Source of the DNA: a virus
Strand: one strand, 5' to 3'
IMG/VR virus record: IMGVR_UViG_3300033571_010871
Coordinates: 1-39,931 of that record
Length of the DNA: 39,931 bases
The notes under the pieces were generated by a model. It made no database searches. It was not told where the DNA came from and was given only the letters and a program-made list of their open reading frames with translations. Shown here piece after piece: positions 1 to 39,931 of the stretch. The position numbers were made by a program, and so were the translations under genes. Within the stretch, counting starts at the first letter, position 1, and each line of letters starts with the position of its first letter.

Positions 1-87
1 ATGATCCGCCTCTTGTCCATATTCCGCCGCACCCCGCAATCACGCGCGCCGCGTGTAGCCGTCGCATCGTTGGACGCCCGCCTTCGG
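1..87. repeat. Terminal direct repeat, left copy (circular overlap)
   Basis: Bases 1-87 are identical to 39845-39931. The repeat falls inside an open gene that starts at base 1 and at 39845. The simplest reading is an assembly overlap of a circular or circularly permuted molecule, as expected for headful packaging by a P22-type terminase, and not a physical end. Confidence 0.95.
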
Positions 88-192
88 GCGCGGGCAATGC
101 GGGTCTGCAACAGGGACGCGGAAAGCGTTGAACGATACGTGCGGCTGCATAGTGCGCTGGCACGACACCCAAAGGAATTCGCAGATGCTTGA
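1..192 (+). CDS. Small basic hypothetical protein (63 aa)
   Basis: I do not recognise this protein. It is strongly basic at its N-terminus (MIRLLSIFRR) and Arg/Ala-rich throughout, with no clear domain. In the circular map its ATG at 39845/1 overlaps the stop of the methyltransferase-like gene and has a GGGAGG site 7 bases upstream, so the start is well supported. It ends inside the start of the gapR-like gene (8-base overlap), which points to one co-translated early operon. A role in DNA binding is possible from the charge but is only inference. Confidence 0.6.
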   Translation: MIRLLSIFRRTPQSRAPRVAVASLDARLRARAMRVCNRDAESVERYVRLHSALARHPKEFADA

Positions 193-475
193 TGGTCGCA
201 TGAAAAACACCCCCGCCGATACCGCCGTTGCGGACAAGGCTCTGTCTGTGTCGGCAGAAGAATTGCGGCAATTCATCGAGCGGGCCGAAACCTTGGCAGC
301 CGAAAAGAGCGACATTGCCGGTCACGAAAAGGAACTGTTCGCAGAGGCCAAGGCGCGCGGATACGACACCAAGGCCATGCGCAAGATCATCGCCATACGC
401 AAGCGCAAGCCGGATGACGTGGCAGAGGAACAGGCTGTGATGGATCTATATCTGTCTGCGCTGGGGATGCGCTGA
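185..475 (+). CDS. GapR-like nucleoid-associated protein (DUF2312)
   Basis: 96 aa, the length usual for DUF2312. Residues about 18-96 match the family: an N-terminal helix with 'SAEELRQFIERAETL', then 'AEAKARGYD', 'MRKIIAIRK' and the C-terminal 'DLYLSALGM'. Cellular GapR (Caulobacter) binds overtwisted, AT-rich DNA ahead of forks and helps topoisomerases. The start at 185 has AAAGGA 9 bases upstream; a second ATG at 200 is possible. A phage copy next to replication genes may act on phage DNA topology or interfere with host GapR; that is inference. The family assignment is strong. Confidence 0.88.
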   Translation: MLDGRMKNTPADTAVADKALSVSAEELRQFIERAETLAAEKSDIAGHEKELFAEAKARGYDTKAMRKIIAIRKRKPDDVAEEQAVMDLYLSALGMR

Positions 476-477
476 TC

Positions 478-867
478 ATGAAGGCCCCCCGCGCATTGCC
501 CGCGCCAAGTGAGCACACCGAACAGGTGGCCTTTGTGCAGTGGTTTCGTCTGCAGTTCCCAGGGATTTTGGTGTTCTCGATCCCCAACGGTTCCTACCTT
601 GCGGGCGACATCGCAGCCCGCGCACGCCAGGTGGCACGGCTCAAGGCCGAGGGCATGGTAGCCGGGGTGCCTGACTTGGAGATACCCGAATGGGGCTGTT
701 ACGTGGAAATGAAGCGCCAGCGGGGCGGCAAGCTGTCGGCTGATCAGCAGCGGATACACGACGCCCTGCGGCGCGCTGGCAAGCGGGTGATCGTCGCCAA
801 GGGTTGGGAAGATGCTGCCGATCAGGTCCGCTCGTTCCGGCGGAAGCCTATGGAATTGTCGGCATGA
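478..867 (+). CDS. VRR-NUC domain nuclease
   Basis: 129 aa, one domain. The family pattern is visible: 'HTEQVAFVQWF' (helix with Glu), 'IPNGSY', 'GMVAGVPDLEIP' (catalytic Asp in PD), 'YVEMKRQRGGKLSADQQ' (ExK plus G-x-L-S-x-x-Q) and 'GKRVIVAKGW'. VRR-NUC proteins are PD-(D/E)XK nucleases; stand-alone phage forms cut branched DNA such as Holliday junctions in vitro. It follows the gapR-like gene by 2 bases and overlaps the next gene by 4 (ATGA). A likely role is resolving replication or packaging intermediates. Confidence 0.88.
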   Translation: MKAPRALPAPSEHTEQVAFVQWFRLQFPGILVFSIPNGSYLAGDIAARARQVARLKAEGMVAGVPDLEIPEWGCYVEMKRQRGGKLSADQQRIHDALRRAGKRVIVAKGWEDAADQVRSFRRKPMELSA

Positions 868-1148
868 CCCTGACCCCCGCCGATATTGCCGCCGCACAGG
901 CAATCCGATTCCCCGACGCCGGTATCCGTAAAATCGTCCGCGCCGTGTCAGAAGCAAGCGGCGTGGATATTGATAAAATCCTCAGCCCAAGCCGCAGGGC
1001 CGCAATCGTTATGGCCCGTGATCTGGTCTGCTACATCGCACACCGCGAAGGCTATTCGGTATCGACAATCGGTCGGTGCATTGGCGGGCGGGATCAATCA
1101 ACGGTTTTAACCGCCATTGCGCGCGAACAAGCGAGGCGCGGGGAATGA
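864..1148 (+). CDS. DnaA domain IV-like DNA-binding protein
   Basis: 94 aa. Residues about 38-90 resemble the C-terminal box-binding domain of DnaA: 'SPSRRAAIVMARDLVCYIAH' (basic loop and recognition scaffold) then 'IGRCIGGRDQSTVLTAI', close to the DnaA signature GGRDHSTV. There is no AAA+ part. Such short proteins occur in alphaproteobacterial phages. The ATG at 864 overlaps the VRR-NUC stop; longer upstream starts are inside that gene and unlikely. It may bind DnaA-box-like sites on host or phage DNA, or compete with host DnaA. The target is not visible. Confidence 0.8.
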   Translation: MTLTPADIAAAQAIRFPDAGIRKIVRAVSEASGVDIDKILSPSRRAAIVMARDLVCYIAHREGYSVSTIGRCIGGRDQSTVLTAIAREQARRGE

Positions 1149-1417
1149 CCCAAGACATGGACGCCGTTTTGAATGAAGTTTTTGCCAATGCGGGTTATTC
1201 GCCAAGGACTCGAAAGGAATATACTTACCCAAAAGCAAAAGAACTTGTCATTAATAGCCATGCTTGGCGTGAAGCGGTCGCCACTAAGCTTTTAGACGGA
1301 TACGGCGTTTATGAAATCGCAATTTGGCTTCAATGCGATTCTTCACATGTGCGGCGCGAAGTTGCCAGGCTGAGGAAAGACGGGTGGCTTCACAAGTGGT
1401 GGGGGCGCGGCGAATGA
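1145..1417 (+). CDS. Hypothetical protein with probable helix-turn-helix
   Basis: 90 aa. Residues about 46-80 ('LLDGYGVYEIAIWLQCDSS' followed by 'VRREVARLRKDG') read as a helix-turn-helix of the kind used by small phage DNA-binding proteins. No named family is recognised. ATGA overlaps at both ends tie it to the DnaA-like and initiator genes. By eye the sequence (1150-1350) is less GC-rich than its neighbours, which may mean recent acquisition. A role as replication accessory or regulator is inferred from position only. Confidence 0.7.
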   Translation: MTQDMDAVLNEVFANAGYSPRTRKEYTYPKAKELVINSHAWREAVATKLLDGYGVYEIAIWLQCDSSHVRREVARLRKDGWLHKWWGRGE

Positions 1418-2220
1418 GTGGAACAGTCAATATATCGCGCGCGATCTTCGATCATGAATTTTTCGCAAGCGAACCGATGACCGAGCGCGAGGCCTGGATA
1501 TGGCTGATTATGGAAGCGTCTTGGAGGCCTAGAAAGAAGCGGGCCGGTGACGTGATCGTTGACTTGGAGCGCGGGCAACTCGCGGCATCTGTGCGCTTCA
1601 TGGCGGCAGCTTGGAAATGGACGCCCGCCCGCGTGCAGAGGTTCATAAAGCGGCTTTCGGACCTGTCGATGATTGTGCCGAAAACCGATACAGGTGTGAC
1701 CGTCATAACCATCTGTAAATACAACGAATATCAGCCGCCGCCGAAAGCTGCCGATACAGGTCCGATACAGGACCGATACAGGTCCGATACAAACGAGAAA
1801 AAGGATGCAAGAAGGGAAGAAGGTAAAGAGGTATCTCCTGTCGGAGATACCCCCCCGCCCATCGACGAAATCGCGGCTTGCGTCTCGGCCTACAACGCCA
1901 CGGCAGATCGCGCCGGATGGCCGAAGGTGCAAACGGTAAGCAGGGCGCGGCGAGCGGCTCTAAGTCAAAGGCTTCGGGAGTGCGGTGGCGCTACGGGCTG
2001 GGAAGTTGCCCTAGCGAAGGCCGAAGCATCCGACTTTCTCAATGGCCGGACGGCAAAGCCCTTCACGGCAAGCTTTGACTTTCTGACCCAAGCAAAGTCA
2101 TTCACGAAACTCATGGAAGGCAACTATGACAACCGCATTGGCAATTCGAGCACCTCAAGACGAAGTGGAATGGTTGACGCATTCGCTGCCGTCGCTGCGC
2201 AGCGATCCGGCCATTCGTGA
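1414..2220 (+). CDS. Replisome organiser / O-like replication initiator
   Basis: 268 aa. The N-terminal part (about 5-110) looks like the winged-helix domain of phage replication-organiser proteins: 'ISRAIFDHEFF', 'EAWIWLIMEASW', 'LERGQLAASVRFMAAAW', 'VQRFIKRLSDLSMI', 'ITICKYNEYQ'. A low-complexity, charged linker follows (about 110-150), then a helical C-terminal part (about 150-225). The linker DNA holds four 11-bp iterons, a purine tract and a palindrome (see 1751-1851), as lambda O carries its own origin. The start at 1414 overlaps the previous stop. It overlaps the next gene by 95 bases. It probably binds the iterons and recruits the helicase loader; iteron binding is inference from the lambda layout. 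Confidence 0.8.
   Translation: MSGTVNISRAIFDHEFFASEPMTEREAWIWLIMEASWRPRKKRAGDVIVDLERGQLAASVRFMAAAWKWTPARVQRFIKRLSDLSMIVPKTDTGVTVITICKYNEYQPPPKAADTGPIQDRYRSDTNEKKDARREEGKEVSPVGDTPPPIDEIAACVSAYNATADRAGWPKVQTVSRARRAALSQRLRECGGATGWEVALAKAEASDFLNGRTAKPFTASFDFLTQAKSFTKLMEGNYDNRIGNSSTSRRSGMVDAFAAVAAQRSGHS
1751..1794 (+). repeat. Four 11-bp iterons (CCGATACAGGW) of a putative origin
   Basis: Units at 1751-1761, 1762-1772, 1773-1783 and 1784-1794 all begin CCGATACA in exact 11-bp register; the first three are CCGATACAGG plus T or A and the last diverges at its end. A fifth single copy lies at 1685-1695. The 11-bp period shifts the reading frame each time, so a protein repeat does not explain it. The period is close to one DNA turn, suiting protein binding on one face. 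Confidence 0.85.
1791..1851 (+). other. Purine-rich tract and 9-bp palindrome completing the putative replication origin
   Basis: After the iterons, 1791-1830 is almost all purine on the + strand. It is followed by a perfect inverted repeat, arms GGTATCTCC (1830-1838) and GGAGATACC (1843-1851) with loop TGTC. Iterons, an A-rich tract and then a palindrome, all within the initiator gene, is the layout of lambdoid origins. No experiment is implied. Confidence 0.7.
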
Positions 2221-2653
2221 AAGGGCCGCTCGAGTTGTTTCCCATCTGTCAGCGCCAGCGCAACAGGCTTGGACTATGGCGAGAATAGCGGCGCTTCTCA
2301 GCCCCTATTATGAGAAAGACCTGCCGCAAGCGGTTCGGGTTATGGAAGCCCAGGATTGGGCCGAGGCGCTTTCCGGGTATCCTCAATGGGCGATTGAAGG
2401 CGCTGTCCGATGGTGGAAGTCAGCCGAAAACCCAGATCGCCGCAAGCGCCCTTTCGAAGGTGATATTGTCGAAAGGTGCGATTTGGAAATGGGGGGCATC
2501 AAGGCCGCAAGCCTCTATCTCTCTTTGCCCCCGGTAACTAAAACCCAAGAGCCGCCGCGCGTTCTGCCCAGCCCTGAAAGGCGCGCGGAATTGGTCGCCG
2601 AAACGCAACGCATCATGAAGAATTTGACCGAAAGGATGACCGGTGGAAATTGA
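2126..2653 (+). CDS. Putative replication protein, possible helicase loader (P-like)
   Basis: 175 aa, not matched to a named family by eye. It is largely helical, with 'WAEALSGYPQWAIEGAVRWW' and 'RRKRPFEGDIVERCDLEM' in the middle; this pattern occurs in phage proteins that follow O-like genes. The ATG at 2126 lies 95 bases inside the initiator gene but has GGAAGG 5 bases upstream, so the long overlap looks real. With no helicase gene in the window, a loader of host DnaB is the obvious need at this position; the function is inferred from context. Confidence 0.65.
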   Translation: MTTALAIRAPQDEVEWLTHSLPSLRSDPAIRERAARVVSHLSAPAQQAWTMARIAALLSPYYEKDLPQAVRVMEAQDWAEALSGYPQWAIEGAVRWWKSAENPDRRKRPFEGDIVERCDLEMGGIKAASLYLSLPPVTKTQEPPRVLPSPERRAELVAETQRIMKNLTERMTGGN

Positions 2654-3167
2654 AGCTATCCCAACTGAGTATTCAGGCGTGACCTTTCGCTCCCGGCTCG
2701 AAGCAAAATGGGCGCAATTCTTTGACATGATCGGTGTCGAGTGGGAATACGAGCCTAAGCAGGTAAAGGGCTGGATACCTGACTTTCTGATCGCAGGGCA
2801 ATGGTTGGCCGAAGTTAAGCCGACCCCAATCACTGGCACCGGTGCGGCGCATCATGAGCCGTTTTCAAAGGCAATCCGAAACTTTGACACGCTCCTGCTT
2901 GGTGAAGGTCCAGGCGATGCGCTTGGCTTGGTTGTTCGGCGGCAAAGCGATGACAGTGTATTCGTCCGCTACCTCGTCGCGGATTTAGAGGATGGGCCTG
3001 CAAGATTGCATGTTTTCCCGTTCCTGCCGCGCGGCTTTCGGTCGGACCTTGCGATATTCTGGCGGGGGCTGGGAAATCAACCGGCGGCATGGCAACCGCC
3101 GCCTGCCCAATCTGTCGTTCTCGCATTTTGCGAGGCAGCCTTTGGTACTGATTGGAGGGCAGCATGA
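2643..3167 (+). CDS. PD-(D/E)XK-like endonuclease
   Basis: 174 aa. The first 70 residues carry a nuclease-like layout: 'TFRSRLEAKWAQFFD' (helix with Glu), 'WEYEPKQ', 'GWIPDFLI' (Asp) and 'WLAEVKP' (ExK). This combination is common in small phage proteins related to restriction-endonuclease-fold nucleases. The remainder is unassigned. The start is GTG at 2643, overlapping the previous stop by 11 bases, and the gene ends in an ATGA overlap with the next. A role in processing DNA during replication is likely; the substrate is unknown. Confidence 0.7.
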   Translation: MEIEAIPTEYSGVTFRSRLEAKWAQFFDMIGVEWEYEPKQVKGWIPDFLIAGQWLAEVKPTPITGTGAAHHEPFSKAIRNFDTLLLGEGPGDALGLVVRRQSDDSVFVRYLVADLEDGPARLHVFPFLPRGFRSDLAIFWRGLGNQPAAWQPPPAQSVVLAFCEAAFGTDWRAA

Positions 3168-3724
3168 CCATTCAAACCCGCACCATCGCCAATAAGCCCG
3201 ACCATGAAGCCGGACACATCAACCGCGTCACATTGCGCGCAGAACCATGGGACACACCACCGGAAGCCAAAAAGGATCACCCGCGCCCAACTGCCGGAAA
3301 GCTTGAAGCCGTATCCCTTCGCGCGCCCCAGGTCGCAAGGGTGCGCGCCCCATGCCCAGACAGGTTCGCATATTGGGATCAGGACTTGATTGCCGAACAA
3401 TGGCTGGCCCTGTGCCGACGTGAAGGACATCGGCCAATGCTGCCGCCCAGTTCGGCATTGCAAAGCGAAGCCGCAAGGCGCGGCGCGGAAACCCGAAAGC
3501 CGGGAACATCGCAGATCATGATTGATCTCCTGGAACGCTTGCGCCACGGCGATATCCGGCGCAGCGAGCTTCTAAGAAGCAGAGTTTCAGGAAACGCAAC
3601 GCTTCAGCGAAAGCGCGCCTTCGAATTCGGATGGATCAAGGGCGGCTCGCACCCGGATTCGCTGATCACGATCACGACAGAGGGATATGCGGCGCTGCAG
3701 GCAATGAGGCGGGGCCAGGCATGA
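3164..3724 (+). CDS. Hypothetical protein (186 aa)
   Basis: Not recognised. The first 60 residues are Pro/Arg-rich and probably disordered. The middle has 'EQWLALCRREGHRP', and the C-terminal part (about 105-180) is predicted helical with 'IMIDLLERLRHGDIRRSELL' and 'ITTEGYAALQAM', resembling a small winged-helix or HTH unit. The ATG at 3164 overlaps the previous stop and has GGAGGG 5 bases upstream, which decides this start over the in-frame TTG at 3152. Confidence 0.7.
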   Translation: MTIQTRTIANKPDHEAGHINRVTLRAEPWDTPPEAKKDHPRPTAGKLEAVSLRAPQVARVRAPCPDRFAYWDQDLIAEQWLALCRREGHRPMLPPSSALQSEAARRGAETRKPGTSQIMIDLLERLRHGDIRRSELLRSRVSGNATLQRKRAFEFGWIKGGSHPDSLITITTEGYAALQAMRRGQA

Positions 3725-3780
3725 TCGAAACAGCGCGCCAGAGGCACCCTACAGCGGCAAGTCGCAATCAGGATAGATAA
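3721..3780 (+). CDS. Possible 19-residue ORF or remnant
   Basis: An ATG at 3721 overlaps the previous stop (ATGA), like the other genes of this operon, but the frame closes after 19 codons, just before the AT-rich HNH-like gene. It may be a tiny coupled peptide or the stump of a gene displaced by that gene. Confidence 0.25.
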   Translation: MIETARQRHPTAASRNQDR

Positions 3781-3784
3781 ATAA

Positions 3785-4204
3785 ATGTTGGTGTACCGGA
3801 AAAACTTCACAGCGGAAGACTATTCATATAGGCGAATGGGGCGCGTTGGCGACCCTTGTGTTTATTGCGGACAATGTTCAAACTCTCTGGACCATATCCC
3901 ACCGCTTAGCGCTTACTCTAGGATGGATATGCAAGACAAAGACCATTGCAATCCTGTTACAGTTCCAGCTTGCGTGGAATGCAACTCTATTCTTAACGCG
4001 CATCCGGCGCTTACTATTACGGAACGCCGCAGTATTGTGAAAAATAAGCTTCGCAAGAAGTATCGGAAGTTTCTCAAAATGCCGCGATGGGATGAAAGTG
4101 AGCTGTCGGAAATGGACGAGCGCATGGCAGATGACATCAGGAGGGCTTCATACTTCGCAGAGCACATAAAGCAAAGGCTAGGTTTCTACAGGGGAAGAAA
4201 GTGA
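3785..4204 (+). CDS. HNH-like zinc-binding protein
   Basis: 139 aa. Two Cys pairs ('CVYCGQ' at about 26-29 and 'CVEC' at about 62-65) flank 'LDHIPP', the usual arrangement of HNH endonucleases with a structural zinc (D-H as part of the catalytic ββα motif). The C-terminal 60 residues are basic then acidic helices, perhaps for DNA binding. By eye the gene is clearly more AT-rich than its neighbours, has no ATGA overlap and a weak AGGA site, all consistent with a recently acquired mobile gene. It is the last rightward gene before the convergent region. Confidence 0.7.
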   Translation: MLVYRKNFTAEDYSYRRMGRVGDPCVYCGQCSNSLDHIPPLSAYSRMDMQDKDHCNPVTVPACVECNSILNAHPALTITERRSIVKNKLRKKYRKFLKMPRWDESELSEMDERMADDIRRASYFAEHIKQRLGFYRGRK

Positions 4205-4445
4205 AAACGAGAGAAGGGCATCAGGCGGCCATCCTACGAAGTTCTGCGGGGCATTTCATTGGAGGGACAGGGTATGAAGCGCAAGCGTAAGGTCGGGCAG
4301 GGCGGGCCACTGCAGGGTTTAGCCCCACTCCCCGGCAACGTATCTCAAGCCGCTGACTGGACGCTTGACTGCGGATTCCCCCTATGGCATCACCTAACAT
4401 GCAGGGGTGATCGCAGCAACCGCCAGCCAACGGCGGGTTTGAACG

Positions 4446-4475
4446 TGCAGCAGAGTGTTGACGCACTCTGCTGCA
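4446..4475. other. 12-bp perfect stem-loop
   Basis: Arms TGCAGCAGAGTG (4446-4457) and CACTCTGCTGCA (4464-4475), loop TTGACG. The right arm shares six bases with the hairpin at 4470-4490, so the two structures exclude each other. No U-tract follows, so a simple terminator is unlikely. Confidence 0.75.
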
Positions 4476-4490
4476 TAATTCCAATGCAGC
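4470..4490. repeat. Duplicated 21-bp hairpin element, copy 1
   Basis: Arms GCTGCAT and ATGCAGC (7-bp stem) around the loop AATTCCA. The identical 21 bases recur at 4598-4618. The exact identity of arms and loop in noncoding sequence suggests a protein or RNA target. Confidence 0.8.
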
Positions 4491-4509
4491 ATCGGAATAT
4501 CCCCGGCGA

Positions 4510-4528
4510 TGTATCACGTCATGATACA
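4510..4528. promoter_or_regulatory. Operator-like palindrome
   Basis: Arms TGTATCA (4510-4516) and TGATACA (4522-4528) with the spacer CGTCA. It has the size and symmetry of a dimeric repressor site, but no promoter is obvious beside it. Confidence 0.4.
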
Positions 4529-4597
4529 GGTCTGCGGCATTTGTCGGATGCGCTGGAACGGCTGGCGGGTGTGAGGGGTTGATTGTTACGGCGATAT

Positions 4598-4618
4598 GCT
4601 GCATAATTCCAATGCAGC
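4598..4618. repeat. Duplicated 21-bp hairpin element, copy 2
   Basis: Identical to 4470-4490: arms GCTGCAT and ATGCAGC, loop AATTCCA. The spacing between the copies is 128 bases. This copy lacks the adjoining 12-bp stem-loop. Confidence 0.8.
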
Positions 4619-4652
4619 CGCCGGAGTTGAGCGTAACAGCCCCCCGCACCGT

Positions 4653-4674
4653 GCGGCTGCTTCGAGCCGCTTTC
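4653..4674 (+). terminator. Weak rho-independent terminator candidate
   Basis: Stem GCGGCT (4653-4658) with AGCCGC (4665-4670), loop GCTTCG, followed by TTTCT. It is correctly placed to end transcripts from the early rightward genes. The stem is short and the T-run brief. A palindrome, CCGCAC-C-GTGCGG (4644-4656), overlaps its left arm. Confidence 0.4.
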
Positions 4675-4740
4675 TGCCATGCCGCGAATACCTGCTGGCC
4701 TTATCCGGCGGGGAAAGCTGGCCAGCATCGCGTCATGGCA

Positions 4741-4797
4741 GAGCGCGGCGTCTTCAGGGCATTGCCCGCGAGGTCGCCTGTGCGGCCCGCCGCGCTC
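4741..4797. other. Long stem with internal hairpin at the end of the leftward operon
   Basis: Arms GAGCGCGGCG (4741-4750) and CGCCGCGCTC (4788-4797) enclose 37 bases that contain a GGGC-ATT-GCCC hairpin. It begins at the stop codon of the 48-aa leftward gene, so a 3' stabilising or terminating structure is likely. It does not have tRNA features. Confidence 0.5.
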
Positions 4798-4942
4798 AAT
4801 CGCCCCGCCAGCGCGCCACCAGAAGCGCCACGAACCGCTTGATCCGGTCGTGCAAAGGCTTCGGTGCCCATATCTCAAGCCGGACAAGGCCAGCGTCCCG
4901 CTTACGCTGGCGTTCGGCTGCTTTCCATTCAGCAGGCTTCAT
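4796..4942 (-). CDS. Small basic protein, possibly ribbon-helix-helix (48 aa)
   Basis: 48 aa, Arg/Lys-rich. The pattern 'ERQRKRDAGLVRLEIWAP' followed by 'HDRIKRFVALL' (a short β-strand then a helix) resembles small phage ribbon-helix-helix DNA-binding proteins. Its ATG (4942-4940) overlaps the stop of the upstream XRE-type gene by 4 bases. It is the last gene of the leftward operon. The family assignment is tentative; the coding call rests on composition and coupling. Confidence 0.65.
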   Translation of the reverse strand: MKPAEWKAAERQRKRDAGLVRLEIWAPKPLHDRIKRFVALLVARWRGD

Positions 4943-5160
4943 CTGTTATTCCTTTCATCCGGCCATTCCGGGGGCCGATACCCATTCAAAAGCCATTCCA
5001 TCACCCTGGCCGCAACGGGGTTCACCCCACGGCCAGAAGAACGGTGGTCAGGCATTTCCCATTTGCGAATCGTGTCAGGGGCAGTATTCAGGATATGCCC
5101 CAACTGTGAAACAGACAGGCCGAGTCGGTGACGGCCTGCCTTGAATTGCTCGGGTGTCAG
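4939..5160 (-). CDS. XRE-type helix-turn-helix regulator, probable CTG start
   Basis: 73 aa if it starts at CTG 5160. The domain is clear: 'TPEQFKAGRHRLGLSVSQLG' (helices 1-2), 'APDTIRKWE' (recognition helix), and a C-terminal 'VMEWLLNGYRPPEW' typical of small alphaproteobacterial phage regulators. The CTG overlaps the upstream TGA (CTGA), mimicking the ATGA overlaps of this phage, and AAAGGA lies 7 bases upstream. An ATG at 5196 would need a 40-base overlap and adds an unlike sequence. It is a candidate repressor for the palindrome in the operon promoter (6397-6410). Confidence 0.8.
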   Translation of the reverse strand: MTPEQFKAGRHRLGLSVSQLGHILNTAPDTIRKWEMPDHRSSGRGVNPVAARVMEWLLNGYRPPEWPDERNNR

Positions 5161-5741
5161 TCTGCATTCCTTTCTTTGATCGTGGCAGCGTTGCACTTGG
5201 CAACATCTGCGGTTACATTCCGGGTCACGTCTACCGCTTCGACAATTTCAGGCACGGGCATGGAGCGAGAGTCCAGATCGGCCCGGCTGTCATGTGCCAT
5301 CTTATGGCGCGCCACTTGGACAGGTTCCCCGTTGTCGTCGTAATCGCGTACAAATTTCCATTCATTGAGCGCGCGCAGAACCATGTGCGCCCGTTTGGAT
5401 TTGTAGAACGACACTGCGCACCGGGCAGCCCGCGCCCAATCCGGTGCAGCGATGGTCATTTTGTGGCAAAGTGATACCGAGATCACGGTGCCATCGGCAA
5501 AAAGAAAGTCTGCCCGCCGCGATGCATTGAAAGCCCCGCCGCGCCCGCCGCGCTCCGATTGCGTATATTTGTACCATTCCCCGGCGCTTTCTGCCTTCGG
5601 TGCGCGCGCCTTCGGTGCCAGGTGTTGCGCCAGCATGGCGGCAATCGCCTGCCAGTCGGCAAGATCGGGCGATGCGCAAGCGGCGCTGTAGGCAGCGAGG
5701 GCGGATGCTTTGGTGGTCGGGGATGTGAAATCAAGCGGCAT
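5157..5741 (-). CDS. Hypothetical protein (194 aa)
   Basis: Not recognised. The N-terminal third is helical; the middle has a conserved-looking block, 'GEWYKYTQSERGGRGGAFNA' then 'RRADFLFADGTVISVSL', suggesting a small α/β domain; the C-terminus is polar ('KMAHDSRADLDSRS'). The start at 5741 (MPLDF) is chosen because AAAGGA lies 8 bases upstream; a longer form from 5771 has no such site. It is second to last in the leftward operon and is followed by the XRE-type gene through a 4-base overlap. Confidence 0.7.
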   Translation of the reverse strand: MPLDFTSPTTKASALAAYSAACASPDLADWQAIAAMLAQHLAPKARAPKAESAGEWYKYTQSERGGRGGAFNASRRADFLFADGTVISVSLCHKMTIAAPDWARAARCAVSFYKSKRAHMVLRALNEWKFVRDYDDNGEPVQVARHKMAHDSRADLDSRSMPVPEIVEAVDVTRNVTADVAKCNAATIKERNAD

Positions 5742-5793
5742 GGTCTGTATCCTTTGTCTGGCGCGCTTCATTGCGCTGGGTCATGCTTGGTGA

Positions 5794-5811
5794 TCCGGCC
5801 CGAAGGCCGGA
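5794..5811 (-). other. Intergenic hairpin with cUUCGg tetraloop
   Basis: On the leftward transcript the arms TCCGGCC and GGCCGGA flank TTCG, the very stable cUUCGg loop. It sits 21 bases after the stop of the gene 5833-6048 and before a repeated leader. No T-run follows, so 3'-end protection or processing fits better than termination. Confidence 0.6.
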
Positions 5812-5832
5812 CTGCGATGTGTCAGGCGGTTA

Positions 5833-6048
5833 CTAAAAGGCCGGGGACACGGAAAACTCGGCGCGCAAATCCGCGAGGCGCTTTGTTGTGATCAGAAAAG
5901 TACCATTTTGATAGTCGCGCTTCATTCCACGCCCCTTGATCGCCGGGGCACCGTTCTGCGCCGAAACAGTAGCTATGCCATCGTCCATATAGAGGATTAC
6001 ATAGTCGGCAGCGTCTCTGGCTTCATCAATCGCTGTGCGCATCATCAT
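5833..6048 (-). CDS. Small hypothetical protein (71 aa)
   Basis: 71 aa, unrecognised. It has a helical start ('TAIDEARDAADYVILYM'), a β-like middle ('DGIATVSAQNG') and a basic stretch ('IKGRGMKRDY'). The start has GGAAAAACG directly upstream, in a leader that is nearly the same as that of the next gene upstream (6133-6342). It stands free of overlaps, unlike most genes here. Confidence 0.65.
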   Translation of the reverse strand: MMMRTAIDEARDAADYVILYMDDGIATVSAQNGAPAIKGRGMKRDYQNGTFLITTKRLADLRAEFSVSPAF

Positions 6049-6081
6049 CGTTTTTCCATATGGCGGGCTTCATTGCGCTGT
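6043..6081 (-). repeat. Repeated 5' leader, copy 2
   Basis: The leader of the gene 5833-6048 matches that of 6133-6342 across the ribosome site: CAATGA, GCC.GCCA, ATGGA and AAACGATGATG in the same order and spacing. A diverged third copy precedes the gene 5157-5741 and shares GCGCAATGAAGC with this one. Confidence 0.6.
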
Positions 6082-6103
6082 GTCATGCGTGGCGCATGGG
6101 ATG

Positions 6104-6121
6104 CCTGCCCAAAAGGGCAGG
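6104..6121 (-). other. Intergenic hairpin, 7-bp stem
   Basis: Arms CCTGCCC (6104-6110) and GGGCAGG (6115-6121), loop AAAA on + and UUUU on the leftward transcript. It lies 11 bases after the stop of the gene 6133-6342, equivalent in position to the hairpin at 5794-5811 but with a different sequence. Confidence 0.6.
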
Positions 6122-6132
6122 ACACCGATACG

Positions 6133-6342
6133 TCAGGCAGTGGGGCGCTCGTCGTAACGCCAGCCATTAACGGGACCGATGACGCTGGTTGCCTCGCTGC
6201 CACTGATCGGCTCGATAAACTCACCCCTGCGGCTGCAATAGGTCAGCCCGTAGTATTCCAGCCCGTCGGGCTTGCGCAGGACAATCGACACATAGGGTCG
6301 CGGTGCCTTGTCCATCGGGTGCAGCTTCGTCGTGTCCATCAT
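6133..6342 (-). CDS. Small hypothetical protein, first gene of leftward operon (69 aa)
   Basis: 69 aa. The run 'HPMDKAPRPYVSIVLRKPDG' followed by 'GLTYCSRRGEFIEP' looks like a compact β-rich domain seen in small phage proteins, but I cannot name it. GGAGAAACG precedes the ATG. It is the promoter-proximal gene of the operon driven from 6386-6414. Confidence 0.65.
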   Translation of the reverse strand: MMDTTKLHPMDKAPRPYVSIVLRKPDGLEYYGLTYCSRRGEFIEPISGSEATSVIGPVNGWRYDERPTA

Positions 6343-6372
6343 CGTTTCTCCATCTGGCTGGCGTCATTGCCC
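6338..6372 (-). repeat. Repeated 5' leader, copy 1
   Basis: The leader of the gene 6133-6342 shares the CAATGA, GCCAGCCA, ATGGAGAAACG pattern with the leader at 6043-6081, including the ribosome site and the doubled ATG start. Confidence 0.6.
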
Positions 6373-6385
6373 TTTCGATGCACAA

Positions 6386-6414
6386 CACATAGCAAGCCTG
6401 ACCGGTCAGGTCAA
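6386..6414 (-). promoter_or_regulatory. Sigma70-like promoter with palindromic operator
   Basis: Read leftward, TTGACC (6414-6409) and TATGTG (6391-6386) are separated by exactly 17 bases. The spacer and -35 edge contain the perfect 14-bp palindrome CCTGACCGGTCAGG (6397-6410). It drives the leftward operon. The XRE-type protein encoded at the operon's end is the natural candidate ligand. Confidence 0.75.
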
Positions 6415-6531
6415 GAGGAAAATGCAGGGGGGGGTGAAAAAAGTTGTCACATCTTCACAGACGACAGGCGTCATGCTTGTAAAACGCCATCTTGTGTATT
6501 ACGATGCCGCGCAGGCAATAGGTAGGACAAC
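6415..6531. other. Divergent region before the terminase genes
   Basis: No gene is seen. The stretch contains a run of eight G (6427-6434) followed by an A-rich tract. A weak rightward promoter may exist (TTCACA near 6453 with a 17-base spacer to TTGTAA), but I do not see a convincing late promoter. Confidence 0.4.
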
Positions 6532-7044
6532 ATGACGGCACCTCTGGGAAATCAGTTCTGGCTCATGCGCAGTTCTGCAGGGCCAAAGCCCATATTCTCC
6601 ACGCCAGAAGGGCTGCTTGCAGCGTGCGAAGAATATTTCCAGTGGGTCGAAAGCAATCCGCTGCACGAGGCAAAGGCATTTGCCTACGAGGGCCGCGTCA
6701 CCGTCGAAAACCTTCCAAAAATGCGCGCAATGACCATCAAGGCGTTGTGCCTGTTTCTGGACATTGACGAAACAACATGGCGCGACTGGAAGGCAAACAG
6801 GCAAGATTTATCCCCTATCATCACGCGGACCGAAGCAATCATCTATGCCCAGAAGTTCGAAGGCGCGTCGGCCGGATTGCTGGTGGCAAACATCATTGCC
6901 CGCGACTTGGGGCTTGCCGAACGGCAAGAAATAACCGGCGCAGACGGCGGCCCAGTGCAAACGCAGGACGTGCCCGCTTCACAGCGCCTTGCGGAACGGC
7001 TGGCAGGAATTGAGCGGCGGATTACTGGCGGGGACAGCGAATGA
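6532..7044 (+). CDS. Terminase small subunit (P22 gp3-like)
   Basis: 170 aa. The central block 'STPEGLLAACEEYFQWVESN', 'MTIKALCLFLDIDETTWRDW' and 'IITRTEAIIYAQKFEGASAG' matches the gp3-like DNA-packaging family, as do 'LLVANIIARDLGL' and the polar C-terminal tail. The protein recognises the packaging site and feeds DNA to the large subunit. First gene of the late block; it overlaps the large-subunit gene by 4 bases. In P22 the pac site lies within this gene; here its position is unknown. Confidence 0.9.
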   Translation: MTAPLGNQFWLMRSSAGPKPIFSTPEGLLAACEEYFQWVESNPLHEAKAFAYEGRVTVENLPKMRAMTIKALCLFLDIDETTWRDWKANRQDLSPIITRTEAIIYAQKFEGASAGLLVANIIARDLGLAERQEITGADGGPVQTQDVPASQRLAERLAGIERRITGGDSE

Positions 7045-8399
7045 GGGCTGGCGCGTCAGTTGCGGAACGTCTGGCGCTATTGCCGGTGCCGGATCGGCAG
7101 GCCGCGCTTGCCGATCTATCGGAATCCGAAGTGGAGGCGCTGCTTTACGATTGGAGAGGATTCAACGCGCGCCCTGACCAGATTGCGCCGGAAGGCGAAT
7201 GGCTGATCTGGGCAATCGTCGCAGGCCGGGGATTTGGCAAGACACGATCCGGGGCGGAATGGGTGCGGGAACAGGTGAAAGCCGGAAAGCGCCGGATTGC
7301 CCTGATCGCGGAAACGCAGCGCGACCTTGAACAAGTGGTTGTTGAAGGCGACAGCGGGATTCTTGCTTGCTGCCCAAAGGATGAAATGCCGGTCTACACG
7401 AAAAAGCCGGTGAAGCTGGTATTCCCCAATGGCGCGATTGCCCAGGGTTACAACGGCACCGAACCGGATCAGCTTCGCGGGCCGCAGTTTGACGCAGCCT
7501 GGTGTGACGAACTGGCGAAGTGGGCACATGCCCGCGCGGCATGGGATCAGCTGCAATTTGGGCTGCGTCTTGGTGATGACCCGCGCGTGCTGGTTACGAC
7601 AACGCCGCGCCCGACCGAACTGATCAAGAGCATTGTTGCGGGGAATGAAGGTCCGGTTCACGTCACGCGGGGCCGGACTGCGGACAATATCGCAAACCTT
7701 GCCCCGTCTTTCGTCAAGAGCATTACCGAACGCTACGGGGGAACCCGTATGGGCAGGCAAGAACTCGAGGCGGAAATCCTTGGCGACCTTCCGGGCGCGC
7801 TGTGGTCGCTTTCGTCGCTTGATGCCTATCGACTGCGGGAAGCCCCGGAAATGGGGCGAATACTGGTGGCAGTTGACCCGGCAGTGACGGCGACGGAAGA
7901 CAGTGACGAGCATGGGATTATCGTTGGCGGTCTGTCTGCCGGGGAAAAGCGTGGGATTGTGTTGGAGGATGCCAGCTTGTCGGGCAGCCCCCGCGCATGG
8001 GCGCAACGGGCGGTGTCTGTCTACCGGTCATGGCAAGCGGATGGGATCGTGATTGAAGTCAACCAAGGTGGCGACATGGTGGCGCACACGCTGCGCACTG
8101 TTGATCCGACCGTAAGGATTATTGAGGTCAGGGCCAGCCGGGGTAAGCACGTTCGGGCGGAACCGATTGCATCGCGGTACGAACGGGGTGAGGTCGCGCA
8201 TGTCGGCAGTTTTGTCGAATTGGAAAATCAGATGACCCAAATGACCTTGAACGGTTATGAGGGGCCAAAATCGCCCGACAGGGTTGATGCGCTAGTCTGG
8301 TTGATGAGTGCGCTATTCCCTGCGGTTGCGGAACGACCGAAGGCACCGCCAATTCAAATTGCCCCGCGCCCGGCGCTTGGGGCGGGCCGTCGATTTTAG
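7041..8399 (+). CDS. Terminase large subunit
   Basis: 452 aa, close to P22 gp2 (499). ATPase: Walker A GRGFGKT at 62-68, Walker B-like 'FDAAWCDE' at 150-157 ending in the catalytic Glu, and the coupling motif 'VTTTPRPT' at 185-192. Nuclease: 'VAVDPAVTATEDSDE' at about 276-290 supplies the first metal-binding Asp (D279), with later acidic residues near 'SPDRVDALVWLMSALF' at the end. The enzyme translocates DNA into the prohead and makes the headful cut. It overlaps the small subunit by ATGA. Confidence 0.95.
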   Translation: MRAGASVAERLALLPVPDRQAALADLSESEVEALLYDWRGFNARPDQIAPEGEWLIWAIVAGRGFGKTRSGAEWVREQVKAGKRRIALIAETQRDLEQVVVEGDSGILACCPKDEMPVYTKKPVKLVFPNGAIAQGYNGTEPDQLRGPQFDAAWCDELAKWAHARAAWDQLQFGLRLGDDPRVLVTTTPRPTELIKSIVAGNEGPVHVTRGRTADNIANLAPSFVKSITERYGGTRMGRQELEAEILGDLPGALWSLSSLDAYRLREAPEMGRILVAVDPAVTATEDSDEHGIIVGGLSAGEKRGIVLEDASLSGSPRAWAQRAVSVYRSWQADGIVIEVNQGGDMVAHTLRTVDPTVRIIEVRASRGKHVRAEPIASRYERGEVAHVGSFVELENQMTQMTLNGYEGPKSPDRVDALVWLMSALFPAVAERPKAPPIQIAPRPALGAGRRF

Positions 8400-8429
8400 G
8401 GGTGGGGATAAATGGTGTCGGAGGTTTTG

Positions 8430-8624
8430 ATGCAGACTGACCCCAAAGGTATGGCGATATTCTATGACGCTATGATGGAATCGCTGGATAGCATCATTGA
8501 CGGCATGGCCCAAGAGTGGCGCGCCAGCGGTTTCAGTGAATGGCTTATTTCCCGGTGTGTCGCGGATTATTGGGCAGAAGTAAGGCAGAACATTGCGAGG
8601 GAATATAATGCCGCGCCAAAGTAA
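8430..8624 (+). CDS. Small acidic helical protein between terminase and portal
   Basis: 64 aa, unrecognised, mostly helical ('FYDAMMESLDSIIDGMAQEW'). The ATG at 8430 is preferred since GGAGG lies 5 bases upstream; an in-frame ATG at 8412 would give 70 aa. It ends 17 bases inside the portal gene. Small genes at this spot are usual in P22-like phages, but a function cannot be assigned. Confidence 0.6.
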   Translation: MQTDPKGMAIFYDAMMESLDSIIDGMAQEWRASGFSEWLISRCVADYWAEVRQNIAREYNAAPK

Positions 8625-10677
8625 AGAAGCCCGCCTGTCCGATCTGCACGCGCGCGCCCTTCAAGAATTTGACGATGCGTATTGCGCGACCCGAGAGGAC
8701 CGCGAAGCCGCAGCCCTGTCCCGCCGCTTTGTCCGCGTTCGCGGCGCGCAATGGCAATGGGATACGGACGGCGACTTTGAAAACAAGATGCGCATGGAGA
8801 TTGACCACATCGGCGGGGCAATCATGCGGATCAGGAACGAATACCGGAAGAATCGGATTGCCGCGTCATTCCTGCCCGCTGATGGCAGTGAAGCCGACGC
8901 GCTGTCGGATGCTCTGACATCGCGCTACCGGGCTGACACGCAGGACGCGCGAGGCAAGGAAGCGCGGGCGCTGGCGTTTGATGGCTCGCTTGAAGGCGGC
9001 TATGGCGGATTGCGGCTGCGAACGGAATATGAAGGCGAAGGACCGCAACAACGGATTTGCCTTGAGCCGGTGAACGATGCCGAGGCCACCCTATTCTTTG
9101 ATGTAAACGCCAAGCTGAAAGACAAGTCGGATGCAGGACATGCCTTCCTGCTGACGCCATGGGCGCGGCGAGCGTTTGTGGCAGAATATGGCGAAGAATG
9201 CGCGTCCTGGCCGATGGCATTGGTGGGTAAGTATCAATTCGGGTGGTTTGGCACCGGCACGGATTTTGTTTTCATCGCCGAATACTTTGTGAAGGAACAG
9301 GTCAACAAGACCTGGCGCGTTTTCAAGGGCGGGGTCGATGGGGAAGACCTTGAGGAATTTACCGAAGAGGAACTTGATGCCGACGAATTGGAGCGGCTGA
9401 AGGCAACTGGCTTCAAAGAGGTAGCCCCCCGCGTTGAAAAGGTCGGGCAGGTCCGCAAGTATGTGTTGAACGGCGCGAAGGTGCTGGAAGATGGCGTTGT
9501 CATTGCCGGGCCGGAAATCCCGCTGATCCCGCAGTATGGGCAGCGAACTGTCTTGGATCATGTGGAGCGGTTCAAGGGGCATGTTCTGCACGCAATGGAC
9601 GCGCAGATTCTTTACAATCTGCAAATCTCCAAGGTAGCAGAGACGGCGGCTGTAAGCGGTGTCAGAACGCCGATATTCCTTGCGGAACAGATTGCACCCT
9701 ATCAGGAACAGTGGAAAAACGGGCACAAGAACAATCCGGCGTTCTACACTATCCAGTCGATCAGCGATCAGAATGGCAATATCCAGCCTGCGGGGCCTGT
9801 CGGGTATTTGGAGCCGCCGGAAGTAGCGCCTGCGGTTGCAGCCCTTATCCAGATCATGCGGCAGGACGTTGCCGACCAGATGGGAAATCCCGAAAATGCG
9901 GAACAACTGCAGCCGGATCAATCGGGTGTTGCTTTGGACTTGGTGCAGGGCCGGATCGATATGCAGTCGTATGGCTACCTTGATGAGGCGGCGGACGCAG
10001 AGCGGCGGCTTGCGGAAGTATATCAGGGCATGGCGGCTGAGATTTACGTTGAAGCTGGCCGGAAGCTGAAAACGCTGTCGGAGGAAGGCAAGCGCGGCAC
10101 GGTGGAGATTGGCCGGAAAGTGCTGAACCCAAAGACCGGGGGGATTGAGAGCGAAATTGACTTTTCGCGGGCGCGGTTTGACGTTGAAGTCGATGTTGGC
10201 CCGACCAGCGCCAGCCGTCGCATGTCGATTGTGCGCACCATGTCAGCGCTGATGGGGCAGACGCAGGACCCGGAAACCAATCTTGTTATTGGCTACAAGA
10301 CGCTCGAGAATCTTGAAGCTGAAGGGATGCAGGACATCCGCGATTGGGCGCGCAGGAAGCTGCTGGCGCTTGGCGCGGCGAAGCCGACGAAAGAGGAACA
10401 GGCCGAGATTGACGCGGCGGCGGCACAGCAGCAGCCGCCTGACCCGAACGCCGTGCTGGCCGGGGCAATGGCACAGGAAGCACAGGCCAAGGCCGCCAAG
10501 GCCGTTGCCGACACTGCCAAGGCAGAAGCGCAGACACAGCTTACGCAGGCACAGACAGCCGAAACGCTGGCGGGCATACCCATAGCGCAGCAACGATCTG
10601 CGCTGGAAACCGCACAGGCAATCATGGCCGACATGCAGGAAACCACAACGCAAGGAATGCCCGATGCTGGACAATGA
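8608..10677 (+). CDS. Portal protein (P22 gp1-like)
   Basis: 689 aa, against 725 in P22. Recognisable portal features: 'RFVRVRGAQWQWD', 'IDHIGGAIMRIRNEYRKNR', 'FDGSLEGGYGGLRLRTEYE' in the N-terminal half; 'TVLDHVERFKGHVLHAMDAQ' in the middle; a long Ala/Gln-rich C-terminal helix (about 590-680), like the P22 barrel. The start at 8608 (MPRQSKEA) has GAGGG upstream. Twelve copies form the DNA entry vertex. It overlaps the scaffold gene by 14 bases. Confidence 0.93.
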   Translation: MPRQSKEARLSDLHARALQEFDDAYCATREDREAAALSRRFVRVRGAQWQWDTDGDFENKMRMEIDHIGGAIMRIRNEYRKNRIAASFLPADGSEADALSDALTSRYRADTQDARGKEARALAFDGSLEGGYGGLRLRTEYEGEGPQQRICLEPVNDAEATLFFDVNAKLKDKSDAGHAFLLTPWARRAFVAEYGEECASWPMALVGKYQFGWFGTGTDFVFIAEYFVKEQVNKTWRVFKGGVDGEDLEEFTEEELDADELERLKATGFKEVAPRVEKVGQVRKYVLNGAKVLEDGVVIAGPEIPLIPQYGQRTVLDHVERFKGHVLHAMDAQILYNLQISKVAETAAVSGVRTPIFLAEQIAPYQEQWKNGHKNNPAFYTIQSISDQNGNIQPAGPVGYLEPPEVAPAVAALIQIMRQDVADQMGNPENAEQLQPDQSGVALDLVQGRIDMQSYGYLDEAADAERRLAEVYQGMAAEIYVEAGRKLKTLSEEGKRGTVEIGRKVLNPKTGGIESEIDFSRARFDVEVDVGPTSASRRMSIVRTMSALMGQTQDPETNLVIGYKTLENLEAEGMQDIRDWARRKLLALGAAKPTKEEQAEIDAAAAQQQPPDPNAVLAGAMAQEAQAKAAKAVADTAKAEAQTQLTQAQTAETLAGIPIAQQRSALETAQAIMADMQETTTQGMPDAGQ

Positions 10678-11563
10678 ATCCCAAGCCGACGACCTGACGC
10701 CGGACGTTGATCCGCCGGAAGGTGAACCGCCGCAGGAGCCGGAAACTGATGATCCGCCGCCCGAAGCAGAGCTTGTCATCACGATTGGCGACGATGACGC
10801 TGGCGATGATGACGATCTGGGTGAGGAAATTGACACGTCCGGCATGGACGAAAAAGAGGCTAGGACGGTTCACAAGCTGCGTGACAATCTGCGGCAGAAG
10901 ATCAAAGAGGCCAAACAACTTGAGCGCAAGGCGCTGGCTGCGGAAGCGGCGCTTGCCGCGCGGGATGTAAAGCCGAAGATCGAGGAAAAGCCGTATCCCA
11001 AGCCGATTGATTACGGCTATGACGATGCGCTTCATGAAGCGGCGGTTCTGGAATGGACCGAAAACCAAGCCGCTGTGAAGGTGGAAAAGGCGAAACAGCA
11101 AGCCGCAATCACGGCGCGGACTGAAAAGCTGCAACAGCAGTTTGAAGCCTATACGGCAGGGAAGAAAACCTTGCGGGTGGCAGACTTTGACACGGCAGAA
11201 GCGGCAGTTATGGCCGATCTGTCAAACGAGCAACAGCAGGCGATTCTTGAATGCGCCACCGATCCTGCAAAGCTGGTCTATGCCTTGGGAAATTCACCGA
11301 AGGCGCGTAGGGAATTGGCGGCGATTGATGACCCGCGCCTTTTCGGTTTCCGGCTGGCAAAGATTGAAGGGGAGATCAAAGTGACACAGAAAACACCGCC
11401 GCCGGTCGAGACGCGGCTTTCGGGTGGGGCGGGTGCAGGCGCGTCTGGCGGGTCACTGGCGGCCCAACTTAAAGAAGCGGAAAGGCGCGCTGAAATCAAC
11501 GGCATTCGGACGGAAGTTATCAGGATCAAGGCGCAAGCAAAGGCGGCGGGGGTCAGGCTTTAA
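10664..11563 (+). CDS. Scaffolding protein (P22 gp8-like)
   Basis: 299 aa, against 303 in P22. The N-terminal 60 residues are extremely acidic and Pro-rich; the middle and C-terminal parts are charged helices and coiled coil ('VHKLRDNLRQKIKEAKQLER', 'VKVEKAKQQAAITARTEKLQ'), ending in a basic helix ('IRTEVIRIKAQAKAAG') like the coat-binding end of gp8. Position between portal and coat is the same as in P22. It directs prohead assembly and leaves before packaging. Assigned by order, length and composition. Confidence 0.85.
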   Translation: MLDNESQADDLTPDVDPPEGEPPQEPETDDPPPEAELVITIGDDDAGDDDDLGEEIDTSGMDEKEARTVHKLRDNLRQKIKEAKQLERKALAAEAALAARDVKPKIEEKPYPKPIDYGYDDALHEAAVLEWTENQAAVKVEKAKQQAAITARTEKLQQQFEAYTAGKKTLRVADFDTAEAAVMADLSNEQQQAILECATDPAKLVYALGNSPKARRELAAIDDPRLFGFRLAKIEGEIKVTQKTPPPVETRLSGGAGAGASGGSLAAQLKEAERRAEINGIRTEVIRIKAQAKAAGVRL

Positions 11564-11600
11564 CCGCCCTTTACAAAATAGCGCTACCGCCCTAATATAG

Positions 11601-11704
11601 TTGCCAAGGCTCCGTCTGACCTTATCAGGCGTGTATTCGGAAACGGCTCCAGGCTCCGTATTGCCTGTGTCTCACCCGTAATCGCAATACAGGAGCCTTG
11701 GCAA
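11601..11704 (+). promoter_or_regulatory. Structured leader of the coat gene; long-range stem covers the ribosome site
   Basis: TTGCCAAGGCTCC (11601-11613) is the exact complement of GGAGCCTTGGCAA (11692-11704), which contains the GGAG ribosome site and the A of the coat ATG. Inside lies a second stem, GTATTGC (11658-11664) with GCAATAC (11684-11690), and GGCTCC recurs three times. When folded the mRNA would hide the coat start. No known riboswitch class is recognised. Confidence 0.65.
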
Positions 11705-12993
11705 TGCCCAACGCATTTTCTAAACAAGAAACGGCCATGTTTGACAAAGTCCTTGAGGGCTTTTCGGATTCTATGGTCATGTCGAAAAACGTCACGATCA
11801 GCAGCCAAGGATCGCCGCAGACGTTTGAGCGTTCGCAGGGCGGCGCTGTCTGGCGTCCGATGCCGTACATCGCAACGGTTTTTGACGGTGTGGACCAAAC
11901 GTCCAACTTCAGAGACTACACGCAGCTTATGGTCCCGGCGACCATCGGCTTTCAAAAATCTGTGCCGGTTGCTCTGACTGCCGGTGAAGCGCGGGACAAA
12001 GACTACCAGTTGAACAACATGGCCAAAGCGGCGGTTCAGGGTCTGGGTGCGGCAATCAACCAATCGGTGCTGAGCGTTGTGGCAACGCAGGGGGCGCTTT
12101 TTGTCAAGCGCACGCCCGCCGCGACAGGCTACGATGATGTGGCACTGTGCGAAGCAGTGATGAATGAAACCGGCGTCCCGATTGGAGACCGCGTGATTGC
12201 GCTCAATACCCGCGATTACAACGCGATGGCCGGGAACCTGGCCGCACGCCAGACATTCAGCGGCGACGTTTCCGAAGCCTACAAAAAGGCGTCCATCGGC
12301 GATGTCGCCGGGTTTGACACCTTCAAGATGGACACCGGGCTGCGACTCGCGGCAGCGGTTCCCGGCGCTTCGGTTGTGGTCAACGGCGCAAACCAGCGGT
12401 ATGTGCCGAGGGCAACGTCAACTGCCTCCACTGGCGAAATCGCGCTTGTGGACAACCGCCAGCAAACCTTGACCATCACGGTCGGGGCTGGTGGTGCGCT
12501 GAAAGCGGGCGATCACTTCACAATCGCCGGGGTCAACGCGGTTCACCCGATTACGAAGATCGACACGGGGCAGCTCAAGACCTTCACCATCAAGGCAATC
12601 CTGACTGGCGGCGGTACGGCTGGCACAAACACCGTTTCGATCTCGCCCCCGATCATCGCGGCGGACTCGTCTCCGACTGCGGCGGAAAGCCAATACAAGA
12701 ACGTGACCGTGACCCCGGCCAACTCGGCTGTCATCACGTTCCTGAATACGGTGGCGGCAGGGATCAACCCGTTCTGGCACAAGTCCAGCATTGAACTGCT
12801 CCCGTCGCTCCCGGGCCAGAATACCGGCGGCTTGGAATTCATGCAGGCGTCTACCGACCAAGGCCTGACGATCCAGATGACGCGGCAAGGGGCAATCAAC
12901 GATCTCAGCGGCAAGTACCGCTGGGATTGCTGGTATGGCGTGGTCAACCTGAACCCGGAAATGAATGGCCTGATGATGTTCGGTCAAACCTGA
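11704..12993 (+). CDS. Major capsid protein (P22 gp5-like)
   Basis: 429 aa, almost the length of the P22 coat (430). Matches include 'MPNAFSKQETAMFDKVLEGF', 'QTFERSQGGAVWRPMPYIA', 'DVALCEAVMNETGVP', the I-domain region (about 220-340, rich in Thr/Gly: 'GALKAGDHFTIAGVNAVHPI') and the C-terminal 'YRWDCWYGVVNLNPEM'. HK97 fold with an inserted β-barrel. The start at 11704 is preferred to TTG 11698 because GGAG lies at 11692-11695. Expression is probably controlled by the leader structure. Confidence 0.94.
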   Translation: MPNAFSKQETAMFDKVLEGFSDSMVMSKNVTISSQGSPQTFERSQGGAVWRPMPYIATVFDGVDQTSNFRDYTQLMVPATIGFQKSVPVALTAGEARDKDYQLNNMAKAAVQGLGAAINQSVLSVVATQGALFVKRTPAATGYDDVALCEAVMNETGVPIGDRVIALNTRDYNAMAGNLAARQTFSGDVSEAYKKASIGDVAGFDTFKMDTGLRLAAAVPGASVVVNGANQRYVPRATSTASTGEIALVDNRQQTLTITVGAGGALKAGDHFTIAGVNAVHPITKIDTGQLKTFTIKAILTGGGTAGTNTVSISPPIIAADSSPTAAESQYKNVTVTPANSAVITFLNTVAAGINPFWHKSSIELLPSLPGQNTGGLEFMQASTDQGLTIQMTRQGAINDLSGKYRWDCWYGVVNLNPEMNGLMMFGQT

Positions 12994-13001
12994 TAACGGC
13001 G

Positions 13002-13026
13002 GGGGCGGCGAGTAAGCCGCCCCTTT
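13002..13026 (+). terminator. Hairpin after the coat gene, terminator-like
   Basis: Stem GGGGCGGC (13002-13009) with GCCGCCCC (13016-13023), loop GAGTAA, followed by TTT. It starts 9 bases after the coat stop. The short T-run suggests partial termination, which would make coat more abundant than the downstream tail genes. Confidence 0.5.
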
Positions 13027-13053
13027 CACCTCAAGCGGTATCGGGGTTGCACA

Positions 13054-13476
13054 ATGGCGGCATGGTCCAAAAGAGATTTGCTTGAGCAAGCCTACCTTGA
13101 AATAGGCAAGGCGTCGTATGACTTTGACCTGCAGCCGGAAGAACTGCAGTCCGGCCTGCGGGCGCTTGATGCTATGGTCGCCACTTGGGCAAACAAAGGC
13201 GTTCTGATCGGTTGGGCCGGTGGTGATGGGTTCGGCGATGTGGACGCGCTTTCCAATGTGCCGGAATACGCAATGGAAGCGATCTATCTCAATCTCGCCC
13301 TGCGCCTGGCACCGTCATTCGGCAAGGCGGTATCGCCGGACACGCGGGCTGCGGCCAAGAATGCTTTTGATATCGTGCTGTCGCGGTCGATTGTGCCGGG
13401 GGACAAGAGGATCACAGGTTATGCCGGTTCCGGCAATAGAAATGGAGTGACCGCATGGCCCGTATCTCTGACCTGA
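13054..13476 (+). CDS. Head completion / tail accessory protein (P22 gp4-like)
   Basis: 140 aa, against 166 in P22 gp4. 'SKRDLLEQAYLEIGKASYDF' then 'GLRALDAMVATWANKGVLIG' and 'AMEAIYLNLALRLAPSFGK' follow the gp4 helix pattern, with 'DTRAAAKNAFDIVLSR' at the end. In P22, twelve gp4 copies bind the portal and join it to the gp10 hub. The gene order, coat then this gene then a gp10-like gene, supports the call. Confidence 0.85.
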   Translation: MAAWSKRDLLEQAYLEIGKASYDFDLQPEELQSGLRALDAMVATWANKGVLIGWAGGDGFGDVDALSNVPEYAMEAIYLNLALRLAPSFGKAVSPDTRAAAKNAFDIVLSRSIVPGDKRITGYAGSGNRNGVTAWPVSLT

Positions 13477-13913
13477 CCCGCGCAACGGGGCCGATGGTTT
13501 CAAGTGATTTGATCGGGGGCTATCCCCAGGTCGCACAAGACGATCAGGCGTTCACTGCGGGGCAGCTTCTGGCCTTTGTGCAAGCCAACCTGACCAGCAA
13601 TTTGGCGCTTGCGCAGCAATTCGCATCCCCAAGCGCCACTGCTTTCAACGTCGCAATCGTATCGCTGGCCGTGACCCCCAACACCTGGTTGATCTTGACC
13701 CCGACCGGCACCTTTGCGGCTGGCACAATCACGCTTCCCGCGAATCCGATTGACGGGCAGGTAGTATCGGTCAACTGCACGCAGATTGTCACGACGCTGA
13801 CCGTAGCGGGGAACGGGCGGACAGTGACCGGCGCACCGACGACGCTGGCGGCAAACGCTTTTTTCGAGCTTCGCTATTCTGCCACGCTTTCTGCCTGGTT
13901 TAGAGCATCGTAA
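13455..13913 (+). CDS. Putative virion protein with C-terminal β domain (needle-like candidate)
   Basis: 152 aa. The N-terminal 55 residues are helical or extended; from about 70 the sequence is β-rich ('TWLILTPTGTFAAGTITLPA', 'GQVVSVNCTQ', 'TLTVAGNGRTVTGAP', 'FFELRYSATLSAWFRAS'), like the C-terminal tip domains of small phage fibre proteins. It lies between gp4- and gp10-like genes and overlaps the former by 22 bases. It could replace the P22 tail needle, which has no other candidate here; this is inference. Confidence 0.6.
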   Translation: MARISDLTRATGPMVSSDLIGGYPQVAQDDQAFTAGQLLAFVQANLTSNLALAQQFASPSATAFNVAIVSLAVTPNTWLILTPTGTFAAGTITLPANPIDGQVVSVNCTQIVTTLTVAGNGRTVTGAPTTLAANAFFELRYSATLSAWFRAS

Positions 13914-13917
13914 GTGC

Positions 13918-13945
13918 TTGATATGACGCAATGTCATGCTATTCT
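13918..13945 (+). promoter_or_regulatory. Sigma70-like promoter before the HNH-AP2 gene
   Basis: TTGATA (13918-13923) and TATTCT (13940-13945) are 16 bases apart. The spacer contains the symmetric TGAC-GCAAT-GTCA. It would let the HNH gene be expressed apart from late transcription, as is usual for mobile endonuclease genes. Confidence 0.5.
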
Positions 13946-14012
13946 AATGCGGCACGGGGAGGGCTTCGAAACCTCACCCGCGCCTAACCAATCAGATCAT
14001 GTGAGGATCATC

Positions 14013-14528
14013 ATGGCTTCCCGACAGATACGACCCATCCGGGTCGAAGGCAATATCGCTTACGTTCCGCTGACTCGGGGATATGAGGCAATTATCGACG
14101 CCGCAGACGTGCCATTAGTGGCCGAGCATTCATGGTTCTCCGTTGTGCAAGACCATGCCGTTTATGCGGTTCGGCGCGTGCCCGGTGTAACCGGGCGTGG
14201 TTCAAAGGTGTCAATGCATCGGCAGATCATGATGCCAGGCCAAACGCAGCAAGTGGATCACATTAACCTTAACGGGTTGGACAATCGCCGCGCAAACATG
14301 CGTCTGTGTTCTGCCGCAGAGAACGCAAGAAATCGGCGCAAAAGTGCGGCCAACACTTCGGGCCTCAAGGGGGTTTGCTGGAACAAAGCTTCGAAGAAGT
14401 GGCAGGCCGGGATTAGGTGTGACGGCAAGACATTCCACTTGGGCCTTTACGATACACCTGATGATGCCCACGCAGCTTACGCCAAGGCAAGCGCTGCGAG
14501 GCACGGCGATTTCGGGAGGGTGGCATAA
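14013..14528 (+). CDS. HNH endonuclease with AP2 domain (copy 1)
   Basis: 171 aa. N-terminal part 'IRPIRVEGNIAYVPLTRGYE'; HNH core 'SMHRQIMM...QQVDHINLNG' with 'NRRANMRLCSAAENARNRRK' (about 68-110); C-terminal AP2 DNA-binding domain 'GLKGVCWNKASKKWQAGIR' to 'LGLYDTPDDAHAAYAKA' (about 115-165). This is a free-standing homing-type endonuclease. GAGGAT precedes the ATG at 14013. It separates the gp4/needle genes from gp10 and is related to the leftward copy at 22289-22798. The gp10-like gene starts at its stop codon (TAATG). Confidence 0.9.
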   Translation: MASRQIRPIRVEGNIAYVPLTRGYEAIIDAADVPLVAEHSWFSVVQDHAVYAVRRVPGVTGRGSKVSMHRQIMMPGQTQQVDHINLNGLDNRRANMRLCSAAENARNRRKSAANTSGLKGVCWNKASKKWQAGIRCDGKTFHLGLYDTPDDAHAAYAKASAARHGDFGRVA

Positions 14529-15931
14529 TGACGGCAATCCCAATTCTCAGCGGGATTGCAGCCGACGGCGCGGACTTTGCCACGTCTTTCCCGATGAACC
14601 TTGTTCCTGTCGCAAAGCAAACGGGCATTTCAGAGGGGTTTCTTCGCCCGGCTGAGGGCATTATCACGCTTGCGGACGGCGGCGGCGCAGGGCGGGGCGG
14701 CACGCAATGGCGCAGCGAGCAATACAGGGTCATCGGCAACTCTTTTGTAAAGGTAGCGCAGAACGGAACCATTACATCGTATGGGCCGATTGATGGCTTG
14801 GACTTTTGCACCTTCACGGCCAGCTTCGATTATCTGGCGATCAACGGCGGCGGTAAGCTTTACCTGTTCAACGGAGCGACGCTGACACAAGTTACGGATG
14901 TTGATCTCGGCACATCGCTGGATGTGGAATGGATCAACGGCTATTTCTTTTCGACCGATGGGCAGTCTATCGTCAATAGTTCGCTGCTGGACCCGTTTTC
15001 GTGGAACTCTTTGGATTATGCCTCAAGCGAGGCAAGCCCAGACCCCGTTCTGGCATTGCAGGCAATCCGCAACGAGCTGTACGCGGTGAACCGGAGCACA
15101 ATCGAGGTTTTCGGCGCGGTATCAAACCCCGGAAGCGGATTCCCCTTCCAGCGGATACAGGGCGCGCAGATCATGAAAGGCGCGGTCGGGTCGCGCGCCT
15201 GCACGGTCTTTGCGCAGACGCTGGCATTCCTGGGCGGGGGCGAGAATGACCCCCCCGGCGTCTGGATTGCGTCTGGCGGGACGGCGGAACGGCTTTCCAC
15301 CCGCGATATCGAAAACATTCTTCGCCAGTATAGTGAGACGCAGATTGCCAGTGCCGTTCTGGAAAGCCGCGTGGACCGGGTGCACGAGTTTCTTTATGTG
15401 CATTTGCCGGATCAAACATTGGTATTCGACGCAGCGGGAACAAAGGCTGCGGGTTCGCCGGTCTGGTTTATTCTGCGGTCGGGTGCGATACCCGGCGGAT
15501 ACCGGGCGCGCGGGTTTGTCTGGTGCTATGGCCGGTGGAACGTCGCGGACCCGTTCGGGACAAAGATCGGCTATCTGTCGGATGATGTCGGGTCGCACTA
15601 TGGCGATGTCGTTATTTGGCAATTTGCAACACCGGTCATTTATGGGGAAGGTCGCGGGGTCCAGGTGCATGAATTGGAGCTTGTCGCCCTGGCAGGGACT
15701 ATTGCGATTGGCGATGATCCGGTCATTTCCGCCGAATACAGCACAGATGGCGCGGTGTGGTCGCAACCCAAGTATGTTCGGGCGGGACGCAGGGGCGAAC
15801 GCAACAAGAGGCTAGTTTGGACGCGGCAGGGGCAATTCCGGCACTGGCGGGTCTATAGGTTCGGCGGCGACAGCCGGGCGCACTTGGCATTTGCACGGCT
15901 TGAGGCCCAGATGGAAGGGCTTGCGCTATGA
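14528..15931 (+). CDS. Packaged DNA stabilisation / tail hub protein (P22 gp10-like)
   Basis: 467 aa, against 472 in P22. Family-like blocks are 'NLVPVAKQTGISEGFLRPAE', 'FTASFDYLAINGGGKLYLFN', 'FFSTDGQSIVNSSLLDPFSW', 'LYAVNRSTIEVFGAVSNPGS' and 'GERNKRLVWTRQGQFRHWRV', a β-propeller-like repeat pattern. Six copies form the tail hub under the gp4 ring and hold DNA in. The ATG overlaps the HNH gene's stop (TAATG), so the HNH gene has been fitted in without breaking the operon. Confidence 0.9.
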   Translation: MTAIPILSGIAADGADFATSFPMNLVPVAKQTGISEGFLRPAEGIITLADGGGAGRGGTQWRSEQYRVIGNSFVKVAQNGTITSYGPIDGLDFCTFTASFDYLAINGGGKLYLFNGATLTQVTDVDLGTSLDVEWINGYFFSTDGQSIVNSSLLDPFSWNSLDYASSEASPDPVLALQAIRNELYAVNRSTIEVFGAVSNPGSGFPFQRIQGAQIMKGAVGSRACTVFAQTLAFLGGGENDPPGVWIASGGTAERLSTRDIENILRQYSETQIASAVLESRVDRVHEFLYVHLPDQTLVFDAAGTKAAGSPVWFILRSGAIPGGYRARGFVWCYGRWNVADPFGTKIGYLSDDVGSHYGDVVIWQFATPVIYGEGRGVQVHELELVALAGTIAIGDDPVISAEYSTDGAVWSQPKYVRAGRRGERNKRLVWTRQGQFRHWRVYRFGGDSRAHLAFARLEAQMEGLAL

Positions 15932-16290
15932 CGGTGCAACTGCCAAACCGCGATGCGCTGTCAAAGGTTGCGGGCGGGGATCAGCGCACAATCCGGTTCT
16001 TTGAGGAACTGACGGGCGCAGCCAATGCCAGCACGGACGCTTTGACCGGGGCCAGTTTTGGCGGCGTCGGCACGCTGGCATTCGTGCGGCGGATCGCGGC
16101 GGCGCAGTCCTTGATTGCGGGGACCGATTACGCGGGAACCGATCTGCAATATGCAGGGTTTCGGTCGAATGGCACCACCTTTGTTGCGACGACAAGCGCG
16201 GCAGCTTTGGAAGGGCTTTGGAAGGCGCTAGGCACGGCGATTCCGACCGGGGGCGATTTTGCCTACACCATTGCCTTGCGGATATCCTGA
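15928..16290 (+). CDS. Virion-associated hypothetical protein (120 aa)
   Basis: 120 aa. It starts 'QLPNRDALSKVAGGDQRTIR' and 'FFEELTGAANASTDAL', a beginning often seen in small phage structural proteins near tail genes, and ends with a Gly/Ala/Thr-rich β-like half. Its position after gp10 is where P22 carries the needle gene 26, but no coiled coil is evident. ATGA overlap with gp10. The exact role is unknown. Confidence 0.65.
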   Translation: MTVQLPNRDALSKVAGGDQRTIRFFEELTGAANASTDALTGASFGGVGTLAFVRRIAAAQSLIAGTDYAGTDLQYAGFRSNGTTFVATTSAAALEGLWKALGTAIPTGGDFAYTIALRIS

Positions 16291-16297
16291 TTAGCCG

Positions 16298-16326
16298 TTG
16301 CCGGTCGATAGCTTTTAAGCTATGGT
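16298..16326 (+). promoter_or_regulatory. Possible internal late promoter with palindrome
   Basis: TTGCCG (16298-16303) and TATGGT (16321-16326) are 17 bases apart. The spacer holds an inverted repeat, ATAGCTT-TT-AAGCTAT (16308-16323). It lies in an 87-base gap, one of few in the late block. Weak -35; the promoter is unproven. Confidence 0.35.
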
Positions 16327-16377
16327 CATTCTGCTGTGTAATCCGCGCCCGCCAGCAAGCGCGTTCACCTGAACGGG

Positions 16378-16827
16378 GTGACTTTGGATTACGCAGGCAT
16401 CCTGGAAGATCGGCTAGATAAGCTGGGCCTGCCCGACCCGGCCCATAATTGGCTGATGGACGTTTGGCACGCATGGCAGGTGCTTGATGATGCCGCCGAT
16501 GGAACGAGCGGCAATCGCGCGCTGGCCGAAGATGTGACAATGGCCCTGTTTGTGCGGATGCCGCTAAATGCTTTTTGGCAGGCCAATGCCGGTGCCTTGG
16601 TTCCAATGCTGGCGCTGCAGATCACCAAATGGAAAGCGGCGAATGCGGCAGAAACGGAAGGGCGGGCCGATGCCCGGTCCTATATGTGGCGCTCTGGATA
16701 TTATGATCTTGTCGCGGCGGTCTGTCTGCTTTGCGGCAAGGACCATGAGGCTTTGGCCGCGCTGTCGATCTACGGCGAAACTTTTGAAGAATATCAGGGG
16801 GAGTTCCCATGCCAGCCCCAGCAATAG
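16378..16827 (+). CDS. Hypothetical protein preceding ejection genes (gp14 position)
   Basis: 149 aa, helical and acidic, with 'VWHAWQVLDDAADGTSGNRA' and 'SGYYDLVAAVCLLCGKDHEA'. The GTG start at 16378 has only a weak site; TTG at 16384 is an alternative. In P22 the gene before the ejection proteins is 14, a head-assembly factor; the position matches but I cannot see sequence similarity. It overlaps the next gene by 19 bases. Confidence 0.6.
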   Translation: MTLDYAGILEDRLDKLGLPDPAHNWLMDVWHAWQVLDDAADGTSGNRALAEDVTMALFVRMPLNAFWQANAGALVPMLALQITKWKAANAAETEGRADARSYMWRSGYYDLVAAVCLLCGKDHEALAALSIYGETFEEYQGEFPCQPQQ

Positions 16828-17762
16828 GCGGCGCAATCGCGTCAATCGGCGGGTCTCTGCTTTCGGGTGGGTCAAGGCGGCGTGCCGCCAAGCGCGCGCA
16901 GGCGGCGTTGCAGCAGGGCAATGCGAGCGCACGGGATGCCATGCTCCCGGCTATCCAGGGGGCCACTGACGCGCGGCTAGCGGGGCTGACAGACGCCAGA
17001 GGGCGCATAGACGCAGCAACGCAAGCGCGGCTTGGCGGTTTCGATGAGGCGCGGGCGGCGGAATCGGCGGGGATCGGGCGCATCCGCGATCTGTTGAACC
17101 CGTATATCACCAGCGGGCAGCAAGGGCTGTCAGGCCTGGTTGCCCTGATGGGCCTGAACGGCGCGCAGGCGCAGACGGACGCAATCGGCGGGATCAAGAC
17201 GGGCGGTCAGTTCACCGAACTGGCGCGGCAACAGGAAGAGGCGTTGCTTGCCAATGCCAGCGCGACCGGAGGGCTTCGCGGGGGCCGCACGCAGGATGCG
17301 CTGGCGTCTTCACGGGTGAACCTGTTGCAAGGTCTGATTGACAAGCAGTTGGCCGGGCTTGGCGGGCTGGCGGCAATGGGCGGAAACGCGGCGAATAACC
17401 TTTCCGGCTTTGAAGAGAACAATACGAGAGCGATGTCGGGACTCGCAATGGGGCGGGGAGACGCAATGGCTCAAGGCCAATTGTCACAGGCTGATCTGGA
17501 CCGGCTTGTCGGCGAAACGCGGGCGCAAGGGCTGCTCGGGGCCGGGCAGGTCAATTCGGATTACTTCCTGAATAATGGGTCTATCGCGGCAGGCGGCGCA
17601 TTGGCCAAGGGGCAGGCAAATGCGCAGATGTTCGGCGGTATCGCGCAGGGGATCGGCAGTGTGTTTGGCGGTATGGCCCCGGTAAATATGGGGCCAGGCT
17701 CTGCGGCAAAGCCCGCTTTTGGCGGGTTCTTTGGTAACTTCGGCTTTCCGGGGGCGCGGTGA
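16809..17762 (+). CDS. DNA ejection protein (P22 gp7-like)
   Basis: 317 aa. It begins with a Gly/Ser-rich hydrophobic stretch ('AIGGAIASIGGSLLSGGSRR'), then long Ala/Gln helices, 'GQQGLSGLVALMGLNGAQAQ' and repeated Gly-rich segments to the C-terminus. This matches the gp7 class of proteins carried in the head and ejected to help DNA cross the envelope. It is followed by two more ejection candidates in the P22 order 7-20-16. The call rests on composition and order. Confidence 0.75.
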   Translation: MPAPAIGGAIASIGGSLLSGGSRRRAAKRAQAALQQGNASARDAMLPAIQGATDARLAGLTDARGRIDAATQARLGGFDEARAAESAGIGRIRDLLNPYITSGQQGLSGLVALMGLNGAQAQTDAIGGIKTGGQFTELARQQEEALLANASATGGLRGGRTQDALASSRVNLLQGLIDKQLAGLGGLAAMGGNAANNLSGFEENNTRAMSGLAMGRGDAMAQGQLSQADLDRLVGETRAQGLLGAGQVNSDYFLNNGSIAAGGALAKGQANAQMFGGIAQGIGSVFGGMAPVNMGPGSAAKPAFGGFFGNFGFPGAR

Positions 17763-19135
17763 TGGCTGAATTTGGATTGCAGATGCCGCAAATGCCGGAC
17801 TTCACATTCCAGGCCCCGGATGTGGGCGGGATGGCTTTGGACGGCTTCTATGCCGCGCAAGACAATGTGCGGGCAAACCAGAACGCGGGGCTTCTGCAGA
17901 ACGCGGATCGTCGCCAGGATGTGCGGCTTGGCATGGACCAGCAAGACGCGGCTATGCGGCAAACGCAATTCACCCAGGAACAGCAAGACCGGGTGGCGAT
18001 GATCACCCGCGCCAAGGAAGCACAGGCCGCCTTTGCAGAGTTTTACGACAAGATTGATGATGGCACCGCTTCGGCGGCGGACATCGCGCAGCTTACTGCG
18101 GCCTACCCCGAATTGTCTGAGAGCGTGAAGCAAACAATGGACGGTTTGGCGCAGGAGCAAAAGGCGACCTATTCCGGCCTGATCTTTCAGTCGGCATCAG
18201 CCTTGAAGCTTGGAAAGCCAGAAATGGCCGCAAAGCTGTTTGAGGATTATGCGGCGGCGGCCGAAAACAGCGGGCAGACGGATGTTGCCGCGCTTTCGCG
18301 GGCGATGGCCGAAACGGCGCGGCAAGACCCGGCGGCGGCACTTGGAACGCTTGGGGTCTTTGCGCAGTCGCTTGACCCTGAGATCAATACGGCGGTGTTT
18401 GGGGAAGGCAAGGCGGAAGGCCCGCTTTCGCCCCAAGGGAAGCTGAAAGCGGACCTTGACGCGGGCCGGATTACGCAAGCGCAGTTTGACGAAGCAAGCA
18501 AGCCATCGCAGCCATTGGTGAACGTGAATACCGGCGGCAACAGCGAAATAGGTACAATCCCGCAGGGTTATGAATTGGTCACGGACCCGACAACCGGCGC
18601 GCGTTCAATGCGCCCGATCTCAGGTGGCCCCGAGGACATGACGGCCAAGACGGCGGCGCGTGAGGATAGCGCGGTCGCTAACGCCAGCATTGTCAAGGAA
18701 AGCATTGCGCAGGCCCGGACCTTGGCCGTGAATGAGGATGGATTTTTTCCATCAACTGGATTGGTGGGCAAAAGGCTGCGCGAAGTGGGCGGGACCGCAG
18801 CAAATGATCTGCGCAGTTCTATTGAATCTATCACGGGAAATATCGCCTTTGACCGGCTGCAAAAGATGCGCGAAGAAAGCCCGACTGGCGGTGCCTTGGG
18901 TGCGGTTTCCGACACTGAAATGCGGCTTCTTTCCAGCACCATAGCAAGTCTGGACCAATCGACTACTCGTGAGTTGTTCCTGACAAACCTTGCGCGCGTC
19001 GAGGCGGTCTATGACGAAATCATAAGGAAGTTTTCCGCTTACCCGGCGGCGGGCAGTCCAGATTCGCAGCCGTCAACGGGGGTGGGGGGGCTTGATCCTG
19101 TTGCCGCCGCTGCTGCCGATGCCGCCAAATACTGA
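17762..19135 (+). CDS. DNA ejection protein (gp20-like)
   Basis: 457 aa, Ala/Gln-rich and helical. The C-terminal third has a pattern common in phage internal virion proteins: 'DLRSSIESITGNIAFDRLQK' then 'MREESPTGGALGAVSDTEMR'. The ATG at 17762 shares a base with the previous stop; GTG 17759 would add one residue. In P22-type phages such proteins exit with the DNA to form a conduit across the periplasm. Confidence 0.72.
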   Translation: MAEFGLQMPQMPDFTFQAPDVGGMALDGFYAAQDNVRANQNAGLLQNADRRQDVRLGMDQQDAAMRQTQFTQEQQDRVAMITRAKEAQAAFAEFYDKIDDGTASAADIAQLTAAYPELSESVKQTMDGLAQEQKATYSGLIFQSASALKLGKPEMAAKLFEDYAAAAENSGQTDVAALSRAMAETARQDPAAALGTLGVFAQSLDPEINTAVFGEGKAEGPLSPQGKLKADLDAGRITQAQFDEASKPSQPLVNVNTGGNSEIGTIPQGYELVTDPTTGARSMRPISGGPEDMTAKTAAREDSAVANASIVKESIAQARTLAVNEDGFFPSTGLVGKRLREVGGTAANDLRSSIESITGNIAFDRLQKMREESPTGGALGAVSDTEMRLLSSTIASLDQSTTRELFLTNLARVEAVYDEIIRKFSAYPAAGSPDSQPSTGVGGLDPVAAAAADAAKY

Positions 19136-19277
19136 GGAGATAATGGGCTGTGATCTTTAGGCCAAAATACCAGAACACTGCAGACGACATCATCGTCATG
19201 GCAAAATCGCCGGTGATCGTATGGAACGCCGCGACAATGAGGCCGATGACAACCCAATTGGCAAGAACAATGAACAT
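19020..19277 (-). CDS. Possible antisense membrane protein gene (uncertain)
   Basis: 85 aa if started at ATG 19277. It has two hydrophobic segments ('MFIVLANWVVIGLIVAAF' and 'MTMMSSAVFWYFGLKI') followed by a basic Arg/Gln run and a Pro-rich tail. It fills the only large gap (19136-19305) in the ejection-gene cluster and its 3' end runs antisense into the preceding gene. No ribosome site is visible. On the + strand the same gap offers a GAGGAG site followed by a five-codon ORF. Confidence 0.3.
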   Translation of the reverse strand: MFIVLANWVVIGLIVAAFHTITGDFAMTMMSSAVFWYFGLKITAHYLLSIWRHRQQRRQQDQAPPPPLTAANLDCPPPGKRKTSL

Positions 19278-19305
19278 CCGGGCAACGTAAGGCAGAAACA
19301 GGCGA

Positions 19306-21648
19306 ATGACAACAACGGCGGAAGAATATCTGGCAAAGGCCGAGCGAGCCAAGGCGGCGGGCGACACCGCAGCCGAAGCCCGGCTGCGCGCCGCTGCTGA
19401 ATATGTACGAAAGCAGCCGCAGCTTTCCGCCGATGAATACAAGGCCAAAGCCGCGCGCGCAAAGGCCGCAGGTGACATGGGCGCGCACGATAGGCTTATG
19501 GCGGCGGCGGATTATACCACCAATCAAGCGGACAGGTCGGGCGCTCTGTATGCTATCCCGCCCCGTGCCGACGCGCCAGGTTACGCGCCGCCGCCACCAA
19601 AGCCAGACACATGGACCGACACGGCGGGCGCTATGATGGAGGGGCCTATATCGGCCCTTGGTGGCTTTGCCGGGGGCATTGCAGGTGGGCGGTCGCCATC
19701 GCGCGAATATTTAGCGGAACAGGGCTTTTCGGGGCCTGTGCTGACTGGCTTGGGCGCGATAGGCGATGTCGGTGGCGCGGTGCTCTCCGGCCTTGGCACA
19801 GGCATCGCTGGCGGCATCGGGCTGGCGACAGAGATGGTGCCAGGGCAAAGCCCCCAGCAAGAGGGCAGACTTGGCCGTGATTTGCTCGGCATGACGATGT
19901 TTGCCGTGCCGGAACTTGCGGGCGTGTCGTCCGTTGCGGGGCGCGCGGCGTCTGCAACAGGCGGCGCGGCGAGGGTCGCAGATGCATTGCCTGGCCCCCT
20001 ATCGGCGGCGGCGGTGCGAGAGGCCCCGTTTGCGCCCGCTGTGCGCGCCGCTGTGCCTGCCGCCAAGGCGCTGACCGAAGCGGAAGTGCAGGCGCTGGCG
20101 GCAAAGGCCGGGCGCGGTGGCATGGGCGCGGTGCGCGCGCAGGAGCAACTTGCCCAAGAAGCGAAGGTGAATCTGACCGCCAAAGCGGCGGCGGATCGCT
20201 TGGGCATCGACCTGCCCGCCGATGTGTTTTCCGACAATCAGACAGTGCGGGCCACGGCGGGGCTTACCCGGTCTAAGGTTGCCAGCGAAGCCGAAGGCGC
20301 ATGGCGCAACAGCGTCAACGCTGTGCGCGACCGGGCCGACGAAATCATGAAGGAAATGGACGGATCGCCGGATATCGCCAGCGTTTCGGAAAAGGTCAAG
20401 TCATCGCTTCAGGCCACGCAGGCGCAACTAAAAAAGGCGGCGGATGATCTTTACAATGAGGTAGACGCAGCCATTCCGCAAAGCGCGCGGGTGCAGCCTG
20501 ACAACGCGGTCAAGACGCTAAATGCGACAATTACCGATTTGGGCGGAATTGAGGGCCTTAGCGCGCCGGAACGGGGGCTGTTCAACCTTGTGACTGGGAA
20601 AGACCCTGTGACCTATGCGCGGCTCATGCGTGAAAAACGGGCGATTGGCGCGGCGCTGGCAAAGCAACAAAGCACGTATGGCGGCGTAGATGAGGCCATG
20701 CTTAGCCGTCTTTATGGCGCGCTATCGGATGACCAGATGGCGGCAGTCCAGACAATAGGCAGCGAGGAATTGCGCGCCATGCTGCGAAACGCAAACCAGT
20801 TGTTTGCAAAAAAGAAGGCGCTGGAAAAGCGGATCGTCAATGCCTTCGGGCAGGACTTGGACGGTTCGATAGTTTCCAAGTTGCGCGCATCAATCCAGCA
20901 GGGCGCGAAAGGCGATATCGCAAACCTTAACCGGATCATCAAGACCATACCGGAGGATTTGCGCAAGGAAACGGTCGCCACGGCGCTGACCGCGCTAAGC
21001 CGTTCGGCGCGATCTTCGCAACCCGGCTTTGGCCTGACCGAATTTGCCAAGACCTACACTGGCCTGAAGGCGAACGCGCCAGTTTACAACCAGATCGGCA
21101 AAGCCATCGGGCCGGAAGGCATGAAAATGCTGGACGACTTGGCGACGGTTGCCGAACGGGTCAACATCGCAAACGCCAATGTTCTGACGACCGGAAAGGC
21201 CAATCAGGTTGGCTTCAACGCTTCGGGGCTTGCGGGGCGCGTACTGCAATCGACAGGCGGACAGCGGGCGGCGCGGGCGGCGGGTGCTGCGGGCGGCGCG
21301 GTTACGGGCGGGCCTATGGGGGCAATCGCCGGGGCAGAAATGGCAGCGGCGATTACAGCGGGGCGGGCGGACGGTCAGCTTGCGGCGGGCCGGTTGTTTT
21401 CCAGCCCTGAATTTACGCAAGCGGCGGTGGAAGCCGCGCAAGGGGCTGTCACGCCCGCGACCAAGGCCGCGCTGGTTAACTCGCGCCCGTTCCAGTCTTG
21501 GGCGCGGGTGGTCAAGATCAGCAATCCGACAAAATGGCTTGACGGCGCTTTGAATGTGCCCGTGGCGCAGTCGTCTGCCGTGAGTGCCGCGCAATCGAAT
21601 AGCACGCCCTATGATGGCCTGTTTCAGCGCTACGGTGGGCAGAGATGA
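19306..21648 (+). CDS. Large DNA ejection protein (gp16-like)
   Basis: 780 aa. Residues about 5-75 hold two imperfect copies of a motif, 'EEYLAKAERAKAAGD' and 'DEYKAKAARAKAAGD', each followed by a helix ending in 'AAAEY' or 'AAADY'. Then come Gly-rich hydrophobic stretches (about 105-175), long helices, and a Gly/Ala segment near 640-680 that could insert in membranes. Size, composition and place as third in the 7-20-16 order fit the ejected pore-forming protein. It overlaps the lysozyme gene by ATGA. Confidence 0.75.
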   Translation: MTTTAEEYLAKAERAKAAGDTAAEARLRAAAEYVRKQPQLSADEYKAKAARAKAAGDMGAHDRLMAAADYTTNQADRSGALYAIPPRADAPGYAPPPPKPDTWTDTAGAMMEGPISALGGFAGGIAGGRSPSREYLAEQGFSGPVLTGLGAIGDVGGAVLSGLGTGIAGGIGLATEMVPGQSPQQEGRLGRDLLGMTMFAVPELAGVSSVAGRAASATGGAARVADALPGPLSAAAVREAPFAPAVRAAVPAAKALTEAEVQALAAKAGRGGMGAVRAQEQLAQEAKVNLTAKAAADRLGIDLPADVFSDNQTVRATAGLTRSKVASEAEGAWRNSVNAVRDRADEIMKEMDGSPDIASVSEKVKSSLQATQAQLKKAADDLYNEVDAAIPQSARVQPDNAVKTLNATITDLGGIEGLSAPERGLFNLVTGKDPVTYARLMREKRAIGAALAKQQSTYGGVDEAMLSRLYGALSDDQMAAVQTIGSEELRAMLRNANQLFAKKKALEKRIVNAFGQDLDGSIVSKLRASIQQGAKGDIANLNRIIKTIPEDLRKETVATALTALSRSARSSQPGFGLTEFAKTYTGLKANAPVYNQIGKAIGPEGMKMLDDLATVAERVNIANANVLTTGKANQVGFNASGLAGRVLQSTGGQRAARAAGAAGGAVTGGPMGAIAGAEMAAAITAGRADGQLAAGRLFSSPEFTQAAVEAAQGAVTPATKAALVNSRPFQSWARVVKISNPTKWLDGALNVPVAQSSAVSAAQSNSTPYDGLFQRYGGQR

Positions 21649-22286
21649 CCGTTTCCCCCGAATACATCCGCGCAGGCTTGATAGCCCGAGGCATGGCCCC
21701 GCATCATGCGGAAGGCTTTGTGATGAATTTCGGCGATGAAAGCGGGTTTGATCCGGGAATCAATGAAGCCGATCCGATGGTGACAGGGTCGCGTGGAGGC
21801 TTTGGGTTGTATCAGGTCACCGGGCCGCGCCGTGTGGCATTTGAACGGTTCGCCGCCGGACGCGGAAAAGCGGCAAGCGATGTGGATACGCAACTGGACT
21901 TCCTGATGACCGAATTGCGGGGACCGGAGGCAAATGCGGCGAAAGCCATTTTTGCGGCACCGGACGCGCGGTCTGCGGCTATCGCAATTGCTTCGCAGTT
22001 CCTGCGCCCGGCCAAAGCGAACCTCGACAAGCGCGTGGCCAAATATGGCGGCGCTGCGGCCCCGCGCGACCGGCAGGGCGTCGCGCCCATCGCCGCCGCC
22101 TATGTCAACGGGCGCATGACGCCTGAAGATGCCGCGCTGTACGAACAGGGGATGGCGGACGGCACTTTCCCAAAGGTTTCCCGGCGCGCTGATCCCCCCG
22201 CGCCTGAACAACCTGATCCGCTGCAGCCGCTCGCGGATTTGAACCTTCGCCGCTTTCGTTTCGGCAACATGGCAGGAGCCGCATAA
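21645..22286 (+). CDS. Virion-associated lysozyme (phage tail lysozyme domain)
   Basis: 213 aa. The first 120 residues match the phage tail lysozyme family: 'YIRAGLIARGMAPHHAEGFV', 'MNFGDESGFDPGINE' with the probable catalytic Glu in 'DESG', 'GSRGGFGLYQVTGPRR' and 'DVDTQLDFLMTELRGPEANA'. The rest is Pro-rich. Such enzymes cut peptidoglycan locally during DNA entry. Its place directly after the ejection genes supports a role in entry rather than lysis. The antisense HNH gene starts 2 bases after it. Confidence 0.88.
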   Translation: MTVSPEYIRAGLIARGMAPHHAEGFVMNFGDESGFDPGINEADPMVTGSRGGFGLYQVTGPRRVAFERFAAGRGKAASDVDTQLDFLMTELRGPEANAAKAIFAAPDARSAAIAIASQFLRPAKANLDKRVAKYGGAAAPRDRQGVAPIAAAYVNGRMTPEDAALYEQGMADGTFPKVSRRADPPAPEQPDPLQPLADLNLRRFRFGNMAGAA

Positions 22287-22288
22287 TG

Positions 22289-22798
22289 TCAGGAAGTGCG
22301 GCCGAAATCCCCATGCAACTTGGCGCTGGCCTCGGCGTAGGCTTTGGCGGCGGCTTCAATGGTTTCAAAATAGCCCAAATGGTGCGAATCCTTGTCGCTC
22401 ATGATCTGCGCGTGCCATTTGCCGATCCGCTTGTGCCAAACTACGCCCTTTACGCCAGATGCGCTTTTGCGGTTCGGTCTGCGGTTTTTCATATTTTGCG
22501 CTTTGGTAGCCAATCGCAAATTCGCGCGCCGATTGTTCAGCCCGTCCCCATCAATATGGTCCACCTCCTGCCCAGCGGGGGCAGAAGTGATAAGCCGGTG
22601 AAGGCCAAGCGTGGCGATCCCGCTGGTTGCGTAAACCGTCCGAATGTCTCCGCCCCGCGTCTTTTGTTCTTTGGCAATCCAACAGAAACCATCGACGATG
22701 GGAACATCGATCGCGTCAATTACTGCGATGTATCCCTTGGTCAAAGAGACAAAGGCGATATTGCCTTCAATGCGGATCGGGCGTATGTTTTTAGGCAT
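22289..22798 (-). CDS. HNH endonuclease with AP2 domain (copy 2, antisense)
   Basis: 169 aa, clearly related to the protein of 14013-14528: 'NIRPIRIEGNIAFVSLTKGY', 'QEVDHIDGDGLNNRRANLR', then the AP2 part 'GVKGVVWHKRIGKWHAQIMS' and 'HHLGYFETIEAAAKAYAEAS'. It faces against late transcription, between the lysozyme and tailspike genes, which is typical for a mobile gene between virion genes. GAGGAC lies upstream of its ATG. Both catalytic signatures look intact. Confidence 0.9.
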   Translation of the reverse strand: MPKNIRPIRIEGNIAFVSLTKGYIAVIDAIDVPIVDGFCWIAKEQKTRGGDIRTVYATSGIATLGLHRLITSAPAGQEVDHIDGDGLNNRRANLRLATKAQNMKNRRPNRKSASGVKGVVWHKRIGKWHAQIMSDKDSHHLGYFETIEAAAKAYAEASAKLHGDFGRTS

Positions 22799-22821
22799 CT
22801 GGCGGTCCTCTCCGCTGGTTT

Positions 22822-22860
22822 GGGCCGGCTGAGGACTGCAATCCTCCCGGCCCTCTCTTT
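22822..22860 (+). terminator. Rho-independent terminator before the tailspike
   Basis: Stem GGGCCGG (22822-22828) with CCGGCCC (22847-22853) and an inner stem GAGGA/TCCTC, followed by TCTCTTT. It would end or reduce transcription from the structural genes before the tailspike and lysis genes. Confidence 0.65.
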
Positions 22861-22898
22861 ATGCCACGATAAAAGAACTGCGGCAAGGAGCATAACAA

Positions 22899-24080
22899 AT
22901 GGCGATTAACTCGGTTACGGCCCCTTTCTTTTCGTTTTTAGATACGGCGGGCAAGCCGCTGGAAGCGGGTTATATCTACATAGGCCAGCCTGGGCTTGAA
23001 GCGCGGTCGTCACCGAAGGCCAGCTTCTTTGACCTTGCCCTGTCTGTCCCAACAGGGACATCGACGGGCGCGGCGGTGCGGACGACGGGCGGCTATCCGG
23101 TGCAGAACGGCAGCGCCGCGCTGATTTACGTTGACGGCGACTATTCCATGACGGTTACGGATCGCAATGGCGTCTTGGTATTCAGCCGGTTAAACCGGGC
23201 AATTCAGGTCGGGATTGAAACAACGTCAAGCGGGCTGTTCGGCGATGGCAACCTTTCAGGGGTTGGCATCGGTTTTGGCGCGGAGCCTACGACCGGCTTG
23301 ATCCGCAGCGCGGCAAGCCAAATGCGCGGCATAGTATCGGGGGTGCCGATTTGGCAGGCTGCGGCGTCCGGGTTTTCTCTGTTTTCGCCCTTGCCAATTT
23401 CAAGTGGCGGCACGAATGCTCCTGACGCCCCCACGGCGCGGACCAATCTCGGCGCTACCCCGGTCGGCGCATCTGTGTTCACGGCTGCGGACGCTGCTTC
23501 TGCGCGCACTGCCATTGGCGCTACCCCGGTCGGCGCATCTGTGTTCACGGCTGCGGACGCTGCTTCTGCGCGCACTGCCATTGGCGTGCCAGGTTGGACA
23601 GAGATTCCTCAAATTATCACTACCAGCGGGAGTGCGTTTGATATAATCAACATCCCAGACTTGGTGGCAGAAATCGAAATAATGTTTAATTTTGTGTCGC
23701 TATCTGGTACGACACCGATCGGTATCTTAGTACAGCTAGGCGACCCGGTAAATGGTCTTAATACGACCGGTTACTGGAGCGGTCAGGCAATGATCATTAA
23801 CGCAGCTAGCCCCGCTCTTTCATTGTCGAGCACAGTGTCGGGATTTTACATAGAAAATCCAAGCGTAGCAGACTTCCAAGTCGGAAATATGAGACTTGTC
23901 CGAGGATCACGTGCTGATTTTTGGACATGTACATTCTCCGTAGTTCAGACAAGCCCAAGACTGGTAGTCGGGGCGGGAAACAAATTCATTACTGGTGGTA
24001 ATCGGCTGGACAGACTGAGAATTACCAGAACCGGCACAGGCAACTTCGACAATGGTGACATTCAGGTGAGGTACAGATGA
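22899..24080 (+). CDS. Tailspike/fibre with P22-type head-binding domain
   Basis: 393 aa. Residues about 5-115 match the P22 tailspike head-binding domain: 'AGYIYIGQPGLEARSSPKAS', 'GGYPVQNGSAALIYVDGDYS', 'VTDRNGVLVFSR'. A linker (about 165-230) has a perfect 22-residue tandem repeat. The C-terminal ~165 residues are β-rich and lack the P22 β-helix, so a different receptor-binding module is fused on; its DNA (23600-24060) is visibly more AT-rich. AAGGAG lies 8 bases upstream of the ATG. Confidence 0.87.
   Translation: MAINSVTAPFFSFLDTAGKPLEAGYIYIGQPGLEARSSPKASFFDLALSVPTGTSTGAAVRTTGGYPVQNGSAALIYVDGDYSMTVTDRNGVLVFSRLNRAIQVGIETTSSGLFGDGNLSGVGIGFGAEPTTGLIRSAASQMRGIVSGVPIWQAAASGFSLFSPLPISSGGTNAPDAPTARTNLGATPVGASVFTAADAASARTAIGATPVGASVFTAADAASARTAIGVPGWTEIPQIITTSGSAFDIINIPDLVAEIEIMFNFVSLSGTTPIGILVQLGDPVNGLNTTGYWSGQAMIINAASPALSLSSTVSGFYIENPSVADFQVGNMRLVRGSRADFWTCTFSVVQTSPRLVVGAGNKFITGGNRLDRLRITRTGTGNFDNGDIQVRYR
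23451..23582 (+). repeat. Perfect 66-bp tandem duplication in the tailspike linker
   Basis: 23451-23516 and 23517-23582 are identical. They encode two copies of a 22-residue unit that starts 'ATPVGASVFTAADAASA'. The absence of any silent change implies a recent duplication or active conversion. Confidence 0.95.
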
Positions 24081-24406
24081 TTACGCAGTTTAACGCACAG
24101 ACCGGTGAACTCGTCATTCTCGATGAAGATGCGCCGTCATTCCCCGCAATTGCGGAGGCTCCCAACCCCAAGCTTGTCGGGGTGGAGTTCCAAGGCGTCA
24201 TGTGCAGCGCGACCGGCAATGATCAGAGCGGGCTAACGGCTGTCTTCACGGCAATCCAGGTGCAAGGTGCAGCCTTCCCGGCCACGCGGTTCAAATTCGA
24301 CAACGGGAATGAGTTGGTTATAACTGCGGGGCCGGAGGGGAACTATCAGGATTTCATGGATGTCTGGCTGCCGTTCCGGCAGTCCTTCTTTCTGGCCGCG
24401 CCATGA
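24077..24406 (+). CDS. Hypothetical protein, possible tailspike partner (109 aa)
   Basis: 109 aa, unrecognised. It starts 'MITQFNAQTGELVILDEDAP' and has a β-like middle ('TAVFTAIQVQGAAF', 'FKFDNGNELVITAGPEG'). ATGA overlap with the tailspike gene is the usual place for a fibre assembly chaperone or accessory protein, but no known chaperone motif is seen. Confidence 0.65.
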   Translation: MITQFNAQTGELVILDEDAPSFPAIAEAPNPKLVGVEFQGVMCSATGNDQSGLTAVFTAIQVQGAAFPATRFKFDNGNELVITAGPEGNYQDFMDVWLPFRQSFFLAAP

Positions 24407-24792
24407 GCCGGTGGCGCACCATACTGGACGCCCTGCGCGTCCCTGACAGCTTCCGGGGGAACTGGTACGGTGAGGCCACCAATCAGGCGGGCCACGCGGC
24501 GGTGATCGGTATGCCCGCCGCTATGGTCCTTGCGCTATTCGTCCCGGCGGTATGGGTGCCGGTGACCGTGACTGTGATCTATGCCGTCGCCTGGGAGTTT
24601 CTGGCCCAGCACGGGGCAGACTGGCGCGACAGCCTGACCGACACGGCCAATGTCGCGTCAGGGTCTTCGATCATCGCCGGGCTGTTCTACTACGTCCCGG
24701 CGGAATCGTTTTGGCAAGTCTGGAACACCGTCGGCCTGTGCTTCGCGGCATGGCTGGCTCTTGTGGGGTATGGGGTATGGCGCAGAGTGTAA
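24403..24792 (+). CDS. Membrane protein with about three TM segments
   Basis: 129 aa. Hydrophobic spans lie near 35-62 ('AVIGMPAAMVLALFVPAVWV'), 60-75 and 105-126 ('VWNTVGLCFAAWLALVGYGV'). The N-terminus is polar ('SFRGNWYGEATNQAGHA'). It opens the lysis region and overlaps genes on both sides. Holin-like function is possible, but several membrane proteins here compete for that role. Confidence 0.65.
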   Translation: MSRWRTILDALRVPDSFRGNWYGEATNQAGHAAVIGMPAAMVLALFVPAVWVPVTVTVIYAVAWEFLAQHGADWRDSLTDTANVASGSSIIAGLFYYVPAESFWQVWNTVGLCFAAWLALVGYGVWRRV

Positions 24793-25199
24793 CGGACGTA
24801 CGGTCTCGATCAGATGGATTGGCGCGCTACAGGCCAATGCTGGTCGCGTTCAACATAGCGACGCTGATCATCGGCTCCATGTTTATGGCCGATGCTTGGG
24901 CCGGGGCAAAGGGTTTCAACCCTGACACCTGGGGTGAGTTCGCCTATTCTTTTGAGGCAGAAATGTGGGCCGCGCTCATGATCGTCGGAAGCGTGCTTTG
25001 CCTGATCGGACTGGCCAAGCCGGTAAGGTACTGGATGGTGGCCGTGGGTGCCTTTTCTCAGTTTTTCCAATTCTTTGCCATCGCGTGGAGTGTCTTCTAT
25101 ACTGGCGGCGAGTTTGTTGTTGGCATATATGCCTCCACGCTTTTCATCCCGCTTTATCTCTGGAAGCTGTATGAAGCTGTTCGCGGGAGCGTAAAATGA
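24777..25199 (+). CDS. Membrane protein with about four TM segments
   Basis: 140 aa from ATG 24777, overlapping the previous gene by 16 bases. Hydrophobic spans: 'MLVAFNIATLIIGSMFMADA', 'MWAALMIVGSVLCLIGLA', 'YWMVAVGAFSQFFQFFAIAW', 'VVGIYASTLFIPLYLW'. No family is recognised. Longer in-frame extension upstream lies within the previous gene and reads as an out-of-frame shadow. Possibly superinfection exclusion or lysis; unresolved. Confidence 0.65.
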   Translation: MAQSVTDVRSRSDGLARYRPMLVAFNIATLIIGSMFMADAWAGAKGFNPDTWGEFAYSFEAEMWAALMIVGSVLCLIGLAKPVRYWMVAVGAFSQFFQFFAIAWSVFYTGGEFVVGIYASTLFIPLYLWKLYEAVRGSVK

Positions 25200-25424
25200 A
25201 TGGATCAAATACCGAAAGAGCTTGTTGCTCTGGTCGGTCCAGCCGCCGCGTTTCTTATATGGGGATTTTTGTACGGCCCCAAAAAGGATCAAGGCGACCC
25301 GCTGCACAAGCTAGAGTCCGACATAAACAAGGAGATTGCAGAATTGCGTAAGGAAGTGGCACAGGCGCGGGAAAGACTGGCCGGGCTTGAGGCCACGGTC
25401 AAGGCAATGGAGGGTCGGAAGTGA
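25200..25424 (+). CDS. Single-TM protein with coiled coil (74 aa)
   Basis: 74 aa. One hydrophobic segment near the N-terminus ('VALVGPAAAFLIWGFLYG'), then a charged helix with heptad-like spacing ('LESDINKEIAELRKEVAQAR' to 'LAGLEATVKAME'). The layout is that of small membrane-anchored coiled-coil proteins in lysis cassettes. GGGAG lies about 9 bases upstream. It ends in a 4-base overlap with the endolysin gene (GTGA). Confidence 0.7.
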   Translation: MDQIPKELVALVGPAAAFLIWGFLYGPKKDQGDPLHKLESDINKEIAELRKEVAQARERLAGLEATVKAMEGRK

Positions 25425-25972
25425 TCGTAAATCAGCGCACGATTGACCTTATCAAAGAGTTCGAAGGCTTTTCGTCCGAGGCTTATCTGGACAAGGTAGC
25501 AAAGCCGCCGGTCTGGACAATCGGGTTCGGAACGACGGCGGCTGCTGATGTGGGGATCAAACCGCTTGAAGGGATGAAGGTCACGAAAGACGCCGCCGAA
25601 GTTTATCTGCGCAGAGCGGTGGAGAAGTTCGCTATGCAGGTTGAACCGGGGCTTAGCATTGTCCCGAATGAAAACCAATTCGGGGCCTTTGTGTCTCTGG
25701 CCTATAACATTGGGCCGGGGGCGTTCCTGAAATCGACGGCGTTGCGAAAGTGGAATGCGGGCGACCTGCCGGGCGTCGAAGCCGGTATCCTAATGTTCAA
25801 CAAGGCGGGCGGGAAGGTTGTGCCCGGTCTGAAGCGGCGACGTGAGGCTGAAGTTGAACTGTTTCGCGCGGAACCGCCGCAAGTCGCCGAACCGACGCCG
25901 CCTGCCGGGAAAAGCTGGCTGGCCGCGCTCTTGGACTTGCTTTCAAAAATCATGAAGGGATCGAAAAAATGA
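25421..25972 (+). CDS. Endolysin, glycoside hydrolase family 24 lysozyme
   Basis: 183 aa, GTG start. T4-type lysozyme motifs: 'TIDLIKEFEGFSSEAYLD' with the catalytic Glu15, 'WTIGFGTT' at about 32-39, then 'NENQFGAFVSLAYNIGPGAF' and 'PGLKRRREAEVELF'. It hydrolyses the glycan chain of peptidoglycan. No signal peptide is seen, so holin-dependent release is expected. An extra C-terminal segment (about 165-183, 'SWLAALLDLLSKIMKGSKK') is amphipathic and basic and may help it bind membranes. Confidence 0.93.
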   Translation: MIVNQRTIDLIKEFEGFSSEAYLDKVAKPPVWTIGFGTTAAADVGIKPLEGMKVTKDAAEVYLRRAVEKFAMQVEPGLSIVPNENQFGAFVSLAYNIGPGAFLKSTALRKWNAGDLPGVEAGILMFNKAGGKVVPGLKRRREAEVELFRAEPPQVAEPTPPAGKSWLAALLDLLSKIMKGSKK

Positions 25973-26175
25973 AGCCTGTTGCTGACTGGCGAAACGCATG
26001 GAAGTTTTATTCTGTGCAAGCATTTGTCGCAATCGCAGCGCTGCAAGCGGCTTGGGAGACTCTGCCGCCCGAGGCTATGTCGGTCATCCCGGAAACTTGG
26101 CGCGGGTACGTGACGCTTGGCCTGGCGCTTGCGGGGGCTGTCGGGCGGCTGATCCCGCAGGGGGCGAAAAAATGA
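25969..26175 (+). CDS. Putative holin (68 aa)
   Basis: 68 aa with two hydrophobic segments, 'WKFYSVQAFVAIAALQAAW' and 'YVTLGLALAGAVGRLI', separated by a Pro-rich loop ('LPPEAMSVIPE'), and a short basic tail. This small two-TM layout is common in phage holin-like proteins next to GH24 endolysins. It overlaps the endolysin gene by ATGA, the usual coupling. Best holin candidate among five membrane proteins. Confidence 0.7.
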   Translation: MKPVADWRNAWKFYSVQAFVAIAALQAAWETLPPEAMSVIPETWRGYVTLGLALAGAVGRLIPQGAKK

Positions 26176-26597
26176 CCATTATCGCTGTCCGGGATGGGGT
26201 GATGGTGGTGGACAGCCTTGTGTCCAATAATGGGCTGGTCGGTGGCTACGTGCAGAAGTGGCGTCCGGTTCCAGAAGCGCGCGGCGGCGGGTACATTGCA
26301 GCAACTGGCGCAATCGGCGATGCGTTCAAGGCAATGGAGAGCTTTATAAGCTCTGGGGCTGATATGCCTAAAGACGTGACCGCGTTTCACCTTCGCGCAG
26401 ACGGGGCCGTTTGGATTTCCGAAGGGGGGCCTTGGTACACATACCAGGCCGAGTTCTACGCAGAAGGGTTCGGGGGATCGCAGGCAATGGCCGTGATGAT
26501 GACCGGTGCTTCTGCCAAAGAAGCGGCGCAAATTGTTTGCAAGCTTTTCCCCGGTGTGTGCGGCGGGGAAATTCACGTTCTTTCGGTGATCCCATGA
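26172..26597 (+). CDS. Ntn-hydrolase (proteasome β / HslV-like) family protein
   Basis: 141 aa. 'MTIIAVRDGVMVVDS' with Thr2 resembles the start of HslV/proteasome β subunits, where the N-terminal Thr is the nucleophile; 'GGGYIAATGAIGDAFKAMES' and a late 'MMTGASAKEAAQIVCKLFPG' then 'CGGEI' follow the same fold pattern. Phage and prophage proteins of this kind are widespread but mostly uncharacterised. It sits inside the lysis cassette between holin and spanins. Confidence 0.75.
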   Translation: MTIIAVRDGVMVVDSLVSNNGLVGGYVQKWRPVPEARGGGYIAATGAIGDAFKAMESFISSGADMPKDVTAFHLRADGAVWISEGGPWYTYQAEFYAEGFGGSQAMAVMMTGASAKEAAQIVCKLFPGVCGGEIHVLSVIP

Positions 26598-26752
26598 CCG
26601 ACCAAATCATCGCGGCCCTTTGGAAGCTGTATAACAATACTGACTTCAGGCTTCTATGCTCAATGGCAATTATGAGCGTGGTGCTTATGTATCCGAGATT
26701 CCGGGACGAGGTCAAAAGGGCGCGATCTGAAAAGAGTAGAGAGAACCTATGA
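26594..26752 (+). CDS. Small single-TM protein (52 aa)
   Basis: 52 aa: a short polar N-terminus ('MTDQIIAALWKLYNN'), one hydrophobic segment ('LLCSMAIMSVVLMYP') and a strongly charged tail ('RDEVKRARSEKSREN'). It starts 'IIAALWKLY', similar to 'IIATLWKPI' of the next gene, so the two may share ancestry. ATGA overlaps on both sides. Confidence 0.65.
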   Translation: MTDQIIAALWKLYNNTDFRLLCSMAIMSVVLMYPRFRDEVKRARSEKSRENL

Positions 26753-26979
26753 CCGCAATCATCGCAACCCTTTGGAAGCCCATAGCCGCGCTGCTGGCGC
26801 TGATCATGGGCGGGGGCGTCCTGTACGCCAAGGGCCGATCCGATGCTAGCAAGGCGCGCGATCTGAAAGACGCCACCGGGTATCAGAAAACAACGGAGAA
26901 AGCCAATGAAGCGCCTGTGCATACTGATCCTGCCGCTGCTCGCGAGTGGCTGCGGTCCCGCAACACTAACCAGCGGTGA
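26749..26979 (+). CDS. Inner-membrane spanin (Rz-like)
   Basis: 76 aa. An N-terminal membrane segment ('LWKPIAALLALIMGGGVLYA') is followed by a charged helical periplasmic part ('GRSDASKARDLKDA'). The o-spanin gene starts within it in another frame, the classic nested Rz/Rz1 arrangement, which makes the call despite the short length. With the lipoprotein it would fuse inner and outer membranes at lysis, implying a Gram-negative host. Confidence 0.78.
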   Translation: MTAIIATLWKPIAALLALIMGGGVLYAKGRSDASKARDLKDATGYQKTTEKANEAPVHTDPAAAREWLRSRNTNQR

Positions 26980-27106
26980 TGCAATCTGCACGTCAACGCG
27001 GCAGGCCCGCACCGCACATGCGGCGGCCTTGGTACAAGATGGTGGGGCCAGGTCGGTGGTTACGGGGCAGGCGCTAATCGCCATGCTCGACGCGACCTGT
27101 GACTAA
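26906..27106 (+). CDS. Outer-membrane lipoprotein spanin (Rz1-like)
   Basis: 66 aa with a lipoprotein signal peptide: 'MKRLCILILPLLASGC', lipobox ASGC with Cys16 as the lipidated residue. Mature part of about 50 residues. It overlaps the Rz-like gene by 74 bases in a different frame. It should be anchored in the outer membrane and pair with the i-spanin. Proline content is lower than usual for Rz1. Confidence 0.82.
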   Translation: MKRLCILILPLLASGCGPATLTSGDAICTSTRQARTAHAAALVQDGGARSVVTGQALIAMLDATCD

Positions 27107-27151
27107 CTCAGTGAAACGGTGCCGCCCGCTGCGGCTGGAAGGAGTGAGACA

Positions 27152-27436
27152 ATGCCACAAAACACTACAATTACCGGCCCGGCGAATAAATGGGAGCAAA
27201 TCACCGATGCTGACGTTGCGGCAATCAGGTATCAGAACATGGGGTCGGGGGTTCTTTACGTCCAAGGCACTGTGGGCGCGGTTGCCCCTACCAGCACATT
27301 AGGGGCCATAAAATACGATCCCGGCGATGGGCAGGTCAGGACGTCGCTGTCCGATCTGTTTGAAGGGGTTACAGGTGCCAACCGGGTATGGGTGTATTCT
27401 GATGTGCCCTTCAGTGTGTCGTTCAGCCATGGTTGA
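27152..27436 (+). CDS. Hypothetical, possibly structural protein (94 aa)
   Basis: 94 aa from ATG 27152, set by GGAAGGAG 7 bases upstream. β-rich sequence ('TTITGPANKWEQITD', 'GVLYVQGTVGAVAPTSTLGA', 'ANRVWVYSDVPFSVSFSHG') resembling small phage decoration or tail tip proteins. It overlaps the lectin-like gene by 8 bases, so the two are probably made together. Confidence 0.65.
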   Translation: MPQNTTITGPANKWEQITDADVAAIRYQNMGSGVLYVQGTVGAVAPTSTLGAIKYDPGDGQVRTSLSDLFEGVTGANRVWVYSDVPFSVSFSHG

Positions 27437-28286
27437 AGGCATCCGCAGCCCGCTGGACGGAATCCGCAGCCCTTTCGGGCCGCGTCGTGGCCCCCTTTTC
27501 CTCTTGGACCAACTCCTTGTCCCTGCCGCTGTGGCCTACAGTTCGCGCAGGCTGAGCGCCAGTGCCACTCTGGCCAATCGTGTGCGGCGGTCTTCAGACA
27601 ACGCGGAAAACAATTTCGGCTTTTTGGGCGAGAATTTGGACACGGCTTCGCTGCTGGCACATTGCACGGGAGGCAATGGCCTCACCACGACCGTGTATGA
27701 CCAGAGCGGGAATGGCCGAAACCTCACGCAAATAACGGCGGTCAACCAGCCGTCTATCGTGACAGCAGGAGTGGTGAACACGCAAAATGGGAGGCCCTTG
27801 ATAAACTTCGATGGGGCTGGCGATGTGTTAAACTCCGCCACTGGCGTTGCAAACACGATTATGGCAGGGAGAGCCTTTACCGCCATTCATGTGACCTTCA
27901 GCTCAAGCGGCGGTTTTGGCGTTTCGGGCAATAACGCGGATGGAGTGGGCACATCTCCTAGATCGTACCTTCAAAGGGTCGGGTTCAGTTACAATACTCT
28001 GTCGCTTGTTGTGGTCCCTACGGCACCAGGTGGTCAAATAACCAGTTACGGGCACGATGGTGTAAACACGGCAACTGCGTGGAAAAACGGGGCCTTAGTT
28101 GGCACTGGAACGCAAGCCGTATTAGCTGCTTTTGGTGGTACAGGTACATTATCTGTGCCCCTAACGCCCACTACCAATGCGGGAAGCCTTGGCGAACTTT
28201 TGATTTTTAGCTCCGCGCTTTCGGATGCGGATCGCCTTTTGGTGGAGCGTAATATGGGCAATTACTATGGAATAGCGGTGGCGTGA
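27429..28286 (+). CDS. Lectin/LamG-like surface protein (arabinofuranosidase-type fold)
   Basis: 285 aa. Residues about 75-130 carry 'TTTVYDQSGNGRNLTQITAV' and 'NGRPLINFDGAGDVLNSA', a signature of concanavalin-like and arabinofuranosidase-type domains in phage and bacterial surface proteins; the rest is β-rich ('ELLIFSSALSDADRLLVERN' at the end). The Arg/Pro-rich N-terminus (1-45) may attach it to the virion. It could bind or cut host polysaccharide. The ATG at 27429 overlaps the previous stop. Confidence 0.75.
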   Translation: MVEGIRSPLDGIRSPFGPRRGPLFLLDQLLVPAAVAYSSRRLSASATLANRVRRSSDNAENNFGFLGENLDTASLLAHCTGGNGLTTTVYDQSGNGRNLTQITAVNQPSIVTAGVVNTQNGRPLINFDGAGDVLNSATGVANTIMAGRAFTAIHVTFSSSGGFGVSGNNADGVGTSPRSYLQRVGFSYNTLSLVVVPTAPGGQITSYGHDGVNTATAWKNGALVGTGTQAVLAAFGGTGTLSVPLTPTTNAGSLGELLIFSSALSDADRLLVERNMGNYYGIAVA

Positions 28287-28501
28287 TGGAACAGCTTTAC
28301 CGAATCTTCGATAACCAAGCCAATGCGCAAGCCTATGCAGACTTTGCGAGGGAAAACAAACTGCCTCTTGGCCCGGATGACGCGACGCGGATATGGGATA
28401 CCCCGCGCGAGCTTGTCGATGGCCGATGGGTTGTTGGTTGCGCCAATGGCGGGTGCGTGCCGTGGGGCGAGGACTGGGTGCTCAAGGACGTGGCGGGATA
28501 A
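28286..28501 (+). CDS. Hypothetical protein, last gene of late block (71 aa)
   Basis: 71 aa: 'EQLYRIFDNQANAQAYADFA' then 'ELVDGRWVVGCANGGCVPWG'. No family recognised. The ATG at 28286 overlaps the previous stop (GTGATGG). A hairpin follows 4 bases after its stop, marking the end of the rightward block. Confidence 0.65.
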   Translation: MEQLYRIFDNQANAQAYADFARENKLPLGPDDATRIWDTPRELVDGRWVVGCANGGCVPWGEDWVLKDVAG

Positions 28502-28505
28502 GGAA

Positions 28506-28535
28506 AGGGCCGACACGGCTTTCCCGGTCGGCCCT
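28506..28535. terminator. Hairpin between converging blocks
   Basis: Arms AGGGCCGAC (28506-28514) and GTCGGCCCT (28527-28535), loop of 12. On the leftward strand it is followed by TTTCC, on the rightward by no T-run. It sits where late rightward and long leftward transcription meet. The remaining bases to 28663 show nothing further that I can support. Confidence 0.6.
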
Positions 28536-28663
28536 CCGTCATACCTCAGCCCGGTTGGTAGCCAGAGAGAAGAGGCAGTCGCTAGAAGATGACGGCTTTG
28601 AGGCGTAGGCCCCTGCAAGGTGCTATGGTCACGCTTAAAATAGTACACTTCCTGCGCCCCATT

Positions 28664-28849
28664 TCAAGGGCGTTCATCACGATTCAGCATCATTTCCAGC
28701 AGCAACACCTTTGACTTGCACAGCGGCCTTCGCCCGCCTTCGATGTCCGATATGCGCGACCGGTGCGGCTTGAAACCTAGGGCGACGGCAAGCTGTTCCT
28801 GCGTCATGCCAAGGGCAAGGCGGGCGGCGCGGACCTCAGCGGCGGTCAT
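28664..28849 (-). CDS. XRE-type helix-turn-helix regulator (61 aa)
   Basis: 61 aa, a minimal HTH: 'TAAEVRAARLALGMTQEQLA' (helices 1-2), 'HRSRISDIEGGRR' (recognition helix and turn), then a C-terminal helix. Residues match the lambda-repressor-like fold. It is the last gene of the leftward transcript that starts at 29403, whose promoter spacer carries a palindrome, so it is a candidate autoregulator. ATGA overlap with the preceding gene. Confidence 0.82.
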   Translation of the reverse strand: MTAAEVRAARLALGMTQEQLAVALGFKPHRSRISDIEGGRRPLCKSKVLLLEMMLNRDERP

Positions 28850-29049
28850 GCAGTGGCCTTGGCCTTGAGGGCGGCGCGCAATTCCTCCAATTCGGCATCG
28901 CGGCGCTTGGCCTTTTCGTCTCTAATCAGAACGAGGGCTTCCTGCGCGGCGTCGCGTTCCTCGGCCAGCCGATCGAACGCTTCATCAAGTTCTTCGATTG
29001 TATGGCATTGTGCGGTTTTGGCGCAAGCGAGGGCTGTTTCGTATTCCAT
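28846..29049 (-). CDS. Small coiled-coil protein (67 aa)
   Basis: 67 aa, nearly all helix: 'TIEELDEAFDRLAEERDAAQ' and 'AKRRDAELEELRAALKAKA' have heptad-like spacing. It starts at ATG 29049, sharing a base with the upstream stop (TGATG), and overlaps the XRE-type gene. No family; possibly a protein partner of a regulator. Confidence 0.65.
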   Translation of the reverse strand: MEYETALACAKTAQCHTIEELDEAFDRLAEERDAAQEALVLIRDEKAKRRDAELEELRAALKAKATA

Positions 29050-29354
29050 CACGCCACCTTTTCTTTTGCCGCGACCGGAACCTCAATCCACTCGTGATAT
29101 GTTTTGCCGTTGCTGGCGACAATCGAATGCGGGCCGGATTGAACGCAGACGGTAGGTGCGGGCCGATGCTCATACCGCAACGGCTCAAAGCCCATAACCA
29201 AGACCTTCAGCTTCGCTTCATTCAAGGTTTTGGCGGTGCCAGCGTAAACCGCAATGCCAGCCATGTAGTTGCAGGCCAGCACCGGCAGGCTTACAGCTTC
29301 ACCGCGAACAATGCGGCCATCGGCGGTTGTGAAGTAGGCAGGTTTCGTCATCAT
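29049..29354 (-). CDS. Hypothetical protein (101 aa), first gene after the 29403 promoter
   Basis: 101 aa: 'KPAYFTTADGRIVRGEAVSL', 'AGTAKTLNEAKLKVLVMGFE', 'NGKTYHEWIEVPV'. β-rich, unrecognised. AGGAG lies 3 bases before ATG 29354 and 6 before ATG 29351, so either may be used. It lies about 25 bases downstream of a clear promoter with a palindromic operator. Confidence 0.68.
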   Translation of the reverse strand: MMTKPAYFTTADGRIVRGEAVSLPVLACNYMAGIAVYAGTAKTLNEAKLKVLVMGFEPLRYEHRPAPTVCVQSGPHSIVASNGKTYHEWIEVPVAAKEKVA

Positions 29355-29380
29355 TTGCTCCTGTGTTTTGCAACACCTCC

Positions 29381-29408
29381 AATGTACCGCAATGCGGAAC
29401 AATGTCAA
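29381..29408 (-). promoter_or_regulatory. Sigma70 promoter with palindromic operator in the spacer
   Basis: Leftward TTGACA (29408-29403) and TACATT (29386-29381), 16 bases apart. The spacer holds CCGCAATGCGG (29387-29397), a perfect 11-bp palindrome about an A/T centre. The same core recurs at 29466-29476. It drives 29354 to 28664, including the XRE-type gene. Confidence 0.75.
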
Positions 29409-29457
29409 GAGCCTTCGGTTACAATCATAATGATAGGCATGGTGATTGTGTAAGTCA

Positions 29458-29694
29458 TCACTGCACCGCATTGCGGTTTCCCCGCACATGAGCCTTGAAC
29501 ATATCAACAGCTTGCTGCTCCGAAATGTCGAAGCACTCAGCGACAAAGGCAAAAAGCCCAATCGAGGCCGCAACTGCGGCGATTGCTGCTTCATTTGTTC
29601 CTGCGCCCGGATTTAACTCTGTCAACTTTCCCAGCATGGCCGACCGGGCCGCGTTCACTGCCTCGTTGATATCGTCATCGCTAAAGGCCCTCAT
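29458..29694 (-). CDS. Hypothetical protein (78 aa)
   Basis: 78 aa: 'MRAFSDDDINEAVNAARSAM', an Ala-rich hydrophobic middle ('EAAIAAVAASIGLFAFVAEC') and an amphipathic end ('DISEQQAVDMFKAHV'). Not recognised. It starts in the GGGGCGGGGATGA junction cassette shared with two neighbours. The operator palindrome falls in its last codons. Confidence 0.65.
   Translation of the reverse strand: MRAFSDDDINEAVNAARSAMLGKLTELNPGAGTNEAAIAAVAASIGLFAFVAECFDISEQQAVDMFKAHVRGNRNAVQ
29465..29477. promoter_or_regulatory. Second copy of the operator palindrome
   Basis: ACCGCATTGCGGT is a 13-bp palindrome with the same CCGCAWTGCGG core as the site in the promoter spacer, 79 bases away centre to centre. It lies in the last codons of the upstream gene (29458-29694). 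Two sites would allow cooperative binding or looping. Confidence 0.6.
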
Positions 29695-29846
29695 CCCCGC
29701 CCCTCCGCCAACGGATAAACCCAAAGACCAACGGCCAAGCCGAACAAATAATGCACCACATTGCCGGGCGATGCGAATACATCTGCAAAGCCCGTCAGTG
29801 CCGCGCAGATCAAGCCCGCCGCGACCCAGAAGACCATCTTATTCAT
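29691..29846 (-). CDS. Small two-TM membrane protein (51 aa)
   Basis: 51 aa: 'MNKMVFWVAAGLICAALTGF' and 'VVHYLFGLAVGLWVYPLAEG' form two hydrophobic segments with a short loop. Start at ATG 29846 with GAGGCGGGG directly upstream. ATGA overlaps on both sides. Unknown role; similar tiny membrane proteins are scattered through this leftward block. Confidence 0.65.
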   Translation of the reverse strand: MNKMVFWVAAGLICAALTGFADVFASPGNVVHYLFGLAVGLWVYPLAEGRG

Positions 29847-30556
29847 CCCCGCCTCTTCATGCTGTCGATGTTGCCGTGATGGACGCTCAAGCTGTACGCC
29901 CACACCCAATCGTTCCGTTCCCATGCGTCGGGGCCGTGGATGCTGTTCCAGAGCCGGGTGAAGGAAATGCGCGCGGTATCGACCCAGCAATTCGGGCTTT
30001 CGTCATACGCTTTCCACATTAGCCCGCGCGATGTCTGGCCGCTTTCGACACCCTCTGCCTTCGCGTCATCCTCGATGATGTCCTGCAACCGCTGCGGGCG
30101 AACCTCGGTGACGGTCAGGGTGATCCGGCTGAACCGGCGCGGCATGAAGCGGGCGTTCAGCTTTTCGCGCTTCCAAGGCCACGCGGCGTACCACCCGTTG
30201 TACGCCGCCGGGGTTCCGTCTTCGGCATAGCAGACAACATCGACACACCGGTCGGCCCCGCCTAAATCCAGCGTTTCGCAGATCAGGTCTTCTTTCACCC
30301 ACAGCCGGTCGCCGGGTTCGGCCAAGCCATAGTGACGGTGCATCACGCAATCGTTCCAATCGGTCGGTTCATCAGGATGGTGAAACGGTACCAAAAGGCG
30401 CTGAACGCCTGCCGGGTTGTCGATGCGCGCATGGTCAAAGCTGTGTGGATAGCCCTTCGGGCCCTGCCATTTTATGACCCGCCGGGTCTGCGTTTTTATC
30501 CCGTCCCGCAGGGCGCGCACCATCGGCGCGCTGTATATCATCGGGTAGTCGGTCAT
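29843..30556 (-). CDS. ASCH-like phage protein (237 aa)
   Basis: 237 aa. The pattern is that of a widespread phage protein family with an ASCH/PUA-like fold: 'MIYSAPMVRALRDGIKTQTR', 'LAEPGDRLWVKEDL', 'MPRRFSRITLTVTEVRPQRL', 'DIIEDDAKAEGV' and the C-terminal 'FTRLWNSIHGPDAWERNDWV'. ASCH domains are thought to bind RNA or modified nucleotides; the function in phages is unknown. Its ATG overlaps the stop of the amber-interrupted zinc-ribbon gene. Confidence 0.82.
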   Translation of the reverse strand: MTDYPMIYSAPMVRALRDGIKTQTRRVIKWQGPKGYPHSFDHARIDNPAGVQRLLVPFHHPDEPTDWNDCVMHRHYGLAEPGDRLWVKEDLICETLDLGGADRCVDVVCYAEDGTPAAYNGWYAAWPWKREKLNARFMPRRFSRITLTVTEVRPQRLQDIIEDDAKAEGVESGQTSRGLMWKAYDESPNCWVDTARISFTRLWNSIHGPDAWERNDWVWAYSLSVHHGNIDSMKRRG

Positions 30557-30888
30557 CCCCGCCCCTCCGCTTGCAAAGGGCGAAGGGCCGCGCTTTCAAT
30601 GTCGTAGCGCGGGTCAGCGGGCCATGCGGATGCCGGGGCATCCAGTGGGCCGATCCAGATCATGCCAATTTCCCAACGCCAGAGACTTGTACCGCCGCAC
30701 ACACCGCAGGTCAGTACGTCCAGAAAAGGGTCGCGTTCCTATTGCTTGATTGACCAGGTGTCGTTCTGGTTAGCGGTTTGCCTGCACCAACAGCATTGCT
30801 GGATACCGCCGAACCGCCGCATAAGCGATGCTTCCTGCTTGCGGTTGGCCCAGCCGCCCACCGCTTCGATCAGCTTATCCATGGTCAT
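30553..30888 (-). pseudogene. Zinc-ribbon protein gene interrupted by an in-frame amber codon
   Basis: The frame runs from ATG 30888 to TGA 30553 (112 codons) with a single TAG at codon 50 (30741-30739). Both sides look coding: before it 'RRFGGIQQCCWCRQTANQND', after it 'PFLDVLTCGVCGGTSLWRWE' and 'PADPRYDIES'. The two halves of the zinc site, C32-x-x-C35 and C61-x-x-C64, lie on opposite sides of the stop. Both ends keep ATGA overlaps with neighbours. It may be a fresh nonsense mutation, a sequencing error, or a codon read through in the host. The 49-aa product alone would lack half the metal site. Confidence 0.75.
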
Positions 30889-31055
30889 AGCTGCTTCCCC
30901 TTACCAAGCATCAGTTCAATGACCGGCAAAAATATGCCAGCCAGCACGCCAATTGCAAAGGACCGCTCGGGGAAAGAAAGAGCCGCAACCTGAAATGCCG
31001 TCAGTAAAACAAAGGCGACGGCGACACGCAGGGCAAACGAAAGCATCCAACTCAT
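30885..31055 (-). CDS. Small two-TM membrane protein (56 aa)
   Basis: 56 aa: 'MLSFALRVAVAFVLLTAFQV' and 'FAIGVLAGIFLPVIELML' are hydrophobic; the tail 'GKGKQL' is basic. ATGA overlaps with the 21-residue ORF upstream and the amber-interrupted gene downstream. Unknown role. Confidence 0.62.
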   Translation of the reverse strand: MSWMLSFALRVAVAFVLLTAFQVAALSFPERSFAIGVLAGIFLPVIELMLGKGKQL

Positions 31056-31117
31056 GGCTGATCCCCCTTGCGAATGTGGGCCACAACAGCTTCGGCAATT
31101 CCCGGCTGGTCACTCAT
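31052..31117 (-). CDS. Tiny 21-residue ORF with strong ribosome site
   Basis: Encodes 'MSDQPGIAEAVVAHIRKGDQ' plus a final Pro. AAGGAG lies 7 bases before the ATG, the stop overlaps the next ATG (ATGA), and the start lies inside the end of the previous gene. This is the best-supported of the tiny ORFs and may serve mainly to carry ribosomes to the next gene. Confidence 0.45.
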   Translation of the reverse strand: MSDQPGIAEAVVAHIRKGDQP

Positions 31118-31376
31118 GGCTGTCTCCTTTCTGCGCGAGGGTTGCGTGGCGCTCTGCGCTAATGTCCGGCAGGGGCAAACCTTGGAGGGCTTCCAGTTCC
31201 TGTACAGTCGCGTTATGGCTCGACCAGGGCCAGAAGCCTTCCGCCCTGCGCCAACGCGTCTCGCGGGCCAGCACGGCGGCGTCGGTGGTGTCGCTGTCGT
31301 ACCAGACCTTGAAGCACTGCGTGCAAAGCGCGGCGCCGGGCGTGCCGGGCGTGCAGCAGTAGCACTTGTCGTCCAT
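31110..31376 (-). CDS. Small Cys-rich, probably zinc-binding protein (88 aa)
   Basis: 88 aa. Cys residues at 5, 7, 8, 18 and 21 ('DDKCYCC' and 'ALCTQC') can form a small zinc site at the N-terminus. The rest is polar and helical ('NATVQELEALQGLPLPDISA'). The ATG shares a base with the upstream stop (TAATG). Unknown function. Confidence 0.65.
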   Translation of the reverse strand: MDDKCYCCTPGTPGAALCTQCFKVWYDSDTTDAAVLARETRWRRAEGFWPWSSHNATVQELEALQGLPLPDISAERHATLAQKGDSHE

Positions 31377-31795
31377 TATTCACCGCCTTCCTCGGACCCG
31401 GTCAGCGCCTCATATTCGGCGTCCGACATGCTGCTGGGCCATCCTTCCTGCGCCGCAATTTCAGACGCCTCTCGCAGCGCCGCATTTCGGATAGCAGCGG
31501 CGTCGGCCTCCCTTCCGGGGTTGTTCATAAGTCGGTACAGTGCGACCGTTACATGAGTTTCGGCCGTAAACATTGCACTTGCCTTAGAAACGTTTATGCC
31601 CCCGTATTTGTGAGCGGCGTCCACTAAAGCTTGTCTTGCGTGTGAAATGGCTTCGCTCAGCACCACTTCCCGGATAGCAGCGGCGTCGGGCTGCACGGCG
31701 GGAAGGGCGCGGATTGCGGCCACGGGGTCTTTATACGCCACCCAACTGTTAAATATGGCAATCGCATCCCCGCGCCGGATCAGATCATCACTCAT
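31376..31795 (-). CDS. Hypothetical helical protein (139 aa)
   Basis: 139 aa. 'MSDDLIRRGDAIAIFNSWVA' with 'AAIRALPAVQPDAAAIREVV' is a pattern repeated in many phage hypothetical proteins. Ala-rich helices follow. The end, 'GSEEGGE', belongs to the EGGE/EGGAE junction cassette seen at four gene ends of this block. Confidence 0.68.
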   Translation of the reverse strand: MSDDLIRRGDAIAIFNSWVAYKDPVAAIRALPAVQPDAAAIREVVLSEAISHARQALVDAAHKYGGINVSKASAMFTAETHVTVALYRLMNNPGREADAAAIRNAALREASEIAAQEGWPSSMSDAEYEALTGSEEGGE

Positions 31796-32301
31796 TTGGC
31801 TTCCTTTCCGGAGTTGATGGCAGCGCGGGCGATAGCGGGGGCATAGCGGCCAATCTCTGCATGGCTCATTTCCCCCATGCCATCGGCAATGTCTTCCAGC
31901 GCCTCACGCAGCCGCGTGTTTTCTGCCTCAACCACCGCAACACGGCGGTCCGCCCCGGCCATCAGGCTTTCCAGCCTGCGCCTTGACCGTTCCAAGGCGT
32001 TGATCTGGTCGGTCTGGTTCTGTATTCTTTGCCGCCGCCGCTCGTTTTCTGCCGTCAGTCCCGCCACGATAGGGCTGGTGTTTACCTGCGCCTCTGCCGC
32101 CCAGCGGTCACGGTCGCGGATCAGCGCGTCACGCTCTGCTGTCAGGGCATCAACCTGCGCCACAAGCTCCTCAATGCGGCGGTCGAACTGTGTCCGCTCG
32201 TCCGTGGCTGCCTTAAGCAGCACCGTCAGGGATTCAATGAGATCGGCGTATTGGTCTTCAATGAAGTCCTGATAGTTTAGCGTTGCCCGATCATCCGTCA
32301 T
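31792..32301 (-). CDS. Long coiled-coil protein (169 aa)
   Basis: 169 aa. From about 25 to 145 the sequence is a continuous charged helix with heptads ('RRIEELVAQVDALTAERDAL', 'NQTDQINALERSRRRLESLM', 'VEAENTRLREALEDIADGMG'). No enzymatic motif. Such proteins are common in phage early operons with unknown function. ATGA overlaps on both sides. Confidence 0.7.
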   Translation of the reverse strand: MTDDRATLNYQDFIEDQYADLIESLTVLLKAATDERTQFDRRIEELVAQVDALTAERDALIRDRDRWAAEAQVNTSPIVAGLTAENERRRQRIQNQTDQINALERSRRRLESLMAGADRRVAVVEAENTRLREALEDIADGMGEMSHAEIGRYAPAIARAAINSGKEAK

Positions 32302-32471
32302 TGCAGAACCTCCGCCTCAGCCGTGACCACACCGTTTTCGATGCGGACTGTGATTTTAAGCGTGTCAGTCGGATTGCGGTTCGACTCGGCGTACCATTCT
32401 CCATTTTCGACCTGGCAGGCATAGAGGGTGACAAGGATAGGCGGGTCGTTTGGGGTGTTGGGTTCGGTCAT
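32298..32471 (-). CDS. Small hypothetical protein (57 aa)
   Basis: 57 aa, β-rich: 'PPILVTLYACQVENGEWYAE' and 'TLKITVRIENGVVTAEAEV'. AAAGG lies about 8 bases upstream of ATG 32471. Its end overlaps the coiled-coil gene by ATGA. A GC-rich hairpin precedes it, so it may head a sub-operon. Confidence 0.62.
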   Translation of the reverse strand: MTEPNTPNDPPILVTLYACQVENGEWYAESNRNPTDTLKITVRIENGVVTAEAEVLQ

Positions 32472-32493
32472 CTGGGGTGCCTTTCGATTGAAG

Positions 32494-32523
32494 CCCCCGG
32501 CGGCCCCGTTAGGCCGCCGGGGG
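32494..32523 (-). terminator. 12-bp GC-rich hairpin, terminator or attenuator
   Basis: Arms CCCCCGGCGGCC (32494-32505) and GGCCGCCGGGGG (32512-32523), loop of six. It lies 11 bases past the stop of the 38-aa gene. Read leftward it is followed by CTTTC-like sequence further on and not by a proper T-run, so it may slow or protect transcripts more than end them. Confidence 0.55.
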
Positions 32524-32534
32524 TAGTGCCGCGC

Positions 32535-32651
32535 TTACCGGGGAGGGGCGGGGCGCGGATCGTCGTCGGGGTCAGCTATCCAGTCGTTGACCAGGCAGAT
32601 GACGGCCAGGGTCAGCCACGCGCCAAGGGGCAGAGGCTCTTCGGTGATCAT
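32535..32651 (-). CDS. Small membrane-type peptide (38 aa)
   Basis: 38 aa: 'EEPLPLGAWLTLAVICLVND' gives one short hydrophobic segment, and the tail is Asp/Pro-rich. The ATG at 32651 overlaps the upstream stop (ATGA). Coding is likely from coupling and composition; no function. Confidence 0.55.
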   Translation of the reverse strand: MITEEPLPLGAWLTLAVICLVNDWIADPDDDPRPAPPR

Positions 32652-32995
32652 GGCTGCACCAGATCGGTGCGACCGATAGAGGTGAGCGCCTCGGCCCGGG
32701 TGAAGCCCTTGCGCTTCATCAGATCGTAATCGGCGCGCTCCTCGGGCGTCAGCAGAACCAGCGGGTTGAGGGCCGGGTCCGCCTTCCGTGCTTTTTGGAT
32801 GGCAGATCTTCGATCCTTATAGACTTGGGTTGACCTGCCATCGACAAAGCGCAGTCCGGTGCGCCGTGCATAATCCTGCGCTGCCTGCACACACACGCCG
32901 CGCGCCCGCGCCGCTTCGCTTTTCGACATGCCGGCTGTTGCGCAGTCTTCCCATGTCGGCTTGCCGGTCATCGCTTCGGGAAGGGATCGGGTCAT
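32648..32995 (-). CDS. Putative DNA-binding protein with HTH (115 aa)
   Basis: 115 aa. 'WEDCATAGMSKSEAARARGV' followed by 'AQDYARRTGLRFVDGR' reads as a resolvase/homeodomain-like helix-turn-helix (about 22-55). The C-terminal half has 'LTPEERADYDLMKRKGFTRA', seen in phage proteins near recombination genes. The start at 32995 (MTRSL) is fixed by the EGGAE junction cassette. Confidence 0.65.
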   Translation of the reverse strand: MTRSLPEAMTGKPTWEDCATAGMSKSEAARARGVCVQAAQDYARRTGLRFVDGRSTQVYKDRRSAIQKARKADPALNPLVLLTPEERADYDLMKRKGFTRAEALTSIGRTDLVQP

Positions 32996-33246
32996 TCCGC
33001 GCCGCCTTCCTTGTTCAAATCGTCGCAAATAGCCCGCGCGGCATCATACACCGGCTTGGGGTCACTGCGCTTTCCCGAAACGCGCCGAACCACCTTTCCG
33101 CGCTTCAGTCCTTCGCCGGATGCCTTTGGCACCCATTGGAATATGCCCAGGGAAAAGGTTTGCCAAGGCGATCCACATTTCCAGTTTTCCCTTGGCGCAC
33201 AATGTCCAGAAAAATCCCACTGGTAGGGACGCGGTTCGTTTGTCAT
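32992..33246 (-). CDS. Small basic hypothetical protein (84 aa)
   Basis: 84 aa, basic, aromatic-rich: 'YQWDFSGHCAPRENWKCGSP', 'GIFQWVPKASGEGLKRGKVV'. The C-terminal part ends in 'NKEGGAE', the junction cassette. It is coupled to the recT-like gene upstream. Not recognised. Confidence 0.65.
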   Translation of the reverse strand: MTNEPRPYQWDFSGHCAPRENWKCGSPWQTFSLGIFQWVPKASGEGLKRGKVVRRVSGKRSDPKPVYDAARAICDDLNKEGGAE

Positions 33247-33980
33247 TCCGCGCCGCCCTCCGCGAATTCCCGCGCGACTTCGGCCATCTTGGCTTCAACC
33301 TCGGCAGGGGTGGGGATAGCTTCAATGAAGTCATCGGCGGCGGGCGGCGGAAGCGCCGGGTCATCGTCGCGGTAGATCACACCACCCCGGCGCGGCGTCA
33401 CATCGCGCGCGCGGTCAGGGCCGTGATCGCTGGCTTCGTCAGAGATTTGCAGCCCCATCATCGCGTCGGCTGCACCGTCGCGGATCGCCCATGAACGGGC
33501 GCGCATGGACAACATGCGGCCTGTATATTGCTGCCAAGGCCCGGTCTTGCCCGCCAGACCGGCACGCTTGGCGTCGGCCACGCTGAATCGCCGCACAATG
33601 GTTTTGCCCGTGTCGCCGCGTGTCAGGGTTGCTGTCGCGACCATCGCGTCACCTTCGCCGGTCAGTTCAACATCAATATGATGCCCCGCGCGCTGCATCA
33701 GGGCGGGAAGCGCATCGCCCCATAGTGAAGCGCGGCCATTGATGACGGCGATAGACGCAAGGGCCTGCATCGGGGCTAAGCCAATTTCCATGCCCTTGAT
33801 GATCGCGGCCATGACGGATTGCGGCTGGCCCTGATAGGTCTTTGGCACCATGTCACCCGAACCTGCCAGCGCCGTAGCAAGGCGGAAGGCTTGGTCAAGG
33901 TCTTGCGGCACAAGCGCGGCAAGGACGCCCCCGGTGGAAACGGGGGGCTTAGGCGCGGGGCGTTCGGCGGGAACATTCAT
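33243..33980 (-). CDS. RecT-family single-strand annealing protein
   Basis: 245 aa. Signature region about 45-160: 'QPQSVMAAIIKGMEIGLAPM', 'QALASIAVINGRASLWGDAL' and 'RMLSMRARSWAIRDGAADAM', as in RecT/Bet-type recombinases. The C-terminus is acidic and probably flexible, ending 'EGGAE'. It anneals complementary strands exposed by the exonuclease encoded just upstream, giving a complete two-gene recombination system. ATG at 33980; ATGA overlap with the exonuclease gene. Confidence 0.88.
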   Translation of the reverse strand: MNVPAERPAPKPPVSTGGVLAALVPQDLDQAFRLATALAGSGDMVPKTYQGQPQSVMAAIIKGMEIGLAPMQALASIAVINGRASLWGDALPALMQRAGHHIDVELTGEGDAMVATATLTRGDTGKTIVRRFSVADAKRAGLAGKTGPWQQYTGRMLSMRARSWAIRDGAADAMMGLQISDEASDHGPDRARDVTPRRGGVIYRDDDPALPPPAADDFIEAIPTPAEVEAKMAEVAREFAEGGAE

Positions 33981-34924
33981 GCTTTCATCCTTTCGGGGGC
34001 TTGCCACGCGGCGGCGCTGGCAATGGTTGCGGGGGAAGCGGTTGGCGTGGGCGTGCGGTTTTCCCATTTCGCCCGGTGCCAGGACGGCGCGCCGACAATG
34101 GCGACACGGGCGGGATAGTCGGGCCAGACGCCGGTTGATAAGCATTCCGCCCAAAGACGGCGGGCTTCGGCGGTCTTGCCGCGCGCATCATCCATCCAGT
34201 CTGCGCTGTCGTTGGCGGCACCGTGCAGCTCGATCACCGACGCACTGTGCGGCGGGCTTTTCTCAACAAAGACAAACCGGAAGCGGCGGGTTTCGCCTGT
34301 CGCGGCGCGCCATGTGTCCAGATACCATGCCGCTTGGAAGTCGTAGCCGTAGTTGCAAACGGCACGGATCACTGCATCCGGATTGGCGTCTTCGCATGTC
34401 TTTACATCGTAAAGCGGCAGGCGCGGATCGGCGGGCGCGTTGTCGATCATGGCCTTGCACGACACGCCGTCAATCTCTGCCAGCGCGACCATTTCTGACC
34501 GGGCCGGGTCCAAGGTGATGCCCATCGCGGTAAGGCGGCGGGCTGCGCTGGCGGCAATCGCGCCGATCAGGTCAACGTCATCCGCCTTCAGCGGCGTCCG
34601 GCCCGCCTCCCGCTGTTCTGCGGCCCATTCCTTCGCGGCCTTAGTGCTGATCGCGCCGTTTGCGGCCAGCATATCGGACGGATAGGCAACGTACTCGCCA
34701 CCGGCTCCAAGGATTGCGCGGTGTGCCGCGCGGCCAATGTCAAAGGTTGCGCTTTCGGTCGGTTCCCATTGCGGGTTAAGCTTGGGGTGCTGCGTCCAAG
34801 CGTGCAGTGGGCTTTGACCGATCAGGATTTTCCCGATGGTATTGGAAAGCAGCGGGATCGGCGAAAACTGTTCGGCGTGATATTCGTCCGCCGTCATGCG
34901 GTGCAGTCCGTGGGTGATCGTCAT
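33977..34924 (-). CDS. RecE-type exonuclease (PD-(D/E)XK)
   Basis: 315 aa. 'MTADEYHAEQFSPIPLLSNT', 'FDIGRAAHRAILG' (helix with conserved His), 'EMVALAEIDGVSCKAMIDNA' (Asp of the core), 'LPLYDVKTCEDANP' (DxK) and 'YDFQAAWYLDTW' (QxxxY) match the RecE/λ-exonuclease-like superfamily. It resects DNA ends 5' to 3' for RecT. ATG 34924 is preferred because it overlaps the stop of the 29-residue ORF; GTG 34933 is possible. Confidence 0.87.
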   Translation of the reverse strand: MTITHGLHRMTADEYHAEQFSPIPLLSNTIGKILIGQSPLHAWTQHPKLNPQWEPTESATFDIGRAAHRAILGAGGEYVAYPSDMLAANGAISTKAAKEWAAEQREAGRTPLKADDVDLIGAIAASAARRLTAMGITLDPARSEMVALAEIDGVSCKAMIDNAPADPRLPLYDVKTCEDANPDAVIRAVCNYGYDFQAAWYLDTWRAATGETRRFRFVFVEKSPPHSASVIELHGAANDSADWMDDARGKTAEARRLWAECLSTGVWPDYPARVAIVGAPSWHRAKWENRTPTPTASPATIASAAAWQAPERMKA

Positions 34925-35010
34925 ATCCGCCACCCCGCATACATGCGCCGATCAGCATCATCTGCGGCGGCTTCATCTTCCGCTTCCAAAACTGTCTTGT
35001 GGTCGGTCAT
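34921..35010 (-). CDS. Tiny acidic ORF (29 aa) ahead of the exonuclease gene
   Basis: 29 aa, acidic helix ('KTVLEAEDEAAADDADRRMY'). GAGGAAC lies about 8 bases before ATG 35010 and its stop overlaps the exonuclease ATG (ATGA). It lies just downstream of pentamer array A. It may be a leader peptide coupling exonuclease translation, or a small protein. Confidence 0.5.
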   Translation of the reverse strand: MTDHKTVLEAEDEAAADDADRRMYAGWRI

Positions 35011-35045
35011 TCTTCCGGTTCCTCTATCTTCCCAAGTGGTTGATC

Positions 35046-35098
35046 GTTGCGTTGCGTGGCGCGGCGCTGCGGGGCGAGGCGTGGCGCGGCGGTGCGGC
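35046..35098. repeat. Pentamer array A: ten consecutive GCGNN units
   Basis: From 35049 to 35098 every fifth position restarts GCG (GCG then TT, TG, CG, CT, GG, AG, TG, CG, GT, GC). It fills most of the gap between the genes 35103-35573 and 34921-35010. The two variable bases differ from unit to unit, so this is not a simple microsatellite. Confidence 0.85.
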
Positions 35099-35102
35099 GG
35101 AA

Positions 35103-35573
35103 TTACTGTACCCCGAACGCCTGCCTGAGCGCAGCGGCATCGGTTGTGGCAGGCGGCACGGGCGCGGCGGGGGCCTTCGGCGCAAGAGCACTTGCACCCT
35201 GGGCCATTGCAAAAATCGTCTGGTTGATCGTCGCCTGTGCCTGTTCTTGCGGGGGCAGGTCGGCGAAGTTGCGCACCGCGCCAAGGCGGAGAATACCGGA
35301 CTTGGCTTTGCGGTGGATGCTCTGCCGGATCGCATTGGTGCTGCGGACCACATCAATATCGGCAAGGCGGCGCAGGCCAAGGCCGCGCACCGTTTCAAAG
35401 ACAATGCCGTGTTCCCGTTCCAGCGAACGGCGGGCGCTGATGACGGCGCTGCGAAGGCGGGGCGTGAATTCGGCGAGGCCGACATGGCTTGCCAACGTGG
35501 CGTAGGAGACTTCGCCATTGACGCCGATCAGCAGATCATGGGTTTTTTGGGTCAGGTCGGATTTCTGAAACAT
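35103..35573 (-). CDS. Hypothetical protein with winged-helix-like domain (156 aa)
   Basis: 156 aa. The first 90 residues ('GEVSYATLASHVGLAEFTPR' and 'RLRSAVISARRSLEREHGIV', 'FETVRGLGLRRL') look like a winged helix with a wing at 'VRGLGLRRL'. A middle basic segment follows, then an Ala/Pro-rich tail. It is a frequent neighbour type in phage recombination operons but has no known function to me. AAAGG lies 6 bases upstream of its ATG. It is flanked by pentamer arrays A and B. Confidence 0.7.
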   Translation of the reverse strand: MFQKSDLTQKTHDLLIGVNGEVSYATLASHVGLAEFTPRLRSAVISARRSLEREHGIVFETVRGLGLRRLADIDVVRSTNAIRQSIHRKAKSGILRLGAVRNFADLPPQEQAQATINQTIFAMAQGASALAPKAPAAPVPPATTDAAALRQAFGVQ

Positions 35574-35590
35574 GGTGAACCTTTATGGTT

Positions 35591-35640
35591 GCGGTGCGTG
35601 GCGATGCGGTGCGATGCGATGCGGAGCGGCGCGCTGCGGC
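35591..35640. repeat. Pentamer array B: ten consecutive GCGNN units
   Basis: Ten uninterrupted units: GCG followed by GT, TG, AT, GT, AT, AT, GA, GC, CT, GC. It occupies the 69-base gap between the genes 35643-36203 and 35103-35573, ending 18 bases before the latter's ATG on the leftward strand. It has exactly the unit number of array A. Confidence 0.9.
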
Positions 35641-35642
35641 GG

Positions 35643-36203
35643 TTATTCCCAATCAAACCTTTCGGCCTTGAACCGGCCATTCAGCCCGCCCTTCTCTGGC
35701 CGAAAGCGCCCGATGCCGACACTCATTCCCGACGCGGCAAAGACCCGCTCGAAAACCTCCTGGGTGATGGTGTCGTCAAAAATCGTAAACCGGGCAGACG
35801 TGCGCCACGGGGCCGGGATGACCGGGAATATCCGCTTCACCCGCTTGCCGGAGCCGCGTACGCCGTCCGAGTTGGCGTTGATGGTGACGGACGCCACATC
35901 ATCCTTATGGACGCCAAGGGGCGCATTGCCTTCGCAGATCACATCGCCCTCGAAAAACTTGGTGTATGTCGCCTTGCCCTTGCCGGGGATTTGGTCGCCA
36001 AGGCGCTTCGACGCGATGGGGAGTGCCTGCTTGAAGGCCATTGCCGGAATCTCGATCATGCCGGTTGCATCAAATGTGCATTTTTCGCGCCATGTGCGGG
36101 CTTCGTATTCGTCGGGGCGTTCCTTGTCGAGTTTCGGGGTGTCGTGCATCCGGCTTTGGCTGTAGGGCGTGATGCCGACGATATGGACGGTTACTTGACG
36201 CAT
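35643..36203 (-). CDS. Unassigned protein with RAMP/RRM-like features (186 aa)
   Basis: 186 aa. It starts with a β-strand and 'GITPYSQSRMHDTPKLDKER', has 'MIEIPAMAFKQALPIASKRL' and 'IPGKGKATYTKFFEGD' in the middle, and near the end a Gly-rich stretch, 'GMSVGIGRFRPEKGGLNGRF'. An 'IPA-x-x-FK-x-AL' element plus a late Gly-rich loop recall RAMP-fold nucleic-acid-binding proteins, but this is suggestive only. AAAGGA lies 8 bases upstream. It lies between arrays B and C in the recombination operon. Confidence 0.65.
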   Translation of the reverse strand: MRQVTVHIVGITPYSQSRMHDTPKLDKERPDEYEARTWREKCTFDATGMIEIPAMAFKQALPIASKRLGDQIPGKGKATYTKFFEGDVICEGNAPLGVHKDDVASVTINANSDGVRGSGKRVKRIFPVIPAPWRTSARFTIFDDTITQEVFERVFAASGMSVGIGRFRPEKGGLNGRFKAERFDWE

Positions 36204-36227
36204 TTGTTTATCCTTTCAGGTTACGTT

Positions 36228-36307
36228 GCGTTGCGGAGCGGAGCGGTGAGAAGCGTTGCGGGGCGAGGCGGGGCGATGCGAGGCGGCGCAAAGCGCCGCG
36301 ACGCGGC
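36228..36307. repeat. Pentamer array C1: sixteen units, mostly GCGNN
   Basis: Sixteen 5-base units in register; fourteen begin GCG, the exceptions being GAGAA (36248-36252) and GCAAA (36288-36292). It begins about 25 bases upstream of the ATG of the gene 35643-36203 on the leftward strand. Confidence 0.85.
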
Positions 36308-36330
36308 GGTAAATTGCCAAAAGAATCGTT

Positions 36331-36385
36331 GCGTTGAGTTGCGGGGCGATGCCGTGCGGAGCGCAGCCGTGAGGTGCGACGCGAT
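36331..36385. repeat. Pentamer array C2: eleven degenerate GCGNN units
   Basis: Eleven units in register; seven begin GCG and four deviate at one base (GAGTT, GCCGT twice, GAGGT). It is separated from C1 by 23 bases of ordinary sequence and lies just after the stop of the gene 36405-36755. This is the most decayed array. Confidence 0.75.
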
Positions 36386-36404
36386 GGAAATGGTCTATTC
36401 ACCA

Positions 36405-36755
36405 TCACCGCCACCCTGAACACATGCGTTCAAGGTCTCTATCCTCGTCATATTGTTTCGCCGATTCATATTCCGCGTCATACATCGTGTCCAAAGACGA
36501 AAACCACAGGTCCAGAAACGTGCTGTATTCCGCCCGGTCGCGGGGCATACACACGCTGTCTTCTGTCACCAGATGGCGGTCTGTGCAGTCCTTGCAGCAG
36601 GCCGCTTTGTATCGATCTCGCATGGCTTGGGAATGATGCCAGAAGTTGTGGAGGTCCATGTCTTCGGCATCAAGCCCGTGCGATGTGCAGGCGGGGCAGA
36701 AGAACCCGTTCCGGTCTTGATCCTTGCGGTTGAGGATTTGGGTCAGGGCGTTCAT
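36405..36755 (-). CDS. Cys-rich, probable zinc-binding protein (116 aa)
   Basis: 116 aa. Two Cys pairs, 'FFCPAC' (about 19-22) and 'ACCKDC' (about 52-56), with His residues between ('LHNFWHH'), suggest a zinc site. The C-terminal half is acidic and aromatic ('FLDLWFSSLDTMYDAEYESA'). ATG 36755 is fixed by overlap with the upstream stop. Unknown function. Confidence 0.68.
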   Translation of the reverse strand: MNALTQILNRKDQDRNGFFCPACTSHGLDAEDMDLHNFWHHSQAMRDRYKAACCKDCTDRHLVTEDSVCMPRDRAEYSTFLDLWFSSLDTMYDAEYESAKQYDEDRDLERMCSGWR

Positions 36756-36925
36756 GAAAACACCCACTGGATCAACTTGACCCAAAAAAAGATTGCGCCG
36801 AAAAGGCAGAAGAAAAACAGCGCAGAGTTAAAGTTTGTGACCTTCCCATCTACAGGGGCCTGGCTTAGGGCGACCCAAAGAATGAAGTGCGAGAATATGC
36901 CGATGGCGATGACAAGCGCGCTCAC
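36752..36925 (-). CDS. Small two-TM membrane protein, GTG start (57 aa)
   Basis: 57 aa: 'ALVIAIGIFSHFILWVALSQ' and 'ALFFFCLFGAIFFWVKLIQW' are strongly hydrophobic. The GTG at 36925 overlaps the upstream stop (GTGA); the longer frame from 37009 only adds repetitive antisense of the neighbour's Ala/Arg repeat. Unknown role. Confidence 0.65.
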   Translation of the reverse strand: MSALVIAIGIFSHFILWVALSQAPVDGKVTNFNSALFFFCLFGAIFFWVKLIQWVFS

Positions 36926-37293
36926 AATGCACCGCCAATCATTGCGCGAAGTTGGCGTTCTCGTGCGTCCCTCGCTACGGCCCTCGCTGCGGCCCTCGCT
37001 GCGGCCCACGCTGCGCGGTTATCGTTTGGCCGCTCCGCGACAAACAGCGGCAAGACCTGTTCGGCACACCACGCCTGAAAATGCCGCGCCAGCCGATCAT
37101 CTGGCATCGCGTAGGATAGAACCCAAATCGCATCATCAAGGCCGTTGATGTCCAGAACCGTCAGCAGGGGCAGGGACTCATCGTCTGCGGCCACCTTACC
37201 AAGCCCGCTAAGCAGCTTGCGCCAGCCATCCTCGCACGGTCTTGCCGCACGTATGCGCGCCAGTGTCGTTGTTGAATTGTATGGGGCGGTCAT
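36922..37293 (-). CDS. Hypothetical protein with Ala/Arg repeat tail (123 aa)
   Basis: 123 aa. The N-terminal 90 residues contain 'TLARIRAARPCEDGWRKLLS' and 'VLDINGLDDAIWVLSYAMPD', a pattern widely seen in phage hypothetical proteins. The tail (about 92-112) is a 4-residue repeat of Ala and Arg coded by a 12-bp DNA repeat (about 36966-37015), which then ends in 'RERQLRAMIGGAL'. The start is fixed by the EGGAE cassette. Confidence 0.7.
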   Translation of the reverse strand: MTAPYNSTTTLARIRAARPCEDGWRKLLSGLGKVAADDESLPLLTVLDINGLDDAIWVLSYAMPDDRLARHFQAWCAEQVLPLFVAERPNDNRAAWAAARAAARAVARDARERQLRAMIGGAL

Positions 37294-37622
37294 TCTGCGC
37301 CGCCTTCCGCTTTGGCGATTGCGGCGCGCAAAGCTATTGTCGGGTCGCTTAGAGTGCTTTCAAGGCCCAGAGCGGACAGTATTGCCGCCACATTGTCCAA
37401 AGCCCAAAGTGCATCTTTCGCTGCGTCCAGCAGATCGGGTGCGGCGGCGATAAGCCGGGCGTTGGCAATCTGTTGGTCAAGCGGAAGGTCGCAACCGTCA
37501 AACCCTGTCCAGTCCACGATGTTGGGGCGATTGCCGGTTGGATGGGGGCCAATGTCTACGGCAACGGTCTTTCCCATGATGAAAGCGGACCAAGGCCCCC
37601 GCTTATTCTCGCCCCCGGTCAT
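37290..37622 (-). CDS. Hypothetical protein (110 aa)
   Basis: 110 aa. 'NKRGPWSAFIMGKTVAVDIG' followed by 'DLPLDQQIANARLIAAAPDL', 'LDAAKDALWALDNVAAILSA' is a pattern common in phage genomes ('NARLIAAAPDLL' in particular), with no known function. The end 'AKAEGGAE' is the junction cassette. ATG 37622 overlaps the stop of the 28-residue ORF. Confidence 0.7.
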   Translation of the reverse strand: MTGGENKRGPWSAFIMGKTVAVDIGPHPTGNRPNIVDWTGFDGCDLPLDQQIANARLIAAAPDLLDAAKDALWALDNVAAILSALGLESTLSDPTIALRAAIAKAEGGAE

Positions 37623-37705
37623 GATGGCGTCACCGCGAGAAACAGCACCAGCAGCGCGAAGATGCAGGCAACCCAGATGGCGGCGGACAGATAGGCGCGG
37701 GTCAT
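37619..37705 (-). CDS. Tiny membrane peptide (28 aa)
   Basis: 28 aa, a single hydrophobic segment ('LSAAIWVACIFALLVLFLAV') with polar ends. ATGA overlaps on both sides. Coding is likely given the coupling pattern; function unknown. Confidence 0.5.
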   Translation of the reverse strand: MTRAYLSAAIWVACIFALLVLFLAVTPS

Positions 37706-37878
37706 TTGTCTGCCCCTTGGATCTGCGGCGCATTGAAATGATACCGTTCCATTTCCTTACGGAAGACCTGGAAAACCACCATCTGCACACCAGCGGGAAC
37801 GCCTTCGACGTCCATGGCGATGGATATGGCGTTGCGCAGCTTGAGAAGCATTGCGCCTTCTGCGGGTGTGTCGGTCAT
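37702..37878 (-). CDS. Small hypothetical protein (58 aa)
   Basis: 58 aa, helical: '[20 protein letters not shown]' and '[20 protein letters not shown]'. ATG 37878 overlaps the pentapeptide gene's stop. A longer upstream reading frame is antisense-like in composition and lies in the other gene. Not recognised. Confidence 0.62.
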
Positions 37879-38507
37879 GCTGCCACCCCGGCCATGCGCT
37901 CCATATCGGCGAGCGCGGTTACGTTGTCGCAGTAGAAGTCGGGCAGTCGTTCGGTTTTCCACCGCTCGGGGTCGCTGGCCATGTAGATTGCTATAGCGGC
38001 GGCGGGTGTTCCGATTTTGGCTTCCAGGTCTGCGCCTTCCTTCCCGGCCAGCGTTACAACCCAGCCCGCGCGGCAATGCGATGTGCCGCAGTGCCACATA
38101 TTCATGTTCAGCGCGCCCGGCTGGGACGCGGCGGCATAAACCTTGGCGTGAATATCTTCGATGACAGGTCCCCCGGTAAGGTCTGCCCCGGTAAGGTCTG
38201 CCCCGCCAAGGTTCGCCCCGGTAAGGTCTGCCCCGCTAAGGTCTGCCCCGGTAAGGTCTGCCCAGCTAAGGTCTGCCCCGCCAAGGTTCGCCCCGGTAAG
38301 GTCTGCCCCGGTAAGGTCTGCCCAGCTAAGGTGTGCCCCGGTAAGGTCTGCCCCGGTAAGGTCTGCCCAGCTAAGGTCTGCCTTTGCCGTCACGGCCCAC
38401 TTTACCGCCAAGCCGAGCTTGACGGCCAACAGCGCGTCGGCTGCGCAGTCGATTTCTGCGGTGATCTGCACTGCACCGGACCAGCGGTTTCGGATTTCAA
38501 ACTGCAT
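37875..38507 (-). CDS. Pentapeptide-repeat protein
   Basis: 210 aa. Residues about 43-112 are fourteen tandem pentapeptides of the A(D/N)LXX type ('ADLTG', 'ADLSW', 'ANLGG', 'AHLSW'), which form a right-handed β-helix. The C-terminal domain ('[20 protein letters not shown]', '[18 protein letters not shown]', '[15 protein letters not shown]') recurs in phage pentapeptide proteins and has a Cys/His-rich spot. Some pentapeptide proteins mimic DNA and inhibit gyrase; whether this one does is unknown. AGAGGGG precedes the ATG. First gene of the leftward block. Confidence 0.88.
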
Positions 38508-38562
38508 GTTTTCCCCTCTCTTGCGGTGTGCGGCGGCCCATGTGTCGCGCCCTTGAGGGACA

Positions 38563-38591
38563 GGTGTACTTAGGTTTTTTCCGAAGCGCAA
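38563..38591 (-). promoter_or_regulatory. Probable leftward promoter
   Basis: Read leftward, TTGCGC (38591-38586) and TACACC (38568-38563), 17 bases apart with an A-rich spacer. It is the only candidate for the long leftward block in this gap. The -10 is weak, suggesting activation or a different sigma factor. It shares the GGTGT word with sequence near the divergent promoter. Confidence 0.42.
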
Positions 38592-38672
38592 CAGAAAAGT
38601 TTGGGGAAAGCCAAAAAAAATGGTGCGGGGCATCCGACCGACGCATTTACGCCGCGCCCTGCCAGTTCGGTG

Positions 38673-38701
38673 TTGACAGGCTCTTGGAGGTGTCCTAGCG
38701 T
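38673..38701 (+). promoter_or_regulatory. Strong rightward promoter, predicted leaderless transcript
   Basis: TTGACA (38673-38678) and TAGCGT (38696-38701), 17 bases apart. The regulator's ATG (38708) is 7 bases after the -10, where transcription should begin, and no ribosome site lies before it, as with lambda cI from PRM. It drives the early rightward genes. Confidence 0.7.
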
Positions 38702-38707
38702 CGCGCT

Positions 38708-38929
38708 ATGCAAAACCATGATGTCCCTATCACGAACGAAGTGCTGACATTCCTGGAGCGGTCTGGCATGGCTAAGACGCGTTTCGGAGACTTGGCGGTT
38801 GGCGACTACAGTCTGGTGGACGATCTTCTGGCGGGCCGGGAGCCGCGCTCTGCAACGGTGCGAAGGATCAGGGCCAAGATTGAGGAATTGTCGGCTGGTA
38901 TCACTGCCCAAGCCGGTGACGCAGCATGA
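38708..38929 (+). CDS. Small HTH regulator (repressor/Cro-like), leaderless
   Basis: 73 aa. 'EVLTFLERSGMAKTRFGDLA' (helices 1-2), 'DYSLVDDLLAGREPRSATVR' (turn and recognition helix) and a C-terminal 'RIRAKIEEL' follow a small repressor-like HTH family common in alphaproteobacterial phages. It lies at the divergence point of the leftward and rightward blocks, the place of immunity-type regulators. The ATG falls at the expected transcription start. No integrase accompanies it. Confidence 0.78.
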   Translation: MQNHDVPITNEVLTFLERSGMAKTRFGDLAVGDYSLVDDLLAGREPRSATVRRIRAKIEELSAGITAQAGDAA

Positions 38930-39014
38930 CGCGACCGGTCGCATTTTACCGAACTTGCGCCCGACCTTTCATCCGTTGAATCGCTTGGAATACTTGCCGG
39001 ACGCCCACCCTTAG
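38916..39014 (+). CDS. Possible small ORF after the regulator (32 aa)
   Basis: A frame from GTG 38916 codes 'MTQHDATGRILPNLRPTFHP' and ends 'LEYLPDAHP'. A rival ATG at 38926 (ATGA overlap with the regulator) gives only 17 residues. Neither has a good ribosome site. The 32-residue frame looks more protein-like, but the call is weak. Confidence 0.3.
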   Translation: MTQHDATGRILPNLRPTFHPLNRLEYLPDAHP

Positions 39015-39028
39015 ACTCGGAGGCCAAC

Positions 39029-39103
39029 ATGATCTTTGACGGCCCCGCTTTGTTTCTTGTGGTGCTTCTGATCTGCGCCGCTGCTTTGGCGGTGCGGTCA
39101 TGA
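39029..39103 (+). CDS. Tiny membrane peptide (24 aa)
   Basis: 24 aa: 'MIFDGPALFLVVLLICAAAL' then 'AVRS', a single hydrophobic segment. GGAGG lies 6 bases upstream and its stop overlaps the next ATG (ATGA). Function unknown. Confidence 0.5.
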   Translation: MIFDGPALFLVVLLICAAALAVRS

Positions 39104-39273
39104 CCCTTTCCGAAGCCCGCGCCCTTTCCGAAGCTGACCGGCGTATCCGCTGGATACAGGCCATGCAGGCAGAGGAATTGGACGGGTATCTCGCCGAAGC
39201 GCGCCTGCGTGGACTTGCCCCAGACGAACTGACCGCGATTGCCAGACGGCGGAAAGAGTTGGTGCGCAGATGA
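39100..39273 (+). CDS. Small helical protein (57 aa)
   Basis: 57 aa, charged and helical: 'LSEARALSEADRRIRWIQAM', 'LDGYLAEARLRGLAPDELTA', ending in a basic run ('IARRRKELVRR'). ATGA overlaps link it to the membrane peptide and the methyltransferase-like gene. Unrecognised. Confidence 0.65.
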   Translation: MTLSEARALSEADRRIRWIQAMQAEELDGYLAEARLRGLAPDELTAIARRRKELVRR

Positions 39274-39845
39274 GAGTGCTTGTCGCGTGCGAATTTTCGG
39301 GCCGGGTCCGCCAGGCGTTCCGCGACTTGGGGCATGACGCTTGGTCCTGCGATCTTCTGCCGAGCGAGGATGAAAGCGCGCATCATGTGCAAGGCGATGT
39401 GCGCGCCATGCTGCGCGAGCCTTGGGATTTGGTTGTGGCGCATCCACCATGTACCCGTCTGTGCAATTCCGGCGTTCGCTGGTTGCACGAGCGCAATCTG
39501 TGGGCCGACCTTGAAGGCGCTATCATCTTCTTTCAAGCGTGCCTGAACGCCAACGCCCCGCGTGTCGCCGTTGAAAACCCGGTGATGCACAAGTACGCCC
39601 GCCAACACATCGGCCCCGCGTCTTTCACGGTGCAGCCTTTTCAGTTCGGTGACAACGCCAAGAAGCGCACATGCTTCTGGACGCGCGGACTGCCGCCGCT
39701 GGTGCCCACGTCTGATCTGGACGGGTCCACAGCACGGGCTGAATGCCACATCGCCAGCCCCGGCCCAGATCGCTGGAAAGAACGCAGCCGTACATACCCA
39801 GGCATCGCCCGCGCTCTGGCAGAACAATACGGGAGGCCTGCGTGA
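39270..39845 (+). CDS. Small DNA methyltransferase-like protein (C5-type core)
   Basis: 191 aa. 'MRVLVACEFSGRVRQAFRDL' (SAM-binding motif I-like), 'GHDAWSCDLLPSEDESAHHV', 'DLVVAHPPCTRL' (PC motif of C5-cytosine methylases) and 'VAVENPV' (equivalent of the ENV motif) are present. It lacks the length for a target-recognition domain and the C-terminal motifs IX-X of full enzymes (over 300 aa), so specificity or activity may differ. It could protect phage DNA or act on nucleotides. It overlaps the gene at base 1. Confidence 0.75.
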   Translation: MRVLVACEFSGRVRQAFRDLGHDAWSCDLLPSEDESAHHVQGDVRAMLREPWDLVVAHPPCTRLCNSGVRWLHERNLWADLEGAIIFFQACLNANAPRVAVENPVMHKYARQHIGPASFTVQPFQFGDNAKKRTCFWTRGLPPLVPTSDLDGSTARAECHIASPGPDRWKERSRTYPGIARALAEQYGRPA

Positions 39846-39931
39846 TGATCCGCCTCTTGTCCATATTCCGCCGCACCCCGCAATCACGCGCGCCGCGTGT
39901 AGCCGTCGCATCGTTGGACGCCCGCCTTCGG
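39845..39931. repeat. Terminal direct repeat, right copy
   Basis: Identical to bases 1-87. Joining the two copies gives a circular unit of 39,844 bp and places the methyltransferase-like gene (stop 39843-39845) directly before the small gene that starts at base 1, through a TGATG overlap. Confidence 0.95.
39845..39931 (+). CDS. 5' part of the gene at base 1 (cut by window end)
   Basis: This is the same gene as 1-192, repeated because the contig ends overlap. Only the first 29 codons are present at this end. It should be counted once. Confidence 0.85.
   Translation, partial: MIRLLSIFRRTPQSRAPRVAVASLDARLR

Follow-up and report, generated by a model that had tools for sequence, protein, structure and literature searches.

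An iteron array and hairpin inside a DnaD-like initiator gene form a probable phage replication origin, in which the repeat word changes jointly with the recognition helix

The placement of a replication origin within the gene of its own initiator has been described for phages and plasmids of several kinds. In lambda, the origin is found within the O gene and consists of iterons and A+T-rich DNA (PMC5043065), and in SPP1 oriL lies within gene 38 (PMC6316719). The RepA_N plasmids carry Rep boxes in the linker-coding part of rep, the product of which has a DnaD-like N-domain (PMC5703833), and in repABC plasmids the origin is located within repC, without iterons (PMC3155836). Origins inside initiator genes were known beforehand, and the locus described here is no new principle. 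In this study, we have analyzed a stretch of viral DNA of 39,931 bp (hereafter the window) together with the relatives of its initiator gene. Judging from sequence, positions 1685-1851 are very probably a phage replication origin, or the core of one, that lies inside the gene of its own initiator and would be bound by it.

As in oriLambda, the putative origin occupies a central part of the initiator gene, the next gene overlaps, and the order read in it by the initial annotation (iterons, A/purine-rich tract, palindrome) is present at 1685-1851. However, the lambda iterons are imperfect inverted repeats of about 18-19 bp placed 20-24 bp apart (PMC5043065), whereas those of the window are 11-bp direct repeats, and the window differs further by an iteron placed within the codons of the wing and by a constant element before the array. 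The proteins differ as well: lambda O matches PF04492 (Phage_rep_O) at 5.7e-36, whereas a Pfam search of the window protein, up to E 0.1, returned neither PF04492 nor PF06970 (RepA_N), and the window N-domain profile misses lambda O. The description of the initiator as "O-like" holds for the origin-like array in its gene, but not for the N-domain, which is DnaD-like (phrog_35955/2514), nor for the iterons, which are not of the lambda type. Because the iteron type and the N-domain family differ, we do not consider the window a member of the oriLambda group; its origin would most likely work like a lambda-type origin all the same.

Several other systems share part of this arrangement. The RepA_N initiators (pSK41, pTZ2162) have a DnaD-like winged-helix N-domain, central sites in rep and a host-specific C-domain (PMC5703833), but the PF06970 match is absent from the window protein. 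SPP1 gp38/oriL and the lactococcal Tuc2009 Rep likewise combine direct repeats with an AT-rich element in the gene of the origin-binding protein (PMC6316719), and the Tuc2009 record is annotated "contains origin of replication"; Tuc2009 Rep, however, is unmatched by the window N-domain profile. The orf46 product of Staphylococcus phage PVL belongs to the same N-domain family (hmmsearch 5e-39) and its gene has short direct repeats in the linker, but with another word and another C-domain (DnaB_2, PF07261). The repABC plasmids of alphaproteobacteria share both the origin inside the initiator gene and the host group (PMC3155836), and the DnaD-like phage initiators (phrog_35955 / 2514 / 186) share the winged-helix N-domain and the linker iterons in helical register. 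Since the layout is known outside lambdoids, in SPP1, Tuc2009, RepA_N plasmids and repABC, its occurrence in a phage of an alphaproteobacterium need cause no surprise on its own.

Features of the putative origin and its surroundings, with positions in the window
Feature	Position	Strand	Remarks
Initiator gene	1414..2220	+	268 aa; DnaD-like winged-helix N-domain (residues 1-107), linker, C-domain (about 152-244)
Recognition-helix codons	1624..1662	+	residues 71-83 (AF2 model); residue 75 is Q
Outlying iteron CCGATACAGG	1685..1694	+	with flanking bases encodes wing-tip T-D-T-G (91-94)
Constant element ATAACCATCTGTAAATACAACGAATATCAG	1705..1734	+	codes ITICKYNEYQ; weakly paired, strong synonymous-codon conservation in relatives
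Iteron 1 CCGATACAGGT	1751..1761	+	
Iteron 2 CCGATACAGGA	1762..1772	+	
Iteron 3 CCGATACAGGT	1773..1783	+	
Truncated iteron 4 CCGATACA (then AAC)	1784..1791	+	
Purine/A-rich tract	1791..1829	+	candidate unwinding element; family-wide stability trough at +70..+100
Putative origin hairpin GGTATCTCC-TGTC-GGAGATACC	1830..1851	+	perfect 9-bp inverted repeat, 4-nt loop closed by C-G
Initiator C-domain	1867..2145	+	PHROG matches, AF2 model; presumed contact to helicase or loader
Partner gene	2126..2653	+	175 aa; overlaps initiator 3' end; presumed helicase loader

The two halves of the initiator match different families. Residues 1-130 match the PHROG profiles of DnaD-like phage initiators (phrog_35955, 6.7e-43; phrog_2514, 9e-16; phrog_186, 6e-7), and the remainder matches phrog_10469, phrog_345 and phrog_19658, which are initiator C-domain families. 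In the AlphaFold2 (AF2) model (pLDDT 82.9) the winged helix is confident, with wing strands at residues 87-92 and 95-100, the linker (about 111-150) is disordered and the C-domain is helical. Foldseek placed the RepA structure 4pt7 at rank 9 (E 0.07), a weak match that generic winged helices equal in score; these winged-helix matches being generic, we draw no conclusion from them as to a RepA_N or lambda O fold for the N-domain.

Exact copies of the word CCGATACAGG are confined to four places in the window: 1685, 1751, 1762 and 1773. The initial annotation had reported four copies of CCGATACAGGW in 11-bp register (1751-1794) and a further one at 1685; three of the four are complete, the fourth, at 1784, is truncated, and the distant copy is exact. 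The latter lies 66 bp upstream of the tandem array, that is 6 x 11 bp, and is therefore in phase with it. Within the gene, CCGATACA is found five times, against 0.37 expected when synonymous codons are permuted. The best 22 bp of self-match at lag 11 (20/22) was equalled in 2/2000 synonymous-codon shuffles, a result that is unchanged when the maximum is taken over lags 5-30. The iteron core, G-ATA-CA, is not palindromic and the iterons are 11-bp direct repeats. The same annotation was right that the repeat period breaks the reading frame: a period of 11 bp passes through all three frames, so that repetition in the protein is no explanation for the array.

By scanning viral contigs and GTDB genomes, we collected 280 genes that encode this N-domain, of which 169 are non-redundant; their sources include phages and prophages of Rhodobacterales, Hyphomicrobiales, Bacteroidota, Listeria, Vibrio and Staphylococcus. 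Over the 110 nt downstream of the conserved CKYxEYQ codons (168 non-redundant genes), the best self-similarity lag was 11 in 99/168 genes and 11, 12, 22, 23 or 24, lags built from 11- and 12-bp steps, in 145/168, against 26/168 and no peak in a control segment of the same genes; the 12-bp lag is rarer than 11, even though it keeps the frame. The words themselves differ between relatives, and most fit G-NNN-C(A) (GATACA, GGGACA, GACGCA, GAGACA, GAGGCA, GGCACA); the family as a whole shows about 20 different 3-bp words, all set on the same scaffold. GGGACA is the word of the array in pCB2047-A, which infects Sulfitobacter sp. CB2047. With the end of YQ as reference, the wing codons hold copies at about -72, -60 and -48, and the linker holds them at +18, +29/30, +40..42 and +51..53. 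With copy positions fixed and words differing, what the family conserves is the geometry, not the word. Loss of the iterons from near relatives with the same initiator had been named as the observation that would speak against an origin; the relatives keep the array.

The joint change of iterons and winged-helix residues, predicted at the outset, is also seen. For 100 genes, with the word taken solely from the linker, mutual information with the word was highest for residue 92, followed by residue 75 in the recognition helix. The signal of residues 92 and 93 has to be discounted as partly mechanical, since the wing iteron encodes these residues, and residue 75 is the top position among those not encoded by an iteron. 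It corresponds to the word as follows: Q goes with ATA in 5/5 genes, D with GGA in 13/20, R with ACG in 14/15 and with GCA in 6/6, and E with AGA in 17/18 and with AGG in 7/8. When pairs matched for identity are compared, the ten positions whose change follows that of the word most closely (75, 72, 67, 60, 71, 81, 70, 82, 78 and 74) all fall within residues 60-82, the helix-turn-helix (HTH). A tree of the N-domain, built from the part that precedes the HTH, has 51 changes of the word and 30 of residue 75. Tree-independent pairs on supported branches, summed over four words, show residue 75 moving with the word in about 10.8 cases, against it in 0 and without difference in about 5.2, no single word reaching significance because the supported pairs are few. 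The sister loci L003 (GGA, D) and L069 (ACG, R) are a clear example of joint change. We read these data as the coevolution of a helix that would bind DNA with the site that it would bind.

The wing is involved in another way. In 86/100 genes, the DNA that codes for the wing contains the word of that same gene, where 6 would be expected if words were swapped between genes. In the window this copy is ACC GAT ACA GGT, which spells T91-D-T-G94, the tip of the wing in the AF2 model. As the word fills exactly two wing codons, a change of word rewrites two wing residues. The wing may tolerate this rewriting since its loop is free, or it may read DNA with the rewritten residues.

Between the wing iteron and the linker iterons stands NTAACYATNTGTAAWTACGACGAATATCAG (window 1705-1734), whose codon usage in the relatives is strongly constrained. 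At one position, ATA is used for 119/122 Ile codons and GTA for 36/37 Val codons, while elsewhere in the same genes ATA makes up 27% of Ile codons and GTA 16% of Val codons; at neighboring codons, in a first smaller set, TGT was found in 65/87 (28 expected) and TAT in 76/87 (36 expected). A degenerate form of the element has 120 matches in viral contigs, 119 of them within this initiator gene family, and we accordingly rejected the idea of a widespread site. Family-wide (165 genes), troughs of duplex stability flank the linker array, the constant element and the purine tract after the iterons being the least stable parts, and the trough at the constant element is most marked in G+C-rich phages. 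Candidate roles for this element are an unwinding element or a strand-specific single-strand site, the latter having a parallel, in principle, in the DnaD recognition element of Bacillus oriC (PMC10201434).

To the right of the array, the purine-rich tract and the perfect 9-bp palindrome of the initial annotation are both found, the latter as an inverted repeat with a TGTC loop. Purines make up 36/40 positions in 1791-1830, a richness reached by about 5 per 100,000 window 40-mers, and the A+T content of this segment is only 60%, against 41% window-wide. Counting stems 50-200 nt after the YQ codons, we found perfect stems of at least 6 bp in 82/168 relatives' genes where 15 would be expected; a control segment gave 20 for an expectation of 19.5. 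About half of the genes are without a detectable perfect hairpin. The loops are more uniform than the stems: 60/72 family tetraloops have the form TNN[C/A], against 27/229 background loops in the same loci, and the loop is closed by C-G in 61/72 family tetraloops, with no closing preference elsewhere in those loci. There are 50 different 5' arms among them. Distinct arms with a shared loop type indicate that pairing and loop are kept while the arm sequence is not. The orientation of the tetraloop matches gene direction. An intrinsic terminator was considered and rejected, as T makes up 18.5% of the sequence on the 3' side of these hairpins and T runs are absent. The hairpin is also kept, by eye, in genes that share the window C-domain ("EDTNVSLS" codons) behind different N-domains; in loci L008-L040 the window C-domain stands behind YdaU/DUF1376-like and other N-domains and the TNVSLS hairpin codons are retained. 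The origin palindromes of lambda (L438, about 660-695) and P22 (L441, 1470-1490) have the loops TGGC and TAAA, both C-G-closed, the arms of the lambda palindrome having two mismatches, and a tetraloop hairpin of the same type is found at the same place in SPN9CC, Ab31 and Pmp10 (TAAC). Such a hairpin is not universal in lambda/P22-type O genes, as only a few have it among 25 non-redundant linkers.

The initiator gene appears to be assembled from exchangeable parts. The window C-domain, whose matching PHROG families also match P22 gp18, is found behind several unrelated N-domains, and this N-domain and its array precede different C-domains. In Vibrio phage 1.276.O (L155, 1501-2469), this DnaD-like N-domain with its own array is joined to a C-domain that shares 50% identity with the lambda O C-domain over 82 aa, which, from sequence, may be a natural swap of the origin cassette under a lambda-like loader contact. 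Given this fusion and the P22 gp18-matching C-domain families, the layout is better described as modular than as ancient or convergent. At least 28 relatives have a homolog of the partner gene at the corresponding position, downstream of initiators with different N- and C-domains. We presume from gene position and order that the product of the partner gene is the helicase loader. Its model is confident (pLDDT 94.5); Foldseek and VIA-align gave no match to a solved structure, a PDB sequence search returned nothing firm, and the matches in BFVD were uncharacterized phage proteins with one weak "replisome organizer". For a reading of the partner as lambda P these searches gave nothing firm, and no known loader matched it in sequence or fold.

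The neighborhood holds further genes for DNA-binding proteins. One gene ahead of the initiator, 864-1148 encodes a 94-aa protein that consists of DnaA domain IV only (Bac_DnaA_C, 3e-16), with homologs in about 21 related loci, yet the window has no excess of DnaA boxes (15, against 14.7 expected). Upstream of the initiator, 185-475 encodes a GapR-like DNA-binding protein (PF10073, 2.6e-28) with homologs in about 23 related loci. The head module at 7041-15931 is that of a P22-like podovirus (terminase, portal phrog_156, scaffold phrog_648, major head phrog_283, Hc3 closure phrog_578).

From the elements, their conservation, their spacing and their joint change with the helix, we infer how binding, opening, helicase loading and initiation might proceed. 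Protomers of the initiator would line up on one face of the DNA, one for each helical turn, with their winged-helix N-domains bound to the 11-bp direct repeats (core G-ATA-C-A). The resulting initiator filament would strain the DNA, and the weakly paired segments 1705-1734 and/or 1791-1829 would open. The C-domain, presumed to contact the helicase or its loader, would then bring in the host replicative helicase together with the overlapping partner protein (2126-2653), and the hairpin at the right end could be a further origin element. The GC skew of the window has no clear switch at 1.8 kb and is uninformative.

A different reading of the repeats is that they are operators for repression of the gene by its own product, or for sensing of transcription, with replication starting elsewhere. 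Winged-helix proteins often autoregulate, CRP-type regulators are the best fold matches of the initiator in VIA-align, and many relatives have copies further upstream in the gene (-72, -60, -48). Yet the sites lie 270-380 bp inside the gene, a promoter scan of 1-4500 found nothing near the putative origin, and weakly paired DNA with a hairpin, a C-domain of an initiator family and a conserved overlapping partner together reproduce the order of known phage origins, all of which makes the operator reading improbable.

Even less credit is due to the idea that repeats and hairpin are junctions for recombination between N- and C-domain modules, with no role in replication. It would fit the shuffling of domains (one C-domain behind several N-domains, the lambda-O C-domain behind this N-domain) and the position of the hairpin at the module border, but the words differ between relatives and hence offer no shared homology, the hairpin arms have no common sequence (50 distinct), and neither joint change with the recognition helix nor a strict helical register is expected of junctions. 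Selection on a repetitive charged linker of the protein, rather than on DNA, is the least probable of the explanations. The linkers of such proteins are indeed disordered; but the frame shifts at each 11-bp copy, synonymous shuffles match the observed periodicity in only 2/2000, the 12-bp lag is rarer than 11 despite keeping the frame, and 86/100 genes repeat the word in the wing. We regard this explanation as already refuted, barring a fuller codon-usage correction that removed the periodicity. The replication origin is thus the reading that we retain.

What is new here is the fixed geometry, the correspondence between helix and word, the overlap with the wing, the constant element and the tetraloop rule. 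In the literature searched, which included few subscription papers, we found no description of an 11-bp scaffold with a changing 3-bp word, of the wing copy, of the constant element or of the tetraloop rule, and we make no claim of priority. A more tentative proposal, to which we give slightly less than even weight, is that of a self-referential origin, in which the iteron in the wing codons would be a working site, the constant element a second, sequence-recognized site for unwinding or strand loading, and the C(TNN[C/A])G hairpin an origin part shared by phages with lambda-like layouts. If this is true, the DNA read by the initiator would also spell the wing tip that may read it, and a switch of specificity would alter the site together with the wing in a single step, residue 75 changing as their partner.

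In conclusion, our results address the open question of how phages switch the specificity of their origin and yet keep replicating. The family offers many natural solutions, which can be tested by exchanging the 3-bp word together with one or few residues. The same features provide a sequence rule for locating origins in unannotated phages and prophages.

Follow-up and report, generated by a model that had tools for sequence, protein, structure and literature searches.

A CGC-NN array locus in a phage recombination operon as a very probable VIPR system with a variant guide scaffold

VIPR systems, described in a 2026 preprint, comprise Vipr, a RAMP protein encoded by phages, the accessory gene vap, and guide RNAs (vrRNAs) in which GGY triplets alternate with NN pairs (PMC13142463). 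According to the preprint, double-stranded DNA is recognised through the NN pairs, one target base being left unread between consecutive pairs, and the published vrRNAs contain 9–16 units (PMC13142463). For phage SUSP1, expression of the RNA, formation of the Vipr–RNA complex, DNA binding and transcriptional repression were demonstrated (PMC13142463). The main text does not demand a structured 3' tail of every VIPR type, and it mentions that some types have "a related consensus" instead of GGY (PMC13142463). In the genome of Escherichia phage SUSP1 (KT454805), the candidate vipr gene occupies positions 28474–29061 and vap1 positions 28031–28471, and the GGYNN arrays lie on the vipr strand.

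The window analysed here is the whole 39,931-nt stretch of viral DNA. It contains four arrays of GCGNN units (plus strand) situated in three gaps of a leftward operon, and these arrays are the only regions of the window with a period of 5 bp. On the transcribed (minus) strand the units read CGC-NN. We consider it very probable that the locus is a VIPR system of a CGC-scaffold variant and that the arrays encode its guide RNAs. The relevant features of the window are as follows.

Array D, 36326..36385, minus strand: 11 units (4 deviating) over 36331–36385; putative guide RNA directly upstream of array C
Array C, 36223..36307, minus strand: 16 units (14 perfect) over 36228–36307; putative guide RNA upstream of vipr
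vipr, 35643..36203, minus strand: RAMP (Cas7-like) protein of 186 aa with a glycine-rich loop GIGRFRPEKGGLNGRF
Array B, 35586..35640, minus strand: 10 of 10 units perfect over 35591–35640; putative guide RNA between vipr and vap
Probable vap (accessory gene), 35103..35573, minus strand: protein of 156 aa, predicted winged-helix DNA-binding protein
Array A, 35044..35098, minus strand: 10 of 10 units perfect over 35049–35098; putative guide RNA downstream of vap
Exonuclease VIII-like gene (DUF3799, PDDEXK), 33977..34933, minus strand: neighbour, outside the system
RecT-like annealing protein gene, 33243..33980, minus strand: neighbour, outside the system

The original prediction described GCGNN units in strict register in three intergenic gaps. 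This is borne out and lies far above chance: the longest perfect run comprises 10 units in the window versus 2–5 units in 600 shuffled versions of it (300 second-order Markov and 300 triplet shuffles). The region described there as an array of sixteen plus eleven units is here divided into two arrays, C and D, which makes four in total. The claim that the arrays form no hairpins holds in substance, in that the array RNAs, C-rich and without strong folding, do not clearly exceed their mononucleotide shuffles in stability. The placement of arrays just before gene starts was confirmed for A, B and C, with D lying upstream of C, and the view that the units represent neither a reading frame nor slippage was right.

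The arrays share their ends, with AACGCAACGA found on the transcribed strand in three of the four. Three of the four finish in AACGCAACG, and array B finishes in CGCAACC. An invariant AA-CGC-AA-CG block is the usual end of these CGC-NN runs. In the window, arrays A, B and C end ahead of a ribosome-binding site, that of the gene downstream, and D ends ahead of array C. The downstream starts are those of a short ORF (about 34921–35010) for A, vap (35573) for B and vipr (36203) for C. The ORF at 34921–35010 encodes a short acidic product MTDHKTVLEAEDEAAADDADRRMYAGWRI; its ribosome-binding site lies just past array A, and it overlaps the start of the exonuclease gene, with the start conserved in the sibling phage L266. 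A structured 3' tail as in SUSP1 was not found, the search of the locus against Rfam giving no match and the folding being not unusual. Nor does the locus contain long direct repeats of the CRISPR type.

Elsewhere in the window, a small rightward ORF (38708–38929) at the divergent end of the operon has relatives in three other VIPR contigs (family 27) and could be an early repressor. A pentapeptide-repeat protein gene (37875–38633) contains a 15-bp repeat unit at 38171–38382, a coding repeat unrelated to the arrays, and a perfect 66-bp tandem repeat in about two copies (23451–23586) lies probably within a structural gene.

The profile of the 35643–36203 protein, built from 27 relatives, matched a single PDB entry, SUSP1 Vipr (36pp; E-value 4.8e-8), and an hhalign comparison yielded an E-value of 2.2e-9. 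SUSP1 Vipr matches phrog_4652, as does every one of the 27 relatives. The predicted structure (pLDDT 93.7) resembles the Cas7 subunit of type VII and the Csm3 subunit. Judged by these comparisons, the protein is a member of the Vipr family. It is the single RAMP gene product, and no other cas genes were present among the window genes examined. The similarity of the 35103–35573 protein to SUSP1 vap1 is weak (probability 39%); genes of this family, with a predicted winged helix, are conserved in 36 array contigs, and we regard this gene as the probable vap accessory gene, whose product may, given the predicted fold, serve as a DNA-binding helper. BLASTN and tblastn searches of the locus against the phage collection gave no match. 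The collection was scanned with 11 closer Vipr sequences, the 27-protein alignment being too diverse.

The targeting code was studied by matching 374 distinct guides of the clade against 3.6 Mb of sequence from viruses and prophages at skips of 0, 1, 2, 4 and 5 bases between NN pairs, and with the order of pairs shuffled at skip 1. Skip 3 was omitted, since the arrays match themselves at that spacing. Scores of at least 10 were obtained by four guides at skip 1 and by none at skips 0, 2, 4 and 5 or with shuffled order. An earlier test (0.8 Mb, simple counts) was underpowered, and the result became clear only with sub-window scoring and the larger set. At skip 1, these guides match a serine integrase at 22/22 positions, a Sak4-like recombinase at 23/24, a primase-helicase at 29/36 and, in one case, an unidentified ORF; another Sak4 match (26/32) fell slightly short of this top group. 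The integrase guide belongs to a Paracoccus prophage, and the Vipr of that prophage shares 69% identity with the one in the window. In the first pass, a guide of contig L073 matched a SNF2-type helicase gene (L035:3044–4573) at 27 of 28 positions, at skip 1 only; this target sits among the arrays of L035, itself a VIPR phage. Inspection of the reading frames by hand placed the skipped base at the third codon position in the integrase, the first Sak4 and the helicase genes. The matched Sak4, integrase, primase-helicase and helicase genes are located on viral contigs; the targets lie in competing mobile elements. A match of eight units between a guide of L064 and the vap gene of a rival scored no better than noise and was rejected, and comparison of NN composition with codon phases did not separate the hypotheses. 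The NN bases, treated originally as merely variable, thus appear on the skip-1 evidence to be the message of a gapped guide.

In the window itself, a target was found for guide D. Following an invariant TT leader, its NN pairs read on the plus strand GG AT GT GA CA GT GT AC AT. At a one-base skip they correspond, in frame and with the skip at the wobble base, to the peptide GIVDQVVTM of Sak4-like ssDNA-annealing ATPases (phrog_124, PF13479). The exact eight-unit core occurs in 73 places, about 60 of them in one gene family, and 44 match all nine units; these targets are all homologous and therefore count as one family rather than as independent events. The family to which the Paracoccus host belongs was covered with 296 genomes; in these, 24 sites differ from guide D by one mismatch, 11 of them representing the VITM allele, against about 2 estimated by chance. 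In the first 100 genomes, the real pattern yielded 11 sites and the order-permuted pattern, 0.

Stronger evidence than the number of matches comes from sibling phages. Guide D of L266 differs by one NN unit and specifies GIVDQVITM, and that of L267 differs by two and specifies GIVDQVIAM. An exact scan with the former guide found at least 120 places, with the Walker A motif of the same gene in 106 of the 120 listed; the latter guide gave 19 places, 17 of them in the same Sak4-like gene. GIVDQVITM and GIVDQVIAM are thus real target alleles tracked by the sibling guides. The best match of guide D within its own phage, which carries RecT, covers 13 of 18 positions, and L077, the contig of L267, has a Sak4 gene lacking the targeted motif. 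No match to guide D was present in 2.36 Mb of VIPR-bearing loci, so that this set is unusable for assessing its significance; the absence may reflect self-avoidance.

For guides A, B and C, the exact eight-unit cores occur in 28, 13 and 9 places, respectively, mostly scattered and with no convincing extension. The best match of B (19/20, in L173) and that of C (21/22, spanning 11 units and located in a single group of nearly identical, AT-rich contigs) are at chance level and are not claimed as targets.

Comparison of siblings shows how the guides change. The vipr DNA of the window is 99.8% identical to that of L266 (one base in 561) and 91.8% identical to that of L267. In L266 the vap and exonuclease genes are 98–99.9% identical to those of the window and guide D is retained. 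Guides A, B and C of the two phages, by contrast, have only one or two NN units in common at the best register and differ in unit number. Likewise, L295 and L298 have identical vipr genes and one of four guides in common. As originally expected for related phages, the period is kept and the NN bases are changed. Given that guides A–C are replaced while vipr stays nearly identical, guides turn over much faster than genes. The CGC scaffold and the end block are rebuilt correctly, and in other lineages a switch to CAC or CTC extends throughout, which would suggest a dedicated guide-writing mechanism in this clade, copying NN pairs from the target into the CGC frame; we put it forward tentatively and consider it rather unlikely. 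Guide writing would suggest a primitive adaptation without Cas1 as opposed to slow mutation or recombination of ready-made arrays.

Arrays A, B and C each follow a stop codon and precede the ribosome-binding site of the gene downstream; this position, together with the C-rich and not strongly folded RNA, would also suit 5' leader elements bound by Vipr or a host protein and controlling translation or termination, with no guide function. This explanation is very unlikely in the face of the complete replacement of NN pairs between near-identical phages, the retention of guide D with changes that match target alleles, and the frequent stacking of several arrays in one gap. Beside a guide function, the arrays could still have a secondary autoregulatory role.

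The exact scan of viral contigs for eight-unit GCGNN runs retrieved at least 119 stretches; arrays are widespread in phages, as the original prediction had anticipated. The first 80 stretches together with the window yielded 69 with diverse-NN arrays and 270 arrays in total; a locus often has several, and most of them run antisense, in the GCG reading, to the flanking genes. The gene families common to array contigs are vipr (41 contigs), vap (36), RecT (5) and exonuclease (5), counts that rest on partial loci and are lower bounds; the top two are the families of 35643–36203 and 35103–35573. At the level of whole records, phrog_4652 occurs in 38 of 46 with arrays; among other viral records the figure is 2 of 46, and in the 14 control genomes it was not found at all. 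This upholds the proposed link of the arrays to the RAMP-like family. The same scan also retrieved simple pentamer repeats (e.g. in L025 and L037).

The counts bear as well on the partner named in the original prediction, RecT. According to that proposal, the arrays are a binding platform for a filament of RecT or another recombinase contacting about 5 nt per monomer, and the identity of NN is irrelevant. The genes for RecT and the exonuclease do adjoin the arrays in the window and the period is indeed 5; across array contigs, however, either family is found in 5 versus 41 for Vipr, the guides match at skip 1 only, and sibling variants of guide D follow target alleles. The association counts already point to arrays in phages that have Vipr and no RecT-type gene. 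RecT is thus extremely improbable as the partner, whereas the prediction of a periodic nucleic-acid-binding site, occupied by an oligomer that advances 5 nt per subunit, was correct as far as can be judged from sequence. That the arrays are chance or slippage repeats of GC-rich DNA, such as the true simple pentamer repeats among the scan matches, has a negligible probability and is refuted by the absence of such run lengths from 600 shuffles, the diversity of NN, the fixed strand relative to vipr, the conserved ends and the strong link with one protein family.

So that the presence of arrays did not bias the choice, 90 loci were retrieved with the Vipr protein as the only criterion, and pentamer arrays were then sought in them de novo. 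Arrays were detected in 76 of them, in every case (76/76) in sense with vipr, like in SUSP1. The functional strand is most probably that of the sense RNA, CGC-NN, and not GCGNN as initially read. In the remaining 14 loci the scan, at its threshold, detected no array, and it may have overlooked weaker or different scaffolds. Loci with no detectable array include L268–L271, L294, L299–L301, L303, L305, L309 and L334. At the other extreme, L075, L094 and L126 have very long or numerous arrays, far above the published 9–16 units, L075 having a 38-unit array and at least 10 exact eight-unit matches. Judging by the taxa of the Vipr-retrieved loci, phages of the CGC-scaffold variant appear to infect mainly Alphaproteobacteria; one member of the clade, L256, is a prophage of Paracoccus litorisediminis.

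The fixed triplet in the window is CGC and not GGY; its third base is compatible with the Y of GGY. Among the 90 Vipr loci the scaffold is CGC in 62, CAC in 9, CTC in 7 and GGC in 2. Whole array sets with CAC are seen in L307, L310, L317, L320, L324 and L342, with CTC in L257, L327, L343 and L345, and with GGC in L265 and L331. Among deviations inside CGC arrays, CTC, CAC, TGC and CGT are commoner and CCC, CGA and CGG are rare. On the Vipr tree the scaffold label changes 13 times versus a mean of 17.6 for shuffled labels, with at least 4 changes for CAC alone; the scaffold has switched several times along the tree.

The following model would account for these observations. Strand and anatomy suggest leftward transcription, with four short guide RNAs produced from the operon gaps. 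By analogy with SUSP1 and from the predicted fold, Cas7-like Vipr would polymerise on the RNA, one subunit per 5-nt unit, gripping it by the CGC triplet as a handle and leaving both NN bases exposed. The exposed pairs, read at a one-base skip as in SUSP1 and in the matches found here, would recognise and silence double-stranded DNA of competing phages, with the vap protein as a predicted DNA-binding helper. Guide D would aim at a conserved stretch of the Sak4-like recombinase of other phages, its own phage using RecT, and silencing of Sak4 would be its purpose.

The VIPR code was worked out in an E. coli phage; the results here test it independently, by comparison alone, in a distant clade, where the one-base skip holds but handle triplets other than GGY are used. 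They name a natural target, the Sak4 gene of other phages: in each of three sibling phages the guide allele has its counterpart among the target alleles. The fast replacement of guides makes the question of guide acquisition in VIPR approachable.

Among known systems, RecT/Redbeta annealing filaments have a short nucleotide step per monomer and RecT is present in the operon, but it shows no association with arrays across contigs, and we know of no sequence-specific repeat for these proteins. Class 1 CRISPR-Cas systems (type VII Cas7, type III-A Csm3) share the predicted subunit fold, and a filament on a guide RNA is expected in both; the locus differs in having no CRISPR repeats, a single RAMP gene, a gapped guide and a 5-nt step, the step of Cas7 being 6 nt. 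The closest counterpart is SUSP1 VIPR. In contrast to it, the scaffold triplet is CGC in the window and CAC, CTC or GGC in some relatives, where SUSP1 has GGY; the arrays end in a short AACGCAACG block, and no structured 3' tail was found; arrays occupy every gap of the operon, including that between vipr and vap; and the setting is mostly alphaproteobacterial. Common to both are a homologous Vipr, next to whose gene lies vap1 in SUSP1 and the probable vap in the window, pentamer arrays in the long gaps around vipr on the vipr strand, the one-base skip at the wobble base of codons, and targets in other phages.
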